DNA of 64,000 bases, from contig JAMONV010000045.1 of NCBI GenBank assembly GCA_027066365.1, positions 1 through 64,000 of the forward strand, written 5' to 3'. The stretch is from Flavobacteriales bacterium (GTDB taxonomy: Bacteria; Bacteroidota; Bacteroidia; Flavobacteriales; Flavobacteriaceae). The translations under genes were made by a program, and so were the position numbers. The notes under the pieces were generated by a model. That model made no database searches. It was given only the letters and a program-made list of their open reading frames with translations, and had not been told where the DNA came from. Below, in pieces: positions 1 to 64,000 of this stretch (position 1 is its first letter; every line of letters begins with the position of its first letter).

Positions 1-122
1 AGGTGTTATTCGAAACGTAAAGAAGTGCATTAAATTTAAAAAACGGCGACAACCGGAAAGAGGAGCAATCACAAACTGCGCATTCAACTCAATCGAGGGG
101 TAACCTGTAGGCGGGCGGTTTG

Positions 123-164
123 TAAAAAATGATTCTTATGAGCGGAGCGAATGTTAGAATCATT
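123..164 (-). terminator. Probable intrinsic terminator after the receptor-like gene
   Basis: A 9-bp stem (AATGATTCT at 128-136 pairing with AGAATCATT at 156-164) encloses a 19-nt loop. Read on the minus strand the stem runs straight into a T-rich tail. It lies about 90 bp beyond the stop of the minus-strand receptor-like gene, so it would end that transcript. The rest of 1-251 shows no coding signal. Confidence 0.55.
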
Positions 165-251
165 ACCCGGTTTTGATTTTCTGCGGGTGAAGAGATTTCG
201 GGCAGGAAATTAGGCGGCAAGTAACAATTTTTAACATCAAAACCCAAACAT

Positions 252-2897
252 TCAGAACGTATATTGCAGTCCGAAAAGTATCTCCATAGGGCGTACGGAT
301 ATATTTTTCGTGAATGTTTGATAGGAATTATAAGAAATCTCGGTAATTTTTTTCACATTATTCAAGTTTTCCGCTTGAATAAAAAACATCCCGTTCTTTT
401 TCCATTTGAATTCCGCCCTCAAATGAAAAGAAAATAGACTTTTCCAATTCGTCCGGTTTGTTCTAAACCCTAAAGAATATACTCCGGCATTGAGAGTCAT
501 AAATTCTCCTATGGAATGAGACAAATTTCCTTCAAATGAAAACTGTCCGTTAATATCATTTTTCGTGTTATTAAAAAATCTGACAATTTTTGTATATGCC
601 GGATTCAAGCTATATTGCCATTGATTTGAATGCCCTCTAAAAAACAACGAGGTTCTAAATACATTTAGCTGCATGCCGGATAACTTTTCATTCACCCAAA
701 CCTGACTTTTTTGATATAAACCTTCCGTATTGATGTCGATGGAAATACGGGCGTCCATAAAGTATTTTCCCATATACATCGACCAATGATAATTTTGAAA
801 ATAATAATGTCCGGCTTTAAATGACATGTCGTATAAGCCCATCGTATCGATTCTTGTAGAAACCTTATAATTATCCGCTCCCCAAGCAACGCCGGTTTTA
901 GCTCGGAAACTTAAGGCTCTTGCGGCCCAATCATAATCATAGGTCATGTTAATATTTTGTCTTTCGGTTTTAAAAAATATCAAATTTCCACGTTCTACAC
1001 GGTTGAAATCCACAAATCTATATCCGGGAAAATACGCCGGAAAATCACGATAAGATTCTCCAATAAAATAGCTTAACAAAATGCGTGAATATATACCTAC
1101 TCGTCTACCCATAGCGCGGAAGGACACACCGGGACGATCCAAACGAATTTTCCGGTTATTTAATAAATTCTTACGTTCCCAAAAACGATACGTCAGAGGT
1201 ATTTGTAAGCTGAAAAGCCATTTGTCAAAACTTTTTCTCCAGCCCGTTATTATTCGTAAACTATGCTGCCTAATGCCTATTTTATTGTGAAAATGACCAC
1301 CCAATAACATTGTATTTCTATAAGCTTGGGTTGTTATAAATGCATCGGTAAACCTGTAAACAATCATCGGATATCGAAAGCCTTCTTCAAAAGCCGGACT
1401 TTTCATAAACTCGAGGGATTGTTGGAAGCTTCGTATGGCATAGAAAGCTTGTTGTTCAATAGTGTCGCCCGCCGAAAAATACGGAGATGAAAACGAAACG
1501 GAAGGCATAAAAAGAGATTGATGTGAATAATTATAAACTACATCCGTTATAGATTCAAGCAAACCCGAAGACAAAGGCGATATGATGTGTGTTTTATTGC
1601 CTATAACACCGTAAGGTAAATTTACCCGATCGGTGACATGATAATCATTATAACGAATCGTTTGCAAATTTGTCAAAGAAGGATATTTCAATTCCAAATC
1701 GCTTTGAAAATAAAATTTGTCATTATTTATCGTGCGCAAAATCTTGAACGATAAGTCTCTATTGGTTTTGTACCTTTTGCTTTGTTTTATGAAATATACG
1801 GAATCTCCCGCAGGACGTATTATCGTTTTGTCTTCAAAAATCGGTTGTTGTAGGTTGTATATGCCGTTGATACGCCATTGTTTGTTGGGGTTGTCACCAT
1901 CCACAACCAAATAGGAAAAATCACCGCCCAGCTCTGTAGAACGATTTATCTTGAAATTAAATAACTTTTCATAAAATTTGTATTCATCCTGAAAACCGGA
2001 ATGAATCAAATCTTTTCGTGAAAAATAATCTTCAAATCCATTTTTTAAATATTCGGCATTTATTGTCAGCAAGTGATCTTTTTCAAAAAATCCCCGGTTA
2101 GAGCTACGCAACTGAAACAAGTATTGCCGTCCGGCTCCCAACATCATCGGTTTAAGCGCCGCATCGTAATACGGTGTAAACGGAACATATCCCGTTCGCA
2201 CTGGAAATATGCGTTTGAAATGGTTTTTCAATATCAAATTTAAGGCTATTTGATCGGTTTGTTTGACTTTTTGCAAAACCCTGATAGGTTGATGCCGCTG
2301 ATATAATTCAACCCGTTCAATATCGTCGGAACCCAAATTGCGCGTAATTCCCGTATAACGTTCGCCAGTCAAATCCAATCCTTCCACATACAAATGGGAA
2401 ATGGCTTTGCCCATATAAGCAATTCGGCCGTCTGAATCAATAGTGATTCCCGGTATTTTTTTCAACAAATCTTCCGCATTCCGGTCGGTTGCACTTCTGA
2501 ACGATTGGGCATTGAATAGCAAGGTATCGCCTTCTTTTTTCACGGGGCTAAAATATAATACCACCTCTTGAAGCTTTTCCGCATTATTTTTCTTAAGAAT
2601 AAAAATTCTTTGTGTTTCCCTTTTGCTCAAGAGAAGTTTTAAGGACGCATACCCCGATTTATTTATTTCCACCATAATGCTATCAGGCCATGCATCCGTT
2701 CGGAAACGAGCCGTTCCCGTAGAATCCGTATTGTCGAATGCCAATAATTCCGATTGCGCGTTACGCACGATAACATCGGCTTGAGAAATAACATATCCGA
2801 AATTATCTTTTACTTGCCACCTTACTTCTTGGGCATCTCCATTATAAATATTCGAACACAAAAGATACAATAAAACAATTTTCGGCAAGTGTCTCAT
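252..2897 (-). CDS. TonB-dependent receptor-like outer-membrane protein (GLPGLI partner)
   Basis: 881 residues. A signal peptide (about 1-22) is followed by a carboxypeptidase-regulatory-like beta-sandwich (about 24-105) and a plug-like segment (about 125-210, with DLLKKIPGITIDSDGRI and YVEGLDLTGERY). A long region rich in aromatic beta strands follows and ends in phenylalanine (LFGLQYTF), as expected of an outer-membrane barrel. The ATG overlaps the stop of the upstream GLPGLI gene by one base (TAATG), so the pair is translationally coupled. In Bacteroidota, GLPGLI genes commonly sit beside this receptor-like family; the substrate is unknown. A role in uptake or surface export is inferred from fold alone. 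Confidence 0.8.
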   Translation of the reverse strand: MRHLPKIVLLYLLCSNIYNGDAQEVRWQVKDNFGYVISQADVIVRNAQSELLAFDNTDSTGTARFRTDAWPDSIMVEINKSGYASLKLLLSKRETQRIFILKKNNAEKLQEVVLYFSPVKKEGDTLLFNAQSFRSATDRNAEDLLKKIPGITIDSDGRIAYMGKAISHLYVEGLDLTGERYTGITRNLGSDDIERVELYQRHQPIRVLQKVKQTDQIALNLILKNHFKRIFPVRTGYVPFTPYYDAALKPMMLGAGRQYLFQLRSSNRGFFEKDHLLTINAEYLKNGFEDYFSRKDLIHSGFQDEYKFYEKLFNFKINRSTELGGDFSYLVVDGDNPNKQWRINGIYNLQQPIFEDKTIIRPAGDSVYFIKQSKRYKTNRDLSFKILRTINNDKFYFQSDLELKYPSLTNLQTIRYNDYHVTDRVNLPYGVIGNKTHIISPLSSGLLESITDVVYNYSHQSLFMPSVSFSSPYFSAGDTIEQQAFYAIRSFQQSLEFMKSPAFEEGFRYPMIVYRFTDAFITTQAYRNTMLLGGHFHNKIGIRQHSLRIITGWRKSFDKWLFSLQIPLTYRFWERKNLLNNRKIRLDRPGVSFRAMGRRVGIYSRILLSYFIGESYRDFPAYFPGYRFVDFNRVERGNLIFFKTERQNINMTYDYDWAARALSFRAKTGVAWGADNYKVSTRIDTMGLYDMSFKAGHYYFQNYHWSMYMGKYFMDARISIDINTEGLYQKSQVWVNEKLSGMQLNVFRTSLFFRGHSNQWQYSLNPAYTKIVRFFNNTKNDINGQFSFEGNLSHSIGEFMTLNAGVYSLGFRTNRTNWKSLFSFHLRAEFKWKKNGMFFIQAENLNNVKKITEISYNSYQTFTKNISVRPMEILFGLQYTF

Positions 2898-3724
2898 TAA
2901 TATAATTCAACCGGGTTATTAAACCGTCTTACTTTTTCTTCTGCTTTCTTAATCAAATCATCTGCGCTCATGGTTTTCTGATTACTATTTTCCACTCGAA
3001 TGTTTATATTAAACTTTTTTAACATCATCAAATTGGATTGTAAATTTAATCGCAGAAGACGGACAAGAAAATTTTTCGGACCGGTCTTTTCGGCATTTTG
3101 TAGGTCCAGCAAATAGCGAAACGAACGTTTTTCAAATTTTTCCAATTTAAAAAAATAATGATTCTTAGTATCATACAGGTATATTATAAGCCCCGGCAAT
3201 CCTCGAAATTTATACGGGCCCATATCATACGGATACGATGGCGCATACCAAGCCAACCAATGCCGCCCGCCGAAATCGGCTTCCGCCAATCGCAATACCA
3301 ATCCTTTTTCCAGCCGGGTAGAATCTTTCTTTACCCATGAAATTTCAGACAATGCCGTTTCATAAAAAACTTTTTGCCCGGTTATTTCACCCACCACCGT
3401 CGTCTTCCTCCTTTCAGGATCCATAAATACTAAATACGGAATATGACTTCTAAAACGTGAAATATCCTTTACCATTTCCATCCGGTCGCCATTGTTCAGC
3501 ATCAAGGAATCTTTGTTGAATTTTCCTTCGGGCATAAACAAGCTCCGGTGGTTTTTGGCATTGTATAAAACCACAAAATTTTCCGTTTCCACATACTGAC
3601 TATCCGTACTATCCGGCTGATAAGAACACCAATATGTAGCTTTAAAATCGGTAACAATTTCATATTGCTGTGCATAGGAAAATCGAACGATAACGAGGAT
3701 CAAATAATAAAAGGAATTTCTCAT
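2897..3724 (-). CDS. GLPGLI family exported protein
   Basis: 275 residues with an N-terminal signal peptide ending near YAQQ (about residue 19). The family-naming motif is visible as FRGLPGLIIYL around residue 185, preceded by the conserved tryptophan/tyrosine-rich stretch GRHWLAWYAPSYPYDMGPYKF. The length matches the family (about 250-300). The family is restricted to Bacteroidota, is exported, and has no known biochemical activity. It is the first gene of a two-gene unit with the receptor-like gene downstream. A hairpin at 3750-3775 separates it from the 101-residue gene, so it may have its own promoter. Confidence 0.88.
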   Translation of the reverse strand: MRNSFYYLILVIVRFSYAQQYEIVTDFKATYWCSYQPDSTDSQYVETENFVVLYNAKNHRSLFMPEGKFNKDSLMLNNGDRMEMVKDISRFRSHIPYLVFMDPERRKTTVVGEITGQKVFYETALSEISWVKKDSTRLEKGLVLRLAEADFGGRHWLAWYAPSYPYDMGPYKFRGLPGLIIYLYDTKNHYFFKLEKFEKRSFRYLLDLQNAEKTGPKNFLVRLLRLNLQSNLMMLKKFNINIRVENSNQKTMSADDLIKKAEEKVRRFNNPVELY

Positions 3725-3749
3725 TTTCTTCTATTTTTTATTTTACAAA

Positions 3750-3775
3750 GGATGCCCCGAAAAACCGGGACATCC
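3750..3775 (-). terminator. Hairpin between two minus-strand genes
   Basis: A 10-bp stem with one G-T pair (GGATGCCCCG at 3750-3759 with CGGGACATCC at 3766-3775) lies just past the stop of the 101-residue gene and 26 bp before the GLPGLI start. It is followed by CCTTTGT rather than a clean T run, so it may be a weak terminator, an attenuator or a processing site. Confidence 0.4.
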
Positions 3776-3782
3776 CCTATAA

Positions 3783-4088
3783 TTACTTCACAGAAATCAA
3801 GCCCAGTTCACATACAAGCCAATCTACCGCCATAGTTATGTCAATCACATCCTCGATATTATCAACATCCGCCGTTATTATTACCACTGTTCCACAGCTT
3901 AATTCGGCTGTCCATGTAATGATTTTAAAGTGTTGTTTCCGGTTTTTAAGAGCGGCTTGCTCCGTTTGGATTTTTTTCGCTGAAAGATCGGATTTCACCG
4001 AATTATTTTCCAATCCGTTACCGCTGGCTAAAACCGGTAATGTAAATGAAAACATTAATATGAAAACTATTAAACTTAATTTTTTCAT
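3783..4088 (-). CDS. Small exported protein of unknown function
   Basis: 101 residues. A clear signal peptide (hydrophobic core about 5-20, cleavage near LASG at 20-23) precedes a charged linker and a C-terminal half with two cysteines (65 and 93) that could form a disulfide after export. The -7 box TAACTTTG (4102-4109, minus) lies just upstream of the ATG, which supports a real transcribed gene. The family is not recognised. Directly upstream is a 540-bp repeat whose second copy precedes the 213-residue lipoprotein gene at 4895-5536. That protein also carries two cysteines in its last 45 residues, so the two may be products of related gene modules. Confidence 0.6.
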   Translation of the reverse strand: MKKLSLIVFILMFSFTLPVLASGNGLENNSVKSDLSAKKIQTEQAALKNRKQHFKIITWTAELSCGTVVIITADVDNIEDVIDITMAVDWLVCELGLISVK

Positions 4089-4101
4089 AACTCTTTAGTT
4101 T

Positions 4102-4109
4102 CAAAGTTA
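4102..4109 (-). promoter_or_regulatory. -7 promoter box, 101-residue exported protein
   Basis: TAACTTTG on the minus strand matches the Bacteroidota -7 consensus TAnnTTTG and lies 13 bases 5' of the ATG at 4088. No convincing TTG-type -33 element was found. The long repeat begins about 14 bp further upstream, which is close to the -33 position. Confidence 0.5.
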
Positions 4110-4122
4110 ATAAAAATTCAGG

Positions 4123-4656
4123 TACTTGCCACCCCGCTGCTCCGGGCGGCTTTGTGTCGGTTTCCGCTTCGATGAGCGGTTATTGCATTTCCACGCACCC
4201 GGCGTGTCCGGTTGTTTTCCGCCTCCCAAGAGGCGGTGTGTCGCTTTGCCTCGCTACGGCACTGTATTTGACCGGCGGGCATTTGCTTTTCGGTTCGGCC
4301 GAACCTTCGATTTTCCCCTCCCGCGATTGGCGCCTTCCACGCGGAAGGATGAAAATCTATACAAAAAAAAACGATACGAGTCAAGTGCCGCCCCGTTAAA
4401 TGTTTGTTAAAGTTTTGGCTTTTTATTTTTGAAAGGTTAATAATGAGTTCAAGGAATGCGTTGAAAAGTTGAAACTCATTTGAGGAGAATGAGGCTTGTT
4501 GTTAAAAATTTTTCAAGTCCGGCAAAATCTTATCGGTAATTTGCGAGGGGAAATGTTAAAACGAAGTTTCGAAAAAACGCAAAAAATTCGTGTCCATTTG
4601 TGAAATTCGTGGCAAAAAATAAACCACTAATTACACGAATTACACGGATAAAAAGG
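4123..4656. repeat. Long direct repeat, copy A (about 534 bp)
   Basis: Nearly the same sequence recurs in the same orientation at 5573-6112, with scattered substitutions and short indels. It contains small palindromes, including GGTTCGGCCGAACC and the hairpin CCGCCTC-ccaa-GAGGCGG, and ends in a segment with CACGAATTACACGAATTAC-type words. It fills the gap between the 101-residue gene and the terminator of the 55-residue gene. It is GC-rich compared with the genes on either side. Short open frames inside it have no start context and are treated as non-coding. Confidence 0.85.
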
Positions 4657-4685
4657 AGTTGTCCAAAACTTAATGAACAACTCCT
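4654..4685 (-). terminator. Intrinsic terminator after the 55-residue gene
   Basis: AGGAGTTGT (4654-4662) pairs with ACAACTCCT (4677-4685). On the minus strand the stem is followed by TTTTTATCC. It lies 9 bp past the stop of the 55-residue gene and abuts repeat copy A, closing the lipoprotein/55-residue transcription unit. Confidence 0.7.
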
Positions 4686-4693
4686 GAGATGAA

Positions 4694-4861
4694 TTAGTTT
4701 GAACTTTTTTCTTTGTCACTCAATTTTTGAGCTACTAAATTAAGAGCCAAAGCGGCAGTTATTAAAATAAAAGATAAAACACTCACTTTTCCGAAAACGT
4801 AAGCTATAAGGAGTGTAATTTCCAAAATCACTATGACTCCCGTTATTATATTCGGCTTCAT
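4694..4861 (-). CDS. 55-residue two-helix membrane protein
   Basis: This short frame encodes MKPNIITGVIVILEITLLI and continues with a second hydrophobic helix (about 26-44), ending in the charged tail QKLSDKEKSSN. Two predicted membrane helices joined by a short FGK turn leave almost no soluble domain. It starts 33 bp downstream of the 213-residue lipoprotein gene on the same strand and is followed at once by a good terminator, so the two genes look co-transcribed. The family is not recognised. A small membrane partner or immunity-type role is only an inference from size and position. Confidence 0.55.
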   Translation of the reverse strand: MKPNIITGVIVILEITLLIAYVFGKVSVLSFILITAALALNLVAQKLSDKEKSSN

Positions 4862-4894
4862 ATTCAAATAGTTTTTAATAATTTACTCATTTAT

Positions 4895-5536
4895 TTAAGA
4901 TAAAGCACAGGAATAAATGACCGAGGCTGTGGATATACCTTTGCTAACTAGCCATATAACTAATCCTGCTCCACCTGTAACGGTAATAGCTCCTATTGTA
5001 GTGACTAGTGTTCCGGCTACAGCTAAAGCACAACCTATAGGGTCTATGTTATATTGTCTATTGTAATATCCTTGATCAACTTTTAATTTTAAAATTTTAT
5101 AAATTTCGAAGCCCATGAATGCAAATTTAAAATCTTCCCGTGCTACTCGATATTGATCTAATAAATATTGATATTCATTTGTCCCGATAGAACCTTTTTG
5201 TTGTTCAAAATAATACAAATCCCGGATTATATCCAATATTTTCACGTTTAACCCCTTTTGAGTAAGTAAATAATCGATCCCGTATTGATTGGTTATCTCT
5301 ACATTTTGCAAATAAATTTGCCAAGCTTGTTGTTGCTCGGGTGTTTCATTTTCGAGTCCACGAGACATATCGTTAATTGTGGCATTAATTCTCTCGTCGT
5401 CAATGAGTTCTTTGGCTTCTCGATGATATTGCTCTAAATCAGCAAGAGTTATTTCAGTTGTCTTTTTTTTGTCACATGCATTTATTAGTACAGAGGTAAT
5501 TAATAATAACAAAATATATTTAACTGCGTTTTTCAT
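4895..5536 (-). CDS. Lipoprotein with hydrophobic glycine-rich C-terminal tail
   Basis: 213 residues. The lipobox LINAC places the lipidated cysteine at residue 21, followed by a Lys-rich stretch. The middle (about 25-160) is charged and helical. The last 50 residues are strikingly different: a hydrophobic, Gly/Ala/Thr-rich segment (AVAGTLVTTIGAITVTGGAG) bounded by cysteines at 169 and 210. Such a tail resembles a membrane-inserting peptide or a class II bacteriocin-like helix-helix segment, but no family is recognised. The gene is AT-rich, sits right after repeat copy B, and is followed by the 55-residue membrane protein. The start is fixed by the signal sequence. Confidence 0.65.
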   Translation of the reverse strand: MKNAVKYILLLLITSVLINACDKKKTTEITLADLEQYHREAKELIDDERINATINDMSRGLENETPEQQQAWQIYLQNVEITNQYGIDYLLTQKGLNVKILDIIRDLYYFEQQKGSIGTNEYQYLLDQYRVAREDFKFAFMGFEIYKILKLKVDQGYYNRQYNIDPIGCALAVAGTLVTTIGAITVTGGAGLVIWLVSKGISTASVIYSCALS

Positions 5537-5572
5537 ATTTTTTCAGTTTTTAAAATTAAACAAATTTTCCGC

Positions 5573-6112
5573 TACTTGCCACCACGCCGCTCCGGGCGGC
5601 TTTGTGTCGGTTTCCGCTTCGATGAGCGGTTATTACATTCCCACGCGCTTGGCGTGTCCGGTTGTTTTCCGCCTCCCAAGGGGCGGTGTGTCGCTTTGCC
5701 TCGCTACGGCTTTCTATTTTGCCGGCGGGCATTTGCTTTTCGGTTCGGCCGAACCTTCGATTTTCCCCTCCCGCGATTGGCGCCTTCCACGCGGAAGGAT
5801 GAAAATCCATACAAAGAAAAAAAAAACGATACGAATCAAGTGTCGCTCCGTTAAATGTTTGTTAAAGTTTTTGCTTTTTATTTTTGAAAGATTAATAATG
5901 AGTTCAAGGAATGCGTTGAAAAGTTGAAACTCATTTGAGGAGAATGAGGCTTGTTGTTAAAAATATTTCAAAACCTGTAAAATCTTATCGGTAATTTGCA
6001 AGAATAAGTGTTAAAACGAAGTTTCGGAAAAACGCAAAAAATTCGTGTCCATTTGTGAAATTCGTGGCAAGAAAATAAACCACGAATTACACGAATTACA
6101 CGGATAAAAAAG
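5573..6112. repeat. Long direct repeat, copy B (about 540 bp)
   Basis: This is the second copy of the 4123-4656 repeat, offset by about 1,450 bp and in the same orientation. The hairpin CCGCCTC-ccaa-GGGGCGG keeps its pairing through a G-T wobble where copy A has A-T. The same 14-bp palindrome GGTTCGGCCGAACC is present. It ends in AATTCGTGG...CCACGAATT arms shared with the short repeat at 6142-6203. The copy begins 37 bp upstream of the lipoprotein ATG. Confidence 0.85.
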
Positions 6113-6141
6113 GGAAAAATTAGAGTTATTCCCACCGGACA

Positions 6142-6203
6142 AGTGTGCAATTCGTGGCTGAAAAATGAACCACGAATTACACGAATTACACGGATAAAAA
6201 GGG
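6142..6203. repeat. Short interspersed repeat, AATTCGTGG palindrome family
   Basis: A third copy of the terminal part of the long repeats: AATTCGTGG, a 12-nt spacer, CCACGAATT, then ACACGAATTACACGG. Related words occur inside 4580-4656 and 6035-6112. Translated, these repeats give a meaningless IRVIRVIRG-type peptide. From 6204 to 6435 nothing coding is seen, only A/G-rich and ACGGTTTAAC-type low-complexity sequence. Confidence 0.7.
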
Positions 6204-6435
6204 AAACGGAAAACATGACAAAGCTGCGAATCCAATATTCGATTTACGATTCCACGATTCAACGGTTTAACGCTCTACACATTAAGGTAAAAGGGAAAAG
6301 GAGAAAGGAGAAAGCGAAACGTGGAACGGCAAACGGTAAATAAAAAAAATCGGTTACACGGTTTAACGGTTTAACAAAACTATTCACTAAATCACTATTT
6401 CACTCAAAGAACCCAATCAACAAAATTCGATTTCC

Positions 6436-7599
6436 TCAATGCTCATGCCCCCCTTCGCCGGCACCGATAAGGAAATAAGCACCGCGGGTGAGAATTTCGG
6501 CTTGCGGGTCGAAGTTTTCCAAGGGTCGAATCTCCACCAGTCCGTTAAAATTAATTGCGGTTTTCACTTCCACGGGTCTGAAAAATAACTTGCCATTCGC
6601 TTCCCTTACTTTGACCAACACAAAATGCTTGTCCTCTCGGTCGGTGAGGGCGCTTTCGGGAACTGCCAAAGCACGATGGAGATCGGTAGCGATTTTAACC
6701 TCCACAAACATTCCGGGCATGAGGTTTTCCGTATCCTTTTCGTTGTGGATATGTCCGTGAACGTTTACGGTACGTTGGTTTTCGTCAATACTTTTTCCGA
6801 TCAGGTGAATTTCTCCTTCATAGACTTTATCCGGTCGGTCGGGTTGGTTAAAATGGATTTTTTGTCCTTTTCGAAGGCGTTGAATATCTTTTTCGTATAC
6901 TTTCATTTCCACGTGTTTATGAGTCGTATTGACCACTTTCATTGCCACTTGTTGCGGTTCGAGAAATTGTCCTTTTTCGATATTGATATCGGTAATATAT
7001 CCGCTGACGGGCGCTTTGATGTAAACGGTCTTTCGGATGTGCCCCGGTTTCAGTTGTTCAGGATTGATGCCTATCATTTGTAATTGTTTGGTCAAGGAAT
7101 GATAACGGCTGCGTGCCGATAGATAATCCGTTTTGGCTTTAAGGTATTTTTTTGCCGAGGTGATTTGTTCGTCGTATAATTGCTTTTGACGTTCATATTC
7201 CGCTTTGAGATAATCCAAGCTGCCGGCCGTGCGTAAGTATTCTTCTTGCAATTGAACAAACGCCGGATTTTCGAGAGTGAAAAGTGTTTCACCTTTTTTA
7301 ACAAAATCACCTTCCAGCAAGTTAAAGTCACGTATATATCCCCCCATCACCGGACTTACGGAGGCTTTGTTGCGCGGCGGCACATCAATCGTGCCGGTTA
7401 CTTCGATAAATTCGGGAAAAACGGTATCCACCGCTTGCCCCAATGCCATATCGTTGGCTTTGAATTGTTCGGTTGTGATAACAATGTATTCTTCTTCGTT
7501 ATGTCTCTTCTCCGCTTGCATTTTACCGTTATTTTCGACGGATTTGTTACAGGCAAACAGAAACGAAAGTATAATCGGATAAAACAAATATTTTTTCAT
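6436..7599 (-). CDS. RND efflux periplasmic adaptor (membrane fusion protein), heavy-metal type
   Basis: 387 residues. Lipoprotein signal with lipobox LFAC near residue 16. The core follows the HlyD/CusB adaptor order: a barrel-sandwich half (VSPVMGGYIRDFNLLEGDFVKKGETL, about 80-105), a coiled-coil hairpin (about 110-165), the second lipoyl half (YIKAPVSGYITDINIEKGQF), then beta-barrel and membrane-proximal domains. It ends in GGHEH, a short His tail that may touch metal. It lies 10 bp downstream of the CzcA-type pump and would link the inner-membrane pump to the outer-membrane channel. The exact metal is not determined by the sequence. Confidence 0.9.
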   Translation of the reverse strand: MKKYLFYPIILSFLFACNKSVENNGKMQAEKRHNEEEYIVITTEQFKANDMALGQAVDTVFPEFIEVTGTIDVPPRNKASVSPVMGGYIRDFNLLEGDFVKKGETLFTLENPAFVQLQEEYLRTAGSLDYLKAEYERQKQLYDEQITSAKKYLKAKTDYLSARSRYHSLTKQLQMIGINPEQLKPGHIRKTVYIKAPVSGYITDINIEKGQFLEPQQVAMKVVNTTHKHVEMKVYEKDIQRLRKGQKIHFNQPDRPDKVYEGEIHLIGKSIDENQRTVNVHGHIHNEKDTENLMPGMFVEVKIATDLHRALAVPESALTDREDKHFVLVKVREANGKLFFRPVEVKTAINFNGLVEIRPLENFDPQAEILTRGAYFLIGAGEGGHEH

Positions 7600-7609
7600 A
7601 ATATATTTT

Positions 7610-10600
7610 TTAAGGTAAAGTCAAATATTGCAATTGAATTATATTCAGGTTATATTTTTCCAATCGAATGAGATATTCGTCTTCCATTTCGACCGCTTGA
7701 CGCAAGCTTTGGATATATTGGAAAAAATCGATTTCGCCGGCTTGATATGATTTTTCGGCGGTGCTCCGTATTTTCTCGGCCAATTGAAGCCCTTCGTTCA
7801 AATAATACTGCACGTGCATTCGCTCGGAGTTTATTTGTTGTTTCAGTCGCTTTTGCTGTTCGGATAATTGATTTTCCACCGCTTGGAGTTGCCACCGGCT
7901 TTGCTCCCATTCGATACGGGCGGCTTGCGCTTGCTTGCGGCGTGCCCCGTAAAATATCGGTATATTGATCCCGGCATGCACCGCCGTATAATCCCGGTCA
8001 CCGGGTAGCCAGGTATTTCCGTAAGTAAAGCCTACTTCAAAACCGGGCCATAAGCGGCGTTTTAGACTTTTATAAGCAAACCGGGCGCTTTGGCTTTGTG
8101 CCGACGCTTGTTCCGTGAGTGGATGTTGTTCGAGAGGTATGGAAGACACTTTCAAGGGTTCCGGATCGGGTAATGCCAAAATCGAAGCGTTTAGCGGTGT
8201 TTTCGTCCATTTTTCCAAGCGATGTATTTCGGTTGCAAAAGTTTTTTCTACTTCTTGCAATTTGAGGGTGATTTTTCGGCTTTGGGATTGTGCCAAAAGT
8301 TTTTCCAAGGCATTGCTTTCGCCGAGTTCGAATTTACGTTTGGCTCCACGAGCGAATAATTGATATAACGAATCCAACCGGCGATAATTTTGTTTACGCG
8401 ATTTCAGAATAATCAAGCGTTGCCATACTGCGGCAATTTGTCCACGCATGCGCATTCGTTCGGCTTTCAGATTTTTTTCGGCTGCCTGATAGTAATATTT
8501 CAACATTTTGTAGCGAGCGGTATAAACACCCGGAAAATCGAAGGCTTGTGATAGGATAAAACTGTGATAAGGCCTGCCGCTTACGGGTGAGGGGTTGGTG
8601 GGATCATATTCCCAAGCTATACTCAAAGGGTCGGGATCGAAGGCCGTTCCTATAAGTGTCCGGGCTTTTTCCACTTCCAATTTTTGCATTTGAAATGTAG
8701 GATTGTTTTCCTCCGCCAATCGAAATAATTCATCCAAGCCCATTTTTTTCTGAGCGGTTAGATTGGTTGATAATATTAAAAAAATAAGTAGCAATCCCGT
8801 TTTTCCTTTTCGCAAACGAGGAGGTCTCAAAGGTTGGGAATAGATGCTATACAACACCGGGAGCACCACCAAAGTAAGTAAAGTGGAAGTGAACAATCCG
8901 CCGATGACTACCGTGGCCAAGGGACGTTGTACTTCGGCACCCGCCATGGTTGATACGGCCATGGGCAGAAATCCCATCATTGCCGCCAAAGCCGTAAGCA
9001 ATACCGGACGCATGCGGTCCTTGGAACCTTCAATCAAAATGGTTTGCATATCTTTTCCTTGAGCTTTAAGTTCCCGGTAATGTTCAATTAAAACGATTCC
9101 GTTAAGCACTGCAATACCGAACAAAGCAATAAAACCGATACCCGCCGAAATACTGAAAGGCATTCCCCGTAACCATAAAGCCAATACACCACCGATGGAT
9201 GCCAAAGGAATAGCCGTATAAATCATAAGACTTGTTTTGACCGAATCAAAGGCAAAATATAATAAAACGAATATCAACAACAAAGCCACGGGTACCACGA
9301 TAAGCAAGCGTTTTTTGGCCGAACGCAAATTTTCGAATTGGCCGCCGTATTCCACCGTGTAGCCGGGCGGCAATTTAATTTCCCGCTCAATGACACGTTG
9401 AATATCCTCCACCACCGATTCCATATCACGTCCACGCACGTTGACGCCAATGGCAATACGTCGTTTGGTGGCATCGCGCGAAATTTTGGCCGGTCCATTA
9501 ATTTGCTTTACCAGGGCCACTTCATTTAACGGAACACTACGTCCGCCGGGCAGAATGACGGGAATGTTTTTTACCGCATCAATGTTGCGCATCAAATCAC
9601 GATCGAATTTGACAGTCATATCGAAACGTTTTTCGCCGTCGAAGACTTCGCCTGCGGGCATTCCGCCCAAGGCAACGGCTATTACACGATTGATTTCTTC
9701 CACCGTAAGGCCGTATTGTGCCAATTTGTTACGCTTGATTTTGATGCTCATTTGCGGCAAGCCTTCGGTTTTTTCCACTACGATATCGGCGGCACCGGGT
9801 ACATCCTTGATTTTCGACTTGATTTTCATGGCGATTTGATGTAGCCAATTCAAGTCTTCGCCGTAAACCTTGACGGCTACGTCGGAACGCGAGCCCGAAA
9901 TCAACTCGTTGAAACGCATTTCGATGGGTTGGGTAAATTCGTATTCAATACCGGGCAGAATTTCAAGCGCTTTTTTGACTTTGTCAATGAGTTCTTCCTT
10001 GCTTCGGGCTGTTTTCCATTCTTTTTTAGGCTTTAGTTTGACAATAATATCCGCATCTTCCATCGACATGGGGTCGGTGGGTACTTCGGCGGCGCCAATC
10101 CGGCTGACCACTTGTTCCACTTCGGGAAAAGTTTTCAAAATTTTTTCGATTTTGGTTGTGGTTTCGATGGTTTTCTGCAAGGAAGTTCCGCTTTTGAGTA
10201 CGGGTTGAATCACGAAATCGCCTTCATCCAACGTGGGAACAAATTCTCCTCCCATACGCGAAAACAGGTAACCGGAAAAAATCAACAAAACCGCCGCCGT
10301 GCTCAAAACGATTTTTTTGTGGGATAGCGCATAGCGCAATGTAGGTTCATAGCGTTTATTCAGAAAACCGATAATACGGTCGGATAGATTTTTTCGATTC
10401 CCGGCTTCGGGTTTGAGTAATAATGCGGACATCACAGGCACATAGGTCATTCCCAACAACATCACACCCGTCAATGCGAAGATAAACACCAATGCCATGG
10501 GACGGAACATCTTGCCTTCAATGCCGGTCAAAGCCAAAATAGGCAGGAATACGATAATGATGATCATTTGTCCGAAAATAGCCGAATGCATCATCTTGGA

Positions 10601-11938
10601 AGCAGATCGTGCCGTGATTTCATCTATGTCCTTCTTGCGTTCTTCCTTGTTTTCGTTCAGCAGTCGCACACTCTCCAAGGCGATACGAAAAGCGATAAAT
10701 TCCACAATAATCACCGCTCCGTCGATGATAATGCCGAAATCGATGGCTCCAAGGCTCATCAAATTGGCATCGATACCGAAAATATACATTAAGCTCAAGG
10801 CAAATAGAAGCGAAAGCGGAATCACCGACGAAATAATCAATGCCGAACGCCAATTTCCCAACAGCAACAACACCACCAGCACCACAATGATGCTTCCCAA
10901 AGTGAGGTTTTCGGCAATAGTAAAAGTGGTTTTATCGAGCAATTCGGTTCGTTCGAGGAAAGGATTGATATAAATGCCTTCGGGTAAGGATTTGGAAATT
11001 TGTGCAACACGTTTTTTAACATTTCGGATGACTTCGCTTACGTTGGCGCCTTTGAGCATCATGATTTGCCCCATCACCTTTTCGCCCTCGCCATTGCCCG
11101 TGACGGCGCCGAAACGGGTAGCATAGCCGTAGTGCACATCGCCTACGTCCTTCACATAAACAGGCAAACCGTTGCGTTGTGTGATTTTTATTTTTTTGAT
11201 GTCGTCGAGACTACGTACCAGCCCGTCGCTACGAATAAAATAGCTTTTTCCGGTTTTTTCGATGTATCCGCCGCCTGCAATGCCGTTATTTTCCTTAAGT
11301 GCACGATACACATCCGACACACTGATTTGCAAAGCTTTAAGACGTTCGGGACTGAGTTTGACTTCGAATTGTTTGAGCTTTCCGCCCCAAGTATTGACTT
11401 CCACCACACCGGGTATGCCCGTAAGATTACGCTTAACGATCCAATCTTGGATGGTGCGTAAATCCATAAGCGAATAACGGTCTTTGTATTCGGGCTTGAC
11501 CTCTAGGGTATATTGATAAATTTCACCCAATCCGGTGGAGATGGGGCCCATTTCGGGTTTGTTAATTCCTTCGGGCAATTTTTCGGCCAGATTGGTAAGT
11601 TTTTCGGCAATAAGTTGGCGAGGTAAATAAGTGCCCATCCTGTCTTCGAACACAAGCGTTACCACCGACAAACCGAATTTGGAAACCGAACGAATCTCCT
11701 TGATGCCCGGCAGATTACCCATTTCAAGCTCTACGGGATAAGTAATGAATCGTTCCACGTCCTCGGCGGACATATCACGGGTGGTGGTAAGAATTTGCAC
11801 CTGATTGTTCGTAATATCGGGCACGGCACCAATGGGGATATGCACAAGCGAATATAAACCAGACACCACAACGGCCAAAGTAAACAACAGGACGATAAAT
11901 TTATGTTTAACGCTGAAATGTATGATTTTGGATAGCAT
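7610..11938 (-). CDS. CzcA-type heavy-metal RND pump fused to a TolC-type outer-membrane factor
   Basis: 1,442 residues against about 1,040 for a lone CzcA. Residues 1 to about 1,040 are an HME-family RND proton antiporter. The TM4 motif DFGIIIDGAVIIVE (about 400-415) is the divalent-cation (Zn/Co/Cd/Ni) type rather than the CusA Cu/Ag type. After a basic stretch (PPRLRKGK) comes a second signal-like hydrophobic segment ending in LTAQ (about 1,045-1,063), then a complete CzcC/TolC-like domain from MGLDELFRLAEENNP (1,066) to the end. Such fusions occur in Bacteroidota; whether the channel half is cleaved off at the internal signal is unknown. It lies in an operon with the adaptor (10 bp downstream) and a His-rich exported protein upstream. 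Confidence 0.93.
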   Translation of the reverse strand: MLSKIIHFSVKHKFIVLLFTLAVVVSGLYSLVHIPIGAVPDITNNQVQILTTTRDMSAEDVERFITYPVELEMGNLPGIKEIRSVSKFGLSVVTLVFEDRMGTYLPRQLIAEKLTNLAEKLPEGINKPEMGPISTGLGEIYQYTLEVKPEYKDRYSLMDLRTIQDWIVKRNLTGIPGVVEVNTWGGKLKQFEVKLSPERLKALQISVSDVYRALKENNGIAGGGYIEKTGKSYFIRSDGLVRSLDDIKKIKITQRNGLPVYVKDVGDVHYGYATRFGAVTGNGEGEKVMGQIMMLKGANVSEVIRNVKKRVAQISKSLPEGIYINPFLERTELLDKTTFTIAENLTLGSIIVVLVVLLLLGNWRSALIISSVIPLSLLFALSLMYIFGIDANLMSLGAIDFGIIIDGAVIIVEFIAFRIALESVRLLNENKEERKKDIDEITARSASKMMHSAIFGQMIIIIVFLPILALTGIEGKMFRPMALVFIFALTGVMLLGMTYVPVMSALLLKPEAGNRKNLSDRIIGFLNKRYEPTLRYALSHKKIVLSTAAVLLIFSGYLFSRMGGEFVPTLDEGDFVIQPVLKSGTSLQKTIETTTKIEKILKTFPEVEQVVSRIGAAEVPTDPMSMEDADIIVKLKPKKEWKTARSKEELIDKVKKALEILPGIEYEFTQPIEMRFNELISGSRSDVAVKVYGEDLNWLHQIAMKIKSKIKDVPGAADIVVEKTEGLPQMSIKIKRNKLAQYGLTVEEINRVIAVALGGMPAGEVFDGEKRFDMTVKFDRDLMRNIDAVKNIPVILPGGRSVPLNEVALVKQINGPAKISRDATKRRIAIGVNVRGRDMESVVEDIQRVIEREIKLPPGYTVEYGGQFENLRSAKKRLLIVVPVALLLIFVLLYFAFDSVKTSLMIYTAIPLASIGGVLALWLRGMPFSISAGIGFIALFGIAVLNGIVLIEHYRELKAQGKDMQTILIEGSKDRMRPVLLTALAAMMGFLPMAVSTMAGAEVQRPLATVVIGGLFTSTLLTLVVLPVLYSIYSQPLRPPRLRKGKTGLLLIFLILSTNLTAQKKMGLDELFRLAEENNPTFQMQKLEVEKARTLIGTAFDPDPLSIAWEYDPTNPSPVSGRPYHSFILSQAFDFPGVYTARYKMLKYYYQAAEKNLKAERMRMRGQIAAVWQRLIILKSRKQNYRRLDSLYQLFARGAKRKFELGESNALEKLLAQSQSRKITLKLQEVEKTFATEIHRLEKWTKTPLNASILALPDPEPLKVSSIPLEQHPLTEQASAQSQSARFAYKSLKRRLWPGFEVGFTYGNTWLPGDRDYTAVHAGINIPIFYGARRKQAQAARIEWEQSRWQLQAVENQLSEQQKRLKQQINSERMHVQYYLNEGLQLAEKIRSTAEKSYQAGEIDFFQYIQSLRQAVEMEDEYLIRLEKYNLNIIQLQYLTLP

Positions 11939-12040
11939 AATGATTACGGTTTAACGGTTTTGATTGAACGACGATGTTTTCCGGATTGCCGGAAAATTCC
12001 TTAAATTCCGGACGACTTCAATCCGAAGCCGACAAATATG

Positions 12041-12433
12041 TTAAACCGTTTCGGGGGGCAGGTCGGGCGGTTCGGGACCTGCAAGGCTTCGAAAAGGTAA
12101 AAGGCGGAAACCGGGTTTTTCGTCCGGAATATCCGGCAACGAAATTTCGATCACCGGAACGTGGAGTTGCCAAGCATATACGGGTTCCAAATGGTGTGTA
12201 TGTTTGTGTTTTTCTTTCTTTTGGCGGTCGGGGTGTTTTTCTTGCAAATGCTTACTGACGATTTTGTGGTCGCCGTAGTGTTTTTGAAGAAAACTTATGA
12301 AACTGTCGCCTGCGATTAAATGTTCGGCGGCATCTTGAAAGAAAAGTTGCAGTTCGCGCACTTCTTCCGCATGCCATTGCACGCTTTGCAGAAAAATTCC
12401 CAAGGATAATATGTAAACAGTGAAGCGTTTCAT
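12041..12433 (-). CDS. Histidine-rich exported protein at the head of the metal-efflux operon
   Basis: 130 residues from the ATG at 12433; the in-frame TTG at 12445 lies inside the -7 box and cannot be the start. A signal peptide (about 1-22, ending QWHAEE) is followed by a helical region and a Lys/His cluster KEKHKHTHHLEP (about 74-85). A proline-rich end (GPEPPDLPPETV) closes the protein. It is the first gene before the CzcA-TolC fusion. The His cluster and position suggest periplasmic metal binding, buffering or sensing, but the family is not recognised. Confidence 0.65.
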   Translation of the reverse strand: MKRFTVYILSLGIFLQSVQWHAEEVRELQLFFQDAAEHLIAGDSFISFLQKHYGDHKIVSKHLQEKHPDRQKKEKHKHTHHLEPVYAWQLHVPVIEISLPDIPDEKPGFRLLPFRSLAGPEPPDLPPETV

Positions 12434-12442
12434 TTCCGGAAA

Positions 12443-12450
12443 CAAAAATA
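12443..12450 (-). promoter_or_regulatory. -7 promoter box of the metal-efflux operon
   Basis: TATTTTTG on the minus strand matches TAnnTTTG and ends 10 bases 5' of the ATG at 12433. The predicted leader is therefore only a few nucleotides long. No clear -33 element or metal-regulator operator was recognised in 12451-12530. Confidence 0.5.
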
Positions 12451-12583
12451 TGTAAAAATAAATTGAAAACTTTCGGATTGATATTGGGATTTCTTATGGA
12501 GATATTGAACGGGGTTATGGGAGATATTTCATTTAAAACCGTTTAATAAAATGAGCCTGGTAAAATTTATCACATTCAATAAC

Positions 12584-12684
12584 CGGCCACGAACCTTTCC
12601 CCCTAAGGGCGGATCTGGGTTTGTTTTTCTTGCCTGTTTTCTTTTACAAGATGTTTTTTTCGCGTATCATTGAAGCGACTGATT
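12584..12684 (-). repeat. Degenerate partial copy of the dispersed inverted-repeat element
   Basis: The words CCGGCCACGAACC, GGCGGATCTGGGTTTG and TTTTTTTCGCGTATCATTGA occur in the same order and spacing as CCGGCCAACGCACCC, GCGCCGGATTTAGG and TTTTTTTCTGCGTATTATTT of the element at 13438-13677. It shares that copy's orientation but has diverged strongly. It lies 3' of the methyltransferase gene. Confidence 0.45.
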
Positions 12685-12698
12685 CTATAATAATCCGT

Positions 12699-13346
12699 TT
12701 AATGCGGACAAGATTTCGATACAGATTTTGCCGAATTTCCCTTTATTCCTACGGCAATGTATACACTTTTAAAGAAAAAACGATCGATAATCTCGAAATC
12801 CCCTGTCAAACTGCGAGTATAATCAATCGTATTACGAGAAGTTTCGGCGCGGGCAAGGAAATCAAGGGTTCGGGATAGAAAGTTTTGCTTTTGCAAATAC
12901 CAATCCAACAGACCTATTTTACCGTTTTCATTGAGCAAGGATATGCTTTCTTTCAACACTTTTTGCCATTCGGGAATGACAGATAAAGCAAGCTCCGCCA
13001 ATACAACATCAAAACCGGCATCAATTCCTTGCTTTTCCAGAAAAATTTTATTCAAGAGCCGGGCATCCCATTTGAACAAGCGGATATTCGTCCATCCATT
13101 CCGTCCGATTTTCTTTTTCGCACGTTTAAGCATTTCGTCCGAATAATCAAAGGCGATGATACTGCCGTTCCGGCCGGTTTTCTTCGTCAAGTATTGAAAA
13201 CTTTGCCCCGTGCCGCATGCAACCACCAAGATTCGATCACCTCCACGGATATCTAAGCATTCGATTAACTTTCTCCGCATTTTTCGATAAAAACGGGCGG
13301 TAAAAAAATCGTAGACGGGTGCAATTAAATTATAGGGATTTTTCAT
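12699..13346 (-). CDS. Class I SAM-dependent methyltransferase (UbiE-like)
   Basis: 215 residues. Starts with MKNPYNLIAPVYDFFTARFY, the YDxxxxF-type opening common in UbiE/COQ5-like methyltransferases. Motif I is ILVVACGTGQSFQYL (39-53), followed by the acidic residue of motif II (IAFDYSDEMLKRAKK) and a motif III-like WDARLL. The substrate cannot be read from sequence; lipid or quinone methylation is possible. It stands alone, with repeat-derived DNA on both sides. The C-terminus (GNSAKSVSKSCPH) is short and poorly conserved in character, perhaps altered by the repeat immediately downstream. Confidence 0.8.
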   Translation of the reverse strand: MKNPYNLIAPVYDFFTARFYRKMRRKLIECLDIRGGDRILVVACGTGQSFQYLTKKTGRNGSIIAFDYSDEMLKRAKKKIGRNGWTNIRLFKWDARLLNKIFLEKQGIDAGFDVVLAELALSVIPEWQKVLKESISLLNENGKIGLLDWYLQKQNFLSRTLDFLARAETSRNTIDYTRSLTGDFEIIDRFFFKSVYIAVGIKGNSAKSVSKSCPH

Positions 13347-13437
13347 ACAGTCTCACATTTTTCATCATTCCGGTAAACACTAAAACAACTTAAAAAAATG
13401 AACTTGGCTGTGTATTCTAATAAATTTCCTGTTTGTT

Positions 13438-13677
13438 TTAGGCACTTTATCAACACCATTACGATACTGTAAAGTTAAGATTTTTCATTAAATGTCCTTT
13501 TATTCCCGGCAAAAGTTGGGACAGGTTTGATACTAAAGACTCCAAAAATCAAGGCAAAAAAATGCGGCCCGGCCAACGCACCCTTCCTCTTGGCGCCGGA
13601 TTTAGGTTTTTCCCTTCTTTGCCCATTTACATTATTTACATAATTTTTTTCTGCGTATTATTTAAGCGCTTAATTCA
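13438..13677 (-). repeat. Dispersed inverted-repeat element, short copy (about 240 bp)
   Basis: Read on the minus strand it matches the two ends of the element at 62091-62540. Its outer end AATTAAGCGCTTAAATAATACGC corresponds to AATTAGGCGCTTAAATAATACGC there. Internal blocks shared with that copy include ATGTAAATGGGCAAAGAAG, AAAACCTAAATCC, GCGTTGGCCGG, CTTTTGCCGGGAA and TTTACAGTA. Compared with the 62-kb copy it lacks a central segment of roughly 200 bp. The other end, TTTTAGGCACTTTAT at 13437-13451, is an imperfect inverted repeat of the first. No open frame is convincing. Confidence 0.75.
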
Positions 13678-13771
13678 AAAAAATTATTCATTGTTCGTTG
13701 TTCATTGTTCACTGATTAAAATCCTACGGATTTTATTTTTCCTTAAAAAAAAACCTTCCAACACTGAAAAA

Positions 13772-13801
13772 GGAGCCGTCCGAAATTTAACGGACAGCTC
13801 C
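13772..13801 (-). terminator. Intrinsic terminator after the receptor/membrane-protein unit
   Basis: GGAGCCGTCCG (13772-13782) pairs with CGGACAGCTCC (13791-13801) with one mismatch. On the minus strand the stem is followed by TTTTTCAG. It lies 33 bp past the stop of the 140-residue gene. Confidence 0.7.
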
Positions 13802-13833
13802 GAAGCAATACGATTATCCTGCTTATGACCGCG

Positions 13834-14256
13834 CTAGAAATGCAAGCCCGCTGTGTTCTCTTCGATATTTTCCAGCTTGAAATACATCAATAAGCGAAGC
13901 GAAATCATTTCCTTGAAAAAGGACAATGCAATAGGCGAAAAATACGACACCATACCGACGAAAAACATTTTTCCCATTATTTCTTCGGCAGGAAAATTTT
14001 TAAAAAACAAGCTGATTATCAACAATACACCTAAAATATAACTTAAAAAAATCAGGCTGTTAAAAAACAATCCCAGCCAGCCGAGCACTTTCATTTCCGA
14101 GGAAGCAAATCGACGGGTCAGGTTTTTTTCGTCGTATTGGAGCGAAAGATATTCCGCCGAACTTAACCATATATTCAACGGAAGACTGACAAGTGAATAG
14201 AATGTCAATCCGAACAAGGCCGTATAAAGTGCTTTCAATAACTTTTTATAGTTCAT
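13834..14256 (-). CDS. Integral membrane protein of unknown function
   Basis: 140 residues with about three to four predicted helices (about 10-30, 58-84, 98-115 and possibly 117-133). It is rich in Leu, Phe and Ser, with no catalytic motif and no recognised family. It starts 16 bp downstream of the TonB receptor stop on the same strand and is followed by a strong terminator, so it is the last gene of the AraC-regulated receptor unit. A role as accessory inner-membrane protein for whatever the receptor imports is only inference. Confidence 0.6.
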   Translation of the reverse strand: MNYKKLLKALYTALFGLTFYSLVSLPLNIWLSSAEYLSLQYDEKNLTRRFASSEMKVLGWLGLFFNSLIFLSYILGVLLIISLFFKNFPAEEIMGKMFFVGMVSYFSPIALSFFKEMISLRLLMYFKLENIEENTAGLHF

Positions 14257-14272
14257 TTTATTAAGTATTTAA

Positions 14273-16648
14273 TTAGAATTCCAAAATGACTCCCAAATTG
14301 GGGCGGATACCGAAGCCTTCGGGTTCGGCATATTTGAGCAAATAAGAATCCGGATGATTCGGGTCGGTTTGCAAATGATGATTTTCGTCGCGGTCGGGAA
14401 TAAGATTGGGAGGAAGCCCACCGATGTAATCATATACGTTTTGGATGTCGGCAAAGAGATTCAGGTTCCACTTTTTGAAATAAAATTTCTTGTCGATCCT
14501 GAAGTCCAGCTGATGATAAGGAGTGGTTCGCATGCTATTGAGTTTCGTATAATCGAGTAGTCCTCTGTTTCGTATATTCCAGTTTTGTTTGATGGCGGAG
14601 GCCGCTTCATCATAAGGCGTATAAGGAATGCCACCGTAAAAAACCCATTTGGCGCCCACTTCCCAATTGTGCGGAAAAATTTTCCCGACACTGAGGCTGA
14701 GCAAATGCCCGTAATCCCACGACGAAGGGGTGTAGATATTATCGCCGTTGGTAAATTCACTTTTTACAAAGGTATAGGACAACATTCCGTAGAAGCCTTT
14801 GTATAATTTTTGTTGATACATCAACTCCAGTCCATAGCTACGTCCTTCGGAAGTGGAAGTCAGCGGTTCGGCACCATAAACACCAAAACCGGCGCCTTTA
14901 TTGGCCAGAGATATTCCGTCGGTTACCGAAAAAGGATAACGGGAGTATTGTTTAAAAAATCCTTCGAGCGTCAATGACGAGTTGAAGGTGGTCGTATATT
15001 CCACGCCTGCAATATAATGCACCGCACGCACGGGCTTGATGTGATTTTCCTTATTGACAAGTTTTTCGTTTCCGGTATATGCCAGAGCGGTGAACGGCGG
15101 GTCTTGGTAATAAATGCCGGTATTGGCGCTAAGTGTCCATTGGTCGGTTATCTTGTAGGATAACGAAAGCCTGGGCGAAAGTTGTTCCAAAGGGTTGGAA
15201 AATTCTTCGGAATAATTGCTGAAATCGGTTCGTAATCCCATTGCAATATCCAGTTTATTATCCAAAAACGAACGGATGAGGTTGATATACGCACCGCCTT
15301 TTTGAAAAGCCAATTCGTTTTGAAAATCGACCGGATGGATACCGTTGGCGGTTACATGGTAAGACATGTTTTCCACGGTTTGTTTTTTGTGTTGAAATGA
15401 AGCACCGAAGCCTATTCGATACGATTCAAAACGAAGGATGTTTCGTAGGGAAACGGAATTGACGGCTTCTTCGGAATAATAATCCAGAAGTTTTTCTTGT
15501 GTTTCGTCATTATTTTTATATTTGGTAATATCATTCGTCAAACTGCTACGCGAAACGATAAAATCCGAATGTCCGTTTTTCCAATATTTGACCCATTTGA
15601 TACCTGTAGTGTAGGTGCTTTGTTTGATACGTCTAACTCTTTCGAGCGTATAGAGGTTTTCGTCGGTTTTTTTCACATCGGTATTATAATTTAAATCGTC
15701 GGAAGCCATCAGTCCGAATATTTCCAATTTGTTTTTATCGTTGATACGTGTAACGGTTTTAATCAATGCATCGGTGAATGAAGGGATTACGGGGCGCGAC
15801 CGAAAGATGAGATCGAAATTCGCCTGCCTGACTCCCGCCAGGAATGTCGTGTGTTTTCCCAGAGGGCCGTTAGCGTTGATTCCACGTTGGAGCACACCCA
15901 TATTCAGTTGCAAATCGAACCGGTCGGGATTGCCTTCTTTGAGTCGTATCTCGAATACGGAACTCAACGCATTGTGGGCATAAGCAGGGAAAGCGCCGGT
16001 TATCAAATTCAATTGCTTCAATTGATTGGCATCCAAAATACCCCATACCCCTCCCGATGCGCCTTGGGTAGTAAAATGATTGATGGCATTGACTTCAAAT
16101 CCGTCAATGTAAAACCGGTTTTCGGAGGGGCCTCCGCCACGGATAATCATGTCGTTGCGATTGGATGCGGGGGATGAAGCCACGCCCGGCAGCGCTTGAA
16201 CCACACGCGAAATATCCCTGCCGCCACCGGGCGAACGTATGATTTCCGTAACGCCGAGTTTCCTCAATGACACGGGAGTTTGCTTAGGTTTGGAAAACAT
16301 TCCGGAACTTATCACCACTTCGTCCAGCGATTCGACCGATTGGTTCAAACCGACTTCCACCACCGCCGGTTTGGAATTGAACACTTGTATTTCATATAGG
16401 GTTCGGGGCTCATATCCCATATACGTTATTTGTAGATTATAGTATCCCGGTTTCAGACGGTCGATTTCAAACCGGCCGTTTTCATCGGTTATCGTCCCGG
16501 TATTGCTTCCGAGAATACCTACGCTAACATAAGGTAGATTTTCGTTGTTAGCCGCGTCAAATACGCGTCCTTTGATGACACCTTGCTGCGCGGGCAAGGA
16601 TAAGACGGCCCAAAAGGCCAATAGGATTAAACTTGCTTTTCGTTTCAT
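14273..16648 (-). CDS. TonB-dependent receptor with CarboxypepD-reg-like domain
   Basis: 791 residues. Signal peptide (1-20, ending LPAQQ), carboxypeptidase-regulatory-like domain (about 23-108, with GRVFDAANNENLPYVSVGI and the DENGRFEIDRLKPG turn), plug domain (about 115-230, with ISRVVQALPGVASS, DMIIRGGGPSENRFYIDG and EVNAINHF), then a barrel ending in phenylalanine (NLGVILEF). The length is typical. It is preceded on the same strand by an AraC-type regulator (71-bp gap), an arrangement seen for iron-chelate and other nutrient uptake loci. The ligand cannot be named from sequence. Confidence 0.92.
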   Translation of the reverse strand: MKRKASLILLAFWAVLSLPAQQGVIKGRVFDAANNENLPYVSVGILGSNTGTITDENGRFEIDRLKPGYYNLQITYMGYEPRTLYEIQVFNSKPAVVEVGLNQSVESLDEVVISSGMFSKPKQTPVSLRKLGVTEIIRSPGGGRDISRVVQALPGVASSPASNRNDMIIRGGGPSENRFYIDGFEVNAINHFTTQGASGGVWGILDANQLKQLNLITGAFPAYAHNALSSVFEIRLKEGNPDRFDLQLNMGVLQRGINANGPLGKHTTFLAGVRQANFDLIFRSRPVIPSFTDALIKTVTRINDKNKLEIFGLMASDDLNYNTDVKKTDENLYTLERVRRIKQSTYTTGIKWVKYWKNGHSDFIVSRSSLTNDITKYKNNDETQEKLLDYYSEEAVNSVSLRNILRFESYRIGFGASFQHKKQTVENMSYHVTANGIHPVDFQNELAFQKGGAYINLIRSFLDNKLDIAMGLRTDFSNYSEEFSNPLEQLSPRLSLSYKITDQWTLSANTGIYYQDPPFTALAYTGNEKLVNKENHIKPVRAVHYIAGVEYTTTFNSSLTLEGFFKQYSRYPFSVTDGISLANKGAGFGVYGAEPLTSTSEGRSYGLELMYQQKLYKGFYGMLSYTFVKSEFTNGDNIYTPSSWDYGHLLSLSVGKIFPHNWEVGAKWVFYGGIPYTPYDEAASAIKQNWNIRNRGLLDYTKLNSMRTTPYHQLDFRIDKKFYFKKWNLNLFADIQNVYDYIGGLPPNLIPDRDENHHLQTDPNHPDSYLLKYAEPEGFGIRPNLGVILEF

Positions 16649-16719
16649 CGGTTTGAGATTTGCAGTTATTATGCTGCAAATCTATTCCCGTTCTTTGGCA
16701 AGCTTTTATTCGAAAAGGA

Positions 16720-17595
16720 TTATTTTTTATCCGAAAAGGAGTTTTTTGAAATTTCACTGGGTCGATAACCGAATTTCTTGTAAAAAGCATTGGAAAATGA
16801 CCCGATGCTTTCGTAGCCCACATACCAAGCGACCTCTTGAACGGTAAAATCGTTATTTTCCAAGAGTTCGAAGGCTTTTTCCAGACGCTTGTTTTGTAAA
16901 TACTTATAAACAGGCATGCCAAACAAGGCTTTGAATCCTTTTTTGAGTTTATAGGTATTAAGACCCGTCAGGGCGGAAAGGTCTTGCAACGAAGGCGGCG
17001 AATCGATTCGGTTCATTAATAATTCTCGTGCATGATGTAATTTTTCCTTATCGCCGGCCCGTACGGTTACTCCGGTAAAATGCAAGCCCTTGAAAAAAAA
17101 CAATAAAAGCTCGTTTATCTTGCTCTCCAAATATAACTGGCGCAATGCGCCCGTGTATGAATGATCGAATAAACGGTCAATAACCAACCGCACCGAAGGA
17201 CTTATGGAAACGGGAGATGAAAGTTTAATGTAACTCCCTCGAAAATCCAATAAAGAAGACAAATGTTTTTGAATGTTCTTATCCTGCCCGGCCAGTAAAC
17301 GCAAACGCTCCGGTTTGATAAACAAAGCCACTTTTTGCACCGGTTTTTCGGCTGAAATGCTCTGAAAAACCGGAAGGCCTTGTACCCCGTAAAATACAGA
17401 CACACTCCCGGAACGCTTCGTTTCTCGCAAAACCCCTCTACCTTCGCCTATTTCAATCAGGGCGTCGCCCGAACCGTAAAAAACAAAACCTACGGATGAT
17501 TGCAGCATACGGCTTCGGATTTGAACACCCTTTTTCGGACGGTAACGATTCAAAATTAAGGTATAATCATTAATATGTATAATTTGATTTTGCAT
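16720..17595 (-). CDS. AraC-family transcriptional regulator
   Basis: 291 residues. The C-terminal third (about 190-285) contains the two helix-turn-helix units of AraC proteins: SLQDLSALTGLNTYKLKKGF and VQEVAWYVGYESIGSFSNAF, followed by the family signature FGYRPSEI. The N-terminal part has a cupin-like sensory region, in the style of PchR-type regulators of siderophore receptors. It lies immediately upstream of the TonB receptor on the same strand and probably controls it. The first in-frame ATG is used. The effector is unknown. Confidence 0.9.
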   Translation of the reverse strand: MQNQIIHINDYTLILNRYRPKKGVQIRSRMLQSSVGFVFYGSGDALIEIGEGRGVLRETKRSGSVSVFYGVQGLPVFQSISAEKPVQKVALFIKPERLRLLAGQDKNIQKHLSSLLDFRGSYIKLSSPVSISPSVRLVIDRLFDHSYTGALRQLYLESKINELLLFFFKGLHFTGVTVRAGDKEKLHHARELLMNRIDSPPSLQDLSALTGLNTYKLKKGFKALFGMPVYKYLQNKRLEKAFELLENNDFTVQEVAWYVGYESIGSFSNAFYKKFGYRPSEISKNSFSDKK

Positions 17596-17896
17596 GATTT
17601 TTATAAAATTATCTTATGCATATAACCTAACATTTAAACACTTCAACTCTGTTTATCATTGTCTTAACGCCGTAAAGATAAGAAAAATTTTCGGCCGGTG
17701 TATTTACCGGATGATAAGGCATCGGTAAATAACCTTTTCTGATATTCAACACGGAAAATATGGTTAAAAAAACGGTTTTGAACAAACTCAAAATAATGCT
17801 TTGAAGACATCCGGCATATAAGTCTAATAAATTTTCTTTAACTTGCTCATACTAAAACTTTTATTTGCTACGTTCTAATTTAAGAAAGGATTTTAG
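17596..17896. other. Intergenic region between divergent genes
   Basis: About 300 bp between the AraC gene (minus) and the coiled-coil membrane protein gene (plus). It is AT-rich with no open frame of note. It should hold the promoters of both genes. A convincing TAnnTTTG box was found only for the plus-strand gene, at 17897-17904. Confidence 0.6.
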
Positions 17897-17904
17897 TAAC
17901 TTTG
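17897..17904 (+). promoter_or_regulatory. -7 promoter box, coiled-coil membrane protein
   Basis: TAACTTTG matches the Bacteroidota -7 consensus and lies 18 bases upstream of the ATG at 17923. A frame extended to the TTG at 17902 would overlap the box, so ATG 17923 is the preferred start. A TTTG at 17864-17867 is too far upstream (29-bp gap) to be a good -33 element. Confidence 0.55.
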
Positions 17905-17922
17905 CATCAAAATCATTCAGCC

Positions 17923-18855
17923 ATGGAAGAATACAGTTTCACTCAACCGTCGATGCAACCTTCAAGAAGTTCGAAATCCAATAACAGAGGTTTGTGGATA
18001 TTGATCGGGTTGCTCAGTGTTTTGCTAATCGGAGTTGGCATTACGGCTTATGTAAAATACAAGGATTTAAAAGCCATTGAAAATCAACTCATTGCAGACA
18101 AAGAAGGGCTCATAAACGATTTGAACGAGCTCAAAGTCGAATATGACAATATTCAAAAAGAAAATACCGGTTTGAAATCGGAAGTGGAAGAAGCCAAAGG
18201 CAAAATCGACCAATTGATTGCAGAATTGGAAAAGGTCAAAAAAGCCGATGCACGTTTGATTCGGAAATATAAAAACCAAATTTACGCTCTTCGTCGTCAA
18301 CGCGATAAATTGTTGAAAACGGTGGATTCGCTCAAACAAGCCAACCAATTATTGGCCATGCAAAAAGACAGCTTGGGTCAAGAGCTCGAGCAAGTTAACG
18401 AAATGAATCAAAAAATGATGGAAGAAAACAAAACCTTGAGCGAAACGGTCAACAAAGCCAAGACATTGTCTGCAACGGGACTGAAAGCCGACGGAGTGCG
18501 CATCAAGAAAAACGGCCGTATTGTGGAAACTTCCCGTGCCAAACGAGCCGACCAAATTCGGGTTTGCACCACTTTACCCGCCAATCCCGTTTTGGAACCG
18601 GGACCTCAAGTGCTTTACGTTCAGGTAGTTAACCCTAAAGGCGAAGTCATCGGAAGCAGAGACGTGATAAATATAGACGGCGCCGAAGAAATCATAAGCG
18701 GCAGTAAAGAATTTCACTACGACGGTGAAAACGTGGACATTTGTATTTACATTGTTCCCGAAAACAAAAAAGAAGAATTCGTCAAAGGTGAATATTTGGT
18801 GACTTTCTTCCACAACGGACAAAAAGCCGGCGTTTATAATTTCAGTCTCAAATAA
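17923..18855 (+). CDS. Membrane-anchored coiled-coil protein of unknown function
   Basis: 310 residues. A short cytoplasmic N-terminus is followed by one membrane helix (about 21-43, LWILIGLLSVLLIGVG). A long heptad-type coiled coil (about 48-180; Glu/Lys/Gln-rich with repeated leucine spacing) then leads to a C-terminal beta-rich domain (about 185-310, with VRIKKNGRIVETSRAKRADQIRV and the ending FFHNGQKAGVYNFSL). The layout suggests a protein anchored in the inner membrane with a periplasmic rod and an Ig-like tip. No catalytic motif is seen. It is a single-gene unit closed by a strong terminator. Confidence 0.75.
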   Translation: MEEYSFTQPSMQPSRSSKSNNRGLWILIGLLSVLLIGVGITAYVKYKDLKAIENQLIADKEGLINDLNELKVEYDNIQKENTGLKSEVEEAKGKIDQLIAELEKVKKADARLIRKYKNQIYALRRQRDKLLKTVDSLKQANQLLAMQKDSLGQELEQVNEMNQKMMEENKTLSETVNKAKTLSATGLKADGVRIKKNGRIVETSRAKRADQIRVCTTLPANPVLEPGPQVLYVQVVNPKGEVIGSRDVINIDGAEEIISGSKEFHYDGENVDICIYIVPENKKEEFVKGEYLVTFFHNGQKAGVYNFSLK

Positions 18856-18876
18856 ATTTTTCAACGAATTCAATTG

Positions 18877-18916
18877 AAAAGGCTATCTTTGAACCATCAA
18901 AAAGATAGCCTTTTTT
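18877..18916 (+). terminator. Strong intrinsic terminator
   Basis: AAAAGGCTATCTTT (18877-18890) pairs with AAAGATAGCCTTTT across a 9-10 nt loop and ends in a T run, 20 bp past the stop at 18855. The TATCTTTG inside the left arm resembles a -7 box, so this stretch could also drive glyS; the terminator reading is favoured. Confidence 0.85.
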
Positions 18917-18938
18917 ATTGCCAAAAAAACGATTCTTT

Positions 18939-20468
18939 ATGAGCGACGTTCAATTCAAACAAATCGTTTCCCATGCCAAAGAATACGGATTCGTTTTCCC
19001 TTCGAGTGAAATTTACGACGGACTTTCGGCCGTCTACGATTACGGTCCCAACGGCGTGTTACTCAAAAACAATATCAAGGAATATTGGTGGAAACACATG
19101 GTGCAATTACACGAAAATATCGTAGGGCTGGATTCGGCCGTTTTTATGCATCCGCGTGTTTGGAAAGCTTCGGGGCATGTGGATGCTTTTCATGATCCGC
19201 TTATCGACAATAAAGATTCCAAAAAACGCTATCGTGCCGATAATTTAATCGAAGAACATATTGCCAAAATCGAAGCCAAAATCGAAAAGGAAGTCAAAAA
19301 AGCGCGTAAACGTTTTAAGGAAAATTTCGATGAAGCCAAATTTTTAGCCGAATCACCCAGAGTGCAAAAATATAGAACACAAATCGAAGAAATTCAAAGC
19401 CGTCTTTCCAACGCATTGAAAGAAAACAATTTGAAGGAACTCAAACAAATAATTATCGATTTGGAAATTGCCGACCCCGTAAGCGGAAGCCGAAATTGGA
19501 CCGATGTAAAACAATTCAATTTGATGTTTGAAACGCAAATGGGTGCCACGGAACAATCGGCATCGTCCTTGTATTTGCGTCCCGAAACCGCACAAGGGAT
19601 TTTTATTAATTTTAATAACGTGCTAAAAACTTCCCGGGTAAAAATTCCTTTCGGCATTGCGCAAATCGGAAAGGCATTTCGCAATGAAATTATCGCCCGG
19701 CAGTTTATTTTTCGTATGCGCGAATTCGAACAAATGGAAATGCAATTTTTTGTCCGGCCGGGCGAAGAAATGAAATGGTATGATGTCTGGAAAGAAAAAC
19801 GCTTGCAGTGGCACTTGTCTTTGGGATTTGATGCTTCTTTATACCGTTATCACGATCACGACCAATTGGCACACTATGCCAATGCGGCGGCCGATATAGA
19901 ATTCCGTTTTCCTTTCGGTTTCAAGGAATTGGAAGGAATTCACTCACGCACCGACTTCGACTTGAGCCGTCACGAAAGTTTTTCGGGCAAAAAACTACGC
20001 TACTTCGACCCCGAAACTCAAAAAAGCTATGTGCCTTATGTGATAGAAACCTCCATAGGGCTCGATCGTATGTTCCTTGCCGTGCTGAGCGCTTCCTATG
20101 CCGAAGAAACCCTACCGGACGGATCAACCCGGACGGTATTGCGTATTCCCGCCATCCTGTCACCCGTAAAAGCAGCCGTTTTACCTCTGGTTAAAAAAGA
20201 CGGATTACCCGAAATCGCCCGAGAAATTTTCGACGACTTGAAATGGGATTTCCAAACCATTTATGACGACAAGGACGCCATCGGACGTCGCTACCGGCGT
20301 CAAGATGCCATCGGAACGCCATTTGCCGTTACAATTGATCACCAAACCAAAGAAGACGGAACGGTAACCCTGCGTCATCGCGACAGCATGCAACAAGAAC
20401 GCATTCACAAAAACGAATTGAAAAACATCTTGAAAAACACACTAAACCTCAAAACCTGGTTGGGATAA
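18939..20468 (+). CDS. glyS: Glycine--tRNA ligase (homodimeric type)
   Basis: 509 residues from ATG 18939; a TTG seven codons earlier is less likely. Class II aminoacyl-tRNA synthetase of the alpha-2 type. The N-terminus FKQIVSHAKEYGFVFPSSEIYDGLSAVYDYGPNG is characteristic. Motif 2 is FRNEIIARQFIFRMREFEQME, and motif 3 is GLDRMFLAVL near SYVPYVIETSIGLDR. A C-terminal anticodon-binding domain follows (AAVLPLVKKDGLPEIAREIF onward). It charges tRNA-Gly in the cytoplasm. A lysine/glutamate-rich insertion (about 105-160) is common in this type. comF follows after 12 bp. Confidence 0.96.
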   Translation: MSDVQFKQIVSHAKEYGFVFPSSEIYDGLSAVYDYGPNGVLLKNNIKEYWWKHMVQLHENIVGLDSAVFMHPRVWKASGHVDAFHDPLIDNKDSKKRYRADNLIEEHIAKIEAKIEKEVKKARKRFKENFDEAKFLAESPRVQKYRTQIEEIQSRLSNALKENNLKELKQIIIDLEIADPVSGSRNWTDVKQFNLMFETQMGATEQSASSLYLRPETAQGIFINFNNVLKTSRVKIPFGIAQIGKAFRNEIIARQFIFRMREFEQMEMQFFVRPGEEMKWYDVWKEKRLQWHLSLGFDASLYRYHDHDQLAHYANAAADIEFRFPFGFKELEGIHSRTDFDLSRHESFSGKKLRYFDPETQKSYVPYVIETSIGLDRMFLAVLSASYAEETLPDGSTRTVLRIPAILSPVKAAVLPLVKKDGLPEIAREIFDDLKWDFQTIYDDKDAIGRRYRRQDAIGTPFAVTIDHQTKEDGTVTLRHRDSMQQERIHKNELKNILKNTLNLKTWLG

Positions 20469-20480
20469 AAACCGGCCACT

Positions 20481-21161
20481 ATGTGGCGTCTGCTTTATAA
20501 CTTGTTTTTTCCGCCTCGTTGTGCCGGCTGCGATCGTCCGCTAGGCAAGCACGAACGTGTGTTATGTCATTCCTGTATCGATCAATTGCCGTTCACGGAA
20601 CAAGGATTTAAACCGGACAATCAGGCGGCGCATCTACTGACTTCAAAGGTGACCGTTTACCGCGCCACCGCATTGATGTTTTACCACAAAAAACACCTGT
20701 CCGGCGAGTTAATCCATCGTCTCAAATACCGCGGTTACCGGCAAATAAGCGAACGTTTGGGAGAATTACTTGCCCCCGAAATACAATCCGACCCTCCCGA
20801 CATAGTTATACCCGTTCCGTTGCATCCGAAAAAGTTCAAAATCCGCGGCTACAATCAAGTGGAAGGATTTGCCCGCATTATTGCCCGAGAAACCCGCGCC
20901 GATTATCGCAGCGATATTTTGTTCAAAACCGTTCATACGGCGTCTCAAACAAGAATGACGCCATTAGAACGTTGGCATAACGTGTTGAAAACTTTCTCGG
21001 TGCGATACGATCCCGAATTGAACGGCAAACATTTACTCGTCACCGATGACGTTTTGACTACAGGCGCAACCTTGTCCGCAGCTATTAAAGCACTTCAAGA
21101 CGCTTTCCCCGAAGCCCGTATCAGCGTGGCGGTGATGGCATTAAACGACGAATACCTCTAA
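20481..21161 (+). CDS. comF: ComF family phosphoribosyltransferase-like protein
   Basis: 226 residues, typical for ComF/GntX. The N-terminal zinc ribbon is visible as CAGC (14-17) and CHSC (30-33). The C-terminal PRTase domain carries IVIPVPLHPKKFKIRGYNQVEGFA and the PRPP loop LLVTDDVLTTGATLSAA. ComF proteins support DNA uptake in competent bacteria, but the biochemical role is unsettled; in non-competent organisms the function is unclear. It is in line with glyS upstream and mutL 64 bp downstream. Confidence 0.92.
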   Translation: MWRLLYNLFFPPRCAGCDRPLGKHERVLCHSCIDQLPFTEQGFKPDNQAAHLLTSKVTVYRATALMFYHKKHLSGELIHRLKYRGYRQISERLGELLAPEIQSDPPDIVIPVPLHPKKFKIRGYNQVEGFARIIARETRADYRSDILFKTVHTASQTRMTPLERWHNVLKTFSVRYDPELNGKHLLVTDDVLTTGATLSAAIKALQDAFPEARISVAVMALNDEYL

Positions 21162-21225
21162 CCGGTTCGAACGGGAAAACAACAACCCAAACATTTCGTA
21201 TCTTTACACCAAAAGAAAGGCCTAC

Positions 21226-23040
21226 ATGCCCAAAATTCAATTATTACCCGAACATATTGCCAATCAAATCGCTGCAGGCGAAGTGGTGCAACGACCCGCA
21301 TCGGTGGTGAAGGAATTGCTGGAAAACAGCATTGATGCCGGATCCAAAAATATCAAGCTTATCGTCAAAGACGGAGGTAAAAACCTGATTCAAGTGGTGG
21401 ACGACGGTTCGGGAATGGACGAAACGGATGCGCGGATGGCCTTTGAACGTCATGCCACCAGCAAAATCAGGACGACGGAGGATTTGTTCCATATCCGCAC
21501 CAAAGGTTTTCGCGGGGAAGCCTTGGCTTCCATTGCGGCCGTTGCGCATGTGGAATTGTTCACCAAGCCGCAAGATGCGGATTTGGGAACGCGTATTCGC
21601 ATCGAAGGAGGCAAAGTCGTGCTTCAAGAGCCGGCTCAAACCGCCGCCGGCACTTCCATAGCTGTTAAAAACCTGTTTTTCAACGTTCCGGCACGGCGTA
21701 AATTCCTAAAATCGCAGCAAGTGGAAATGCGGCATATTATCGACGAATTTCAAAGGGTGGCTTTGGCCTATCCCGAAATCGGTTTTAGCCTCATTCATAA
21801 CGGCAAAGAAGTCTACAAACTTTATCCCGAAAATCTTTTCAAACGAATCGGAGCCATATTCGGCAGAAAAATGCATGAACGTCTGTTGCCGGTCGGTGAA
21901 AAAACCGATTATGTTACCATAGAAGGCTACACGGGCAAACCGGAATTCGCCAAATTGCGCCGGGGTGAACAATTTTTTTTCGTCAACCGGCGTTTTATCA
22001 AAAGTTCCTATTTGCACAGTGCGGTGATGAAAGCATACGAAGGCTTGTTGCCCGAACAAAAAATTCCGCCCTATTTTTTGTTTTTTGAAATTGAACCGGA
22101 GCATATCGATATTAATATTCATCCGACCAAAACAGAAATAAAATTCGACGATGAAGCAACGGTTTACGCCTTGCTCCGGGCTTCGGTGCGGCATGCATTG
22201 GGCAAATTCGACCAAATGCCGTCATTGGATTTTGACCGGGATCCTTCTTTGGATTTCTCGTCGCTTTCGCAACAAAGGCCAAAAGCCGTAGAACCGAAAA
22301 TCAAAGTGTCCCGTGATTTTAACCCGTTTAAGCAATCCTCCCCTGCAAGAATACGAGCCGACAGAAAAGCAGTGGAAAATTATGACGATTTTCTTATGCC
22401 GGAAACGGCACACCCTCATACGGAATTAATTTCCGCCGCTTCATTACCGCACGATTCGACGGAAAACCCGTCCGCTCAAAATGAAAATTCCTTCCAGTGG
22501 AACGAGAAATATATCGTCACCCATACGCGATCCGGCTTGATGATTATTCACCCTTACCGGGCGCACCAGACCGTATTGTTCGAACAATTCCTGAAGCAAT
22601 TACAAAGCGGGACCGTCCGGTCGCAAAATTTGATGTTTCCGTGGGAACCGGATTATTTGCCCGGTGAAGTGAATCTATTGGAAAAATACAAAGAAATATT
22701 ACAAAAATCGGGGATTGTTTTTTTGCGCGAAGGAGACAAAATTCGATTTACGGCTATGCCCGCCGGATTTGAAACCCACCATTTAAGGGATTTTCTGGAA
22801 AAACTTCTGGCCGATTTATCCGAAGGCATTCCTTTCGACCGGCAAGAATTACTCAACCGTTATTTGGCCGTTCAATTGGCTTCGGCTTCGGCAGTGAGAG
22901 CCGGCACCAAGCTCGACGAAACGGCTCGCCAAAAATTAATCGCTTCGTTATTTAGCTTGGAAAATCCGCGCTACTCACCCGAAGGAAGAAAAAATTTCAT
23001 TATTTTATCCGAAAACGAAATCGATAATCGCTTCTCATGA
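21226..23040 (+). CDS. mutL: DNA mismatch repair protein MutL
   Basis: 604 residues. The GHKL ATPase domain is complete: IAAGEVVQRPASVVKELLENSIDAG, VVDDGSGMDETDA, RHATSKI and RTKGFRGEALASIAAV. The transducer domain follows, then a linker (about 335-420) and the C-terminal dimerisation domain. At the site where endonuclease-type MutL has DQHAxxER this protein reads HPYRAHQTVLFEQ, and no CPHGRP-like site is seen (SPEGRK instead). Nicking activity therefore looks doubtful. The stop overlaps the start of the next gene (ATGA), so mutL and the rhomboid genes are translationally coupled. Confidence 0.96.
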   Translation: MPKIQLLPEHIANQIAAGEVVQRPASVVKELLENSIDAGSKNIKLIVKDGGKNLIQVVDDGSGMDETDARMAFERHATSKIRTTEDLFHIRTKGFRGEALASIAAVAHVELFTKPQDADLGTRIRIEGGKVVLQEPAQTAAGTSIAVKNLFFNVPARRKFLKSQQVEMRHIIDEFQRVALAYPEIGFSLIHNGKEVYKLYPENLFKRIGAIFGRKMHERLLPVGEKTDYVTIEGYTGKPEFAKLRRGEQFFFVNRRFIKSSYLHSAVMKAYEGLLPEQKIPPYFLFFEIEPEHIDINIHPTKTEIKFDDEATVYALLRASVRHALGKFDQMPSLDFDRDPSLDFSSLSQQRPKAVEPKIKVSRDFNPFKQSSPARIRADRKAVENYDDFLMPETAHPHTELISAASLPHDSTENPSAQNENSFQWNEKYIVTHTRSGLMIIHPYRAHQTVLFEQFLKQLQSGTVRSQNLMFPWEPDYLPGEVNLLEKYKEILQKSGIVFLREGDKIRFTAMPAGFETHHLRDFLEKLLADLSEGIPFDRQELLNRYLAVQLASASAVRAGTKLDETARQKLIASLFSLENPRYSPEGRKNFIILSENEIDNRFS

Positions 23041-23795
23041 ATCACATACCCAAAGTTATCAAGCATTTGATCGTTGTCAACGTAATTATGTTTTTAGCCA
23101 CCCGAATAAATCCCGGGCGGATGTATGATTTATTTGCCATGCATTTTCCGTTCAGTCCTCTATTTCGTTGGTGGCAAGTGCTGACGCATATGTTTATGCA
23201 CGGAGGAATCATGCATATTTTATTCAACATGTATGCGCTTTGGGCTTTCGGCACGCCATTGATTTATCATTTGGGTCGAAAACGTTTTTTGTGGTTTTAT
23301 TTTTTATCGGGATTGGGTGCATTGGCCTTGTTTACTGGGGTGGAATATTACCATTTTCATCAATATTTGAAAGCTATCGAGCAATCGGGGGTTCCGGCCA
23401 AGCTTGTTATGGAAATTTTACGAAGCCCCGATCCGGAAAGCGCCATTCAATCCATGCCTTCATTATTATATAACCAAACTTTTCTGACTTATATTGCAAA
23501 AATATTTCAAATTTATAATTCCCCGATGCTAGGCGCGTCGGGTGCCATTTACGGCGTTTTGGTAGGCTTCGCTTTTTTCTATCCGAGAGCCAAATTGATG
23601 TTGATTTTTTTACCTTATCCGTTGGAGGCGCGATATTTCATTCCGCTATTGATTTTGCTGGATATTTTCTTCGGTTTCACCAATGTACTGCATTTGCCGA
23701 TAGCTCATTTTGCGCATGTGGGTGGCGCCTTAACCGGCTTGATTTTGATGTGGATTTGGCGAAACAAACAGGATGATTATTATTTTATCTCATGA
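23037..23795 (+). CDS. Rhomboid-family intramembrane serine protease
   Basis: 252 residues with about six to seven helices. The catalytic dyad is intact: serine in MLGASGAIYGVLVGF (GxSG motif, about residue 167) and histidine in AHFAHVGGALTGL (about residue 233). The L1-loop residues WWQVLTHMFMHGGIMHILFNMYALW (about 42-66) match the WR/HxxxHxxxN region of rhomboids. It cleaves transmembrane segments of other proteins; substrates are unknown. Four-base overlaps with mutL before and a second rhomboid-like gene after mark a tight operon. Confidence 0.93.
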   Translation: MNHIPKVIKHLIVVNVIMFLATRINPGRMYDLFAMHFPFSPLFRWWQVLTHMFMHGGIMHILFNMYALWAFGTPLIYHLGRKRFLWFYFLSGLGALALFTGVEYYHFHQYLKAIEQSGVPAKLVMEILRSPDPESAIQSMPSLLYNQTFLTYIAKIFQIYNSPMLGASGAIYGVLVGFAFFYPRAKLMLIFLPYPLEARYFIPLLILLDIFFGFTNVLHLPIAHFAHVGGALTGLILMWIWRNKQDDYYFIS

Positions 23796-24601
23796 AATTC
23801 AACCCGCTACAACACTTGAAACTCCGGTCACCCGGATTTGAAAAAATCATTAATAGTGTAGTGTTGGTTACCACGCTCTTGTTTTTGACCTATATTTTTT
23901 CATTGCTGACGGGAAAAACCTTGCATACTTGGTGGCAATATTTGGCTTTCAATCCCGAAAGAGCGCTTTACCGTCCTTGGACTATCGTTACTTACGCTTG
24001 GGTGCATGTGGATGTCATCGGTTTTTTGTTTAATTTGTTTTTATTGTATTATACGGGCATTTGGTTTTTATCAAGAGCCAATGAGGATTTATTGGTCCGT
24101 TTGTTTTTTGGAGGAATTTTGAGCGGAAGTTTGGGTATTTGGTTTGCTTCGGCCTTATTTCCCGGCATGTTTCCCGTCCGGTCGTTTTATTTGACGGGTA
24201 TTTCGGCAGGATATACGGCGTGGTTGGCCTATTTGGCTGTGCGATATGGCAACTCTCCGGTTTATGTTCGATTGATTGGAGAGGTGAAAATTAAATACAT
24301 ATTGTGGTTTTTGCTGGCTTGGGATATATTACAATGGATAGCGGCGGGGCAACCGGGTGGGCGTCTGGCACATTTTTCCGCCGTATTGACAGCCGGGCTT
24401 TATGCTTGGTGGAAAAATTATTCGCTTAAGCAAGGGATACACTACAGGGATAAAATTTATGAAAACAACAAAAATTCCATTGAAAAACGCCTCGACCGGA
24501 TTTTAGATAAAATCAACCGAAAAGGATTGAAAAGCCTTACGAGGGAAGAAAAGAAATTATTGGAAAGAGAAAGCCGCCGTTCCAAGCATTCGAACGAATA
24601 G
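23792..24601 (+). CDS. Degenerate rhomboid-like protein, probably inactive
   Basis: 269 residues, with the same fold as the preceding gene: TWWQYLAFNPERALYRPWTIVTYAWVHVD matches the L1 loop, and six helices can be traced. The catalytic serine region reads TGISAGYTAW, so GxS is kept but the following glycine pair is altered. The position of the catalytic histidine reads AHFSAVLTAG, where the active paralogue has AHFAHVGGALTG, so the catalytic histidine is an alanine. A basic C-terminal tail (about 225-269, rich in Lys/Arg/Glu) is present. It is likely a pseudoprotease that binds membrane proteins or regulates its active neighbour. It overlaps that gene by four bases. Confidence 0.85.
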   Translation: MKFNPLQHLKLRSPGFEKIINSVVLVTTLLFLTYIFSLLTGKTLHTWWQYLAFNPERALYRPWTIVTYAWVHVDVIGFLFNLFLLYYTGIWFLSRANEDLLVRLFFGGILSGSLGIWFASALFPGMFPVRSFYLTGISAGYTAWLAYLAVRYGNSPVYVRLIGEVKIKYILWFLLAWDILQWIAAGQPGGRLAHFSAVLTAGLYAWWKNYSLKQGIHYRDKIYENNKNSIEKRLDRILDKINRKGLKSLTREEKKLLERESRRSKHSNE

Positions 24602-24613
24602 AAAAAATAAGTT

Positions 24614-24621
24614 TACTTTTG
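24614..24621 (+). promoter_or_regulatory. -7 promoter box, rseP
   Basis: TACTTTTG matches TAnnTTTG and lies 29 bases upstream of the ATG at 24651. This implies rseP can be transcribed separately from the mutL-rhomboid operon. Confidence 0.5.
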
Positions 24622-24650
24622 TAGCGTTTTAAATTATTCAATATTTGTAT

Positions 24651-26015
24651 ATGGGGACAAAAGAAATATTCATCGTTGTTTTGCAATTTTTATTGAGCAT
24701 TTCGATTTTGGTGGTATTGCACGAATTGGGTCATTTCCTGATGGCCAAATTATTTAAAACCAAAGTGGAAAAGTTTTATCTGTTTTTTAATCCGAAATTT
24801 TCTTTGTTCAAGAAAAAGATCGGTGAAACGGAATACGGAATCGGTTGGCTCCCGTTGGGCGGATACGTGAAAATTGCAGGAATGATTGATGAAAGTCTGG
24901 ATAATCGTTTCATAGGTCACGAACCGAAACCGTGGGAATTCCGTGCCAAGCCGGCTTGGCAACGGTTGTTGATTATGTTGGGCGGTGTGATTGTAAATAT
25001 TCTCACGGCTATTGTCATTTATATCATGATTGCTTACACTTGGGGCGAACAAAAAATTCTCTTGGATTCGCTCAAGGACGGATTATGGGTTCAAAACTCG
25101 GTATTGAAGCAAATCGGATTTAGAAACGGAGATAAAATCAAAACCATTGACGGCGAACCGGTTAAATATTTTGAAGATTTGGTAAAACCGCCGACGCCAC
25201 CGGTATTGACGGCACAAACCGTAACCGTGGAAAGAAACGGACGCGATACGATAATTCACATGCCGAAGGATTTAATTGAACGTTTGATCGATAACAAGAA
25301 AAAAGAAGGTTTATTAGCTCCTCGAATTCCCTTCATTATCAACAAAATAACCAAGAATTCACCGAACCGCGAAGTAGATTTGAAAAAAGGTGATGAAGTG
25401 GTGGCGGTGAACGGAAAACCGGTTCGATATATGGATGAAATCACGGAATATCTACAATCGCACCGGAATCAAACGGTAACACTCACTATCAAACGCAACG
25501 GCGAAAAACTTGAAAGAAAAGTTCGAGTCACTGCCGATGGAAAAATCGGTGTGGAAACTTATTTGGATAAAACAATCATTGAAGAACGAGAACTCTACCG
25601 CACCGAAACAAAAAAATATTCCATCGGGCAGGCGATACCACGCGGGTTGCAATCGGCCAAAAATACTTTGAGCGGATATCTTAAACAGTTGAGTATTATT
25701 TTCAATCCTTCAACCGGCGCCTACAAGAGCGTGGGCGGGTTCATTTCCTTTGCGAAAATTTTTCCGCCCGTATGGGATTGGCATGCCTTCTGGCGAATCA
25801 CGGCTTTCATCTCCATTATGTTGGCCGTATTGAATGTGTTACCCATTCCCGCGCTTGACGGCGGACACGCCATGTTTGTAATTTATGAAATGATTACTGG
25901 ACGAAAACCCAGCGAAAAATTCCTTGAAAAAGCGCAAATCGTCGGTTTTATCATATTGGTCACCTTGCTGGTTTTAGCCAACGGTAATGATATTTTGCGA
26001 CTGATAAACAAATAA
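24651..26015 (+). CDS. rseP: RIP metalloprotease RseP (site-2 protease)
   Basis: 454 residues from ATG 24651; the upstream TTG at 24645 is less likely. The zinc motif HELGH (VVLHELGHFLMAKLF, about 24-38) lies in the first helix and the second metal-ligand motif LDGGH (LPIPALDGGHAMF, about 395-407) near the C-terminus. Two PDZ-like segments occupy the middle (about 130-210 and 225-290). It cleaves single-pass membrane proteins such as anti-sigma factors after a first cut by another protease. Placement directly after two rhomboid genes groups intramembrane proteases together. xth follows after 1 bp. Confidence 0.95.
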   Translation: MGTKEIFIVVLQFLLSISILVVLHELGHFLMAKLFKTKVEKFYLFFNPKFSLFKKKIGETEYGIGWLPLGGYVKIAGMIDESLDNRFIGHEPKPWEFRAKPAWQRLLIMLGGVIVNILTAIVIYIMIAYTWGEQKILLDSLKDGLWVQNSVLKQIGFRNGDKIKTIDGEPVKYFEDLVKPPTPPVLTAQTVTVERNGRDTIIHMPKDLIERLIDNKKKEGLLAPRIPFIINKITKNSPNREVDLKKGDEVVAVNGKPVRYMDEITEYLQSHRNQTVTLTIKRNGEKLERKVRVTADGKIGVETYLDKTIIEERELYRTETKKYSIGQAIPRGLQSAKNTLSGYLKQLSIIFNPSTGAYKSVGGFISFAKIFPPVWDWHAFWRITAFISIMLAVLNVLPIPALDGGHAMFVIYEMITGRKPSEKFLEKAQIVGFIILVTLLVLANGNDILRLINK

Positions 26016-26016
26016 T

Positions 26017-26781
26017 ATGCCCAAATTGTTATCATACAACGTAAACGGCATCAGAGCCGCTATGCGCAAAGGGCTAATGCCCTGGTTGAAAACGGTGGAT
26101 ACAGACATATTGTTGTTGCAGGAAATCAAAGCCACGGAGGATCAAATCGACCGGGAAGCATTTCGGCGTTTGGGATTTGAATATCAACACTGGCACCCGG
26201 CTAAGCGAAAAGGATACAGCGGCACGGCTATTTTGAGTAAAAAACCGCCTAAAACAATAGAAAAAAAAACCGGATTTTCCATCGCTGATGACGAAGGAAG
26301 AGTATTGTTTGCAACTTTTGACGATTTTTCGGTAATATCGCTCTATTTGCCGAGTGGCACCAACGACGAACGTCTGCGGATAAAATTCCGGTTTATGGAT
26401 GAATTCGCATTATTTACCGAAAATCTCCTACGTAATTTTCCGTCGTTAATTGTCAGCGGAGACTTTAATATTTGTCACAAGCCAATTGATATTCACGACC
26501 CGGTACGGTTGAAAAATGTTTCGGGCTTTTTGCCGGAAGAACGACAATGGCTAAGCGAATACATAAATTTGGGATTCGACGACAGTTTTCGCCTGTTTAA
26601 TCCCCGTCCGCATCAATACACTTGGTGGTCCTATCGTGCCGCATCCAAAGAACGAAATAAAGGCTGGCGAATCGACTATCACTTGACATCAAAACCGCTA
26701 CGTGAACGTACCCGGCGACATGTAATATTGCGTGAAGTATCTTTTTCGGATCACGCACCTATTTTGCTTGAAGTTCTATAA
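26017..26781 (+). CDS. xth: Exodeoxyribonuclease III / AP endonuclease
   Basis: 254 residues, the usual length. Exo-endo-phosphatase motifs are all visible: LLSYNVNGIRAAMRKG, LLLQEIKATEDQID, YSGTAILSKK, VSGDFNICHKPIDI, the WWSYRAASKERNKGWRIDY loop and the C-terminal SFSDHAPILLEV with the catalytic Asp-His. It repairs abasic sites and 3'-blocked ends. It starts one base after rseP, so it is expressed from the same message. A weak hairpin (CCGGGA/TCCCGG, 26795-26809) follows but lacks a T run. Confidence 0.96.
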   Translation: MPKLLSYNVNGIRAAMRKGLMPWLKTVDTDILLLQEIKATEDQIDREAFRRLGFEYQHWHPAKRKGYSGTAILSKKPPKTIEKKTGFSIADDEGRVLFATFDDFSVISLYLPSGTNDERLRIKFRFMDEFALFTENLLRNFPSLIVSGDFNICHKPIDIHDPVRLKNVSGFLPEERQWLSEYINLGFDDSFRLFNPRPHQYTWWSYRAASKERNKGWRIDYHLTSKPLRERTRRHVILREVSFSDHAPILLEVL

Positions 26782-26881
26782 AAATCTCAAGTATCCGGGA
26801 ATCTCCCGGTTATATAAAAATCGAATACCCGAAACATAGTTTTTTTTAATAAAGCAAAGAAAATTTTTATCGAAAAAAATA

Positions 26882-26902
26882 TTACTTTTGTATCAAAAGT
26901 AA
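26882..26902 (+). promoter_or_regulatory. Promoter -7 box inside a 21-bp perfect palindrome
   Basis: TTACTTTTG (26882-26890) and CAAAAGTAA (26894-26902) form a perfect inverted repeat around TAT. The left arm contains TACTTTTG, a -7 box, and the expected transcription start lies in the right arm. A dimeric repressor bound here would cover both. It sits 19 bp before the ATG of the EF-hand lipoprotein. Confidence 0.55.
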
Positions 26903-26920
26903 CACATAAATCTAATAAAT

Positions 26921-27490
26921 ATGAAACTAAAACAATTTGTAGTAGCATTATTGGCCGGATGGTTTGTGCTGGCTTTTGCTTCGTGTAGCGGCGGAAACCA
27001 AAATTCCGGGAAAGCCGAAGCGACGGTAAAAGAAACGGTGGAACATAACGAAGAAGCCATTGAGAAAAAAACGGAAGAAGTAAAAGACAAAGTAGAAGAA
27101 TCCGACAAGCGGACCGGACAAAAAATGAAAAAGTTGGAAGAACATTTTGCATTGATCGATACGAATGCGGACGGGAAATTAAGCAAAGAAGAATTTAATA
27201 AGCATTCCGAAGAAGAATACGCCAAAAAAGACAGGAACGGCGACGGAAAAATCACGGCGGACGAATGCAAAAAATTCGACGACTTCAATACCGACGGCAA
27301 TGATTTTCTTTCCAAGGAAGAGTTTATGAAAGGACACGAAAAAATGTTTGACCGAATGGATGCCGACGGCAACGGTGAAGTTAGCAAAGAAGAATTTTTG
27401 GGATTCTTTAAAGAAAAAGCCGGAAAAGCGATGAAAGGAAAATGCGGTGCCGGCAAATGCGGCGAAGGAAAATGCGGTGGCGGAAAATAA
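26921..27490 (+). CDS. EF-hand lipoprotein with C-terminal GKCG repeats
   Basis: 189 residues. Lipobox AFASC puts the lipidated cysteine at 22. A helical Glu/Lys-rich spacer (30-75) precedes EF-hand loops at 80-91 (DTNADGKLSKEE), 104-115 (DRNGDGKITADE), about 121-134 (degenerate) and 147-158 (DADGNGEVSKEE). The last 17 residues repeat GKCG three times with cysteines at 175, 180 and 185. GKCG/EGKCG repeats are typical of HvfA/bufferin-type metal-binding proteins whose cysteines are modified by DUF692 (MNIO) enzymes. No such enzyme is encoded in this window. The protein is exported and probably binds Ca2+ and a thiophilic metal. It is monocistronic, with its own promoter and terminator. Confidence 0.85.
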   Translation: MKLKQFVVALLAGWFVLAFASCSGGNQNSGKAEATVKETVEHNEEAIEKKTEEVKDKVEESDKRTGQKMKKLEEHFALIDTNADGKLSKEEFNKHSEEEYAKKDRNGDGKITADECKKFDDFNTDGNDFLSKEEFMKGHEKMFDRMDADGNGEVSKEEFLGFFKEKAGKAMKGKCGAGKCGEGKCGGGK

Positions 27491-27512
27491 GTAAATTTTT
27501 CTGAATAATAGG

Positions 27513-27546
27513 AAAACCGTCCTCGACTCATTGAGGGCGGTTTTTT
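27513..27546 (+). terminator. Intrinsic terminator after the EF-hand lipoprotein gene
   Basis: AAAACCGTCCTC (27513-27524) pairs with GAGGGCGGTTTT across an 8-nt loop with one G-T pair and ends in TTTTTT. It lies 22 bp past the stop. Confidence 0.85.
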
Positions 27547-27864
27547 GTTGACGATGACAAGCCGGGATGTTTTTTGGTGTATTTAGATATTTTTTATCGG
27601 ATCTCTTATGAATTTTTGATGCAAGAATCCTAAAACTTACCGCGTCTCGTATATGTTTTATTATTTTTTTAACTATTTTTATTCAGAAATGCAAGTTTCA
27701 AGTTTCATTACGTTATACTATACCGTGTTTTACCGTTAGTGATTTAAGTGATCGGAATTGGATTTTGATGCATTCAATTTGAAGGGTAATAACTTAATCG
27801 ATTGAAAACAATGTTCATTCATACGTATTTGAGATTCGGGGAGAATAAATAAATCGTAATTTCA
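27547..27864. other. Intergenic region, nothing recognised
   Basis: About 320 bp of AT-rich DNA between two converging genes. No open frame of significance, no repeat shared with other parts of the window and no clear promoter was seen. Confidence 0.6.
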
Positions 27865-28773
27865 TTAAGGTTGGAAACAGGATTTCAAAAAATCCCTAAT
27901 CACCGGCGTTACCCTTGTTTCGCCCTCACGCCCGATAGCTTCGTTGACCTGAGCATGAGTATAGGGATTGGCATTGAGTTCCGTGACTTCGGCACCCGAA
28001 TTGCGCAGTGCTTGAGTAAATAAATCCGCTTGGTGTAGACGTGCGGCCGATCCGCGTTTAATAATCAAAAAAGGAGGTAAATCACTATTGCCGTTCAATT
28101 GATAAACGGGCGAAGCGCTTATATTTTCGGCGGCATCGTTTCCGAAGGCATTCAAAAGCATCGGTTCGGGTTGAGGATTATGTTGAATGGCATCATACAC
28201 GTCATAAGTAGCGGCATCCACGGCAATAACACCCCGAATGGCTTGTAACGGAACTTCCACTTCGTTCAGGAAAACGGGAGAAACCGCTGTAAGTGTCACC
28301 AAATGTCCGCCGGCGCTATGTCCCATAAGCACCAGCTTTTCGGGATCGCCGCCGTAGCGGTGAATGTTTTCATACACCCATTTGACGGCTCGGGCCACAT
28401 CCTGATTATGAACGGGAAATTTGATACGATCCGGATTATTTATCTCATACGGATAGGGACTCAGGCGATAATTCACACTCACCAAAAGATATCGTTGGGT
28501 AGCCAAAAAACGTTTCTTATTTTGTAGTTTGTTGGCTTTATCTCCCAAACACCATCCACCACCGTGCACCCAAATAACCACGGGAAGTTTTTCGTTTTGC
28601 CCTGGATCGTAATAAACATCCAAGCTCAAAAGGTTAGGATTCACGTTGGGCACCTGATAATAAGGAAGTGTAACGCGGACATATTGCAGTGCGCCGGAGT
28701 TAAGAGAAACTCCCGGCCTGCATGCCCCCCACAAAGCAATAATCAATAAAACCCAAAACCTTTGCATATCCAT
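27865..28773 (-). CDS. Lipoprotein alpha/beta-hydrolase (esterase, HSL-like)
   Basis: 302 residues from the ATG at 28773; a longer in-frame start exists at 28896, but only the shorter form begins with a lipoprotein signal (MDMQRFWVLLIIALWGAC). The oxyanion-hole motif HGGGW (VVIWVHGGGWCLGDKANK) and nucleophile elbow GHSAGG (LVLMGHSAGGHLVTL) identify a hormone-sensitive-lipase/carboxylesterase type enzyme. The catalytic His probably lies in NPYTHAQVNEAIG near the C-terminus. It is predicted to sit in the cell envelope and hydrolyse small esters; the substrate is unknown. It stands alone on the minus strand. Confidence 0.85.
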   Translation of the reverse strand: MDMQRFWVLLIIALWGACRPGVSLNSGALQYVRVTLPYYQVPNVNPNLLSLDVYYDPGQNEKLPVVIWVHGGGWCLGDKANKLQNKKRFLATQRYLLVSVNYRLSPYPYEINNPDRIKFPVHNQDVARAVKWVYENIHRYGGDPEKLVLMGHSAGGHLVTLTAVSPVFLNEVEVPLQAIRGVIAVDAATYDVYDAIQHNPQPEPMLLNAFGNDAAENISASPVYQLNGNSDLPPFLIIKRGSAARLHQADLFTQALRNSGAEVTELNANPYTHAQVNEAIGREGETRVTPVIRDFLKSCFQP

Positions 28774-29072
28774 AATATGGATACCTTTAGAAAGAAAAGG
28801 TTTAACGGAAGAGAACTTATTTTGATTCTGTAGGAACACTTGGTTTTTGACACTATCCCGAAAAGTGCAAAACAACGTTTGTAGATTTACCGGCATTTAG
28901 CATTATTTTTTTCCTCTACCTTTCCTTCTTCGGTATTGAAATTCAACACTTCCGGAACATTGAAAAACATAGTTCGACAACAGTCATTCCAGTCCTCATT
29001 TTCCGCATTTACCGGTCACAATTATTCAACTTTTAAACGGAAAAAATCGATTCCGAACCCTCAAGATAGCTA
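28774..29072. other. Intergenic region, nothing firm
   Basis: About 300 bp upstream of the esterase. A 69-codon plus-strand frame (28936-29145) overlaps the next gene antisense and has no start context, so it is not called. No repeats were seen. Confidence 0.5.
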
Positions 29073-29507
29073 CTATTTTTTTCTCAACTCGATCATTAGC
29101 AGACCGGCTATGGAAAAAAAAGCAAAAAACACGATAAAGAAATAATGAATAGTTCGAAATTCAGGCTCTATCAACCAAATAATTCCTGTAAATATCAACG
29201 GCAAAAAAACAAAAATCGTTTTGAAAATAAAAATGTGATTTTTATGCTTCACCAAACTCTCCACTCCTTTATAAACATATACTACCAATAAAGCAATAAG
29301 CAAGTAATAACCATACAATATCAATGCTTTTAACCAAAGGCTCGTATCGTGTCCCGCACAATAGATCTTAAAGAAACAAAGGCTTTGCTTCATAGGACCC
29401 AACGAAGTCAACAAAGCAAAGAAAAACAGCGCAGGTCCGTAGAAGGCCAAAAATACAAGCCGTTTCCGGCGATTTTTCTTACGGTTATTTTCGGCAAATA
29501 TATCCAT
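29073..29507 (-). CDS. Four-helix membrane protein of unknown function
   Basis: 144 residues. A basic N-terminus (NNRKKNRRKRLV) is followed by about four hydrophobic helices (about 17-37, 58-80, 92-112 and 118-140). Two cysteines lie in the first loop (LCFFKIYCAGHD). The positive-inside rule puts the N-terminus in the cytoplasm. No family is recognised. It is divergent from glmM, 110 bp away; the small size and topology resemble many Bacteroidota-specific inner-membrane proteins. Confidence 0.6.
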   Translation of the reverse strand: MDIFAENNRKKNRRKRLVFLAFYGPALFFFALLTSLGPMKQSLCFFKIYCAGHDTSLWLKALILYGYYLLIALLVVYVYKGVESLVKHKNHIFIFKTIFVFLPLIFTGIIWLIEPEFRTIHYFFIVFFAFFSIAGLLMIELRKK

Positions 29508-29564
29508 AAATCCATAGCTTGAAACCCGCTACAAAGGTAATCATTGCGCCGTAAATTCATCGGA

Positions 29565-29598
29565 TTGCAATGGCATTGTGGGAATTTTGCTATCTTTA
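29565..29598 (+). promoter_or_regulatory. Candidate promoter, glmM
   Basis: TTG (29565-29567) and TATCTTTA (29591-29598) are separated by 23 bp, consistent with a Bacteroidota -33/-7 promoter with a relaxed final base. It lies 19 bp upstream of the ATG at 29618 and argues against a longer N-terminus starting at 29570. Confidence 0.45.
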
Positions 29599-29617
29599 TT
29601 CCGAAATTTATGCTTCT

Positions 29618-31003
29618 ATGACGCTCATCAAAAGCATTTCCGGTATCCGTGGCACCATAGGCGGACAACCCGGTAAAAACCTCACTCCGCTGGACACAAT
29701 AAAATTCGCTTCGGCTTATGCACAATTACTCAAATCCCAATTCGATACGGGACAACCCGCCGTGGTATTGGGGCGCGACGCACGTTTATCGGGAAATATG
29801 ATTGCTCATGCCGCTAAATCGGCACTAACGGGTATGGGTATCAACGTTATCGATCTGGGTTTATCCACAACTCCTTCGGTGGAAATGGCCGTCAAGGGAC
29901 TGAAAGCCGACGGAGGAATAATTCTTACGGCCAGTCATAACCCCGCTCAATGGAATGCCTTGAAATTACTCAATGAAAACGGAGAATTTATTTCTGAGGA
30001 AACGGGAAAACGCCTCATCGAACTGGTCGAAAACGAAGATTTTCATTTTGCCGGCATTCAAGAATTGGGAAAAGAAACGAAACACCCTGGCGGATATATC
30101 GACGAACACATTCAAGCCATATTACAGCTAGACCTTGTAAACACCGAAGCTATTCGCCGCCGCGGATTCAAAGTAACGGTCGATGCAGTCAATTCAACCG
30201 GCGGAATAGCCATTCCCAAACTTTTGGAAGCGCTCCATGTGCAATATGAATGCCTCTATTGCGAACCCAACGGTATTTTTCCGCACAACCCCGAACCGCT
30301 GGAAAAAAATCTACATGACATCATGCAGGCGGTTACAGCCTATGGCGCCGACCTTGGCATCGTCACCGACCCCGACGTGGACAGACTTGCCTTAATCGAC
30401 GAAAAAGGACATATGTTCGGCGAGGAATATACCTTGGTGGCCGTTGCCGATTATGTTTTGAAACACACACCCGGCCCCACCGTTTCCAACCTTTCTTCAT
30501 CAAGAGCGTTGCGCGATATTAGCCGCCAATACAAGCAAAATTACTACGCCTCGGCAGTAGGCGAAGTCAATGTGGTAAAAAAAATGAAAGAAACCGGCTC
30601 CGTTATCGGCGGCGAAGGCAACGGCGGTGTTATTTATCCCGCTTTACATTACGGAAGAGACGCTTTGGTGGGAATTGCCCTCGTCTTAAGCCATCTGGCC
30701 GAAGAAAATATAAAACTTTCCGAACTCAAACAACGCTTTCCGGCTTACTACATGGCAAAAGAAAAAATCCTATTGAAACCGGAAGATAACCCGAATCTTA
30801 TACTTCAAAAATTCAAGGAAAAATATCAAAATTACCCGGTCAATACCGAAGACGGCGTAAAAATCGACTTCAACGATTCTTGGATTCATTTGCGACAATC
30901 CAATACCGAACCCATCATCCGAATTTATACCGAAGCCCAATCACCCCGAAAAGCATCCGAATTGGCCGCTAAAACTATCGAAGAACTAAAAAAAATGCGC
31001 TGA
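29618..31003 (+). CDS. glmM: Phosphoglucosamine mutase
   Basis: 461 residues from ATG 29618. Alpha-D-phosphohexomutase family: the start TLIKSISGIRGTIGG, the phosphoserine loop GGIILTASHNPAQWNALK, the metal loop DPDVDRL, the sugar loop GGEGNGGVIYP and the C-terminal phosphate loop RQSNTEPIIRIYTEA. It converts glucosamine-6-P to glucosamine-1-P for UDP-GlcNAc synthesis. Some Bacteroidota homologues may act on other hexose phosphates, so the substrate is inferred. It heads a run of closely packed plus-strand genes. Confidence 0.92.
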   Translation: MTLIKSISGIRGTIGGQPGKNLTPLDTIKFASAYAQLLKSQFDTGQPAVVLGRDARLSGNMIAHAAKSALTGMGINVIDLGLSTTPSVEMAVKGLKADGGIILTASHNPAQWNALKLLNENGEFISEETGKRLIELVENEDFHFAGIQELGKETKHPGGYIDEHIQAILQLDLVNTEAIRRRGFKVTVDAVNSTGGIAIPKLLEALHVQYECLYCEPNGIFPHNPEPLEKNLHDIMQAVTAYGADLGIVTDPDVDRLALIDEKGHMFGEEYTLVAVADYVLKHTPGPTVSNLSSSRALRDISRQYKQNYYASAVGEVNVVKKMKETGSVIGGEGNGGVIYPALHYGRDALVGIALVLSHLAEENIKLSELKQRFPAYYMAKEKILLKPEDNPNLILQKFKEKYQNYPVNTEDGVKIDFNDSWIHLRQSNTEPIIRIYTEAQSPRKASELAAKTIEELKKMR

Positions 31004-31005
31004 TT

Positions 31006-32472
31006 ATGGAAAAAACCGAAACCGACTGTTTGACCTTGCATTTCGAAAAATTCCGTCGAAATATCATTGGCATAAATCAAGTCATTCCCACACCTTACGG
31101 TGAAAAAAAACTCGTTTACACGGATTGGACGGCAAGCGGACGGCTTTACAAACCAATCGAAGAGAAAATCACAAATACTTTCGGTCCCTTTTTAGCCAAC
31201 ACCCACACCGAAACCACCTTTACCGGCCAATTCATAACCCATGCTTATCACGAAGCCTTAAAAATCATCAAAAATCACGTAAAAGCCACAAATGATTTTA
31301 TTATCATCCAAGCCGGCTACGGCATGACCGGAGCCATTCAAAAACTCCAACGGATCCTAGGATTGAAAGTCCACGAAAAATACCGACATTCAATTCGCCA
31401 AAGCCTCGACCGTATTCCTTTGGTTTTCGTTTCCTCGCTCGAGCATCATTCCAACCATATTTCGTGGCTTGAAACCATTGCCGATGTCAAGCTAATACCC
31501 TTTGACGACAACGGCATACCCGATTTGAATGCTTATGAAAATTTATTACGGGCCTATACCAATCGTCCCATCTATCTATCCATCTCGGCATGTTCCAATG
31601 TAACAGGCATTCAACCGCCTGTAGCCGACTTTATCCGGCTCACCAAGCAATACGGCGGAAAAGCATTTGTGGATTATGCTTGTTCGGCCCCTTATGTAGA
31701 CATGGATTTGAGCGTAAACGAAAGTTTCCGACCCGATGCCATTGTATTTTCACCCCATAAATTTCTCGGCGGACCCGGCACCGGCGGCATCCTTATCATG
31801 CATAAGGACTTATACCAAAATGCCATTCCCGACGAACCCGGCGGCGGAACCGTTATCTGGACCGACCCGTGGGACGGTGCCGTTTATTTAAAAGATATCG
31901 AAGCACGTGAAACCGGCGGAACCCCCGGATTCCTTTTGGCCATCAAAACCGCCTTGGCTGTTAAGCTCAAAGAACAAATGGACACGAAAAAAATACGCCA
32001 ACGCGAACATATACTTATTACAAAATTTATCGACGGAATAACCGCTATCGACGGAATCAAACTGCTGGAAGACCGGCACAAAAACCGCCTCGGCGTATTT
32101 TCGATAATTTCGGACAAAATTCCCTATACACTCATGGTGCGCTTGCTTAACGACTTATTCGGCATTCAGGCTCGTGGCGGTTGCTCTTGTGCCGGAACCT
32201 ACGGACATTACCTCTTTCATATCGACCGGGAAAAATCCCGAAAATTAAAAACCGAAATTCTTCATAACCACCCCGAAGTCAAACCCGGATGGACGCGCAT
32301 ATCCATCCATCCGACCACCACCGAAGCGGAAATAGATTCGGTACTTGAAGCATTGGAATACATCCAAAAACACGGGCTCCATATCGCACAAACAGATTAC
32401 CGGCTCGTCAAAGGAGAATTTTACCATAACAACTACCGTAATTCCTTTCATGAAGATAAATTCAACCTATGA
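31006..32472 (+). CDS. Class V aminotransferase (cysteine-desulfurase-like)
   Basis: 488 residues. PLP fold type I: the PLP-lysine is in [16 protein letters not shown] (around residue 250), preceded by [16 protein letters not shown], which contacts the cofactor. [11 protein letters not shown] resembles the ExEHHSN motif of NifS/SufS desulfurases, and a cysteine-bearing loop [12 protein letters not shown] sits where the catalytic Cys lies in that family. It is longer than SufS (about 405), with a C-terminal extension. The exact substrate is uncertain. It starts 2 bp after glmM and overlaps the next gene by 4 bp. Confidence 0.85.
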
Positions 32473-33155
32473 ATCAACCCTTAATCCAATTGGAACATAT
32501 TTACAAGGATTACCCGCTCGGAGAAAACACGGTTAAGGTGTTGAAAGACATCAATTTGGAAATTTTTCCGGGCGAATACGTAGCACTTATGGGCCCCTCG
32601 GGAAGCGGAAAATCGACACTCATGAACATTATCGGTGCTTTGGATACACCCACTTCCGGAACCTATCGCCTCAAAGGAAAAGAAGTAAACCGCATGACCG
32701 ACAACGAATTAGCCGCCATTCGAAATCGTGAAATCGGTTTTGTATTCCAAACCTTCAATTTGCTTCCCCGCCTAACCGCACTGGAAAATGTAGCATTACC
32801 CTTGATTTATGCCCATGTTCCCAAAAAAGAACGCATCAAGCGAGCCATGGAAGTCCTCGAAAATGTCGGATTGTCGGACCGAATGAATCACAAACCCAAT
32901 CAATTATCCGGCGGACAACGCCAAAGAGTGGCCATTGCCCGCGCTTTGATTAATCATCCTTCGATCGTCCTGGCCGACGAGCCCACCGGAAACCTCGACT
33001 CCCGGTCATCGGCGGAAATCATGAAACTTTTTGACCGGCTTTCTAAACAAGGCAATACAATCATTTTGGTAACACACGAAAACGATATCGCCGCTCATGC
33101 CCGGCGCTTGATCCGGCTATTGGATGGCAAAATTCTAAACGATACCGGACAATGA
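32469..33155 (+). CDS. ABC transporter ATP-binding protein (LolD/MacB type)
   Basis: 228 residues. Walker [10 protein letters not shown] (about 43-51), Q-loop [18 protein letters not shown], signature [15 protein letters not shown] and Walker [14 protein letters not shown] all fit the LolD/MacB/FtsE subfamily that powers lipoprotein sorting or MacB-like extrusion. No permease gene is adjacent, so its membrane partner must be encoded elsewhere. It overlaps neighbours on both sides by 4 bp, so expression is coupled to the class V aminotransferase and dus. Confidence 0.93.
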
Positions 33156-34141
33156 AGATAGGCCGTTTGGATTTGAAAGATTTCCCCTTGTTCTTGGCAC
33201 CTATGGAAGATGTGAGTGATCCGCCTTTCAGGAAGCTTTGCCGCCAAAACGGCGCCGATATGGTGTTTACCGAATTTATTTCCACCGAAGGATTGATTCG
33301 TGACGCCGTGAAATCCGTAAAAAAAACCGAAATTTTCCCCGAAGAACGCCCCGTAGGCATTCAAATTTTCGGCCACGATTTGGATTCCATGCTACATTCA
33401 CTCCGCATTATCGAACATGCCCATCCCGATGTAATCGATATCAACTACGGTTGTCCGGTCAAAAAAGTTGTCGCCAAAGGTGCCGGAGCGGCTTTTCTGA
33501 AAAATCCCGAACGCATGGAAAAATTCACCCGTGCTATCGTGCAAGCAACGGATTTTCCGGTTACGGTGAAAACGCGCACCGGTTGGGACGAAAACAGCAT
33601 TAATATTGTGGAAGTAGCCCTTCGCCTGCAAGATGCCGGTGTGAAAGCGCTTTTTATTCACGGAAGAACACGCAGTCAAATGTACGGGGGCAAAGCCGAT
33701 TGGGATACAATTGCAAAAGTCAAACACCATCCGGATATGGAAATCCCCGTAGTAGCCAACGGTGATATCGACACCCCCGAAAAAGCCCGCATAATCAAAT
33801 CCGAATACGGTTTCGACGGCGCCATGATCGGGCGCGGAGCTATTGGAAATCCTTGGATTTTCAAGCAAATGAAACATTTTTTGGAAACCGGGGAACATTT
33901 ATCCGGTCCCGGTGTTATCACACGTGTCGAAACAATCAAACAATATTTGAAGGATGCCATCACTTGGAAAGGCGAACGTTTGGCCGTTTTGGAAGCGCGG
34001 CGACATTATTCGGGGTATTTCAAAGGTTTTCCCGGCATTAAACCTTTTCGCCAACAATTGGTGACTGCAGATAGTTTAGATGAAATTTTCGAAATTCTAG
34101 ACAGCATCGCAAAACATTACGGTCATGAAAACGAATCATAA
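33152..34141 (+). CDS. dusB: tRNA-dihydrouridine synthase (DusB-like)
   Basis: 329 residues. FMN-dependent TIM barrel: [19 protein letters not shown] at the N-terminus, the catalytic cysteine in [19 protein letters not shown] (around residue 95), the FMN-binding [22 protein letters not shown] and GDIDTPEKA, followed by [16 protein letters not shown] helical C-terminal tRNA-binding domain follows. It reduces uridine in the tRNA D-loop. The assignment to DusB rather than another Dus type is by general resemblance. It is coupled upstream (4-bp overlap) and overlaps the next gene by 17 bp. Confidence 0.92.
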
Positions 34142-35567
34142 ATTCTGGCTTGACAAACCGTTCATTGCAAATCAAACCGTAAGCGGCAAGGAAAAGTCAG
34201 CCGTTCATGACAAATATTCCGGCGATTTATTGGATGAAATCGAATTGGCCGGTGCGGAGGAATGGGAGCAAGCGGTGATCGCCGCGCAAAACGCTTTCGA
34301 TAAATTCAAACACAGCTCATCGGAATTTCGTGCCGGCATTCTGGATGCCATTCGTCAAGGCATTAGCAAGCATAAAAATTCTTTTACCGAACTCATAACT
34401 CGCGAAGCGGGGAAACCTCTGGAATATGCCAAAAGCGAAGTCAGAAGAGCCTTGGACAATCTGACAACAGGCATTCGAGAAACTTTGAATTTTCGTGGCG
34501 AAACGGTGCCTATGGATTATCTTAACGGAAAAGGAAAAACCGCCTATACATTGCGCATACCCTATGGGCCGGTGCTGGGTATTTCGCCTTTCAATTTTCC
34601 ATTAAATTTGGCATTGCACAAAATCATACCCGCCATTGGCTCCGGAAGTCCGGTGCTCATAAAACCGGCGCCTCAAACACCGCTAAGCATGTTGGCTGTT
34701 GCAAAAATCGTTAAGGAAGCCGGCATTCCCGCGGGAATCATTCAGATCGTTCCCACCACCGACGAAATAGCCGAATCCGGTGTAAAAGATCCTCGTTTCG
34801 GCATTCTTTCCTTCACCGGAAGCGACCGTGTAGGCTGGTATTTGAAATCCATATCGCGACAAAAGAAAGTTTTTCTGGAAGCCGGCGGTAATGCCGCAGC
34901 GGTTATCGATCGCGGAATCAATCTGAATCGTGCCGCCAAAAAATTGGCTTACGGAAGTTTTTTATATGCCGGCCAAATTTGTATTTCCACCCAACGTATT
35001 TTTGTCCTTCGTCCGGTTTTCGAGTCATTTACGGAATGGTTTTTAAAAGAAACCCGTCGCATCGTTTCCGGCAATCCCATGCGCGAAGAAGTTACCAACG
35101 GCCCCATGATTTCCCCTGAAGCGCTGAATAAAATCGACCGCTGGATTCAAGAAGCCCGGGAACAAGGCGCGGAAGTGTTGACCGGCGGCAAAATTCTGGA
35201 CTTTGAACACAAAATTTATGCACCCACCGTGCTAACACGAACCGATAAGACCATGAAAATCATGTCGGAAGAAGCTTTTGCACCTGTTGTCAATATCAAT
35301 CCCGTTGACAGCTGGGAAGAAGCCGTGGCGGCGGTCAATGATTCCCGCTACGGTTTGCAAGCGGCTTATTTTACCGACAGCCTGTCCAATGCCTTGTATG
35401 CCGTAAAACATACCGATGCCGGTGGTGTAATCATCAACGACATTCCCGGCTTTCGCATCGACGGCATGCCCTATGGCGGAATGAAAAAAAGCGGTCTGGG
35501 ACGCGAAGGCGCCCGCTACGCTTTGCGCGAATACACACAGGAAAAGTTAGTGGTTATCAACGATTAA
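34125..35567 (+). CDS. NAD(P)-dependent aldehyde dehydrogenase
   Basis: 480 residues, full-length ALDH. Visible are the cofactor-binding ISPFNFPLNLALHKIIPAI, LIKPAPQTPLS and FTGSDRVG, the general-base glutamate in FLEAGGNAAAV, the catalytic cysteine in AGQICISTQRIFV and the EEAFAPVVNI motif near the C-terminus. It is closest in feel to lactaldehyde/succinate-semialdehyde-type dehydrogenases; the substrate is not determined. The start overlaps dusB by 17 bp and the stop overlaps the converging phosphatase gene by 11 bp. Confidence 0.92.
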   Translation: MKTNHKFWLDKPFIANQTVSGKEKSAVHDKYSGDLLDEIELAGAEEWEQAVIAAQNAFDKFKHSSSEFRAGILDAIRQGISKHKNSFTELITREAGKPLEYAKSEVRRALDNLTTGIRETLNFRGETVPMDYLNGKGKTAYTLRIPYGPVLGISPFNFPLNLALHKIIPAIGSGSPVLIKPAPQTPLSMLAVAKIVKEAGIPAGIIQIVPTTDEIAESGVKDPRFGILSFTGSDRVGWYLKSISRQKKVFLEAGGNAAAVIDRGINLNRAAKKLAYGSFLYAGQICISTQRIFVLRPVFESFTEWFLKETRRIVSGNPMREEVTNGPMISPEALNKIDRWIQEAREQGAEVLTGGKILDFEHKIYAPTVLTRTDKTMKIMSEEAFAPVVNINPVDSWEEAVAAVNDSRYGLQAAYFTDSLSNALYAVKHTDAGGVIINDIPGFRIDGMPYGGMKKSGLGREGARYALREYTQEKLVVIND

Positions 35568-36918
35568 CGTTGCGATCGACTTTTTTTTGCGGTTTAAAAA
35601 AGTTCAAAACATAACGATAAATCAATTTACCGTATGTATCATAAAAAGCCACTTCCACATGACGGTTTTCCTTCTCTCCTTTGACACTTACCATGGCGAA
35701 ATTGCGCTTCATAATCAATGATCCGGGAATTCGTAGAGTATTGTTTTCTTTCCAAGCATGCGTATTGGGTCCGCTGGTGAATGGCGAAGAAGTAATATCG
35801 AAAATCACCGGTGAACCGTTGCCCGGATCGAATATACTGATTTCGCTCTCGTGCCGGTCGCCCGTCAGGAAAATGACATTTTGCAATCCTTGTTCATAGA
35901 TAAAATCGATAATTTCCTGTCTTTCGCGGTCAAAACCGTTATTGCTGTATGTTTCAAACCTTCGGGCCGTATTCAAAAATTGACCGCCCATCATAATAAA
36001 CTTAAATCGTGCATGGCTGGCTGCCAACGCATTTTTTAACCATTCAAGTTGCTCCTTACCTAATATGGTTTTGTTTTTCTTGGTTTTCAATTTGTTGGCA
36101 TCACGATAATAACGGTTATCCAACAAGAAAAATTCGGCATCGTACCAACTGAATTGTGTGATGGCGCCACGAACATTGGCCACCCCAAAGGACGGATTAG
36201 CCCAGAAATAGGTAAAAACTTCCTCGGTTATGTTTTTGTTCCAAAAACTTCCGTCCGAATCATTCGGCCCGAAATCATGATCGTCCACAATGGCGTAGTG
36301 GGCTACGTTGGCCAACAGCGGTTGTAATTCTTTAATCCTGCGATCGTGTGTGTATCGGTATATAGTGCGTTCTTTGGAATTCCATTCGCCTTGTCGCAAG
36401 TAAACATTATCACCTCCCCACAACATAAAATCGGGGTGTTTTTCATAAATAGATTGAAAAATTTCGTAGTATCCGCCGTATTTATTGTTTTTTCTATCCC
36501 AAGGTTTATCATTAATATATGTTCCCGACCCGAATACAAAGCTAAAGTCTTTCGGTGCTTTATGAAATCGCCAGATATCCTGTGTTTTAAAAGTGAGCGG
36601 ATAAGGGAAAGCTATTTTTTTTCCGTTGATATACACTTCATAGCGGTATGTCGTACCTCTTTTTAGTCCGGTCAGTTTGATTTTGGCCGTGTTGCCTTTA
36701 TCCGCAGTGGTTTTAATAACGGGTGTTTTTTTTGCTTTTTGGGGTTGCCCTTCGGGATAATATCCGAATTTGACTCTCGCCGGCTTAACGGTTTGTATCC
36801 ACAACCAAGCTTCAGTCATACCTACATGCCCCACCATAGGTCCGGCATTCACCGTTTTATTTTGCCCGTAAACAAAAGAAAATAAGAAAAGAAGCAGGAT
36901 AAATATGTTCTTATTCAT
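35557..36918 (-). CDS. PhoD-like phosphatase, exported
   Basis: 453 residues from the ATG at 36918, chosen because it starts directly with a signal peptide (MNKNIFILLLFLFSFVYGQ); a longer in-frame start at 36951 adds residues before the signal. An N-terminal Ig-like region (about 22-110) precedes the metallophosphatase domain with MLWGGDNVYLRQG, YAIVDDHDFGPNDSDGSF and FLTGDRHESEIS, the metal-ligand motifs of PhoD. It is a probable periplasmic or surface phosphodiesterase/phosphatase for phosphate scavenging. Its 3' end overlaps the aldehyde dehydrogenase gene by 11 bp. Confidence 0.9.
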   Translation of the reverse strand: MNKNIFILLLFLFSFVYGQNKTVNAGPMVGHVGMTEAWLWIQTVKPARVKFGYYPEGQPQKAKKTPVIKTTADKGNTAKIKLTGLKRGTTYRYEVYINGKKIAFPYPLTFKTQDIWRFHKAPKDFSFVFGSGTYINDKPWDRKNNKYGGYYEIFQSIYEKHPDFMLWGGDNVYLRQGEWNSKERTIYRYTHDRRIKELQPLLANVAHYAIVDDHDFGPNDSDGSFWNKNITEEVFTYFWANPSFGVANVRGAITQFSWYDAEFFLLDNRYYRDANKLKTKKNKTILGKEQLEWLKNALAASHARFKFIMMGGQFLNTARRFETYSNNGFDRERQEIIDFIYEQGLQNVIFLTGDRHESEISIFDPGNGSPVIFDITSSPFTSGPNTHAWKENNTLRIPGSLIMKRNFAMVSVKGEKENRHVEVAFYDTYGKLIYRYVLNFFKPQKKVDRNVNR

Positions 36919-36972
36919 GAGTGTTTTTTTATATGGTCCAAAGTTAACCATTTTTTAAACACGGAATAAAAG

Positions 36973-36998
36973 AAAACCGCCTTTTTCGGGGCGGTTTT
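36973..36998 (-). terminator. Intrinsic terminator after the ExbB/ExbD operon
   Basis: AAAACCGCC (36973-36981) pairs with GGCGGTTTT (36989-36997). On the minus strand it ends in TTTTCTTTTA, 25-50 bp past the stop of the last ExbD gene. It also separates that operon from the PhoD-like gene. Confidence 0.75.
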
Positions 36999-37022
36999 GC
37001 TATGGAATATTGAGAATTACTT

Positions 37023-37511
37023 TCACTTGTTCTGACTCACATCTCCTTTGCGCGCAGCATAATTTATTTTCAAAGCATTTACTTCGCGTAATTTTTCTTT
37101 AATATCGGTAATCAACCCCATTTTATCGTCGGCATCGGCTTTGATGGAGGTAATCATCAGCGGGCGTAATTCCTCACGCCGGGCCATACGTTCATTGAGG
37201 ATAAAAGCTTGTATATCGTTTACGGTAGCAAATTTGTCGGCCAATTGAATCACCGGTTCTTTCCCGAATTTTTTTTGATAGCGTTTGGTAGGTACGCCTA
37301 CGTAGATGGTGCTTACCAATTGTTTTTTTTCGAGCTTTTGCACTTGGTCGGCATAAGGCAAAAATACTTTCACCTTTTTGTCGGTGTCACGCATCACGGT
37401 TGCCACCATAAAAAAGAATAAAAGCATAAAAACGATATCGGGCAAAGAGGCGGTGGAAATGGCCGGGGTTCCACCTTCTTTTTTCTTTTTGAATTTGTGA
37501 TGTCCGCTCAT
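37023..37511 (-). CDS. exbD: ExbD/TolR family biopolymer transport protein (second copy)
   Basis: 162 residues from the ATG at 37511. A basic cytoplasmic tail (HHKFKKKKEGG) precedes the single membrane helix, which carries the conserved aspartate in ASLPDIVFMLLFFFMVATVM (about 22-41). The rest is a periplasmic domain with KVKVFLPYADQ and a C-terminal MITSIKADADDKMGLITDI segment like ExbD. It forms the proton-channel stator with ExbB to energise TonB-type transport. Only 4 bp separate it from the preceding exbD. Confidence 0.9.
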   Translation of the reverse strand: MSGHHKFKKKKEGGTPAISTASLPDIVFMLLFFFMVATVMRDTDKKVKVFLPYADQVQKLEKKQLVSTIYVGVPTKRYQKKFGKEPVIQLADKFATVNDIQAFILNERMARREELRPLMITSIKADADDKMGLITDIKEKLREVNALKINYAARKGDVSQNK

Positions 37512-37515
37512 AGTC

Positions 37516-38049
37516 TTAACGTGTTTCCGGTGTTGATTCGGCAATAATTTGAGGATAATCTTTTCGTATTTCCTTCTGCTGCGATTTGCTTAGTTCATCA
37601 TAGGTTTTACCGAAGCGTCGCAGAGCTTCCCGGTTATAGATTTCATTGTAGGCTTTCAGTATTTCATTATACACACTAATATAAGCCTTATAGGAAGTTC
37701 CGCGGTCATAAGTCAAATTGATTACGGCTTTTTTCGGATTTTCGGCATAATTGGGATCCTTGCCGTTATTGGTAACATGTTTCAATACTTCTTCTTTGAT
37801 TTCCGAAAGTTTCCCTTGCCGGTCTTCAATCATGATTTGGTCGTTCCGGTTGACCAAAATATCCAAGATATTCCGTTTTTTCTCTTTGATTTCGGGCGGG
37901 GGATTATTCGGATCGGGCGGAGGCGGCAACTTACGGCTGATACCGTACATGCTTTCCATGGTAGTTGTAACCAAGAAAAAGATTAACAACAGGAAAGCAA
38001 TATCCGCCATCGAACCCGCATTGATTTCTTGCAATTTTCTTCTAGCCAT
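37516..38049 (-). CDS. exbD: ExbD/TolR family biopolymer transport protein (first copy)
   Basis: 177 residues. The N-terminal RRKLQEINAGSMADIAFLLLIFFLVTTTM contains the membrane helix with the functional aspartate (about residue 16). A proline-rich linker (LPPPPDPNNPPPE) leads to a periplasmic domain and a Lys/Glu-rich tail. Tandem ExbD genes after ExbB are the usual Bacteroidota layout, and the two proteins differ clearly in their periplasmic parts. That suggests a heteromeric stator or distinct partner preferences. Confidence 0.9.
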   Translation of the reverse strand: MARRKLQEINAGSMADIAFLLLIFFLVTTTMESMYGISRKLPPPPDPNNPPPEIKEKKRNILDILVNRNDQIMIEDRQGKLSEIKEEVLKHVTNNGKDPNYAENPKKAVINLTYDRGTSYKAYISVYNEILKAYNEIYNREALRRFGKTYDELSKSQQKEIRKDYPQIIAESTPETR

Positions 38050-38088
38050 GCTACTTGTTTTCTTAGTTTAACGCTTTTTGTCGGCGAA

Positions 38089-38598
38089 TTATTCTTCGTC
38101 CGATTCTTCTTCGGGTTCTTCACCCGCTTCCACTTCTTCTCCTTCAGCCAACACCGTTTTTTTGTTTCCTCCCAAGCTTATACCGCTAAAAAGAGAGGTG
38201 AATACCATTAATACAACGGCTATGACGGCCAGGATATAAAATGTATAAAGTCCCGTGTCGGACCACTTGGATACGGTTCCGCTATATTCAATGCCGCCTA
38301 CGGTGAAAGGCTTATCGCTGGCTTGGGAATAAGCAAGCAGGACTATCACCAGAAAAACACCGAATGAAATAAGCGTGTAAACCATGCTTTTTTTGGAAGC
38401 GAAAATATCCATGATCCAACCCAACACGGCCAAAATCGCCGTTACATAAAGCAATGCAACGGTCAAATTCAAAAGATTGTCAATATATGCGTTCTGGGTT
38501 TTGACATCACCGGATTTGACCATTAAGATATATAACAAACCGGCTATCACGGCTAAAACCAAAACCAAGAGCTTGACTATTTTGGGCATTAATTTCAT
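38089..38598 (-). CDS. Membrane protein embedded in the ExbB-ExbD operon
   Basis: 169 residues. Four predicted helices (about 8-26, 45-66, 73-90 and 117-139) and a strongly acidic C-terminal tail (GEEVEAGEEPEEESDEE). There is no enzymatic motif. It lies between exbB (26 bp upstream) and exbD (39 bp downstream) on the same strand, so it is co-transcribed with the proton-channel genes. Its function is not known; position suggests an accessory of the TonB-energising complex. Confidence 0.75.
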   Translation of the reverse strand: MKLMPKIVKLLVLVLAVIAGLLYILMVKSGDVKTQNAYIDNLLNLTVALLYVTAILAVLGWIMDIFASKKSMVYTLISFGVFLVIVLLAYSQASDKPFTVGGIEYSGTVSKWSDTGLYTFYILAVIAVVLMVFTSLFSGISLGGNKKTVLAEGEEVEAGEEPEEESDEE

Positions 38599-38624
38599 GG
38601 TAATTAATTTAATTCGTTCAGCGA

Positions 38625-39389
38625 TTATTTCGAATATTTCACCAACATATCAATCAAAGAAATGGAAGCATCTTCCATCTTATTAACAATACTATCGATT
38701 TTGGCGATAATGAAGTTATAGAAAATTTGAAGAATGATAGCTACAATCAATCCGAATACGGTGGTCAACAAAGCGATTTTAATACCGCGAGCCACCAAAG
38801 AAGGGTTCATATCGCCGGCTTTTTCGATTTTGTCGAAGGCGTCGATCATCCCGATAACCGTTCCCATAAATCCGAACATCGGTGCCAAAGCGATGAAGAG
38901 TGCCAACCATGAAACGTTTTTTTCCAATTCGCCTACTTTTACGTTTCCGTAGGAAATCACGGCTTTTTCGGCGGCTTCCAATCCTTCACCTTCGGCCATT
39001 CGTAGTAATCCTTGATAGAAAATGGATGCGACCGGACCGCGTTTATTGCGGAGCATTTCAAGCGCTTGCTCCACGCCGCCTTCTTCTAGTGCGGCTTCGG
39101 TTTCTTGCAATAATTTTTGAGTATTCGTATCCGAGAGATACAAGAAAATAATTCTTTCGATCGCAATAGCCAAACCGAGAATCAATGTTAACAGCACGAT
39201 TCCCATAAAAGCGGGTCCACCTTCCACGAACCGCTGTTTAAGCACTTGGTGGAATTCTTGGTTTTGGCCGGACTTTTGTTTATCCACTTGTTCGGTTTTG
39301 GCTTTCGCCTTGTCTTGCGCATAGGTCTGAACAGGCATTACGAATGCCAGAAATCCTACGATAGTCAGAATGGAAAGTAATTTTCTCAT
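38625..39389 (-). CDS. exbB: MotA/TolQ/ExbB proton channel family protein
   Basis: 254 residues. An N-terminal signal-like helix (about 1-24) and a Lys/Gln linker precede the three-helix core: GIVLLTLILGLAIAIERIIFL, then NVSWLALFIALAPMFGFMGTVIGMIDAFDKI (the channel helix with the small-residue and Thr/Gly pattern of ExbB) and IALLTTVFGLIVAIILQIFYNF. It forms the proton channel that powers TonB-dependent receptors such as those at 0.3 and 14.3 kb. First gene of the exbB-169 aa-exbD-exbD operon. Confidence 0.92.
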   Translation of the reverse strand: MRKLLSILTIVGFLAFVMPVQTYAQDKAKAKTEQVDKQKSGQNQEFHQVLKQRFVEGGPAFMGIVLLTLILGLAIAIERIIFLYLSDTNTQKLLQETEAALEEGGVEQALEMLRNKRGPVASIFYQGLLRMAEGEGLEAAEKAVISYGNVKVGELEKNVSWLALFIALAPMFGFMGTVIGMIDAFDKIEKAGDMNPSLVARGIKIALLTTVFGLIVAIILQIFYNFIIAKIDSIVNKMEDASISLIDMLVKYSK

Positions 39390-39427
39390 AATTTATTGAT
39401 TTAGAATCTTTTTTATGTTTTCGAGCT

Positions 39428-39515
39428 GCGGAGAGAGAGGGATTCGAACCCTCGGTACGCTTTTAGCGCACACACGCTTTCCAGGCGTGCACCTTCGGCC
39501 TCTCGGTCATCTCTC
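39428..39515 (-). tRNA. tRNA-Ser (anticodon GGA)
   Basis: 88-nt gene on the minus strand with a 7-bp acceptor stem (GGAGAGA/TCTCTCC), discriminator G and T-loop GGTTCGAATCC. The anticodon loop CTGGAAA on the stem CACGCCTGGAAAGCGTG gives anticodon GGA, reading UCC/UCU codons. The long variable arm (GTGCGCTAAAAGCGTAC) is typical of tRNA-Ser. The 3' CCA is not encoded. Confidence 0.95.
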
Positions 39516-39586
39516 CTCATAATGGCACAAATATAAAGGCTTTTGTCGAAAGTGCAAAATGATTTGTCATAAAAATGTTACCTTGA

Positions 39587-41248
39587 TTATTCTTGCATGG
39601 ACATAAGGAATTCTTCATTGGTGCGGGTATCTTTGATGCGTTCTTTAATGAATTCCATGGCTTCGATGGGGTTCATATCGCCGAGGAATCGTCGCAAAAG
39701 CCACATGCGTTGCAATGTGCGTTCGTCGTGCAAAAGATCGTCGCGGCGTGTGCCGGTGGCAAGTAAATCGATAGCCGGGAAAATACGACGGTTGGCCAAT
39801 CGTCTGTCGAGTTGTAATTCCATGTTTCCGGTTCCTTTAAATTCTTCGAAGATCACTTCGTCCATCTTGGAACCGGTATCCACCAGAGCGGTGGCAATGA
39901 TGGTCAAGGAACCGCCGTCTTTGATGTTACGGGCTGCACCGAAGAAACGTTTCGGCTTATGCAATGCATTAGCATCCACTCCACCGGTCAATACACGTCC
40001 CGATGCCGGTTGCACCGTATTGTAGGCTCGCGCCAAGCGGGTAATGGAATCCAAAAGTATCACTACATCGTGACCGCTTTCTACCAATCGTTTGGCTTTT
40101 TCAATAACGATATTGGCCACGCGCACGTGTTTTTCCGCCGGTTGGTCAAAGGTGGAAGCAATCACTTCGCCGCGTACGCTTTCTTTCATATCGGTAACTT
40201 CTTCGGGGCGTTCGTCAATGAGCAGAACCATCAAATAAACTTCGGGGTGATTAAGTGCAATGGCATTGGCGATGTCTTTGAGCAACCATGTTTTTCCGGT
40301 TTTCGGTTGCGAAACAATCATGGCACGCTGGCCTTTCCCGATAGGCGAAAACAAATCCACAATCCGTGTGGAAAGTGTGCTTCCTATTCCCGACAAACGA
40401 AATTTTTCATTCGGAAAAATAGGTGTAAGGTGTTCAAATGCCACACGGTCGCGAATTATGGACGGATCCAATCCGTTGATTTTGGTTACCTTCACCAAAG
40501 GATAAAATTTTTCGTCCTTTTTGGGCGGACGAACCACGCCACGCACCGTATCGCCGGTTTTCAACCCGAAGTGTTTTATCTGCGATTGTGAAAGGTAAAT
40601 ATCATCGGGAGACGAAAGATAATTAAAGTCCGCCGAACGAAGAAAACCATAGCCGTCGAGAATTTCCAAAACGCCTTCCACTTCCACCAGCCCGTCAAAC
40701 TTCAATGCCGGGTCGGTTTTGTCTTGTTTTTTTGCCGCTTTGGCTTGACCTTCGATCTTTTCGGCTTGAGATACCTGATTGCTGTTGCTATTTTTTTTCG
40801 CCGGTTCTTCAACCGATTTTTTTTGATTTGAATGTGTGTTTTGATTTACTTTTTTCTCTTGGCCGCCGGTTTGTAATTGTTTTTCCGTTTTGTTGTTAGC
40901 GGAAACCGTTTCTTGTTTTTCGTCAGAACGCTTACGACGACGGCGTTTACCGTTGCTTTGTGAGCTTGCAGAACCGTTTTGTGTCGTTTGATCCTGCTTT
41001 GGTTTTTGGGTAGTATTTCCTTCGTTTTTCTGCTTTTCGGTTTTCTCTTCCGGTTCTTTTTGGAGGTGGGCTTGAGCTTCTTCGCGTAGCATTTTTCGCA
41101 CCACATCGGGATTATCGGCATAAAAATCCAGGATTTTATAAATCAAATCCATTTTTTTGAGATGATAATATTTTTTAATGCCGAGACGCTTCGCTATTTC
41201 CTGTAATTCGGCCAATTTGAGCTTTTTCAGATTTTCGATTTCAAACAT
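39587..41248 (-). CDS. rho: Transcription termination factor Rho
   Basis: 553 residues against about 420 for E. coli Rho. The N-terminal helical domain ([21 protein letters not shown]) is followed by a long low-complexity insertion rich in Lys, Gln and Asn (about 60-190), common in Bacteroidota Rho. After it come the RNA-binding cold-shock-like domain ([21 protein letters not shown]) and the ATPase ring: Walker [12 protein letters not shown], Walker [17 protein letters not shown], and Q/R-loop residues in [22 protein letters not shown]. It terminates untranslated transcripts. It is a single gene, with tRNA-Ser downstream. Confidence 0.97.
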
Positions 41249-41426
41249 AAGTCATTCGTTTTAGCATTCACTAAAAATTTTCGTTAATAACCTTAATAAT
41301 ATGGGTTGTAAAGATTTCAAGGGTGAAGCAATTGAACGGATTAAATCAACCGGACGGTTATTGTTATTTCGTAATGCAATAATAAGAATATTTTTTTGAA
41401 TTCGGGCAAATTCATAACGGAAATGA

Positions 41427-41434
41427 TATCTTTG
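41427..41434 (+). promoter_or_regulatory. -7 promoter box, cytochrome-like membrane protein
   Basis: TATCTTTG matches the consensus exactly and lies 18 bp upstream of the ATG at 41453. This fixes that ATG as the start in preference to in-frame upstream codons. Confidence 0.55.
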
Positions 41435-41452
41435 CCGCAAAATATTCTTTCC

Positions 41453-41884
41453 ATGATATCGTATTTACATTCCGGTTGGGCATTATTTACCGTTTTATTG
41501 GTGTTTTTTACCGTTATTCGCCATTTGCGCGGGTTCCTTTTAAAAAAACCTTACGGATTACATTCCGATTTCCGCTTGGCACTATTGGCTTTGGTTGTGT
41601 TTGTTATTCAAATTATATTGGGATTGCTCAATTTTTTTACTTCCGATTATTTTGCCGGCATTCGCGAGGGACACACGGGCGAATACATGAAAAATGCGCA
41701 CACACGATTGATAATCTTGGAACATCCCACCATGGCTATTGTGGGTTTGCTGTTTATGTTATACGGTTTCAGACGCATGTATTATCATGTGGATCCGCGA
41801 CGGAAATATTGGGCGATAGCTTTGTTCTATGCTTCGGCTTTGCTGGCGGTAGCATCGCGTTTGCCCTGGAAAGATTGGATATAA
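41453..41884 (+). CDS. Four-helix membrane protein, cytochrome-b-like
   Basis: 143 residues. Four hydrophobic helices (about 4-25, 40-62, 86-106 and 114-134) carry histidines at positions typical of haem-ligating four-helix proteins: SYLHSGWA in helix 1, then AHTRLIILEHPTMAIVG and YYHVD near helices 3-4. Small His-bearing membrane proteins of this kind are widespread in flavobacteria and are often annotated as cytochrome b-like. Haem binding is inferred, not shown. It is a single gene between rho and uvrA. Confidence 0.65.
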   Translation: MISYLHSGWALFTVLLVFFTVIRHLRGFLLKKPYGLHSDFRLALLALVVFVIQIILGLLNFFTSDYFAGIREGHTGEYMKNAHTRLIILEHPTMAIVGLLFMLYGFRRMYYHVDPRRKYWAIALFYASALLAVASRLPWKDWI

Positions 41885-41944
41885 ATAAATTGAAAAAAAT
41901 CCCTTATATTCGAGGTTTAATTCAAAATTAAATGCGTTTGGGCA

Positions 41945-42469
41945 TTAATCATTATGCTTTATTTTTTCGGTCGTATTAAAATGCCGAATTAACAACCCGG
42001 TAAAAATCAAAAAAGTCAAAAGCGCGAATATCCATTTGGCACTATTGAAAAACGAAGCCAACCGAACCGTTGTCCGGTTCAAATCCGGATAGGAAACGAT
42101 TAAGCGAATGAACAGAATATTTTCCGCAATATCAAACAAGCCGATCAGCAAGGGAAAATAGCAAAAACTTTTCCTCCGGGAATCCAGACACCGGAATATA
42201 TACCTGTAATATAAAGCATAAAAAACGGCATAAGGCATATCGATGAAAAGAATGGAGAGGCGATAAATTTGTCTGCCCTTCTCGCCCGCTTGCGTTAAAA
42301 AACGATAAGCCGTGTCCCGATCGAAGCCGAAGTGTAAATCCAGAGGCCGGATTGGTTTCGAAAACCCGAACCAATGCGAAAATGAAGGAAACAACCAAAA
42401 ATTAACGGCGAGAATCAATACAATTCCCGCAACTAAAAATCCGGTATGGCATTTTCGACCTTGTTTCAC
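41945..42469 (-). CDS. Membrane protein of unknown function
   Basis: 174 residues from a GTG at 42469. Four helices are predicted (about 9-29, 68-88, 98-122 and 134-160), with IDMPYAVFYALYYRYIFR between the first two. No family is recognised. The -7 box TATCTTTG (42477-42484, minus) lies so close to the GTG that the message would be almost leaderless; no later in-frame ATG keeps the first helix. It is divergent from uvrA, sharing the 72-bp space between them. Confidence 0.6.
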   Translation of the reverse strand: MKQGRKCHTGFLVAGIVLILAVNFWLFPSFSHWFGFSKPIRPLDLHFGFDRDTAYRFLTQAGEKGRQIYRLSILFIDMPYAVFYALYYRYIFRCLDSRRKSFCYFPLLIGLFDIAENILFIRLIVSYPDLNRTTVRLASFFNSAKWIFALLTFLIFTGLLIRHFNTTEKIKHND

Positions 42470-42476
42470 TTCAAGA

Positions 42477-42523
42477 CAAAGATAAACAATGATATGAATT
42501 TAGGCCGTATTGATTTAACTTTG
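42477..42523. promoter_or_regulatory. Back-to-back -7 boxes between uvrA and the 174-residue gene
   Basis: TATCTTTG on the minus strand (42477-42484) and TAACTTTG on the plus strand (42516-42523) point away from each other within 47 bp. The plus-strand box sits 18 bp before the uvrA ATG at 42542. No SOS-type palindrome was recognised here. Confidence 0.5.
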
Positions 42524-42541
42524 CAAGGATATAAAGAAATC

Positions 42542-45325
42542 ATGTCCGAAATTCGTTATATCGATATTGCCGGGGCCAAGGAACATAATCTCAAAGCAAT
42601 CAATGTCAGGATTCCGCACCGTTCGTTGACGGTGATCACGGGTGTATCGGGCAGTGGCAAGTCGAGTCTTGCCTATGATACACTTTATGCCGAAGGGCAA
42701 AGGCGTTATGTGGAGAGTTTATCCACTTACGCCCGTCAGTTTTTGGGTAAAATCGACAAGCCGCGCGTTCAGTGGATCAAAGGTATTGCGCCTACGGTAG
42801 CCATTCGACAGAAAACCGTTTCGGGTAATGCGCGTTCTACCGTGGGAACCGTGACGGAAATTTACGATTATCTCAAATTGCTTTTTGCGCGAATCGGTGT
42901 TACGGTTTCGCCGGTATCGGGGAAACCGGTAAAAAAACATACGGCGGAAGATGTATTAAATTTCATAAGGAAGCAGGAAACCGGAAGTCGTTGGCTGATA
43001 ACTGTCCGGCTGCCGGAAACGGAAAGGGACCCGAAACAAGTTTTACAAATTCTGAAAAATCAGAATTACGAGCGGGTTTTATACGCTCATTCCATTGTAA
43101 ATATAAATGATTGGTTGGCACGGAAAGATGCCATTCCACCGGCCAACGAATGGGAATTAATCGTCGACCGGATTGTGGTAGAGCAAGATGAGAGCTATCT
43201 TAACCGCATTTCCGAATCGGTGGAAACGGCATTTTTTCAAGGGCACGGACATCTCGGTTTGATTCATTGGGAAACCAAAAAACGCTATGATTTTTCCAAT
43301 AAGTTTGAAGCCGACGGCATGGAATTTCCAGAACCTTCGGTGCATTTATTCAGCTTTAACAACCCTTATGGAGCTTGTCCGGTGTGCGAAGGTTTCGGGA
43401 GTGTGATTGACATTGCGCCCGAAAAAGTAATTCCCGACGAAAACAAATCAATTTATGAAGGCGCTGTGGCTCCATGGAGCGGAAATAAGTTGGGAAAATA
43501 TCGCGAAGCATTAGTGCGGCATGCGCACAAATTCGATTTTCCGGTGCATACGCCATGGAAAGATTTAACGCCGGAACAAAAAGAATTGGTCTGGAACGGC
43601 AACGAATACTTTACGGGTATTCGTGATTTTTTTGCCGAGATCGAAGCCAAAAGTTATAAAATTCAGAACCGGGTATTATTGGCACGTTACCGCGGCAAAA
43701 CCATATGCCCGGCATGCCGGGGGAAACGCTTGCGCCCCGAAGCGTTCAACGTGTTTACGGGGGGGAAAAACATCGGCGATTTGGTGGAAATGAGCATTGA
43801 CGAGTTAAGCAATTTCTTCGCCAATCTTTCGCTGACGAAAAACGAAATCGCAATCGCCCAACGTTTGCTACCTGAAATCAGAAGCAGATTACATTTTTTA
43901 AAGCAAGTGGGTTTGGGATATTTGACTTTAAACCGGCCTATGATGACCCTTTCGGGCGGCGAAAGTCAACGGGTCCGGCTGGCCGTATCGCTGGGGAGCG
44001 GCCTTACGGGTGCCATTTACGTATTGGACGAACCGAGCATCGGTTTGCATGTACGTGATACGAAGCGTCTCATCGAAGTTTTGAAAAATTTGCGCGACAG
44101 AGGCAATACGGTCGTGGTGGTGGAACACGAAGAAGCGGTTATGCGCGCCGCCGATCACATCATTGATTTGGGGCCTGAAGCGGGCGTATTCGGAGGTGAA
44201 GTGGTAGCCGAAGGGAATTTTGAACAAATCCGCAGTAGCAACACCTTGACCGGCTGGTATTTGTCGGGGAAAACGGAAGTTCCCGTTCCCGATTTTCGAC
44301 GCACTTCCAATGATTTTATCGAACTGAAAGGGGCGCGATTACACAATTTGAAAAACATAAACGTTCGTATTCCGTTGCATACGCTCACGGTGGTTACGGG
44401 AGTGTCGGGAAGCGGCAAGTCAAGCCTGATTGCCGACACTTTATATCCGGCATTGCACCGGGCTATTCACGGGCACGGGCCCATGCCGGGTCCTTTCGAC
44501 AAACTGGAAGGAGCGTGGAAAACCATAGGAAACGTGGATTTTTCGGGACAGGAAACCGGCGGACGTTCGTCGCGTTCCAATCCCGTCACCTACATCGGTG
44601 TTTACGACGAGATCCGCCAATTGATGGCCGAACAAAAACGTGCCAAGTTTTATCGTTTCACGCCGCGACATTTTTCCTTTAACGTGCCGGGCGGCCGCTG
44701 TCCCAATTGCAAAGGCGAAGGCACCGTTACCGAAGAAATGCAATTCATGGCCGATCTCAAAATTACCTGCGAAGTTTGCAAAGGGAAAAGATTTATTCCC
44801 GAAGTTTTGGAAGTCACTTTTCACGGGAAAAATATCTACGACATTCTGGAATTGAGCGTTGACGAAGCGGTTGCGTTTTTTGAACAATACGGACAAACTT
44901 CCATAGTATCCAAACTTAAAATCCTTCAAGAAACGGGCTTGGGATATGTTCAATTAGGCCAATCCACATCCACTTTTTCGGGTGGTGAATTGCAACGTTT
45001 GAAACTGGCTCTGCATTTAGTCAAAGGAACCAAAATGGAAAATACACTTTTTATTTTTGACGAACCCACCACCGGATTGCATTTTCACGATATAAACAAA
45101 TTACTTAAAGCATTTAACCGCTTGATTGAAAACGGACACAGTATTGTGGTAATCGAACATAATTTGGATTTTATCAAAGCCGCCGATTATGTTATCGACT
45201 TGGGACCGGAAGGCGGAGCAGAAGGAGGATATTTGATATTTCAGGGCACACCGGAAGCGTTAGTGAATGACGGACAATCCCTTTTGGCACCTTATTTGAA
45301 AGAAAAATTACGTAAAAAACCGTAA
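42542..45325 (+). CDS. uvrA: Excinuclease ABC subunit A
   Basis: 927 residues from ATG 42542; an upstream in-frame start at 42446 would overlap the promoter. Two ABC ATPase modules: Walker A GVSGSGKSSLAYDTLYAEG and GVSGSGKSSLIADTLYPAL, signatures LSGGESQRVRLA and FSGGELQRLKLA, and Walker B segments IYVLDEPSIGLH and LFIFDEPTTGLH. Zinc-binding CxxC pairs are seen in CPVCEGFG, CPACRGKRL, CPNCKGEGTV and CEVCKGKRF. It recognises bulky DNA lesions with UvrB in nucleotide excision repair. The 213-residue gene follows 24 bp downstream. Confidence 0.97.
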   Translation: MSEIRYIDIAGAKEHNLKAINVRIPHRSLTVITGVSGSGKSSLAYDTLYAEGQRRYVESLSTYARQFLGKIDKPRVQWIKGIAPTVAIRQKTVSGNARSTVGTVTEIYDYLKLLFARIGVTVSPVSGKPVKKHTAEDVLNFIRKQETGSRWLITVRLPETERDPKQVLQILKNQNYERVLYAHSIVNINDWLARKDAIPPANEWELIVDRIVVEQDESYLNRISESVETAFFQGHGHLGLIHWETKKRYDFSNKFEADGMEFPEPSVHLFSFNNPYGACPVCEGFGSVIDIAPEKVIPDENKSIYEGAVAPWSGNKLGKYREALVRHAHKFDFPVHTPWKDLTPEQKELVWNGNEYFTGIRDFFAEIEAKSYKIQNRVLLARYRGKTICPACRGKRLRPEAFNVFTGGKNIGDLVEMSIDELSNFFANLSLTKNEIAIAQRLLPEIRSRLHFLKQVGLGYLTLNRPMMTLSGGESQRVRLAVSLGSGLTGAIYVLDEPSIGLHVRDTKRLIEVLKNLRDRGNTVVVVEHEEAVMRAADHIIDLGPEAGVFGGEVVAEGNFEQIRSSNTLTGWYLSGKTEVPVPDFRRTSNDFIELKGARLHNLKNINVRIPLHTLTVVTGVSGSGKSSLIADTLYPALHRAIHGHGPMPGPFDKLEGAWKTIGNVDFSGQETGGRSSRSNPVTYIGVYDEIRQLMAEQKRAKFYRFTPRHFSFNVPGGRCPNCKGEGTVTEEMQFMADLKITCEVCKGKRFIPEVLEVTFHGKNIYDILELSVDEAVAFFEQYGQTSIVSKLKILQETGLGYVQLGQSTSTFSGGELQRLKLALHLVKGTKMENTLFIFDEPTTGLHFHDINKLLKAFNRLIENGHSIVVIEHNLDFIKAADYVIDLGPEGGAEGGYLIFQGTPEALVNDGQSLLAPYLKEKLRKKP

Positions 45326-45349
45326 ATTGGAAACCAAAATTATTGCTTC

Positions 45350-45991
45350 ATGAAAAAATTTTTTTTGAGTTGGTTAATAACGGCTTGGATGGCTGTATAT
45401 GCACAACAATATGAACAAACAATTATCGGTCCGAAGGAAAAATCGAGCTTAGTCGAAGATTTGAATCGTTACATCGATGCTTCGGTCAATAAAGACATTG
45501 ACGGTATTCTCAAGGGTATTTATCCCGGTATTTTCAAACTGAATTCCCGCGAAGAAATGCGAAAAACTTTGGACAATGCTTTTCATGATCAAAGTGTGGA
45601 CATATATTTCAACAAGCCCCAAACAATAAAAATTTTCGATACCATTTTAGTGGCCAATAACAAGAAATACGTTCTGATTTATTATGAAAGCGTAAAAACT
45701 TTCGTTTTTCATCCGCGCAATAAGGAAAAAGACAATCCTATGGCTTTTCGGGGGCGTATGCGCTATACTTTGCATAAAATGAAACAAACATACGGCAATC
45801 AATATGTTCGTCAAGGATCAGAAGATAATATTATTTATATTACCAAACCCAAATATATGCTGGCCGTATGGCTGCCGAAAGAAAAACGCTTCACTTTCAT
45901 TGATTTTTCCACCGATCCGAATCACATGAAAATGCTTGAAACGCTTTTTGACAAGAAACTTTTGGATTTTTTTGCCGATAAAATCAAATAA
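45350..45991 (+). CDS. Exported protein of unknown function
   Basis: 213 residues with a signal peptide (1-19, ending VYAQQY). The mature part is mixed alpha/beta: a helix around LVEDLNRYIDASVNKDIDGILKGIYPGIF, an NTF2-like pattern, then beta strands with TILVANNKKYVLIYYES and a C-terminal VWLPKEKRFTFIDFSTDPNH. It may be an NTF2-like or DUF-type envelope protein; no catalytic residues are evident. Its stop immediately precedes the rhomboid gene (no gap), so the two are co-translated. The conserved Lys/Asp-rich exposed face and the lack of a lipobox suggest a periplasmic location. Confidence 0.65.
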   Translation: MKKFFLSWLITAWMAVYAQQYEQTIIGPKEKSSLVEDLNRYIDASVNKDIDGILKGIYPGIFKLNSREEMRKTLDNAFHDQSVDIYFNKPQTIKIFDTILVANNKKYVLIYYESVKTFVFHPRNKEKDNPMAFRGRMRYTLHKMKQTYGNQYVRQGSEDNIIYITKPKYMLAVWLPKEKRFTFIDFSTDPNHMKMLETLFDKKLLDFFADKIK

Positions 45992-46624
45992 ATGTTTATG
46001 TGGCTATATTTGATAATAGGTATAAACGTTCTGTTTACGTGGCAAGGGCTCAACGACGCTTCATTTTTTCAGAAAAATTTATTTAATGTCGGTGCCGTTA
46101 AACGAGGCGAATATTATCGCTTGATTACGAGCGGTTTTTTACATGCCGGATGGGGGCATTTGCTCATGAATATGATTACGCTGTATTTTTTCTTTCCGGT
46201 GGTGCAAAACTATTTGGGAACTCATGCGGCATTGGCGATTTATTTAGGCGGACTTGCAGGCGGAAACGCTTTGGCTTATTATTTTCATCGCTACGACGAT
46301 TGGTATTCGGCGGTGGGTGCTTCGGGGGCGGTGAATGCGGTGGTGTTTTCATCGATCATGTTGTTCCCTTCCATGACAATTTTTATGCCGTTTCCGGTGC
46401 CGGCATGGTTGTATGCCATCGGTTATTTATTGTATTCCACATTCGGGATGGATCGTCAACAAGGCAATACCGGGCATGAAGCTCATTTCGGGGGTGCGGC
46501 GGTAGGTTTATTTTTAACGCTTTCGGTCAAGCCGGAATTATTTCAATTACATCCCGTATTGTCCATAATATTAATAGCCGTTTTGATTGGCGGTTTTGGA
46601 TATGTCCGTTCAAAGAAATATTAA
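45992..46624 (+). CDS. Rhomboid-family intramembrane serine protease
   Basis: 210 residues, six helices, compact bacterial form. Serine motif GASGAVNAVVFSS (about residue 109), histidine motif GHEAHFGGAAVGLFLT (about 163), and L1-loop RLITSGFLHAGWGHLLMNMITLYFF (about 46-70) with the conserved His-Asn pair. The catalytic set is complete. It is the third rhomboid-fold gene in the window and unlinked to the other two. It lies directly after the 213-residue exported protein gene, with the PBP4-type gene 12 bp downstream. Confidence 0.93.
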   Translation: MFMWLYLIIGINVLFTWQGLNDASFFQKNLFNVGAVKRGEYYRLITSGFLHAGWGHLLMNMITLYFFFPVVQNYLGTHAALAIYLGGLAGGNALAYYFHRYDDWYSAVGASGAVNAVVFSSIMLFPSMTIFMPFPVPAWLYAIGYLLYSTFGMDRQQGNTGHEAHFGGAAVGLFLTLSVKPELFQLHPVLSIILIAVLIGGFGYVRSKKY

Positions 46625-46636
46625 TAAAAGCTTGAG

Positions 46637-48061
46637 ATGAAACAGTTGATACGGGCGTTTTTACTCTGGCTTCCTTTAATATTTCAGGGACAAAACATCG
46701 GTCAACAAACCGCTGATTTTCTGCAAGATCCTGCTTTGGAAGGCGCCTTAACCGGCATTCGCATCGAACCTGTTCGTGATGAAAAGGCTATAATTTTCAT
46801 CAACGATCGCCTTTTGATGGTGCCGGCCTCCACCATGAAAACACTAACGGTTTTTCAAGCCTTATCCGAATACGGGCCCGAATTTCGTTGGCACACGGAT
46901 TTATCGATTTGCGGCACACTGAAGCGTGCTCATTTGTACGGTGATATCATTATAACGGCCTCGGGTGATCCCACCTTCGGCAGTCCGCGATTTGACGAAG
47001 ACTATCGTTTACTGCTGGACACAATAGTGATGAAAATACGCGAAGCAGATATCCGGGCCGTTCAAGGAAGTTTAATCATCGAACAATCCGGGAATCCTTA
47101 TCCGGTGGCAGGCAGTTGGCCGATTGAAGATATCGGCACCTATTACGGAACGGGTGTATGGCCATTGAATTTCAATGATAACACCATGCTTGTTTTTATG
47201 CGGCAAAATCCGCAACCGGGCGAACAAGTGGAACCGGTCAAAACCGAGCCCGTCATTCATAAACTGCAACTGAAAAGTTATGTGGTTTCCGGTCAACCCG
47301 GAACCGGTGACGAAGCCTATCTCTACGGTGAACCTACTCGATACTATCGCACACTTATCGGCGCTATCGAACCGGGCGACAGTCTTTTTGCCGTAAAGGC
47401 CGGGATACCCAATCCGCCTTTAACGTTTTTGAATTTACTTCAAAAAAAATTAGCCGCCCAAAACATTAAAGTCACTGAAAAACCTTTCGTTTCGACCGGA
47501 AAACAAAATTGTAGGTACAAACGCTTGCTATGGCGCAAATATTCGCCTACTTTATATGAAGTGGCTAAAAAAACTTTGAATTACAGCGTCAACCACTATT
47601 CTGAAGCTTTAATGCGTCTGTTGATTAACCGCAATAAACCGGCTTTCGGATATATGAACAAAGACCGTATTAATGCCTATTTTCGCCGCCATGGATTTCA
47701 ATTAATCGATTTGGAAGACGGCAGCGGCTTGGCACCGGACAATTTAATTGCACCCGTGGAGTTCACTTCCTATTTCAAACGATTAATCCGGCTAAACGGC
47801 ATGGATTATTTCAAAGATATTATGCCGCATGCGGGCGAAGAAGGATATGCCGCATACTTTTTGCAGGGATCCTCGTGGCAAAAACAAGTTTGGGTCAAAA
47901 GCGGATCGGTGAGCAAAACCCAAAATTACGTAGGACTTTTCAAGGGAAAATCCGGCAAGTATTATGTATTTGCCATTATGGTTAATCACTTCAAAAGTAC
48001 CCACCGTCAAGTAAAAAAAGCAATCGAAAACTATTTGGAAAAAATTATTCCGTTATTATAA
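46637..48061 (+). CDS. dacB: D-alanyl-D-alanine carboxypeptidase/endopeptidase (PBP4, class C)
   Basis: 474 residues with a signal peptide (1-20). The S13 family motifs are present: SxxK as VPASTMKTLTVF (about 61-72), SxN as LNYSVNHYSEALM and KTG-type as VWVKSGSVSKTQNY near the C-terminus. The large insertion between the first two motifs is typical of PBP4. It trims or cross-link-cleaves peptidoglycan in the periplasm. Co-oriented with the rhomboid gene 12 bp upstream; a bidirectional terminator follows. Confidence 0.93.
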   Translation: MKQLIRAFLLWLPLIFQGQNIGQQTADFLQDPALEGALTGIRIEPVRDEKAIIFINDRLLMVPASTMKTLTVFQALSEYGPEFRWHTDLSICGTLKRAHLYGDIIITASGDPTFGSPRFDEDYRLLLDTIVMKIREADIRAVQGSLIIEQSGNPYPVAGSWPIEDIGTYYGTGVWPLNFNDNTMLVFMRQNPQPGEQVEPVKTEPVIHKLQLKSYVVSGQPGTGDEAYLYGEPTRYYRTLIGAIEPGDSLFAVKAGIPNPPLTFLNLLQKKLAAQNIKVTEKPFVSTGKQNCRYKRLLWRKYSPTLYEVAKKTLNYSVNHYSEALMRLLINRNKPAFGYMNKDRINAYFRRHGFQLIDLEDGSGLAPDNLIAPVEFTSYFKRLIRLNGMDYFKDIMPHAGEEGYAAYFLQGSSWQKQVWVKSGSVSKTQNYVGLFKGKSGKYYVFAIMVNHFKSTHRQVKKAIENYLEKIIPLL

Positions 48062-48075
48062 ATTTATCAAAACAA

Positions 48076-48103
48076 AAAAGCCGCCCGGTTTTAGGCGGCT
48101 TTT
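48076..48103. terminator. Bidirectional terminator between dacB and groES
   Basis: AAAAGCCGCC (about 48076-48085) pairs with GGCGGCTTTT (about 48094-48103) across CGGTTTTA. A-rich and T-rich flanks serve both converging genes, whose stops lie 15 and 23 bp away. Confidence 0.85.
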
Positions 48104-48125
48104 ATCATTTCGTTTGATTTCTTAT

Positions 48126-48413
48126 TTAAATACTTTCGGTTTCCGAAATTTTGGCCAAAATATCGGCATAAGGAAGAATCAGGTATTCTTTTCCGTCCAA
48201 TTCCACCTTATTGCCTGCAAATTTTTTATACAAGACCACATCACCGGGAGCAATTGCGGCATCTTCGATATTGCCTAATGCCACCACCCTTCCCACGGCG
48301 GGTTTTTCTTTGGCCGTGTCGGGAATGATAATACCCGAAGCGGTTTTGCTTTCGGCAAATTCATCGGTTAATTCGAGCAGAACATTGTCGTTGAGAGGTG
48401 TTAATTCTTTCAT
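48126..48413 (-). CDS. groES: GroES-type co-chaperonin
   Basis: 95 residues, the normal GroES length. LTPLNDNVLLEL at the N-terminus, the mobile-loop region ESKTASGIIIPDTAKEKPAVGRVVALG, PGDVVLYKKFAGNKVELDGKEYLILPYADILAKI. It caps the GroEL folding chamber. Unusually there is no groEL beside it in this window: the neighbour upstream is a thioredoxin-glutaredoxin fusion gene (19 bp). It may be an extra, orphan GroES or the genome's only copy with groEL elsewhere. Confidence 0.92.
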   Translation of the reverse strand: MKELTPLNDNVLLELTDEFAESKTASGIIIPDTAKEKPAVGRVVALGNIEDAAIAPGDVVLYKKFAGNKVELDGKEYLILPYADILAKISETESI

Positions 48414-48432
48414 AGTTTATCGTTTTTAATGT

Positions 48433-49011
48433 TTATTCGGTAGGTATTTCCAAGAGCTTGCTCAATTTGGGTACATCAAAACCGATAACGATTTTTCCGT
48501 TAATATCGGTTTGTGGCACGCCGCGTTGTCCGCTCTTGCGCACCATCTCTTCGGCTGCTTGCGGATTGGCGGCAACATTAATATCGGTATAGCGAATACC
48601 GTATTTATCCAAATATTGCTTTAACTTGTTGCAATACGGGCAAGAAGGAGTAGAATAAACCGTTACGCGTTTTTGCGTTTTTCCGTTATGTTTGTTTATT
48701 TTGCTTCCTTCACCTTTGAGTATTTTTTCGTAAAAAATGGCGGACTGACAACCTTTCACCGTATTTTTCACTTGCATTCCGTTGGCTACCACCAACGAAG
48801 GAACACTCGTCACGCCAAAATGTCCGTGTACATCCCGCACACGGCTTACGTCAACTGAAAATAGGTCAAAGTCACCTTGAATTCCGGTCATATGTTGTAA
48901 AGCGCATTCCGAAGCTGCGTGACCGGGTTTATAAAATAAAACAAAATAAATTTCATCCTTTTTTACATGCTTCTTCAGGTCTTCCCACGATGTCACCGGT
49001 TGTATTTCCAT
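48433..49011 (-). CDS. Thioredoxin-fold/glutaredoxin fusion protein
   Basis: 192 residues. Residues 1 to about 100 form a thioredoxin-like fold with a single-cysteine site (YKPGHAASEC) and the conserved cis-proline loop VTSVPSLVV. A Lys-rich linker (about 101-114) leads to a glutaredoxin domain with the dithiol active site CPYC (VTVYSTPSCPYCNKLKQYL) and its own GVPQTDI loop and GFDVPKLSKLL end. It probably reduces disulfides or mixed thiols in the cytoplasm. The start is fixed by the fold. It appears to form a two-gene unit with groES. Confidence 0.82.
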   Translation of the reverse strand: MEIQPVTSWEDLKKHVKKDEIYFVLFYKPGHAASECALQHMTGIQGDFDLFSVDVSRVRDVHGHFGVTSVPSLVVANGMQVKNTVKGCQSAIFYEKILKGEGSKINKHNGKTQKRVTVYSTPSCPYCNKLKQYLDKYGIRYTDINVAANPQAAEEMVRKSGQRGVPQTDINGKIVIGFDVPKLSKLLEIPTE

Positions 49012-49134
49012 AAGCCGGGATAAATCCGTTTATGTTTTTTTTCGAAGCTCAAATTTACAAGAAACATGCCAAGAAAAAAGAAAGGAATTTTCATGTCAAT
49101 TTGTCATTTTGTATCTTTGGAATGATTATCGCTT

Positions 49135-49142
49135 TACCTTTG
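49135..49142 (+). promoter_or_regulatory. -7 promoter box, pseudouridine synthase
   Basis: TACCTTTG matches TAnnTTTG, 28 bp upstream of the ATG at 49171. A second matching word, TATCTTTG at 49112-49119, may represent an alternative start. The divergent redox gene begins at 49011 on the other strand. Confidence 0.5.
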
Positions 49143-49170
49143 CGCCTTCGAATAAAAAACACGAACAATT

Positions 49171-49980
49171 ATGCAAAAAACCGATCGTCCCGATAAATTC
49201 GCAAATCCAAAAAATAAGTTTCGCCGGCAACGCCCGTCCAGTTCCAAAAAAAAGGAAAATCTTCAAGAATGGCCCATGCGCTTAAATAAATATCTTGCGC
49301 ATGCCGGCATTGCTTCGCGTCGCGAAGCCGACGAACTGATAAAAAACGGTATGGTCACCGTCAACGGCAAAACCATTACCGAAATGGGCTTCAAGGTTAA
49401 CCGAAATGATGAAGTGCGTTTTGGCGGCGAAGTGATCCTCCCCGAAAAACCCGTGTATATCTTGCTCAACAAACCGAAAAACTACATCACCACCACCAAG
49501 GACGAACGTAACCGGAAAACCGTCATGGAACTGGTGAAAGAACCGGCCAAAAAATACCGCATCTTCCCCGTAGGACGCCTCGACCGCAAAACTACCGGCG
49601 TGCTGCTGCTGACCAACGACGGCGATTTAGCCAAAAAACTCTTGCATCCCAAGTATAAAGTAGAAAAATTGTACCACGTCGTATTGGACCGGAACTTAAA
49701 ACAACAGGATTTACAAAAAATCCGCGAAGGTCTGAAACTTGACGACGGAATGATATATGTAGACGATATTTCCTATATCAAAGGTGCGTCGCATTCCGAA
49801 GTGGGTGTAAAAATCCATTCGGGAAGAAACCGGATTGTACGCCGTATATTCGAACATTTGGGCTACAATGTGAAAAAATTAGACAGAGTCATGTTTGCCG
49901 GACTCACCAAAAAAGGAGTGGAGCGCGGCAAATGGCGCTATCTTACCGGTAAAGAAGTGCAATATTTGAAAATGTTGTAA
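49171..49980 (+). CDS. rluB: Pseudouridine synthase, RsuA/RluB family
   Basis: 269 residues. A basic, Lys/Arg/Asn-rich N-terminal tail (about 1-28) precedes the S4 RNA-binding domain (MRLNKYLAHAGIASRREADELIKNGMVTVNGKTI). The catalytic domain has VGRLDRKTTGVLLLTNDGDLA with the nucleophilic aspartate, then the family patterns EKLYHVVLDR and GRNRIVRRIFEHLGY. It isomerises a uridine in rRNA. RluB (23S) is favoured over RsuA because of size and the S4 start, but this is not certain. Confidence 0.9.
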   Translation: MQKTDRPDKFANPKNKFRRQRPSSSKKKENLQEWPMRLNKYLAHAGIASRREADELIKNGMVTVNGKTITEMGFKVNRNDEVRFGGEVILPEKPVYILLNKPKNYITTTKDERNRKTVMELVKEPAKKYRIFPVGRLDRKTTGVLLLTNDGDLAKKLLHPKYKVEKLYHVVLDRNLKQQDLQKIREGLKLDDGMIYVDDISYIKGASHSEVGVKIHSGRNRIVRRIFEHLGYNVKKLDRVMFAGLTKKGVERGKWRYLTGKEVQYLKML

Positions 49981-50117
49981 TTATTCCGCAAATTAATAAT
50001 CTCATCGATTTATTAGCCATATTTCCGTTTCGGCACGCATCTCCATCTCCGTTTGTGCTTATTACAAAACCATCACGTGTGCGACGCCCGTAACCGGACA
50101 AAAAGTCAATGAATTAG

Positions 50118-50738
50118 TCAAAAGAACGGGTCTATTTTTAATGGAATAATTGCTTTATTTTGTAGGAAATGAAAATTTGCGAAAAACAAAAATAAAAACA
50201 AAAAAGTAGTCTTGTCCGCTTGCCAATTAGCCAATACATAATCGGTCAAGCGAACCGCCAAAAATGCCAGCGCCATGCCACCCGCCACATCGGTAGGATA
50301 GTGAACCCCCAAAGCCACTCTCGAATACGCGATAAACAAAGCCCAAACCAACAACAACGCACGCAACCATCGCCCCGCATAATGCCATAAAACAAATACC
50401 AAAACAAAAACCTCTGTCGTATGCCCTGAAGGAAACGAAAAACTACCGCCCGATGACATCTTTACTATTTCCGGTGAAACGGCAAACGGTCGTGGACGCG
50501 CAACGAAGATTTTTGTTAAAAAATTCAATATTCCCGAAAGCAACAAAGCGGTTATCAAACGAAACAATATGCGCCGTGCAAAAATTTTCTTACGATAAAC
50601 CGCTTTATAAGCAATCAATAAAACAATCAACAAGCTTACGTATGAAACATGCAAACTCAAAAAGCTTATTATATCGTCCCATTCCTCGGGACGGTGTTGC
50701 TGAACAAATTTTACCAATGGAAGTTCGTTATATTCCAA
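50118..50738 (-). CDS. PAP2-family membrane phosphatase
   Basis: 206 residues with five to six membrane helices. The three phosphatase signature motifs are present: KIFVARPRPF (KX6RP), SFPSGHTTE (PSGH) and SRVALGVHYPTDVAGG (SRX5HX3D). It likely dephosphorylates a lipid phosphate such as undecaprenyl pyrophosphate or phosphatidate at the membrane. It is 10 bp downstream of the PLP enzyme gene on the same strand. The end (FFLQNKAIIPLKIDPFF region) is hydrophobic. Confidence 0.9.
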   Translation of the reverse strand: MEYNELPLVKFVQQHRPEEWDDIISFLSLHVSYVSLLIVLLIAYKAVYRKKIFARRILFRLITALLLSGILNFLTKIFVARPRPFAVSPEIVKMSSGGSFSFPSGHTTEVFVLVFVLWHYAGRWLRALLLVWALFIAYSRVALGVHYPTDVAGGMALAFLAVRLTDYVLANWQADKTTFLFLFLFFANFHFLQNKAIIPLKIDPFF

Positions 50739-50748
50739 TTTTTGCTAC

Positions 50749-51963
50749 TTAAGCAATCACGGAATCCAATGATGCCAACACTTTTTTTATTTTTCGATAA
50801 GTGCGTTGGATGTCAAAATCCAACCCGACACTCATGCGCACCATTCCTTTGCTCAAACCCATAGCTTTTTGTTCCGCTTCGGGAATTTCGCTGGAAGTTC
50901 CCTCGCCCGGCGCATTGAACAAAGTTTTGTAAAATCCCAAGCTCACCGCCAAATAACCTATGTTTTCTTCCTGCATTCTTTCCATAAAACGCTCGGCGCG
51001 CTCGCGTGTTTCCAAATCCAGCAAAATCATTCCGCCAAAACCGAAATCCGGATTCATCTGCCGCATAAACAGCGCATGTTGCGGATGGGATTTTAATCCG
51101 GGATATTTCACCTTCAATCCGTCTTCTTCGAGTTTCCGCGCCAAAAACATGGTGTTCTGGCTATGCTTCACCATACGCACGGGCAAAGTGTGCATATTTT
51201 TTAAGATCTGATTTGCCCGGATACTATCCATAACCGGCCCCAAAAGCATGGCAGCTCCGTCGTTAACATTCAACAAACGACGGATAAATTCCTCGGTCGA
51301 GCAAACACAACCGCCCACCGTATCGTTCATGCCGTTGATAAATTTCGTCAATGAATGAATCACAATATCCGCTCCCAAATTGTGCGGTGTAAAAATCAAT
51401 GGTGTAAACGTGTTATCCACCGCCAGAGGAATTCCGTGCTTGTGCGCAATTCCGGACAAAGCTTCGATATCCGAAACTTCCAAAAGCGGATTGCTCAAGC
51501 CTTCGGTGTAAATCAATTTCGTATCGGGACGCACGGCTGCTTCCATGGCCTCAGGATCCGACGGATCGGCAAAAGTGACTTCAATACCCAGCTTCGGCAA
51601 AAAATTTTTCATGAACGCATAAGTTCCTCCGTATACCGTTCGCGACGAAACCAAATGATCTCCCGCCGACAACAACTGCAATAAAACCGATGTGATAGCT
51701 CCCATACCCGAGGCGGTTACCAAAGCCGCTTCCGTATTTTCCATGCGCGCCAATGCTTCCGACAAGTAACGTGTCGAAGGGCTCGAATGACGCGAATAAA
51801 GATAACAACCCTCGGACTTGCCTTCAAAGGTTTCAAGCATGGTCTCGGCATGCAAAAAGGTATAGGTAGCCGAATCGGAAATGGATGGATTTACTCCGCC
51901 GAATTCCCCGAAAAATTGTAGGTCTTGTATCTCGTCCGCCGGACGGTGGCTGCGCTTTTTCAT
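50749..51963 (-). CDS. Cys/Met-metabolism PLP enzyme (gamma-lyase or sulfhydrylase type)
   Basis: 404 residues from the ATG at 51963. The Cys/Met-metabolism PLP family is clear: YLYSRHSSPSTRYLSEALARME, the pocket ALVTASGMGAI, LAVDNTFTPL and the PLP-lysine in VIHSLTKFINGMNDTVGG (about residue 205). It could be a methionine gamma-lyase, cystathionine gamma-lyase/synthase or O-acetylhomoserine sulfhydrylase; sequence by eye cannot decide. It heads a gene pair with the PAP2 gene, with a 55-residue membrane protein gene just upstream. Confidence 0.85.
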   Translation of the reverse strand: MKKRSHRPADEIQDLQFFGEFGGVNPSISDSATYTFLHAETMLETFEGKSEGCYLYSRHSSPSTRYLSEALARMENTEAALVTASGMGAITSVLLQLLSAGDHLVSSRTVYGGTYAFMKNFLPKLGIEVTFADPSDPEAMEAAVRPDTKLIYTEGLSNPLLEVSDIEALSGIAHKHGIPLAVDNTFTPLIFTPHNLGADIVIHSLTKFINGMNDTVGGCVCSTEEFIRRLLNVNDGAAMLLGPVMDSIRANQILKNMHTLPVRMVKHSQNTMFLARKLEEDGLKVKYPGLKSHPQHALFMRQMNPDFGFGGMILLDLETRERAERFMERMQEENIGYLAVSLGFYKTLFNAPGEGTSSEIPEAEQKAMGLSKGMVRMSVGLDFDIQRTYRKIKKVLASLDSVIA

Positions 51964-52045
51964 AGGACTGAACTTTTTCAATGCTTAAACTTAAGCATTT
52001 TTTCTCAATTCAACAACGAAAAAGGACAACTTGCCTTGCATTTGA

Positions 52046-52213
52046 CTAATGTGAACGCGCCATTGCCACCACCAATGATATCAAGGTTAATAATCCCGAA
52101 GCTATGGTGGCATATAACACATAGTTCATATAAGGCCACCCGACATGATAGCCGATGGAAGCCACCAATCCCAATTGCAAGGTTGCCGCCAATAATATCT
52201 TTACGACACGCAT
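52046..52213 (-). CDS. 55-residue two-helix membrane protein
   Basis: This short frame encodes MRVVKILLAATLQLGLVASI, then GYHVGWPYMNYVLYATIASG and a second hydrophobic stretch ending VVAMARSH. It is a simple double-spanning protein with aromatic residues in the loop. It lies between the DUF3857 gene and the PLP-enzyme gene on the same strand, 69 bp after the former. The clean start, stop and hydrophobic pattern support a real gene, but no family is recognised. Confidence 0.5.
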   Translation of the reverse strand: MRVVKILLAATLQLGLVASIGYHVGWPYMNYVLYATIASGLLTLISLVVAMARSH

Positions 52214-52282
52214 CGGTTTTTGAGGTGCAATTTAAAGAAAATTTTTCTTCGCATTGCTTTATCCGGGGTGTCGCATGAAATC

Positions 52283-55200
52283 TTATTTAAAGCCAATCAA
52301 TGCATCCCGGGCATCCAACGCGTTTTTGACATATTTTCGGAAAGCGGGATATTCCTCGGGCGAAATATCTTTTATATCCGTATGCACACGTATTCTTACC
52401 ACCAGTTCCGAAGGAGATTTTTTGTTATAGCTAATTTTGAAATAATGATTTTTATACCGGAAGTTTTCGCTTTCGGGGATAGCAGAAAATTGCAATCCGT
52501 CTTTCAACTTGATGGTATATTCACCGAAATAATCGTCGGTATCTTCGTAGTATGCATAAATGATAGGATAATGGCGGCTTTCCAGATTGACCAGATCGTC
52601 GGTGTAGGCTTTGTTAACCACGGGCAGACTTATCACCTTCATTCGTCCTAATTTCTGGAAGGTTGTATTCACGTCGAAATCGGCTTCAATGGTAAGGCTG
52701 CCGTCTTTCCTATTGTTGTCGGTTACTTTGTAATCCTTCAAAGTCAAATCCAAATCGGTGAGGTTTTCGAATCGTTCGGTGAGTTTTTTCTTTAATTCCT
52801 TTTCGTTTTTATTGGATATTAATTTCCTGAATCCTGCCGAATTGCGTCCTTTCAATGTATAAACGATATGGAGGTGTTTGCTGTTTTTCCCAATGGTAAA
52901 GATAATATCGGCTTTTTTGGTGGCGGTTTGTTGATAAGGATGTTCCAGAATTTTGATATTATTGGGTTGTTCCGATGTTTTTTCGGGAATATCGAGAATA
53001 ATTGCACCGTCGAGGGAAGTGGGAACGGCTTTGTAGGGCAAATATTTATTGGTGAGCTCAAGCAAATAAGGTTTTCCGTCAATATAAACCCGTGCTATGG
53101 CATGATTGAAATTGATGGAAGGCAAAACGGCATAATTTTTACCCCGGTCCCCGGTGGAAACCAAAACGATATTGGCTTTTAATCCGGCTTTTTTGGCCAG
53201 TGTGATAAACAATGTTGAAAAGTCTTTGCAGTCGCCGAGTTTGGTCTTAATGGTTTTGGACGGTTTTTGCGGAATAAAGCCGCTTTGCTTGAAGTTGACG
53301 TAGCTGTAGGTAAGATTATCGGCCATGTATTGATAAATCTTTTTGGCACGTTCGTTTTCACTGAGGTGCTTATATCCGTCGGGAAAAATTTCATTGAAAG
53401 TTTTGTTGAGCAAATGATCTTCTTTCATTTGAATTCTGACCAAATCGGAATACCAGTTGGAAATTTGGTTCCAATTTCGGATGGTGCTGATATGAAGCAT
53501 GGTTTTAACGTCGGCATTACGGGGGCGATACGGTTCGGTAGGCGGCAATGCGGGTGCATTTTTGACGGTCCATGTTTCCAAGGTATATTCATTGAGTTTG
53601 GATTTTTTATATTCGGCTTTTCCGCCGGTCAGTTTATGATGGGCATGAATACCTTGGGGCGAAAGAAGCCGGTAAACGGATTGATAAACCGGATAGAATT
53701 GCGTCATGGAATTTTTGTCGGTGAAATCCTTATAAAAACGTCCCGATTTATTGTAGGTTACTTCATAGTCGATATAGATTACGTCGCCGGTAGATAAGCT
53801 ATTGAACACAAGGTAGCTGCCCGAACGTTCGGCGGGCACGACTTTTCCGTCGGGTTTAACGATTTCGGATTTATAAATAATGTAATTGTTATTCAGTCTC
53901 AAATTAAATTCTTTGAGTTCTTCAATGCCTTGGTCCGAAGTAACTTCATACAGGTATACGGCTCGCACCCGTGATCCGCCTTCTTTGAATATTTCCACGT
54001 TTTGTTCGTCGAGAAGAATGTTGATATCGTGGTTTTCTTCGGTTTTGCGCCCGCGTGTTTGTTTGATATAAGCATAAATATCCCGGGTTTTGATCAAATC
54101 AAACGGGTCTTTTTCTTTTTTTAAATCACGAATTTTTTCTCTGAGGCTTCCGTCGGCGCTATTGTGTTTGAATGCTTGTTCGTATAGACTGAGTGCTTCT
54201 TTGTCTTTTCCCAATTGATGAAGGGCATCGCCTTTTTTCTCCATGAGCACGAAAGCATAAGGGAAAAGTTTCAAGCCTACGTCCGTAATGGGAATCATTT
54301 TTTTGTAGTTCTGAAAATCATATAAATCGGAGGCATAGTTTTCCAAAATATTCACTTTTGACCAATCCATTGAATGTTTGAGATAATTATCATAGGTTTT
54401 AATGACTTTATTTTTCTTGTTCTGATCTTTATAAATGGCTATCAGCAACGAGTAAGCGTCGGGTACACTGAGTTTTTTAAGCAGGTTATCGATAAGGTTT
54501 TCGGCCGTTTCGGGTTCTTGCAACACTTGATAATAGAGCGCTGCCGCCAACATCATTTCTTTGGGCGACATATTTTTTTCGGCCGCATCGTAAATGCCTT
54601 TCAAACTTTTTTTCAGATTGTAAATATCTTGTTCGCGAATGGCTCTGTAAAAATCGGCGGTGTATTTCAAAACTTTACTGTCGGTGGCGCGAGTGACTTT
54701 ATCAAGCACTTCATTCATTTGATCCACAGGCATTTTGAAGAGTTTGTCCGTATCGAGCATTTGAAAAAGCACCGACAAAAAATAATCCGGATCGTCGTTT
54801 TTGAGATTTTCCTTGATTTCTTTAATCAAATTGGAGTCATCTTCGGCTCCGGCCCAAACGATCTGGCTACTTCTAACGAAAGAACTCGCCGGATATTGTT
54901 GCAAATACGGATCGAGAACAGCTTTGGCTTCATCGGTTTTACGATTGAGCATGTAGGTATAGAAAAGCATGTAATCTTTGAAGTAACGCGTAAACTTTTG
55001 TTCGCTTAATTGTTTGAAGAAATTTTCGAATGGGTTATCGAGCAATTGCGGTTGAAGTTCTTTTTCCGTAGCATGGTGATAAGCTTGATATGCCGCGCTA
55101 AAATGCAAGGATCCGGGATCGAGCAAACGGTCGTTTCCGTCGAAAACCCGCAAGATAAACCAACTGTTGTCGTTATCCACTTTCACCAGCACGCGATGCT

Positions 55201-56059
55201 TTCCGGAAGGCAAGTGAACTTTCACGGCATAAGCATCGGGGGCGGTGGTGCGCGGACGGGTTTCTTCCAGCACAAGCACGTCGTCTATCCATATTTTCAC
55301 GGGACCGCTTGAGCCCACTTTAAATATATAATCCGCCGGCTTTGTTGTCGTAAAAAAGCTTTGTGCATAATTAATACCGTTTCCGTATTCGGTATGATTG
55401 AAAAAAGTCGCATATATCATTTGATCGTTGTAGGATGGCACATACCAGTTAATCATACCGTTACTGTTGGCATTGAAAGGTTCTTGCGAAACGGGGGTTG
55501 TTTCCGGTGCATAAGGAATATCCATGCCGCTATTGTTAAGATTCTCAAACACACCGCAATACTGCCACCGGTTGACAGGTTTGATTTTGTTGATAGCCTC
55601 TTGATTCGTCTCGTTTCGATAACGGGAAAAATCATAAAAATTTTTGATTTCGCCGATTATGGCTTCCACGGTAGAATTACCGAGCGAACTCTTATACAGC
55701 ATATCGGCATAATCCATTTTGGTTTTATTGATAGTGCTATATTCATGATAATTAATCAAAAGTTCATTCGCCGATAATGCATAAATATAATAAGGCGCAT
55801 TTTGACGTTTGACCAGCGCTTTAATAAAATCTTTGTTCCCCGAAAGTTTTCCGTTTTCGCGCAAAACGATTTGTTTTAAAATCAATTCTTCGTCCGAAGC
55901 ATTGTTTTCTTTGATTTTTTTCACTTCAGATAAGGCTTCGTCGCGTTTATTTTCAAGCAGAAGCTTCCAAATTTTTTCCGCTCGCTTTTGAGCATGAACG
56001 GGCAAAAAAAGCATTAACCCGAATAATAATAAAACCGAACGCAAAAGATTTTTCTCCAT
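52283..56059 (-). CDS. Large exported DUF3857/transglutaminase-like protein
   Basis: 1,258 residues with a signal peptide (1-23, ending VHAQ). The N-terminal part (about 25-620) is mostly helical and repeat-like (TPR/SEL1-type) with a beta domain near 190-310. The DUF3857 region (about 650-820, VRAVYLYEVTSDQGIEELKEFN and YIDYEVTYNKSGRFYKDF) precedes a transglutaminase-like domain with the catalytic cysteine in KLGDCKDFSTLFITLAKKAG (about 942) and histidine in NFNHAIARVYIDGKPYLLEL. A beta-rich tail follows. It is probably a periplasmic or surface envelope protein; acyl-transfer or peptidase activity is inferred from the fold. Confidence 0.85.
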   Translation of the reverse strand: MEKNLLRSVLLLFGLMLFLPVHAQKRAEKIWKLLLENKRDEALSEVKKIKENNASDEELILKQIVLRENGKLSGNKDFIKALVKRQNAPYYIYALSANELLINYHEYSTINKTKMDYADMLYKSSLGNSTVEAIIGEIKNFYDFSRYRNETNQEAINKIKPVNRWQYCGVFENLNNSGMDIPYAPETTPVSQEPFNANSNGMINWYVPSYNDQMIYATFFNHTEYGNGINYAQSFFTTTKPADYIFKVGSSGPVKIWIDDVLVLEETRPRTTAPDAYAVKVHLPSGKHRVLVKVDNDNSWFILRVFDGNDRLLDPGSLHFSAAYQAYHHATEKELQPQLLDNPFENFFKQLSEQKFTRYFKDYMLFYTYMLNRKTDEAKAVLDPYLQQYPASSFVRSSQIVWAGAEDDSNLIKEIKENLKNDDPDYFLSVLFQMLDTDKLFKMPVDQMNEVLDKVTRATDSKVLKYTADFYRAIREQDIYNLKKSLKGIYDAAEKNMSPKEMMLAAALYYQVLQEPETAENLIDNLLKKLSVPDAYSLLIAIYKDQNKKNKVIKTYDNYLKHSMDWSKVNILENYASDLYDFQNYKKMIPITDVGLKLFPYAFVLMEKKGDALHQLGKDKEALSLYEQAFKHNSADGSLREKIRDLKKEKDPFDLIKTRDIYAYIKQTRGRKTEENHDINILLDEQNVEIFKEGGSRVRAVYLYEVTSDQGIEELKEFNLRLNNNYIIYKSEIVKPDGKVVPAERSGSYLVFNSLSTGDVIYIDYEVTYNKSGRFYKDFTDKNSMTQFYPVYQSVYRLLSPQGIHAHHKLTGGKAEYKKSKLNEYTLETWTVKNAPALPPTEPYRPRNADVKTMLHISTIRNWNQISNWYSDLVRIQMKEDHLLNKTFNEIFPDGYKHLSENERAKKIYQYMADNLTYSYVNFKQSGFIPQKPSKTIKTKLGDCKDFSTLFITLAKKAGLKANIVLVSTGDRGKNYAVLPSINFNHAIARVYIDGKPYLLELTNKYLPYKAVPTSLDGAIILDIPEKTSEQPNNIKILEHPYQQTATKKADIIFTIGKNSKHLHIVYTLKGRNSAGFRKLISNKNEKELKKKLTERFENLTDLDLTLKDYKVTDNNRKDGSLTIEADFDVNTTFQKLGRMKVISLPVVNKAYTDDLVNLESRHYPIIYAYYEDTDDYFGEYTIKLKDGLQFSAIPESENFRYKNHYFKISYNKKSPSELVVRIRVHTDIKDISPEEYPAFRKYVKNALDARDALIGFK

Positions 56060-56108
56060 AATTGTAGTGTATTAAAAAGTTAAATTTAATTTTTAAATTT
56101 AAAGTGCT

Positions 56109-56116
56109 CAAATATA
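56109..56116 (-). promoter_or_regulatory. -7 promoter box, DUF3857 protein
   Basis: TATATTTG on the minus strand matches TAnnTTTG about 50 bp upstream of the ATG at 56059. No -33 element was found with confidence. Confidence 0.45.
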
Positions 56117-56187
56117 AGCAAAAAAACAAATAAGTTTATAGCGTCTTTTTTCAAGAAATAACAAAAATAACCGTCCAAAACCGGTGC

Positions 56188-57897
56188 TTAAGGTTCAATA
56201 ATCAGTCGTTGCATACCCACCTTTTTTTTGCCTAATGTTTGAAGCAGATACGGCCCGGGCTTTAAATTCCTCAAATGGATTTCAAATACAATTTTTCCGG
56301 GTGGCACTTTTTGGCTTAAAACTTCTTTTCCGCTCATATCGAATATACGAACCTTCACGGGCTGTGTCAAGGGTTGCTCGGCCAGAATGAATATTTTTTT
56401 ATGTGCGGGGTTGGGATAAATCCGGAAATATTGCGGCGGGTTTTGTTCGAGAATGGCTAGGCCCGGCATCATCACCCGTGGAATAATCAGCGTATCGGGA
56501 TGATTGGTGAAGCGATGAAAAACGGTCACGAAATCATCATACGTAGCGGTGGGGTCGGTGGAATATAGCGTATCCGTATGGTTTTGAATGTCGCCCGACA
56601 AGCTATTGTAATAACCGTTAGCATAAGGATAAACCGTCGAATTATCGACACGAACGCCGTTATTGTCGTGCGTATTGACACTCAGGTTATAACGCACAAA
56701 AATACTGTCGCTGTCAATAAAAGTAAGCCAGTTGCTATAATAACCGGGTGGAAAATCCAAGCCGGTTTCTTTATTGAGGTTATGTTCAAAATAAAAATGG
56801 TGCGTATCGTAGATTTTTATACTGATATTTCTAATTCCGTAAAGAATATTGCGGATAAATTCGCTGTTTCGCATAGCGGCGCCATTAACCGCACCTTCCA
56901 CCGTCATGCCGCGAGTGGAATTAAAAATCACATTACCGGAAATAATGGTATTGTTTACATTATAATGACAAACAATGGCCGACCCCACATCGTCCAGATC
57001 GCTATCGGTTTCGTCGGCTTGGCGAAAACCCCACAACACATTGCCGGTTACCAAAAACGGGTTGGATGCGTCTTCGGAGCCCGATTTTAAATCGATGCCG
57101 TTTTCGGCATAAGCGCAATTACCTTGCGGATCGGGATGGCCGTTGCAGTCGGTGTAGATCAAACTGTCAATAAAAAAAAGATTGTGATCCACAACGGTTC
57201 CTGCATAGTTATATATCCCGTTCGGATTTCCTTTTACGGCTTGAAACCCGTCCACAAAATTATAGATTTCATTATTGACGATATGCGTATTGACAATGCT
57301 GTCTCCGGGCTCACCGTCAAGAGCAATGGCGGCGCGGTCCAGATTGACAAACGGATCGTCCCGCTCGGCACGACAATTTTGAATAACATTATTTGAACCG
57401 GAAAAAATATAGGCCAATCCTCCGGCTACATTATAAATGAAATAACGATTAAGGATATTATGAGAGGCATTTTCAAAGATTACGGGAATCCTACCGTCGG
57501 GGCTATTCCAAAAAGCCATCCGGTCCACCACCCAATAGTCGGCATTGCGAAGAATTAGTCCCACTTTGGCCAACTCGGTGGTATCGAGCTTCCCGGGGTG
57601 CAAATCGTTGCCGTTATACAAGCAGATATACCGCATTTGAGAAGCCGTTCCGCTGGCGGTTAATACAACGGCATGATCGTCTTGTTGCAAGCCGGCGTTA
57701 CTGTAATCTCCGGGTTGAACATAAAAATAATGAATGGCGGGGTCGTTGATATGCGACCAATCACTGTCGGAAGTGATCAGAAACATATCGGGATTATTGG
57801 GGTCGTAGGGCGGAATGTTTACCGGCTCTTCATAGGGCGATTGCGCCGAAACATTTATATGGAACGAGAACAAAACCGAAATCAAAAAAAATTTCAC
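56188..57897 (-). CDS. Type IX secretion cargo: right-handed beta-helix protein with C-terminal sorting domain
   Basis: 569 residues from a GTG at 57897. A signal peptide (1-18, NVSAQSP) is followed by a repetitive beta-helix-like body with many Asn/Asp/Gly turns (for example NVIQNCRAERDDPFVNLD, NNTIISGNVIFNST), suggesting polysaccharide binding or cleavage. The C-terminal 80 residues (FRIYPNPAHKKIFI ... VRIFDMSGKEVL ... LRNLKPGPYLLQTL) form a type A sorting domain that directs the protein through the type IX secretion system to the surface. It is monocistronic, with a -33/-7 promoter at 57922-57955. Confidence 0.92.
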   Translation of the reverse strand: MKFFLISVLFSFHINVSAQSPYEEPVNIPPYDPNNPDMFLITSDSDWSHINDPAIHYFYVQPGDYSNAGLQQDDHAVVLTASGTASQMRYICLYNGNDLHPGKLDTTELAKVGLILRNADYWVVDRMAFWNSPDGRIPVIFENASHNILNRYFIYNVAGGLAYIFSGSNNVIQNCRAERDDPFVNLDRAAIALDGEPGDSIVNTHIVNNEIYNFVDGFQAVKGNPNGIYNYAGTVVDHNLFFIDSLIYTDCNGHPDPQGNCAYAENGIDLKSGSEDASNPFLVTGNVLWGFRQADETDSDLDDVGSAIVCHYNVNNTIISGNVIFNSTRGMTVEGAVNGAAMRNSEFIRNILYGIRNISIKIYDTHHFYFEHNLNKETGLDFPPGYYSNWLTFIDSDSIFVRYNLSVNTHDNNGVRVDNSTVYPYANGYYNSLSGDIQNHTDTLYSTDPTATYDDFVTVFHRFTNHPDTLIIPRVMMPGLAILEQNPPQYFRIYPNPAHKKIFILAEQPLTQPVKVRIFDMSGKEVLSQKVPPGKIVFEIHLRNLKPGPYLLQTLGKKKVGMQRLIIEP

Positions 57898-57921
57898 AAC
57901 CCGTTGAATTTTAATTAAATG

Positions 57922-57955
57922 TAAAGATAGGTAAAAAACCTAAATTAAGCCCAAA
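57922..57955 (-). promoter_or_regulatory. Promoter (-33 and -7), type IX cargo gene
   Basis: On the minus strand, TTTG (57952-57955) and TATCTTTA (57922-57929) are separated by 22 bp, matching the Bacteroidota -33/-7 arrangement. It lies 25 bp upstream of the GTG at 57897. Confidence 0.6.
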
Positions 57956-58004
57956 CCGGCATTCGAATTGCAACGTCCCGGAACGGAAACAGCCAAAAAC
58001 CTTT

Positions 58005-59573
58005 CTACTCTTCTTCAGGTTCGGTATAGTAAATAGTCAGTTCCGCCGGCAGGTCTGCGGAAAGATTTCCTTGCAGAACGGTTCCGAACGGTATGGCGGC
58101 ATCGGGGTCTTGCGATAAGTTTTGACCGCTCAAAAATCCCGCTAAATTATTCACCACTCTAATTCCGAGCCGCACATTGGCGGAATCTTTTCGCAAAACG
58201 TCTTTGATGTGGCGTGTGATGTTGAATTCATAATAATGCATATTGCGAACCGAATCCAATGCATAACGCCCGTTATAGAAAGATATCAGGTTACTCGCTT
58301 CAACGGTTTGCCCGTTATCCAAAACCGGTATTAAATCGGTTATTTTTTGTTTGCTGTCATATTTATATAAGTAAAGTTGCACCGGTTGTTCCCTAGGTGA
58401 AAGAGACGACATGTCGGTTTCATCCACATAAAGCCGCAAATTGGCTTGATTGATAAACCAATCGTTATTGCGTAATTCATAAAGTTCCTGCGCCGAAAAT
58501 ATTTCCACTATCGCCGTAGCGCCCGCTTCTCCTTTCACGTAAATTTTGTCTTCACCGGTTGAAACGGATGGATTTCGCAACTTGTTTTCCACTTGCGGAT
58601 AGAAATGGTTTTGATAGTTGTTGATGGTTCTTTGGGCAATTAAAACGATTTTTTCATAGCCGTAATCGGTGTAATCATCCGAGTCGTCATCGGGTGTATC
58701 ATTATCGTTAATAAAATGGTAGCGATAAGCCAACACCAATTCCACCGGCCCGCCGAGCAACATCATTAAACCAGAGCTGGAAATATTTTCCGCATCGAGA
58801 TAAATGCCCCGAAAATATTCCTTAAATAAGTTCGGATCCGTCAAAATATTTTCTCCGGCGTGGTCAAAAAATTTGTGCCGGACAAAACCGGTGTCAATCG
58901 GAATCACCAAATGAGGCGGTAATGTATCGTTATTAAAATTCAAATCCTTGTTATCTGCAAGGTTTTCCAAATTGATTCCGTTCACGGGCAAAGTATCGAT
59001 GATATAACCGAAGTCGGGCGTAAAGGTCGGATTATCATATAACAAATCGCCTTTATAAGCGTCATAATCAAAATTGGAATAATAAGGACGAACATTGGGC
59101 GATTGAAAACCGCTATTCGGATCGTAGGGAAAAATAAAATAGGTATTTTCGTAGGCTTTAAGCGAAATGGGAGCTGAACCGAACACGCTGTCTATTAAAT
59201 AAACCGGATTGCTGTCGGTACTGTGGTCGGGGTCCGGCTTCGAAAAAAAAGGAATACGGATTTCCGCAAAGAGAATCGAATCGGCATTTTTAAAATGATC
59301 ACTGTCGAATGCCTGTGAGGATCCGAATTGTAATAAGGCATCCGCATTGGTTAATCCGTATGCCGGATGCTCGTAAACGCCCAAAGGCAAATAACCGCCT
59401 CCGGAAAGCACACTATCGGTGGCTACACTATAGGTTTTCAGGTTTTGAACCGTGTATTTCTCAAATTGAAATTTTTTATCCCCCACCAAATCGAAACCCG
59501 ACTTGGTAAAATGCTTCTTGCATGCATTCAAAAAAAGTATGAAAAAAAACAAGCCGGCGAAATATCTTTTCAT
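58005..59573 (-). CDS. DUF4270-type surface lipoprotein
   Basis: 522 residues from the ATG at 59573; a longer in-frame start at 59651 would overlap the upstream gene. Lipobox FLNACKK near residue 18 marks a lipoprotein. The large beta-rich body (FDLVGDKKFQFEKYTV, LQFGSSQAFDSDHFKNADSIL) and the position next to a glycogen-synthase-like gene and hemD match the DUF4270 family of Bacteroidota. Its function is not known. It is likely outer-membrane anchored and faces the periplasm or surface. The preceding gene ends 22 bp upstream. Confidence 0.75.
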   Translation of the reverse strand: MKRYFAGLFFFILFLNACKKHFTKSGFDLVGDKKFQFEKYTVQNLKTYSVATDSVLSGGGYLPLGVYEHPAYGLTNADALLQFGSSQAFDSDHFKNADSILFAEIRIPFFSKPDPDHSTDSNPVYLIDSVFGSAPISLKAYENTYFIFPYDPNSGFQSPNVRPYYSNFDYDAYKGDLLYDNPTFTPDFGYIIDTLPVNGINLENLADNKDLNFNNDTLPPHLVIPIDTGFVRHKFFDHAGENILTDPNLFKEYFRGIYLDAENISSSGLMMLLGGPVELVLAYRYHFINDNDTPDDDSDDYTDYGYEKIVLIAQRTINNYQNHFYPQVENKLRNPSVSTGEDKIYVKGEAGATAIVEIFSAQELYELRNNDWFINQANLRLYVDETDMSSLSPREQPVQLYLYKYDSKQKITDLIPVLDNGQTVEASNLISFYNGRYALDSVRNMHYYEFNITRHIKDVLRKDSANVRLGIRVVNNLAGFLSGQNLSQDPDAAIPFGTVLQGNLSADLPAELTIYYTEPEEE

Positions 59574-59595
59574 AAGCGATGACGGTTTTGTCGTA

Positions 59596-60414
59596 TTATA
59601 ACGTTTGATATTGCTCCAATATTTCGCCAAAGATACGAGAATTTTCTTCAAGTAGCGGAAGGGTTATTTTTCCTTTGAAATGGTGGTTTTGATTGAATAT
59701 TTCCTGCAATCCGGATTGGAGTTTTTCTTCTCCGCTCATCAAAATATCGGCAAAATGCGAAGCTCCGCTCATTAAATGTTTTTCACCGGCGGGAAGGTAA
59801 ACGGAATAATCTTTTTCGTCAATTTCATCAAACCGGAATTTCTTGGCTACATCACCGGGCAAAGTTCCCTTAAGCCTTATGTCGTTAATCAACAAATGTA
59901 TAAGCTGACTGTGATGCAATAGCGGTTCATGCGCATAATATGTCTTCAAATAAAGCGGAAGGAACGAAGTAAACCACCCCGCATTGATGATATAATCGGC
60001 ATTCCAATTGAGCTTTTTGGCCGTTTCCACCACTCCCTTCGCAAAGAAAATCATGAAATCGGTCAAATCAGAGCGAATATCTCCCTTTTCATCGAATAAA
60101 AACATCTTTTGATGAAAATTCTCCGAACTTCCGATGAAATACACTTGCATACGCTCTTTGGGAATGGATGCCACTTTGATAATCAGAGGAATATCTTCAT
60201 CATCCACCACAATATTGGTCCCAGAAAGTCGAATTACTTCGTGCAATTGCATTTTGCGTTCGTTAATCACCCCGAATTTCGGCATGAACATCCGCACTTG
60301 TCCTCCTTGCGCATGAATGGCTTTGGCTAAACGAAAAATCAATTCCGTGTAGGCAGGTTCCGTAAAATATGGTGAAATGCCGGTGGCGGCTATCAAAAAT
60401 CGCTTGTTTTTCAT
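59596..60414 (-). CDS. Short glycogen/starch-synthase-like protein
   Basis: 272 residues, about half of a full GT5 glycogen synthase (470-480). It retains the N-terminal Rossmann-like half: FLIAATGISPYFTEPAYTELIFRLAKAIHAQGGQVRMFMPKFG, and NADYIINAGWFTSFLPLYLK. The start LIAATGISPYFT lacks the usual KxGGL ADP-glucose loop. Short forms occur in flavobacteria next to panC and DUF4270 genes; here DUF4270 follows, but panC is not seen upstream. Catalysis as a complete synthase is unlikely; a binding or regulatory role is possible. Confidence 0.82.
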   Translation of the reverse strand: MKNKRFLIAATGISPYFTEPAYTELIFRLAKAIHAQGGQVRMFMPKFGVINERKMQLHEVIRLSGTNIVVDDEDIPLIIKVASIPKERMQVYFIGSSENFHQKMFLFDEKGDIRSDLTDFMIFFAKGVVETAKKLNWNADYIINAGWFTSFLPLYLKTYYAHEPLLHHSQLIHLLINDIRLKGTLPGDVAKKFRFDEIDEKDYSVYLPAGEKHLMSGASHFADILMSGEEKLQSGLQEIFNQNHHFKGKITLPLLEENSRIFGEILEQYQTL

Positions 60415-60569
60415 AACAAAATACTTGATATTTAATATACAAATATATGATTTTTTGGTTTATATTTCTTCAAATCTCCAATCGCCTGAAAATCAATCCG
60501 ATAAAAAACGGATAATAAAACTAAAAAACAATGCCGGACTATCCGGAAGAAAATATAAAAACCGGTTTT

Positions 60570-61349
60570 TTAACGACTTCGTTTATTGGCCAGTTTGATA
60601 TATTTTTCCAAGGCCATGGTCATGGAAGGCGTATCCTCGGTCGGCACTTTGATATCCACGCGCAATCCGCGATCAATAGCCGCTTGATAGGTATTTTTTC
60701 CGTAAACGGCTATACGGGTCTCATTCTGTTTGAAATCGGGAAAGTTACGGAATAAAGATTCTATTCCGGAAGGACTGAAAAACACCAAAATATCGTAGTA
60801 AACATCCGCCAAATCGGATAAATCGCTAATCATGGTTTTGAAAAACATAGCGGATTTCCAGTTGATTCCCAACTCCTTAAGCATGGCCGGCACTTGTGGC
60901 TTGAGTTTATCCGACGAAGGCAACAGAAATTTTCCGTCGGGATATTTTTTTATGATTTCGGCCAAACCTTTCACCGTTCCGTCACCGAATAAAATACGAC
61001 GCTTGCGATAAACGATATATTTTTGCAAATAACGCGCAATGGCTTCGCTGGTACAAAAATAACGGTTGGTATTGGGAACCGTATAGCGCATTTCTTCGGC
61101 TATACGAAAATAATGATCGATAGCCGTCCGGCTTGTGAAAATAATGGAATCGAATTCGTTCAGATTGATTTTTTGTTTGCGAACTTCCTTCACCGTCACG
61201 CCTTCCACATGGATAAACGGGCGAAAATCTACCTTCACTTTAAGTTTTTGGCTCAAATTGAAATAGGGGGATTTTTCGTTGGTCGGCTCGGGTTGAGAAA
61301 CTAAAATACTTTTAACTTTTTTGATCAGAGGCTTTTGCGTGCTGCTCAT
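60570..61349 (-). CDS. hemD: Uroporphyrinogen-III synthase
   Basis: 259 residues. HemD-like two-domain fold: SILVSQPEPTNEKSPYFNLSQKLKVKVDFRPFIHVEGVT at the start, the inter-domain strand IIFTSRTAIDHYFRIAE, a second-domain FFKTMISDLSDLADVYYDILVFFSPSGIESLFRNFP and IAVYGKNTYQAAIDRGLRVDIKVPTEDTPSMTMALEKY at the C-terminus. It closes and inverts hydroxymethylbilane to uroporphyrinogen III in haem synthesis. The ATGA overlap with the upstream DUF4271 gene couples the two. Confidence 0.85.
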   Translation of the reverse strand: MSSTQKPLIKKVKSILVSQPEPTNEKSPYFNLSQKLKVKVDFRPFIHVEGVTVKEVRKQKINLNEFDSIIFTSRTAIDHYFRIAEEMRYTVPNTNRYFCTSEAIARYLQKYIVYRKRRILFGDGTVKGLAEIIKKYPDGKFLLPSSDKLKPQVPAMLKELGINWKSAMFFKTMISDLSDLADVYYDILVFFSPSGIESLFRNFPDFKQNETRIAVYGKNTYQAAIDRGLRVDIKVPTEDTPSMTMALEKYIKLANKRSR

Positions 61350-61978
61350 AGGCTATCCGTTATGACGTAAATAATCCCCGCAATAGGGACAATTTCCGTG
61401 ATGCAAAGATACAAAATATTGAAAACCGCTTTCAAGTGTAATTCATCCCTTGCCATCTTCCATTCCAAAGGCAAATAAGCTAAATAAAACAAAAGCGCTA
61501 TGGAAGCCAATAATATCGCAGATAATTGTTCATAACGCAACCATGGCGCAAGCAAAAACAAAACCGGCAATAACCAAAATGCTGCGTGATTCAAATAAAT
61601 GAATTTCAAAAAATTCAAGCGCGAAAACCGGCTGTCTTTCCACTGAAAAATCGTAGTAGCAATCAATAAATAAACAAAAAGTAAACCCACAGCCAACAAC
61701 CGGCCTTTCAACTCTACCCTCTCCCGTCCCATATAAAAAGCCTGTATCAAAGCAGCCAAGGTCAACAAAGACGCCAAAGTGGAAATCGTCCTGTAACCGG
61801 CAAAAAAATGCTTGGAACGCGCTACGGTCGCCCGAAAATATACTCGCGGACGATACATATTTTCATGAAAATCATACGAATAAGCATACTTCAAAAAGAG
61901 ATGCAGAATAGCAATCAAAATCAAAAAAAGCAAATAATCCAACGTGTAACCCGAAACCTTTAAATGATAAGACGGCAC
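61346..61978 (-). CDS. DUF4271-type membrane protein
   Basis: 210 residues from a GTG at 61978. Six or so helices (about 12-30, 56-78, 92-112, 130-150, 155-172 and 192-210). It precedes hemD with a 4-bp overlap, an arrangement typical of the DUF4271 family in Bacteroidota. No catalytic motif is seen and the function is unknown. Upstream (61979-62072) nothing else is coding. Confidence 0.72.
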   Translation of the reverse strand: MPSYHLKVSGYTLDYLLFLILIAILHLFLKYAYSYDFHENMYRPRVYFRATVARSKHFFAGYRTISTLASLLTLAALIQAFYMGRERVELKGRLLAVGLLFVYLLIATTIFQWKDSRFSRLNFLKFIYLNHAAFWLLPVLFLLAPWLRYEQLSAILLASIALLFYLAYLPLEWKMARDELHLKAVFNILYLCITEIVPIAGIIYVITDSL

Positions 61979-62072
61979 CGCTAATTTTTTTCAAAAATAG
62001 GTTTTTCCGCTCAAACGAAAACAATCCTTTTCCATCATTCCGTTTCCCGGCCTGTCAATACAATTAAAACTA

Positions 62073-62090
62073 TTTTATTTAAATACTTTT
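62073..62090. repeat. Left 18-bp direct repeat flanking the dispersed element
   Basis: TTTTATTTAAATACTTTT, identical to 62541-62558, directly abuts the left end of the 62091-62540 element. An exact flanking direct repeat is what a target-site duplication would give, but 18 bp is unusually long and AT-rich. Confidence 0.75.
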
Positions 62091-62540
62091 CTTGAATTAG
62101 GCGCTTAAATAATACGCAGAAAAAAATTAAATAAATAATGTAAATGGGCAAAGAAGAGGAAAAACCTAAATCCGCCCCACGGCGGATAGACGCGTTGGCC
62201 GGCAAAAATGCGGGCCGGATGCCGGCGGGAAAAGGCGCGTGGAAGCATCGAATACGCAATGACATGTATCTTTTTGGAAGGAGAAAATGTTAGGATTTTT
62301 CGATTAATCAAGGAGGAAAGCGCAAGTACTAGCCACTGCTATAAACGGGCATTTTCGACGCCGGATAAGTAAAAAACGCATTTTATCACCGGAAGGATGC
62401 GTGTCATTGCGTATCAGCCTTGATTTTCCGGTTCTTTTGTATCAAGCCTGTCCCTGCTTTTGCCGGGAACAAAAAAACATAAATAAAAATCATTTATTTA
62501 CAGTAGCACGGTTGTATTAACAAAGCGCCTAATTCATTAC
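62091..62540 (+). repeat. Dispersed inverted-repeat element, long copy (450 bp)
   Basis: The ends are inverted: TGAATTAGGCGCTT near 62093-62106 and its complement AAGCGCCTAATTCA at 62523-62536. Both end regions match the 13438-13677 copy in opposite orientation. Relative to that copy there is an extra central block of about 190-200 bp (roughly 62220-62425) containing GGAAGGAGAAAATGTTAGG-type A-rich sequence. No credible open frame is present. The size, inverted ends and dispersed copies fit a small non-autonomous mobile element or a structured intergenic repeat. It occupies nearly all of the DUF4271-mutY gap. Confidence 0.75.
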
Positions 62541-62558
62541 TTTTATTTAAATACTTTT
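62541..62558. repeat. Right 18-bp direct repeat flanking the dispersed element
   Basis: An exact second copy of TTTTATTTAAATACTTTT. Its end merges with TACTTTTG (62552-62559), the probable -7 box of mutY. Confidence 0.75.
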
Positions 62559-62559
62559 G
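62552..62559 (+). promoter_or_regulatory. -7 promoter box, mutY
   Basis: TACTTTTG matches TAnnTTTG, 41 bp upstream of the mutY ATG. Seven of its eight bases belong to the right direct repeat of the adjacent element. No -33 element at the right distance was seen. Confidence 0.5.
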
Positions 62560-62600
62560 CCGGATTACCGGTAAATACAAGTTTTCCCTATATTGCGCCC

Positions 62601-63641
62601 ATGAAAATACCACCGGAATTATATATATGGTATGCCTCCAATGCACGCGAACTGCCGTGGCGCAACACCCGCAATCCCTATCACATTTGGCTGTCGGAAA
62701 TCATGCTGCAACAAACCCGCGTGGAACAGGCTCTCCCCTACTATAAACGCTTCCTCCAACGCTTTCCCGCCATACAAAACTTGGCCGACGCCGGACAGGA
62801 AGAAGTTTTCACCCTTTGGGAAGGTCTCGGATACTACCGCCGCGCCGCCAACCTGCTCCGTACCGCTCAAATCATAGTCCACCATTATAACGGACGTTTC
62901 CCTTCCACCGCACAAGCATTGGAAAAATTGCCCGGAATAGGTCATTACACGGCAGCCGCCATAGCTTCCCTCGCCTTCGATGAACCCGTGGCCGTCCTAG
63001 ACGGTAACGTCATGCGCGTTCTGGCTCGATTCACCGGAAGCCACTTGCCCGTCAATTCATCCACAGGCCAAAAACATTTCCGGCAATTGGCCCAAAATTT
63101 CCTGAATAAAAAAAATTCCGCCCTGCACAACCAAGCCCTCATGGAATTAGGCGCCCTAATATGCACCCCCAAAAATCCCCGTTGCACACATTGCCCCATC
63201 CAAAACCAATGCACCGCATACAACGAAAAAAATCAAACACTATTGCCTGTAAAAATCAAAAAAAAACCTATTAAAAACCGATACATACACTACATATATG
63301 CCTCCGCCAACAAACTCATTAATATTCAAATCAGAACACACAACGATATTTGGCAAGGCCTATATGAATTTCCGCACTTGGAAACAAAACGAAAATCCGG
63401 GATAAATTTTCGCAGCCGATTGGCAAAACATTTCGGCATAAACCGCCAGAACTTAAAATTTATCCGAATGCAAACCCACTTGCTCACGCATCGTAAATTA
63501 CACCTCTATTTTTGGAAATACGAAGGACTAATAAACACCGAAAACACCGTCCCCATCACCCGGGCACAACAACTACCCATGCCCGTCCCGCTGAAACGCT
63601 TTTTGGAAAATCAAACGAATAACCCTAACTTTGAAATTTAA
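62601..63641 (+). CDS. mutY: A/G-specific adenine glycosylase
   Basis: 346 residues. The HhH-GPD domain shows ELPWRNTRNPYHIWLSEIMLQQTRVEQALPYYKRF, the helix-hairpin-helix LEKLPGIGHYTAAAIASLAF with the catalytic aspartate in VAVLDGNVMRVLAR, and the 4Fe-4S cluster ligands CTPKNPRCTHCPIQNQC (C-X6-C-X2-C-X5-C). A C-terminal NUDIX-like domain follows (about 225-340). It removes adenine opposite 8-oxoguanine. mutY followed by ssb, as here, is a common Bacteroidota order. Confidence 0.95.
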   Translation: MKIPPELYIWYASNARELPWRNTRNPYHIWLSEIMLQQTRVEQALPYYKRFLQRFPAIQNLADAGQEEVFTLWEGLGYYRRAANLLRTAQIIVHHYNGRFPSTAQALEKLPGIGHYTAAAIASLAFDEPVAVLDGNVMRVLARFTGSHLPVNSSTGQKHFRQLAQNFLNKKNSALHNQALMELGALICTPKNPRCTHCPIQNQCTAYNEKNQTLLPVKIKKKPIKNRYIHYIYASANKLINIQIRTHNDIWQGLYEFPHLETKRKSGINFRSRLAKHFGINRQNLKFIRMQTHLLTHRKLHLYFWKYEGLINTENTVPITRAQQLPMPVPLKRFLENQTNNPNFEI

Positions 63642-63683
63642 ATTAATAATAAAACACAGTTAAACCAAATAAGCTATTTTACC

Positions 63684-64000
63684 ATGAACGGAACTTTAAA
63701 CAAAGTCATCTTGATCGGAAACTTGGGAAAAGACGTAGATATTCATTATTTTGACAACGGACAAGCCATAGCACGCTTCCCTTTGGCCACCACCGAAAGT
63801 TTCATCGACCGCCATACCGGCGACCGTATCGAACGCACCGAATGGCACAACATCGTAGCAAGAAACAAACTGGCCGAAATTTGCCACAAATACCTGCGAA
63901 AAGGCGACAAAGTGTATGTGGAAGGTAAAATAAAAAGCCGTGAATTTACAGGAAACGACGGAAATAAACGCTACTACACCGAAATACACGCCATGCAAAT
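63684..64000 (+). CDS. ssb: Single-stranded DNA-binding protein (partial, runs off the window)
   Basis: Only the first 105 codons are in the window. MNGTLNKVILIGNLGKDVDI, ARFPLATTESFIDRHTGDRIERTEWHNIVARNKLAEIC, YLRKGDKVYVEGKIKSREF and NKRYYTEIHAMQ match the OB fold of bacterial SSB. It coats single-stranded DNA in replication and repair. It starts 42 bp after mutY and is probably co-transcribed. The C-terminal acidic tail lies beyond the window. Confidence 0.95.
   Translation, partial: MNGTLNKVILIGNLGKDVDIHYFDNGQAIARFPLATTESFIDRHTGDRIERTEWHNIVARNKLAEICHKYLRKGDKVYVEGKIKSREFTGNDGNKRYYTEIHAMQ

Follow-up and report, generated by a model that had tools for sequence, protein, structure and literature searches.

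The window, by which we mean the whole 64,000-nucleotide stretch of Flavobacteriales DNA that was analysed, carries a gene for an EF-hand protein whose C-terminus, KGKCGAGKCGEGKCGGGK, holds GKCG repeats at Cys175, Cys180 and Cys185, Table 1. The remaining cysteines are Cys22 and Cys116, the latter being the sole one outside lipobox and tail. By the lipobox criterion (FASC, Cys22) the product would be a bacterial lipoprotein, probably exported and lipidated. Pfam matches above cut-off were obtained for EF-hand_5 (E 1.4e-15) and for EF-hand_6, the latter with four stretches. A sequence-only reading of this DNA had described a lipoprotein with EF-hands and three C-terminal GKCG motifs, which is borne out by the open reading frame, the lipobox, the Pfam matches and the three tail cysteines; its "four EF-hands" stand as four loops, of which three are canonical and the third (residues 123-134) is, by reading, degenerate at positions 1 and 6, with Asn at 1 and Asp at 6. 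The three canonical loops probably bind Ca2+.

Table 1. Features of the EF-hand gene, its product and its flanks.
Feature	Position in window	Strand	Basis or remark
Perfect 9-bp inverted repeat, 3-base spacer, TTACTTTTG-TAT-CAAAAGTAA	26882-26902	+	spans the -7 element
Promoter-like -7 element, TACTTTTG	26883-26890	+	inside inverted repeat 26882..26902
EF-hand lipoprotein with C-terminal Lys-Cys tail, 189 aa	26921..27490	+	ORF, EF-hand Pfam matches, orthologues in 7/8 genus relatives
Putative Sec/SPII signal peptide, residues 1-21	26921..26986, including lipobox Cys22 codon	+	read from sequence
Lipobox Cys22	26984-26986	+	FASC by reading; invariant in 8/8 orthologues
Predicted long helix, residues 31-79	27011..27157	+	AlphaFold2; confidence low before about residue 61
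EF-hand loop 1, residues 80-91, canonical, DTNADGKLSKEE	27158..27193	+	Pfam and reading
EF-hand loop 2, residues 104-115, canonical, DRNGDGKITADE	27230..27265	+	Pfam and reading
Cys116, directly after EF loop 2	27266-27268	+	invariant in orthologues
EF-hand loop 3, residues 123-134, degenerate, NTDGNDFLSKEE	27287..27322	+	by reading
EF-hand loop 4, residues 147-158, canonical, DADGNGEVSKEE	27359..27394	+	Pfam and reading
Lys-Cys tail, residues 174-189, KCGAGKCGEGKCGGGK	27440..27487	+	pairwise identity 0.87; pLDDT below 50 over 171-189
Tail cysteines Cys175, Cys180, Cys185	27443-27445, 27458-27460, 27473-27475	+	ORF translation
Terminator-like hairpin and T run	27513..27547	+	directly after gene; by reading

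An AlphaFold2 model built on a three-sequence alignment has a pLDDT of 82-94 per ten-residue block over residues 71-160 and below 50 for residues 171-189, and because of the latter we take the tail to be probably disordered. The long helix predicted ahead of the first loop may possibly form a stalk between the lipid anchor and the EF-hand domain. Pro at EF loop position 2 is a lanmodulin feature and does not occur here; against the lanmodulin model the window protein scores 19.9 and its relatives 33-37 of 135 bits, far below cut-off, and matches to lanmodulin and XopAW were rejected as generic EF-hand similarity. Lanmodulin and EfhP-type EF-hand proteins (EfhP being known to us via PMC12452194 only) are likewise exported bacterial proteins with EF-hands.

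A -7-like element was found upstream of 10/10 genes of this EF-hand kind examined, 32-40 bases away in eight of them; none was found upstream of the second EF-hand gene of one relative, G008. We take the consensus of this element to be TAnnTTTG. The inverted repeat around it is the only match in the window at three or fewer mismatches (0.18 expected), and a perfect repeat of at least 8 bases around the -7 element was found only at this gene and at the orthologue in G007, so the idea that the palindrome is a shared operator was set aside. The G007 repeat lies at a similar place and differs in sequence from that of our genome. Because the terminator-like hairpin follows directly, the EF-hand gene seems to stand alone in its own genome.

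Conservation of the tail and its other carriers

The genome that contains the window (G000; 2.03 Mb, 64 contigs, 98.99% complete) was searched together with eight relatives of the same genus that are 80-98% complete. An EF-hand orthologue was found in seven of the eight and none in the remaining one, G005 (89% complete). Homologues lacking the GKCG tail had been named beforehand as evidence against the sequence-only reading; there are none among the seven orthologues, and all 8/8 compared (own and seven relatives) carry three or four C-terminal Lys-Cys motifs. Mean pairwise identity over the eight aligned sequences is 0.87 for the tail, 0.65 for the EF loops, 0.54 for the EF region outside the loops and 0.30 for the linker (residues 23-74), and the tail is thus the best-conserved segment of the protein. 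Its codons vary synonymously among orthologues, and selection therefore acts on the protein. A DNA pattern for KCGxGKCG gave five matches at three places in our genome and at least one match in each of the nine genus genomes, and a backward control pattern gave no match in any of the nine; together with the constancy, the high identity and the synonymous variation, this argues that the tail is not due to chance. Two further EF-hand lipoproteins of the same genome, at L027:2791-3291 (G000:C49) and L028:12013-12525 (G000:C34), are without a Lys-Cys tail, so the tail is no general mark of the EF-hand proteins of this genome.

The tail is carried by other proteins as well. By DNA pattern it was found on NosL-type proteins (own genome, G001, G002, G005, G006 and G008), and it also ends a cytochrome c lipoprotein of our genome (contig C4), a CusB-like adaptor in one relative (G001) and a second EF-hand protein in two species (G008 and G006, in the latter as a fragment at the edge of a contig). 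Variants such as KCAPGKCG escape the DNA pattern, and it took the protein search to detect the NosL tails of G004 and G007. Used as a protein query, our NosL-type protein gave matches in 46/149 genomes. Thirty NosL-like loci were opened, 18 further rows of the match list standing outside this count, and nine of the 30 are tailed, namely all eight of the genus and one in another family (G052); on the other 21, including that of G037, no tail was found. The protein search gave no NosL-type match in G003. The NosL-type protein of the genome behind locus L101 (Flavobacteriales M17) is also tailed. Since the same kind of tail is present on unrelated exported proteins, we regard it as a portable module.

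NosL (PF05573) is the Cu(I) chaperone of nitrous oxide reductase and, like the genus proteins that we call NosL-type, which share the tail kind, an exported lipoprotein (lipobox by reading); the body of the EF-hand protein is unrelated, and it is no NosL. Gene order with NosZ, NosD and NosF/NosY-like genes, together with low Pfam scores, suggests the NosL assignment, which is weak by profile: our protein reaches 14.7 of 24 bits against PF05573, below cut-off, and a whole-genome search with this model gave matches in 3/11 genomes, our own not among them, with the cut-off passed in G001 only. Our NosL-type gene belongs to the nos cluster at L059:2007-10818 (G000:C4), whose NosZ, above cut-off, is Sec-dependent and fused to a cytochrome c; the cluster further includes NosD, NapG/NapH-like ferredoxins, the divergent tailed NosL-type protein and, by reading, ABC transporter genes. 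The tailed CusB-like protein of G001 has a heavy-metal-binding domain and a CusB/HlyD body, and its gene has a CueO-like multicopper oxidase gene on one side and, on the other, genes for an outer-membrane efflux protein and an RND pump that the contig end truncates. It is because of these two settings, the nos cluster and the efflux genes, that copper is named as the metal; for the tailed cytochrome c and the EF-hand protein, whose gene is not within a copper cluster, copper would be the metal by the company that the tail keeps elsewhere.

Search for a modifying enzyme and comparison of the motif

EGKCG peptides modified by MNIO (DUF692) enzymes carry a 5-thiooxazole at Cys, minus 4 Da for each. 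The sequence-only reading had remarked that no modifying enzyme is encoded nearby and had proposed a genome search for DUF692/MNIO genes. This profile search found no MNIO (PF05114) in our genome or in any of the eight genus relatives (0/9 overall), and the DUF2063 partner (PF09836) was likewise found in none of the nine, nor in G037 or G052, so the remark holds and extends genome-wide for both families. PF05114 was found in 3/60 relatives searched (G040, G042 and G055) and in two control genomes, and PF09836 in 3/14 genomes searched (G040, G042 and G065). Given the completeness of the relatives, loss of the enzyme from all nine genomes through incomplete assembly is very unlikely. MNIO was also not found in G052, the bearer of a tailed NosL-type protein in another family, or in the M17 genome behind L101.

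The motif itself differs from that of MNIO substrates. In 12 proteins from MNIO-bearing genomes (six HvfA-like peptides of Bacteroidota and six EF-hand chimaeras of proteobacteria) 48/48 Lys-Cys motifs have an acidic residue two positions ahead of Lys (Glu 42, Asp 6), versus 13/62 motifs of 20 tailed genus proteins, which, all belonging to one genus, are not independent of one another. The commonest residues at this position in the genus are Ala, Gly and Lys, Lys or Pro occupying it in 14/62 motifs, and in the window protein it is acidic in one motif of three. Counted by protein, 12/12 from MNIO-bearing genomes are wholly acidic versus 0/20 in the genus. Cysteines without a preceding Lys were left out of the count, which makes Lys constant by construction; in the motifs so chosen, Cys is followed by Gly or Ala. 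Two loci were also left out, L144 (no genome for the MNIO check) and L129 (MNIO-negative, with another motif style). The protein pattern used to gather loci favoured A or E at one position, whereas the DNA pattern did not. Eight other MNIO-negative proteins, counted apart, have an acidic residue in 19/42 motifs (17 E, 2 D); one MNIO-negative genome among them, G679, has it in 8/9, so the position is no perfect predictor. According to the available part of PMC13097082, the fontiphorin enzyme in vitro accepts Ala in place of the acidic residue but not Arg, and Pro nowhere, so loss of the acidic residue does not forbid modification.

Profile scores agree with this in part. Six tailed genus proteins scanned with NCBIfam NF050137 (KCGExKCG domain, cut-off 19.5 bits) are all below cut-off, the CusB-like protein of G001 at 15.0, the second EF-hand protein of G008 at 16.6 and the EF-hand protein of G004 at 16.7 bits, with the window protein and our NosL-type protein and cytochrome c not listed; MNIO-associated proteins pass in 3/3 cases (23.9, 32.9 and 48.3 bits). 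The full HvfA model, NF050188 (cut-off 95 bits), does not separate the two groups, because the three MNIO-associated proteins (24.3, 20.7 and 53.3 bits) fall below it as does the window protein (15.4 bits). The motif count and the NF050137 scores thus speak against the likeness to HvfA and bufferin substrates that had been read into the GKCG repeats.

Captophorins of the EGKCG type (HvfA/oxazolin, fontiphorin, gonophorin; NF050188, NF050137) are likewise exported and have Lys-Cys-Gly every five residues. The window tail differs in that no MNIO or DUF2063 was found, the acidic residue is not kept and the NF050137 cut-off is not reached, and the genus tail is appended to folded proteins. As far as the accessible parts of these papers go, NedA is a lipidated EGKCG peptide made with its MNIO (PMC12636315), thiooxazole peptides are treated in PMC13419390 and PMC13097082, and EF-hands are fused to GKCG motifs in exported EGKC/EF-hand chimaeras (PMC12452194), for which copper and Ca2+ roles have been suggested. 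In those chimaeras, again from the part available, the Cys part is N-terminal, the EGKC motifs following a TM helix, with two EF-hands and a tie to MNIO genes, whereas the window protein has a lipobox, four EF loops and a C-terminal tail, in a genome where no MNIO was found. In the proteobacterial chimaeras opened here (e.g. L103, L134) motifs flank the EF-hands on either side, and the genomes encode an MNIO. The literature searched, which was covered mostly as titles and abstracts, with subscription papers under-covered, yielded no account of Lys-Cys tails on NosL or CusB or of such tails without an MNIO.

Wider searches with the tail DNA pattern gave matches in 12/296 genomes of the order, four of which (G044, G057, G071 and G080) were dropped as an oxidoreductase with MKCGxGKCGRC, and in 106/395 genomes of the phylum, where 28/28 new loci opened were of this oxidoreductase type. 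Several unopened phylum matches (e.g. G348, G361, G427, G645), having Glu between both motifs, may be HvfA-like. At L061:5966-7858 (G037:C106) a sigma factor, a short possible anti-sigma gene, an HvfA-like peptide and DoxX lie together by reading; G037 is 99% complete and neither MNIO nor DUF2063 was found in it, so that the order has a second such case without the enzyme, in a different family. The HvfA-like cluster of G065, of the same genus as G037, has both. At L143:5665-6793 (G679, Dive96 MAG) an EGKCG-rich HvfA-like peptide is followed directly by a DoxX-like frame (by reading), and PF05114 was not found in G679 as assembled. At L100:6001-6942 (Bacteroidales MAG S145_13) an EF-hand lipoprotein has its whole cassette duplicated, with GKCG clusters before, between and after the copies; PF05114 was not found in that genome.

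Candidate roles of the Lys-Cys tail

We favour, at a probability of about 0.6, an unmodified flexible Lys-Cys tail that would hold Cu(I) in the envelope and be portable across the exported proteins of an MNIO-less lineage. The protein would sit in the envelope on a lipid anchor, its EF-hand body of the Ca2+ type bearing a flexible tail of free Lys-Cys repeats, whose three thiols, five residues apart, would be the Cu(I) ligand with no MNIO modification; the tail would buffer copper or hand Cu(I) on, and could exchange it with the tails of NosL-type or CusB-like proteins. This starts from the observed anatomy and conservation, the failure to find MNIO or DUF2063 and the spread over unrelated proteins. 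The missing enzyme genes and the changed motif suggest that the tail is unmodified, and the free thiols, Cu(I) as the metal and a buffering or relay role are probable on sequence grounds. The sequence-only reading had offered either an orphan substrate or an unmodified metal-binding tail, and the second is the better supported, strengthened by the NosL-type and CusB-like tails. More tentatively, and with appreciably less confidence, the unmodified tail may be a general copper module grafted on the C-termini of NosL-type, CusB-like, cytochrome c and EF-hand proteins, with Cu(I) passed from tail to tail; it would then be an enzyme-free counterpart of the captophorins, perhaps their precursor or relic.

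A different, unrecognised enzyme might modify the Lys-Cys tails of these exported proteins, and the conserved K-C plus small residue, spaced mostly by five residues across unrelated proteins, is what an enzyme's recognition motif might look like; equally spaced free thiols would explain the conservation as well, and we consider such an enzyme unlikely. We know of no candidate modifying gene for these tails, the profile searches for modification genes having covered PF05114 and PF09836.

The gene neighbourhood raises another alternative, that the EF-hand protein is mainly the partner of a periplasmic flavin dehydrogenase and that its tail takes part in assembly or thiol chemistry of that enzyme and not in copper handling. 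A Gluconate_2-dh3-like gene adjoins the EF-hand gene in six of the seven relatives that have an orthologue (G002, G003, G004, G006, G007 and G008), and in the seventh, G001, both genes are at contig ends. At L101 and L100 a gluconate dehydrogenase subunit 3 homologue is also beside the EF-hand gene, followed at L101 by a GMC oxidoreductase and c-type cytochromes, and our tailed cytochrome c resembles an L101 cytochrome (24% over 128 residues, E 2e-15, two-sequence comparison). The profile search for PF13618 gave no matches in the nine genus genomes; a PF13618 protein and the product of the G004 neighbour gene are nonetheless homologous (32%, E 5e-29). It is for this adjacency in the six relatives, L101 and L100 that the dehydrogenase role is kept as a rival. 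On the other side, NosL-type and CusB-like proteins, whose genes have other neighbours, carry the tail too, and in our genome the Gluconate_2-dh3-like homologue is apart from the EF-hand gene, on contig C21 (L238:2609-3154) and without dehydrogenase company, and the window gene stands alone; a mainly dehydrogenase-linked role is therefore improbable. The C21 homologue adjoins a gene that is ComEC-like by reading.

That the tail is a sorting or tethering tag for an export or assembly system, and no metal ligand, would agree with its position in the genus carriers examined, at the very C-terminal end or close to it, but Bacteroidota C-terminal sorting domains as modelled (T9SS type A, 72-75 positions) are much longer and a T9SS domain is found separately on the neighbouring multicopper oxidase of G001, which leaves this very unlikely. 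Least credible is an orphan substrate whose GKCG cysteines a DUF692/MNIO enzyme elsewhere in the genome modifies in trans: the motif resembles EGKCG, and the available part of PMC12452194 reports Buf1 and Buf2 precursors, the stand-alone bufferin case, unlinked to MNIO genes in sizeable proportions, but all nine genus genomes (80-99% complete) lack matches to PF05114 and DUF2063 while keeping the tail, and the acidic position is not kept.

An unmodified copper-holding tail therefore remains our preferred reading. GKCG repeats are in use as a mark of MNIO-made copper peptides, and this genus keeps the repeat with neither the enzyme nor its partner found. The motif counts suggest that an acidic residue two before Lys could serve as a simple sequence check to tell candidate MNIO substrates from look-alikes. 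On NosL the tail would be a possible copper-loading feature beside the Sec-dependent nitrous oxide reductase, which removes a greenhouse gas, and the tailed proteins of the genus would be a natural reference for asking what is gained from the thiooxazole over plain thiols in such a tail.
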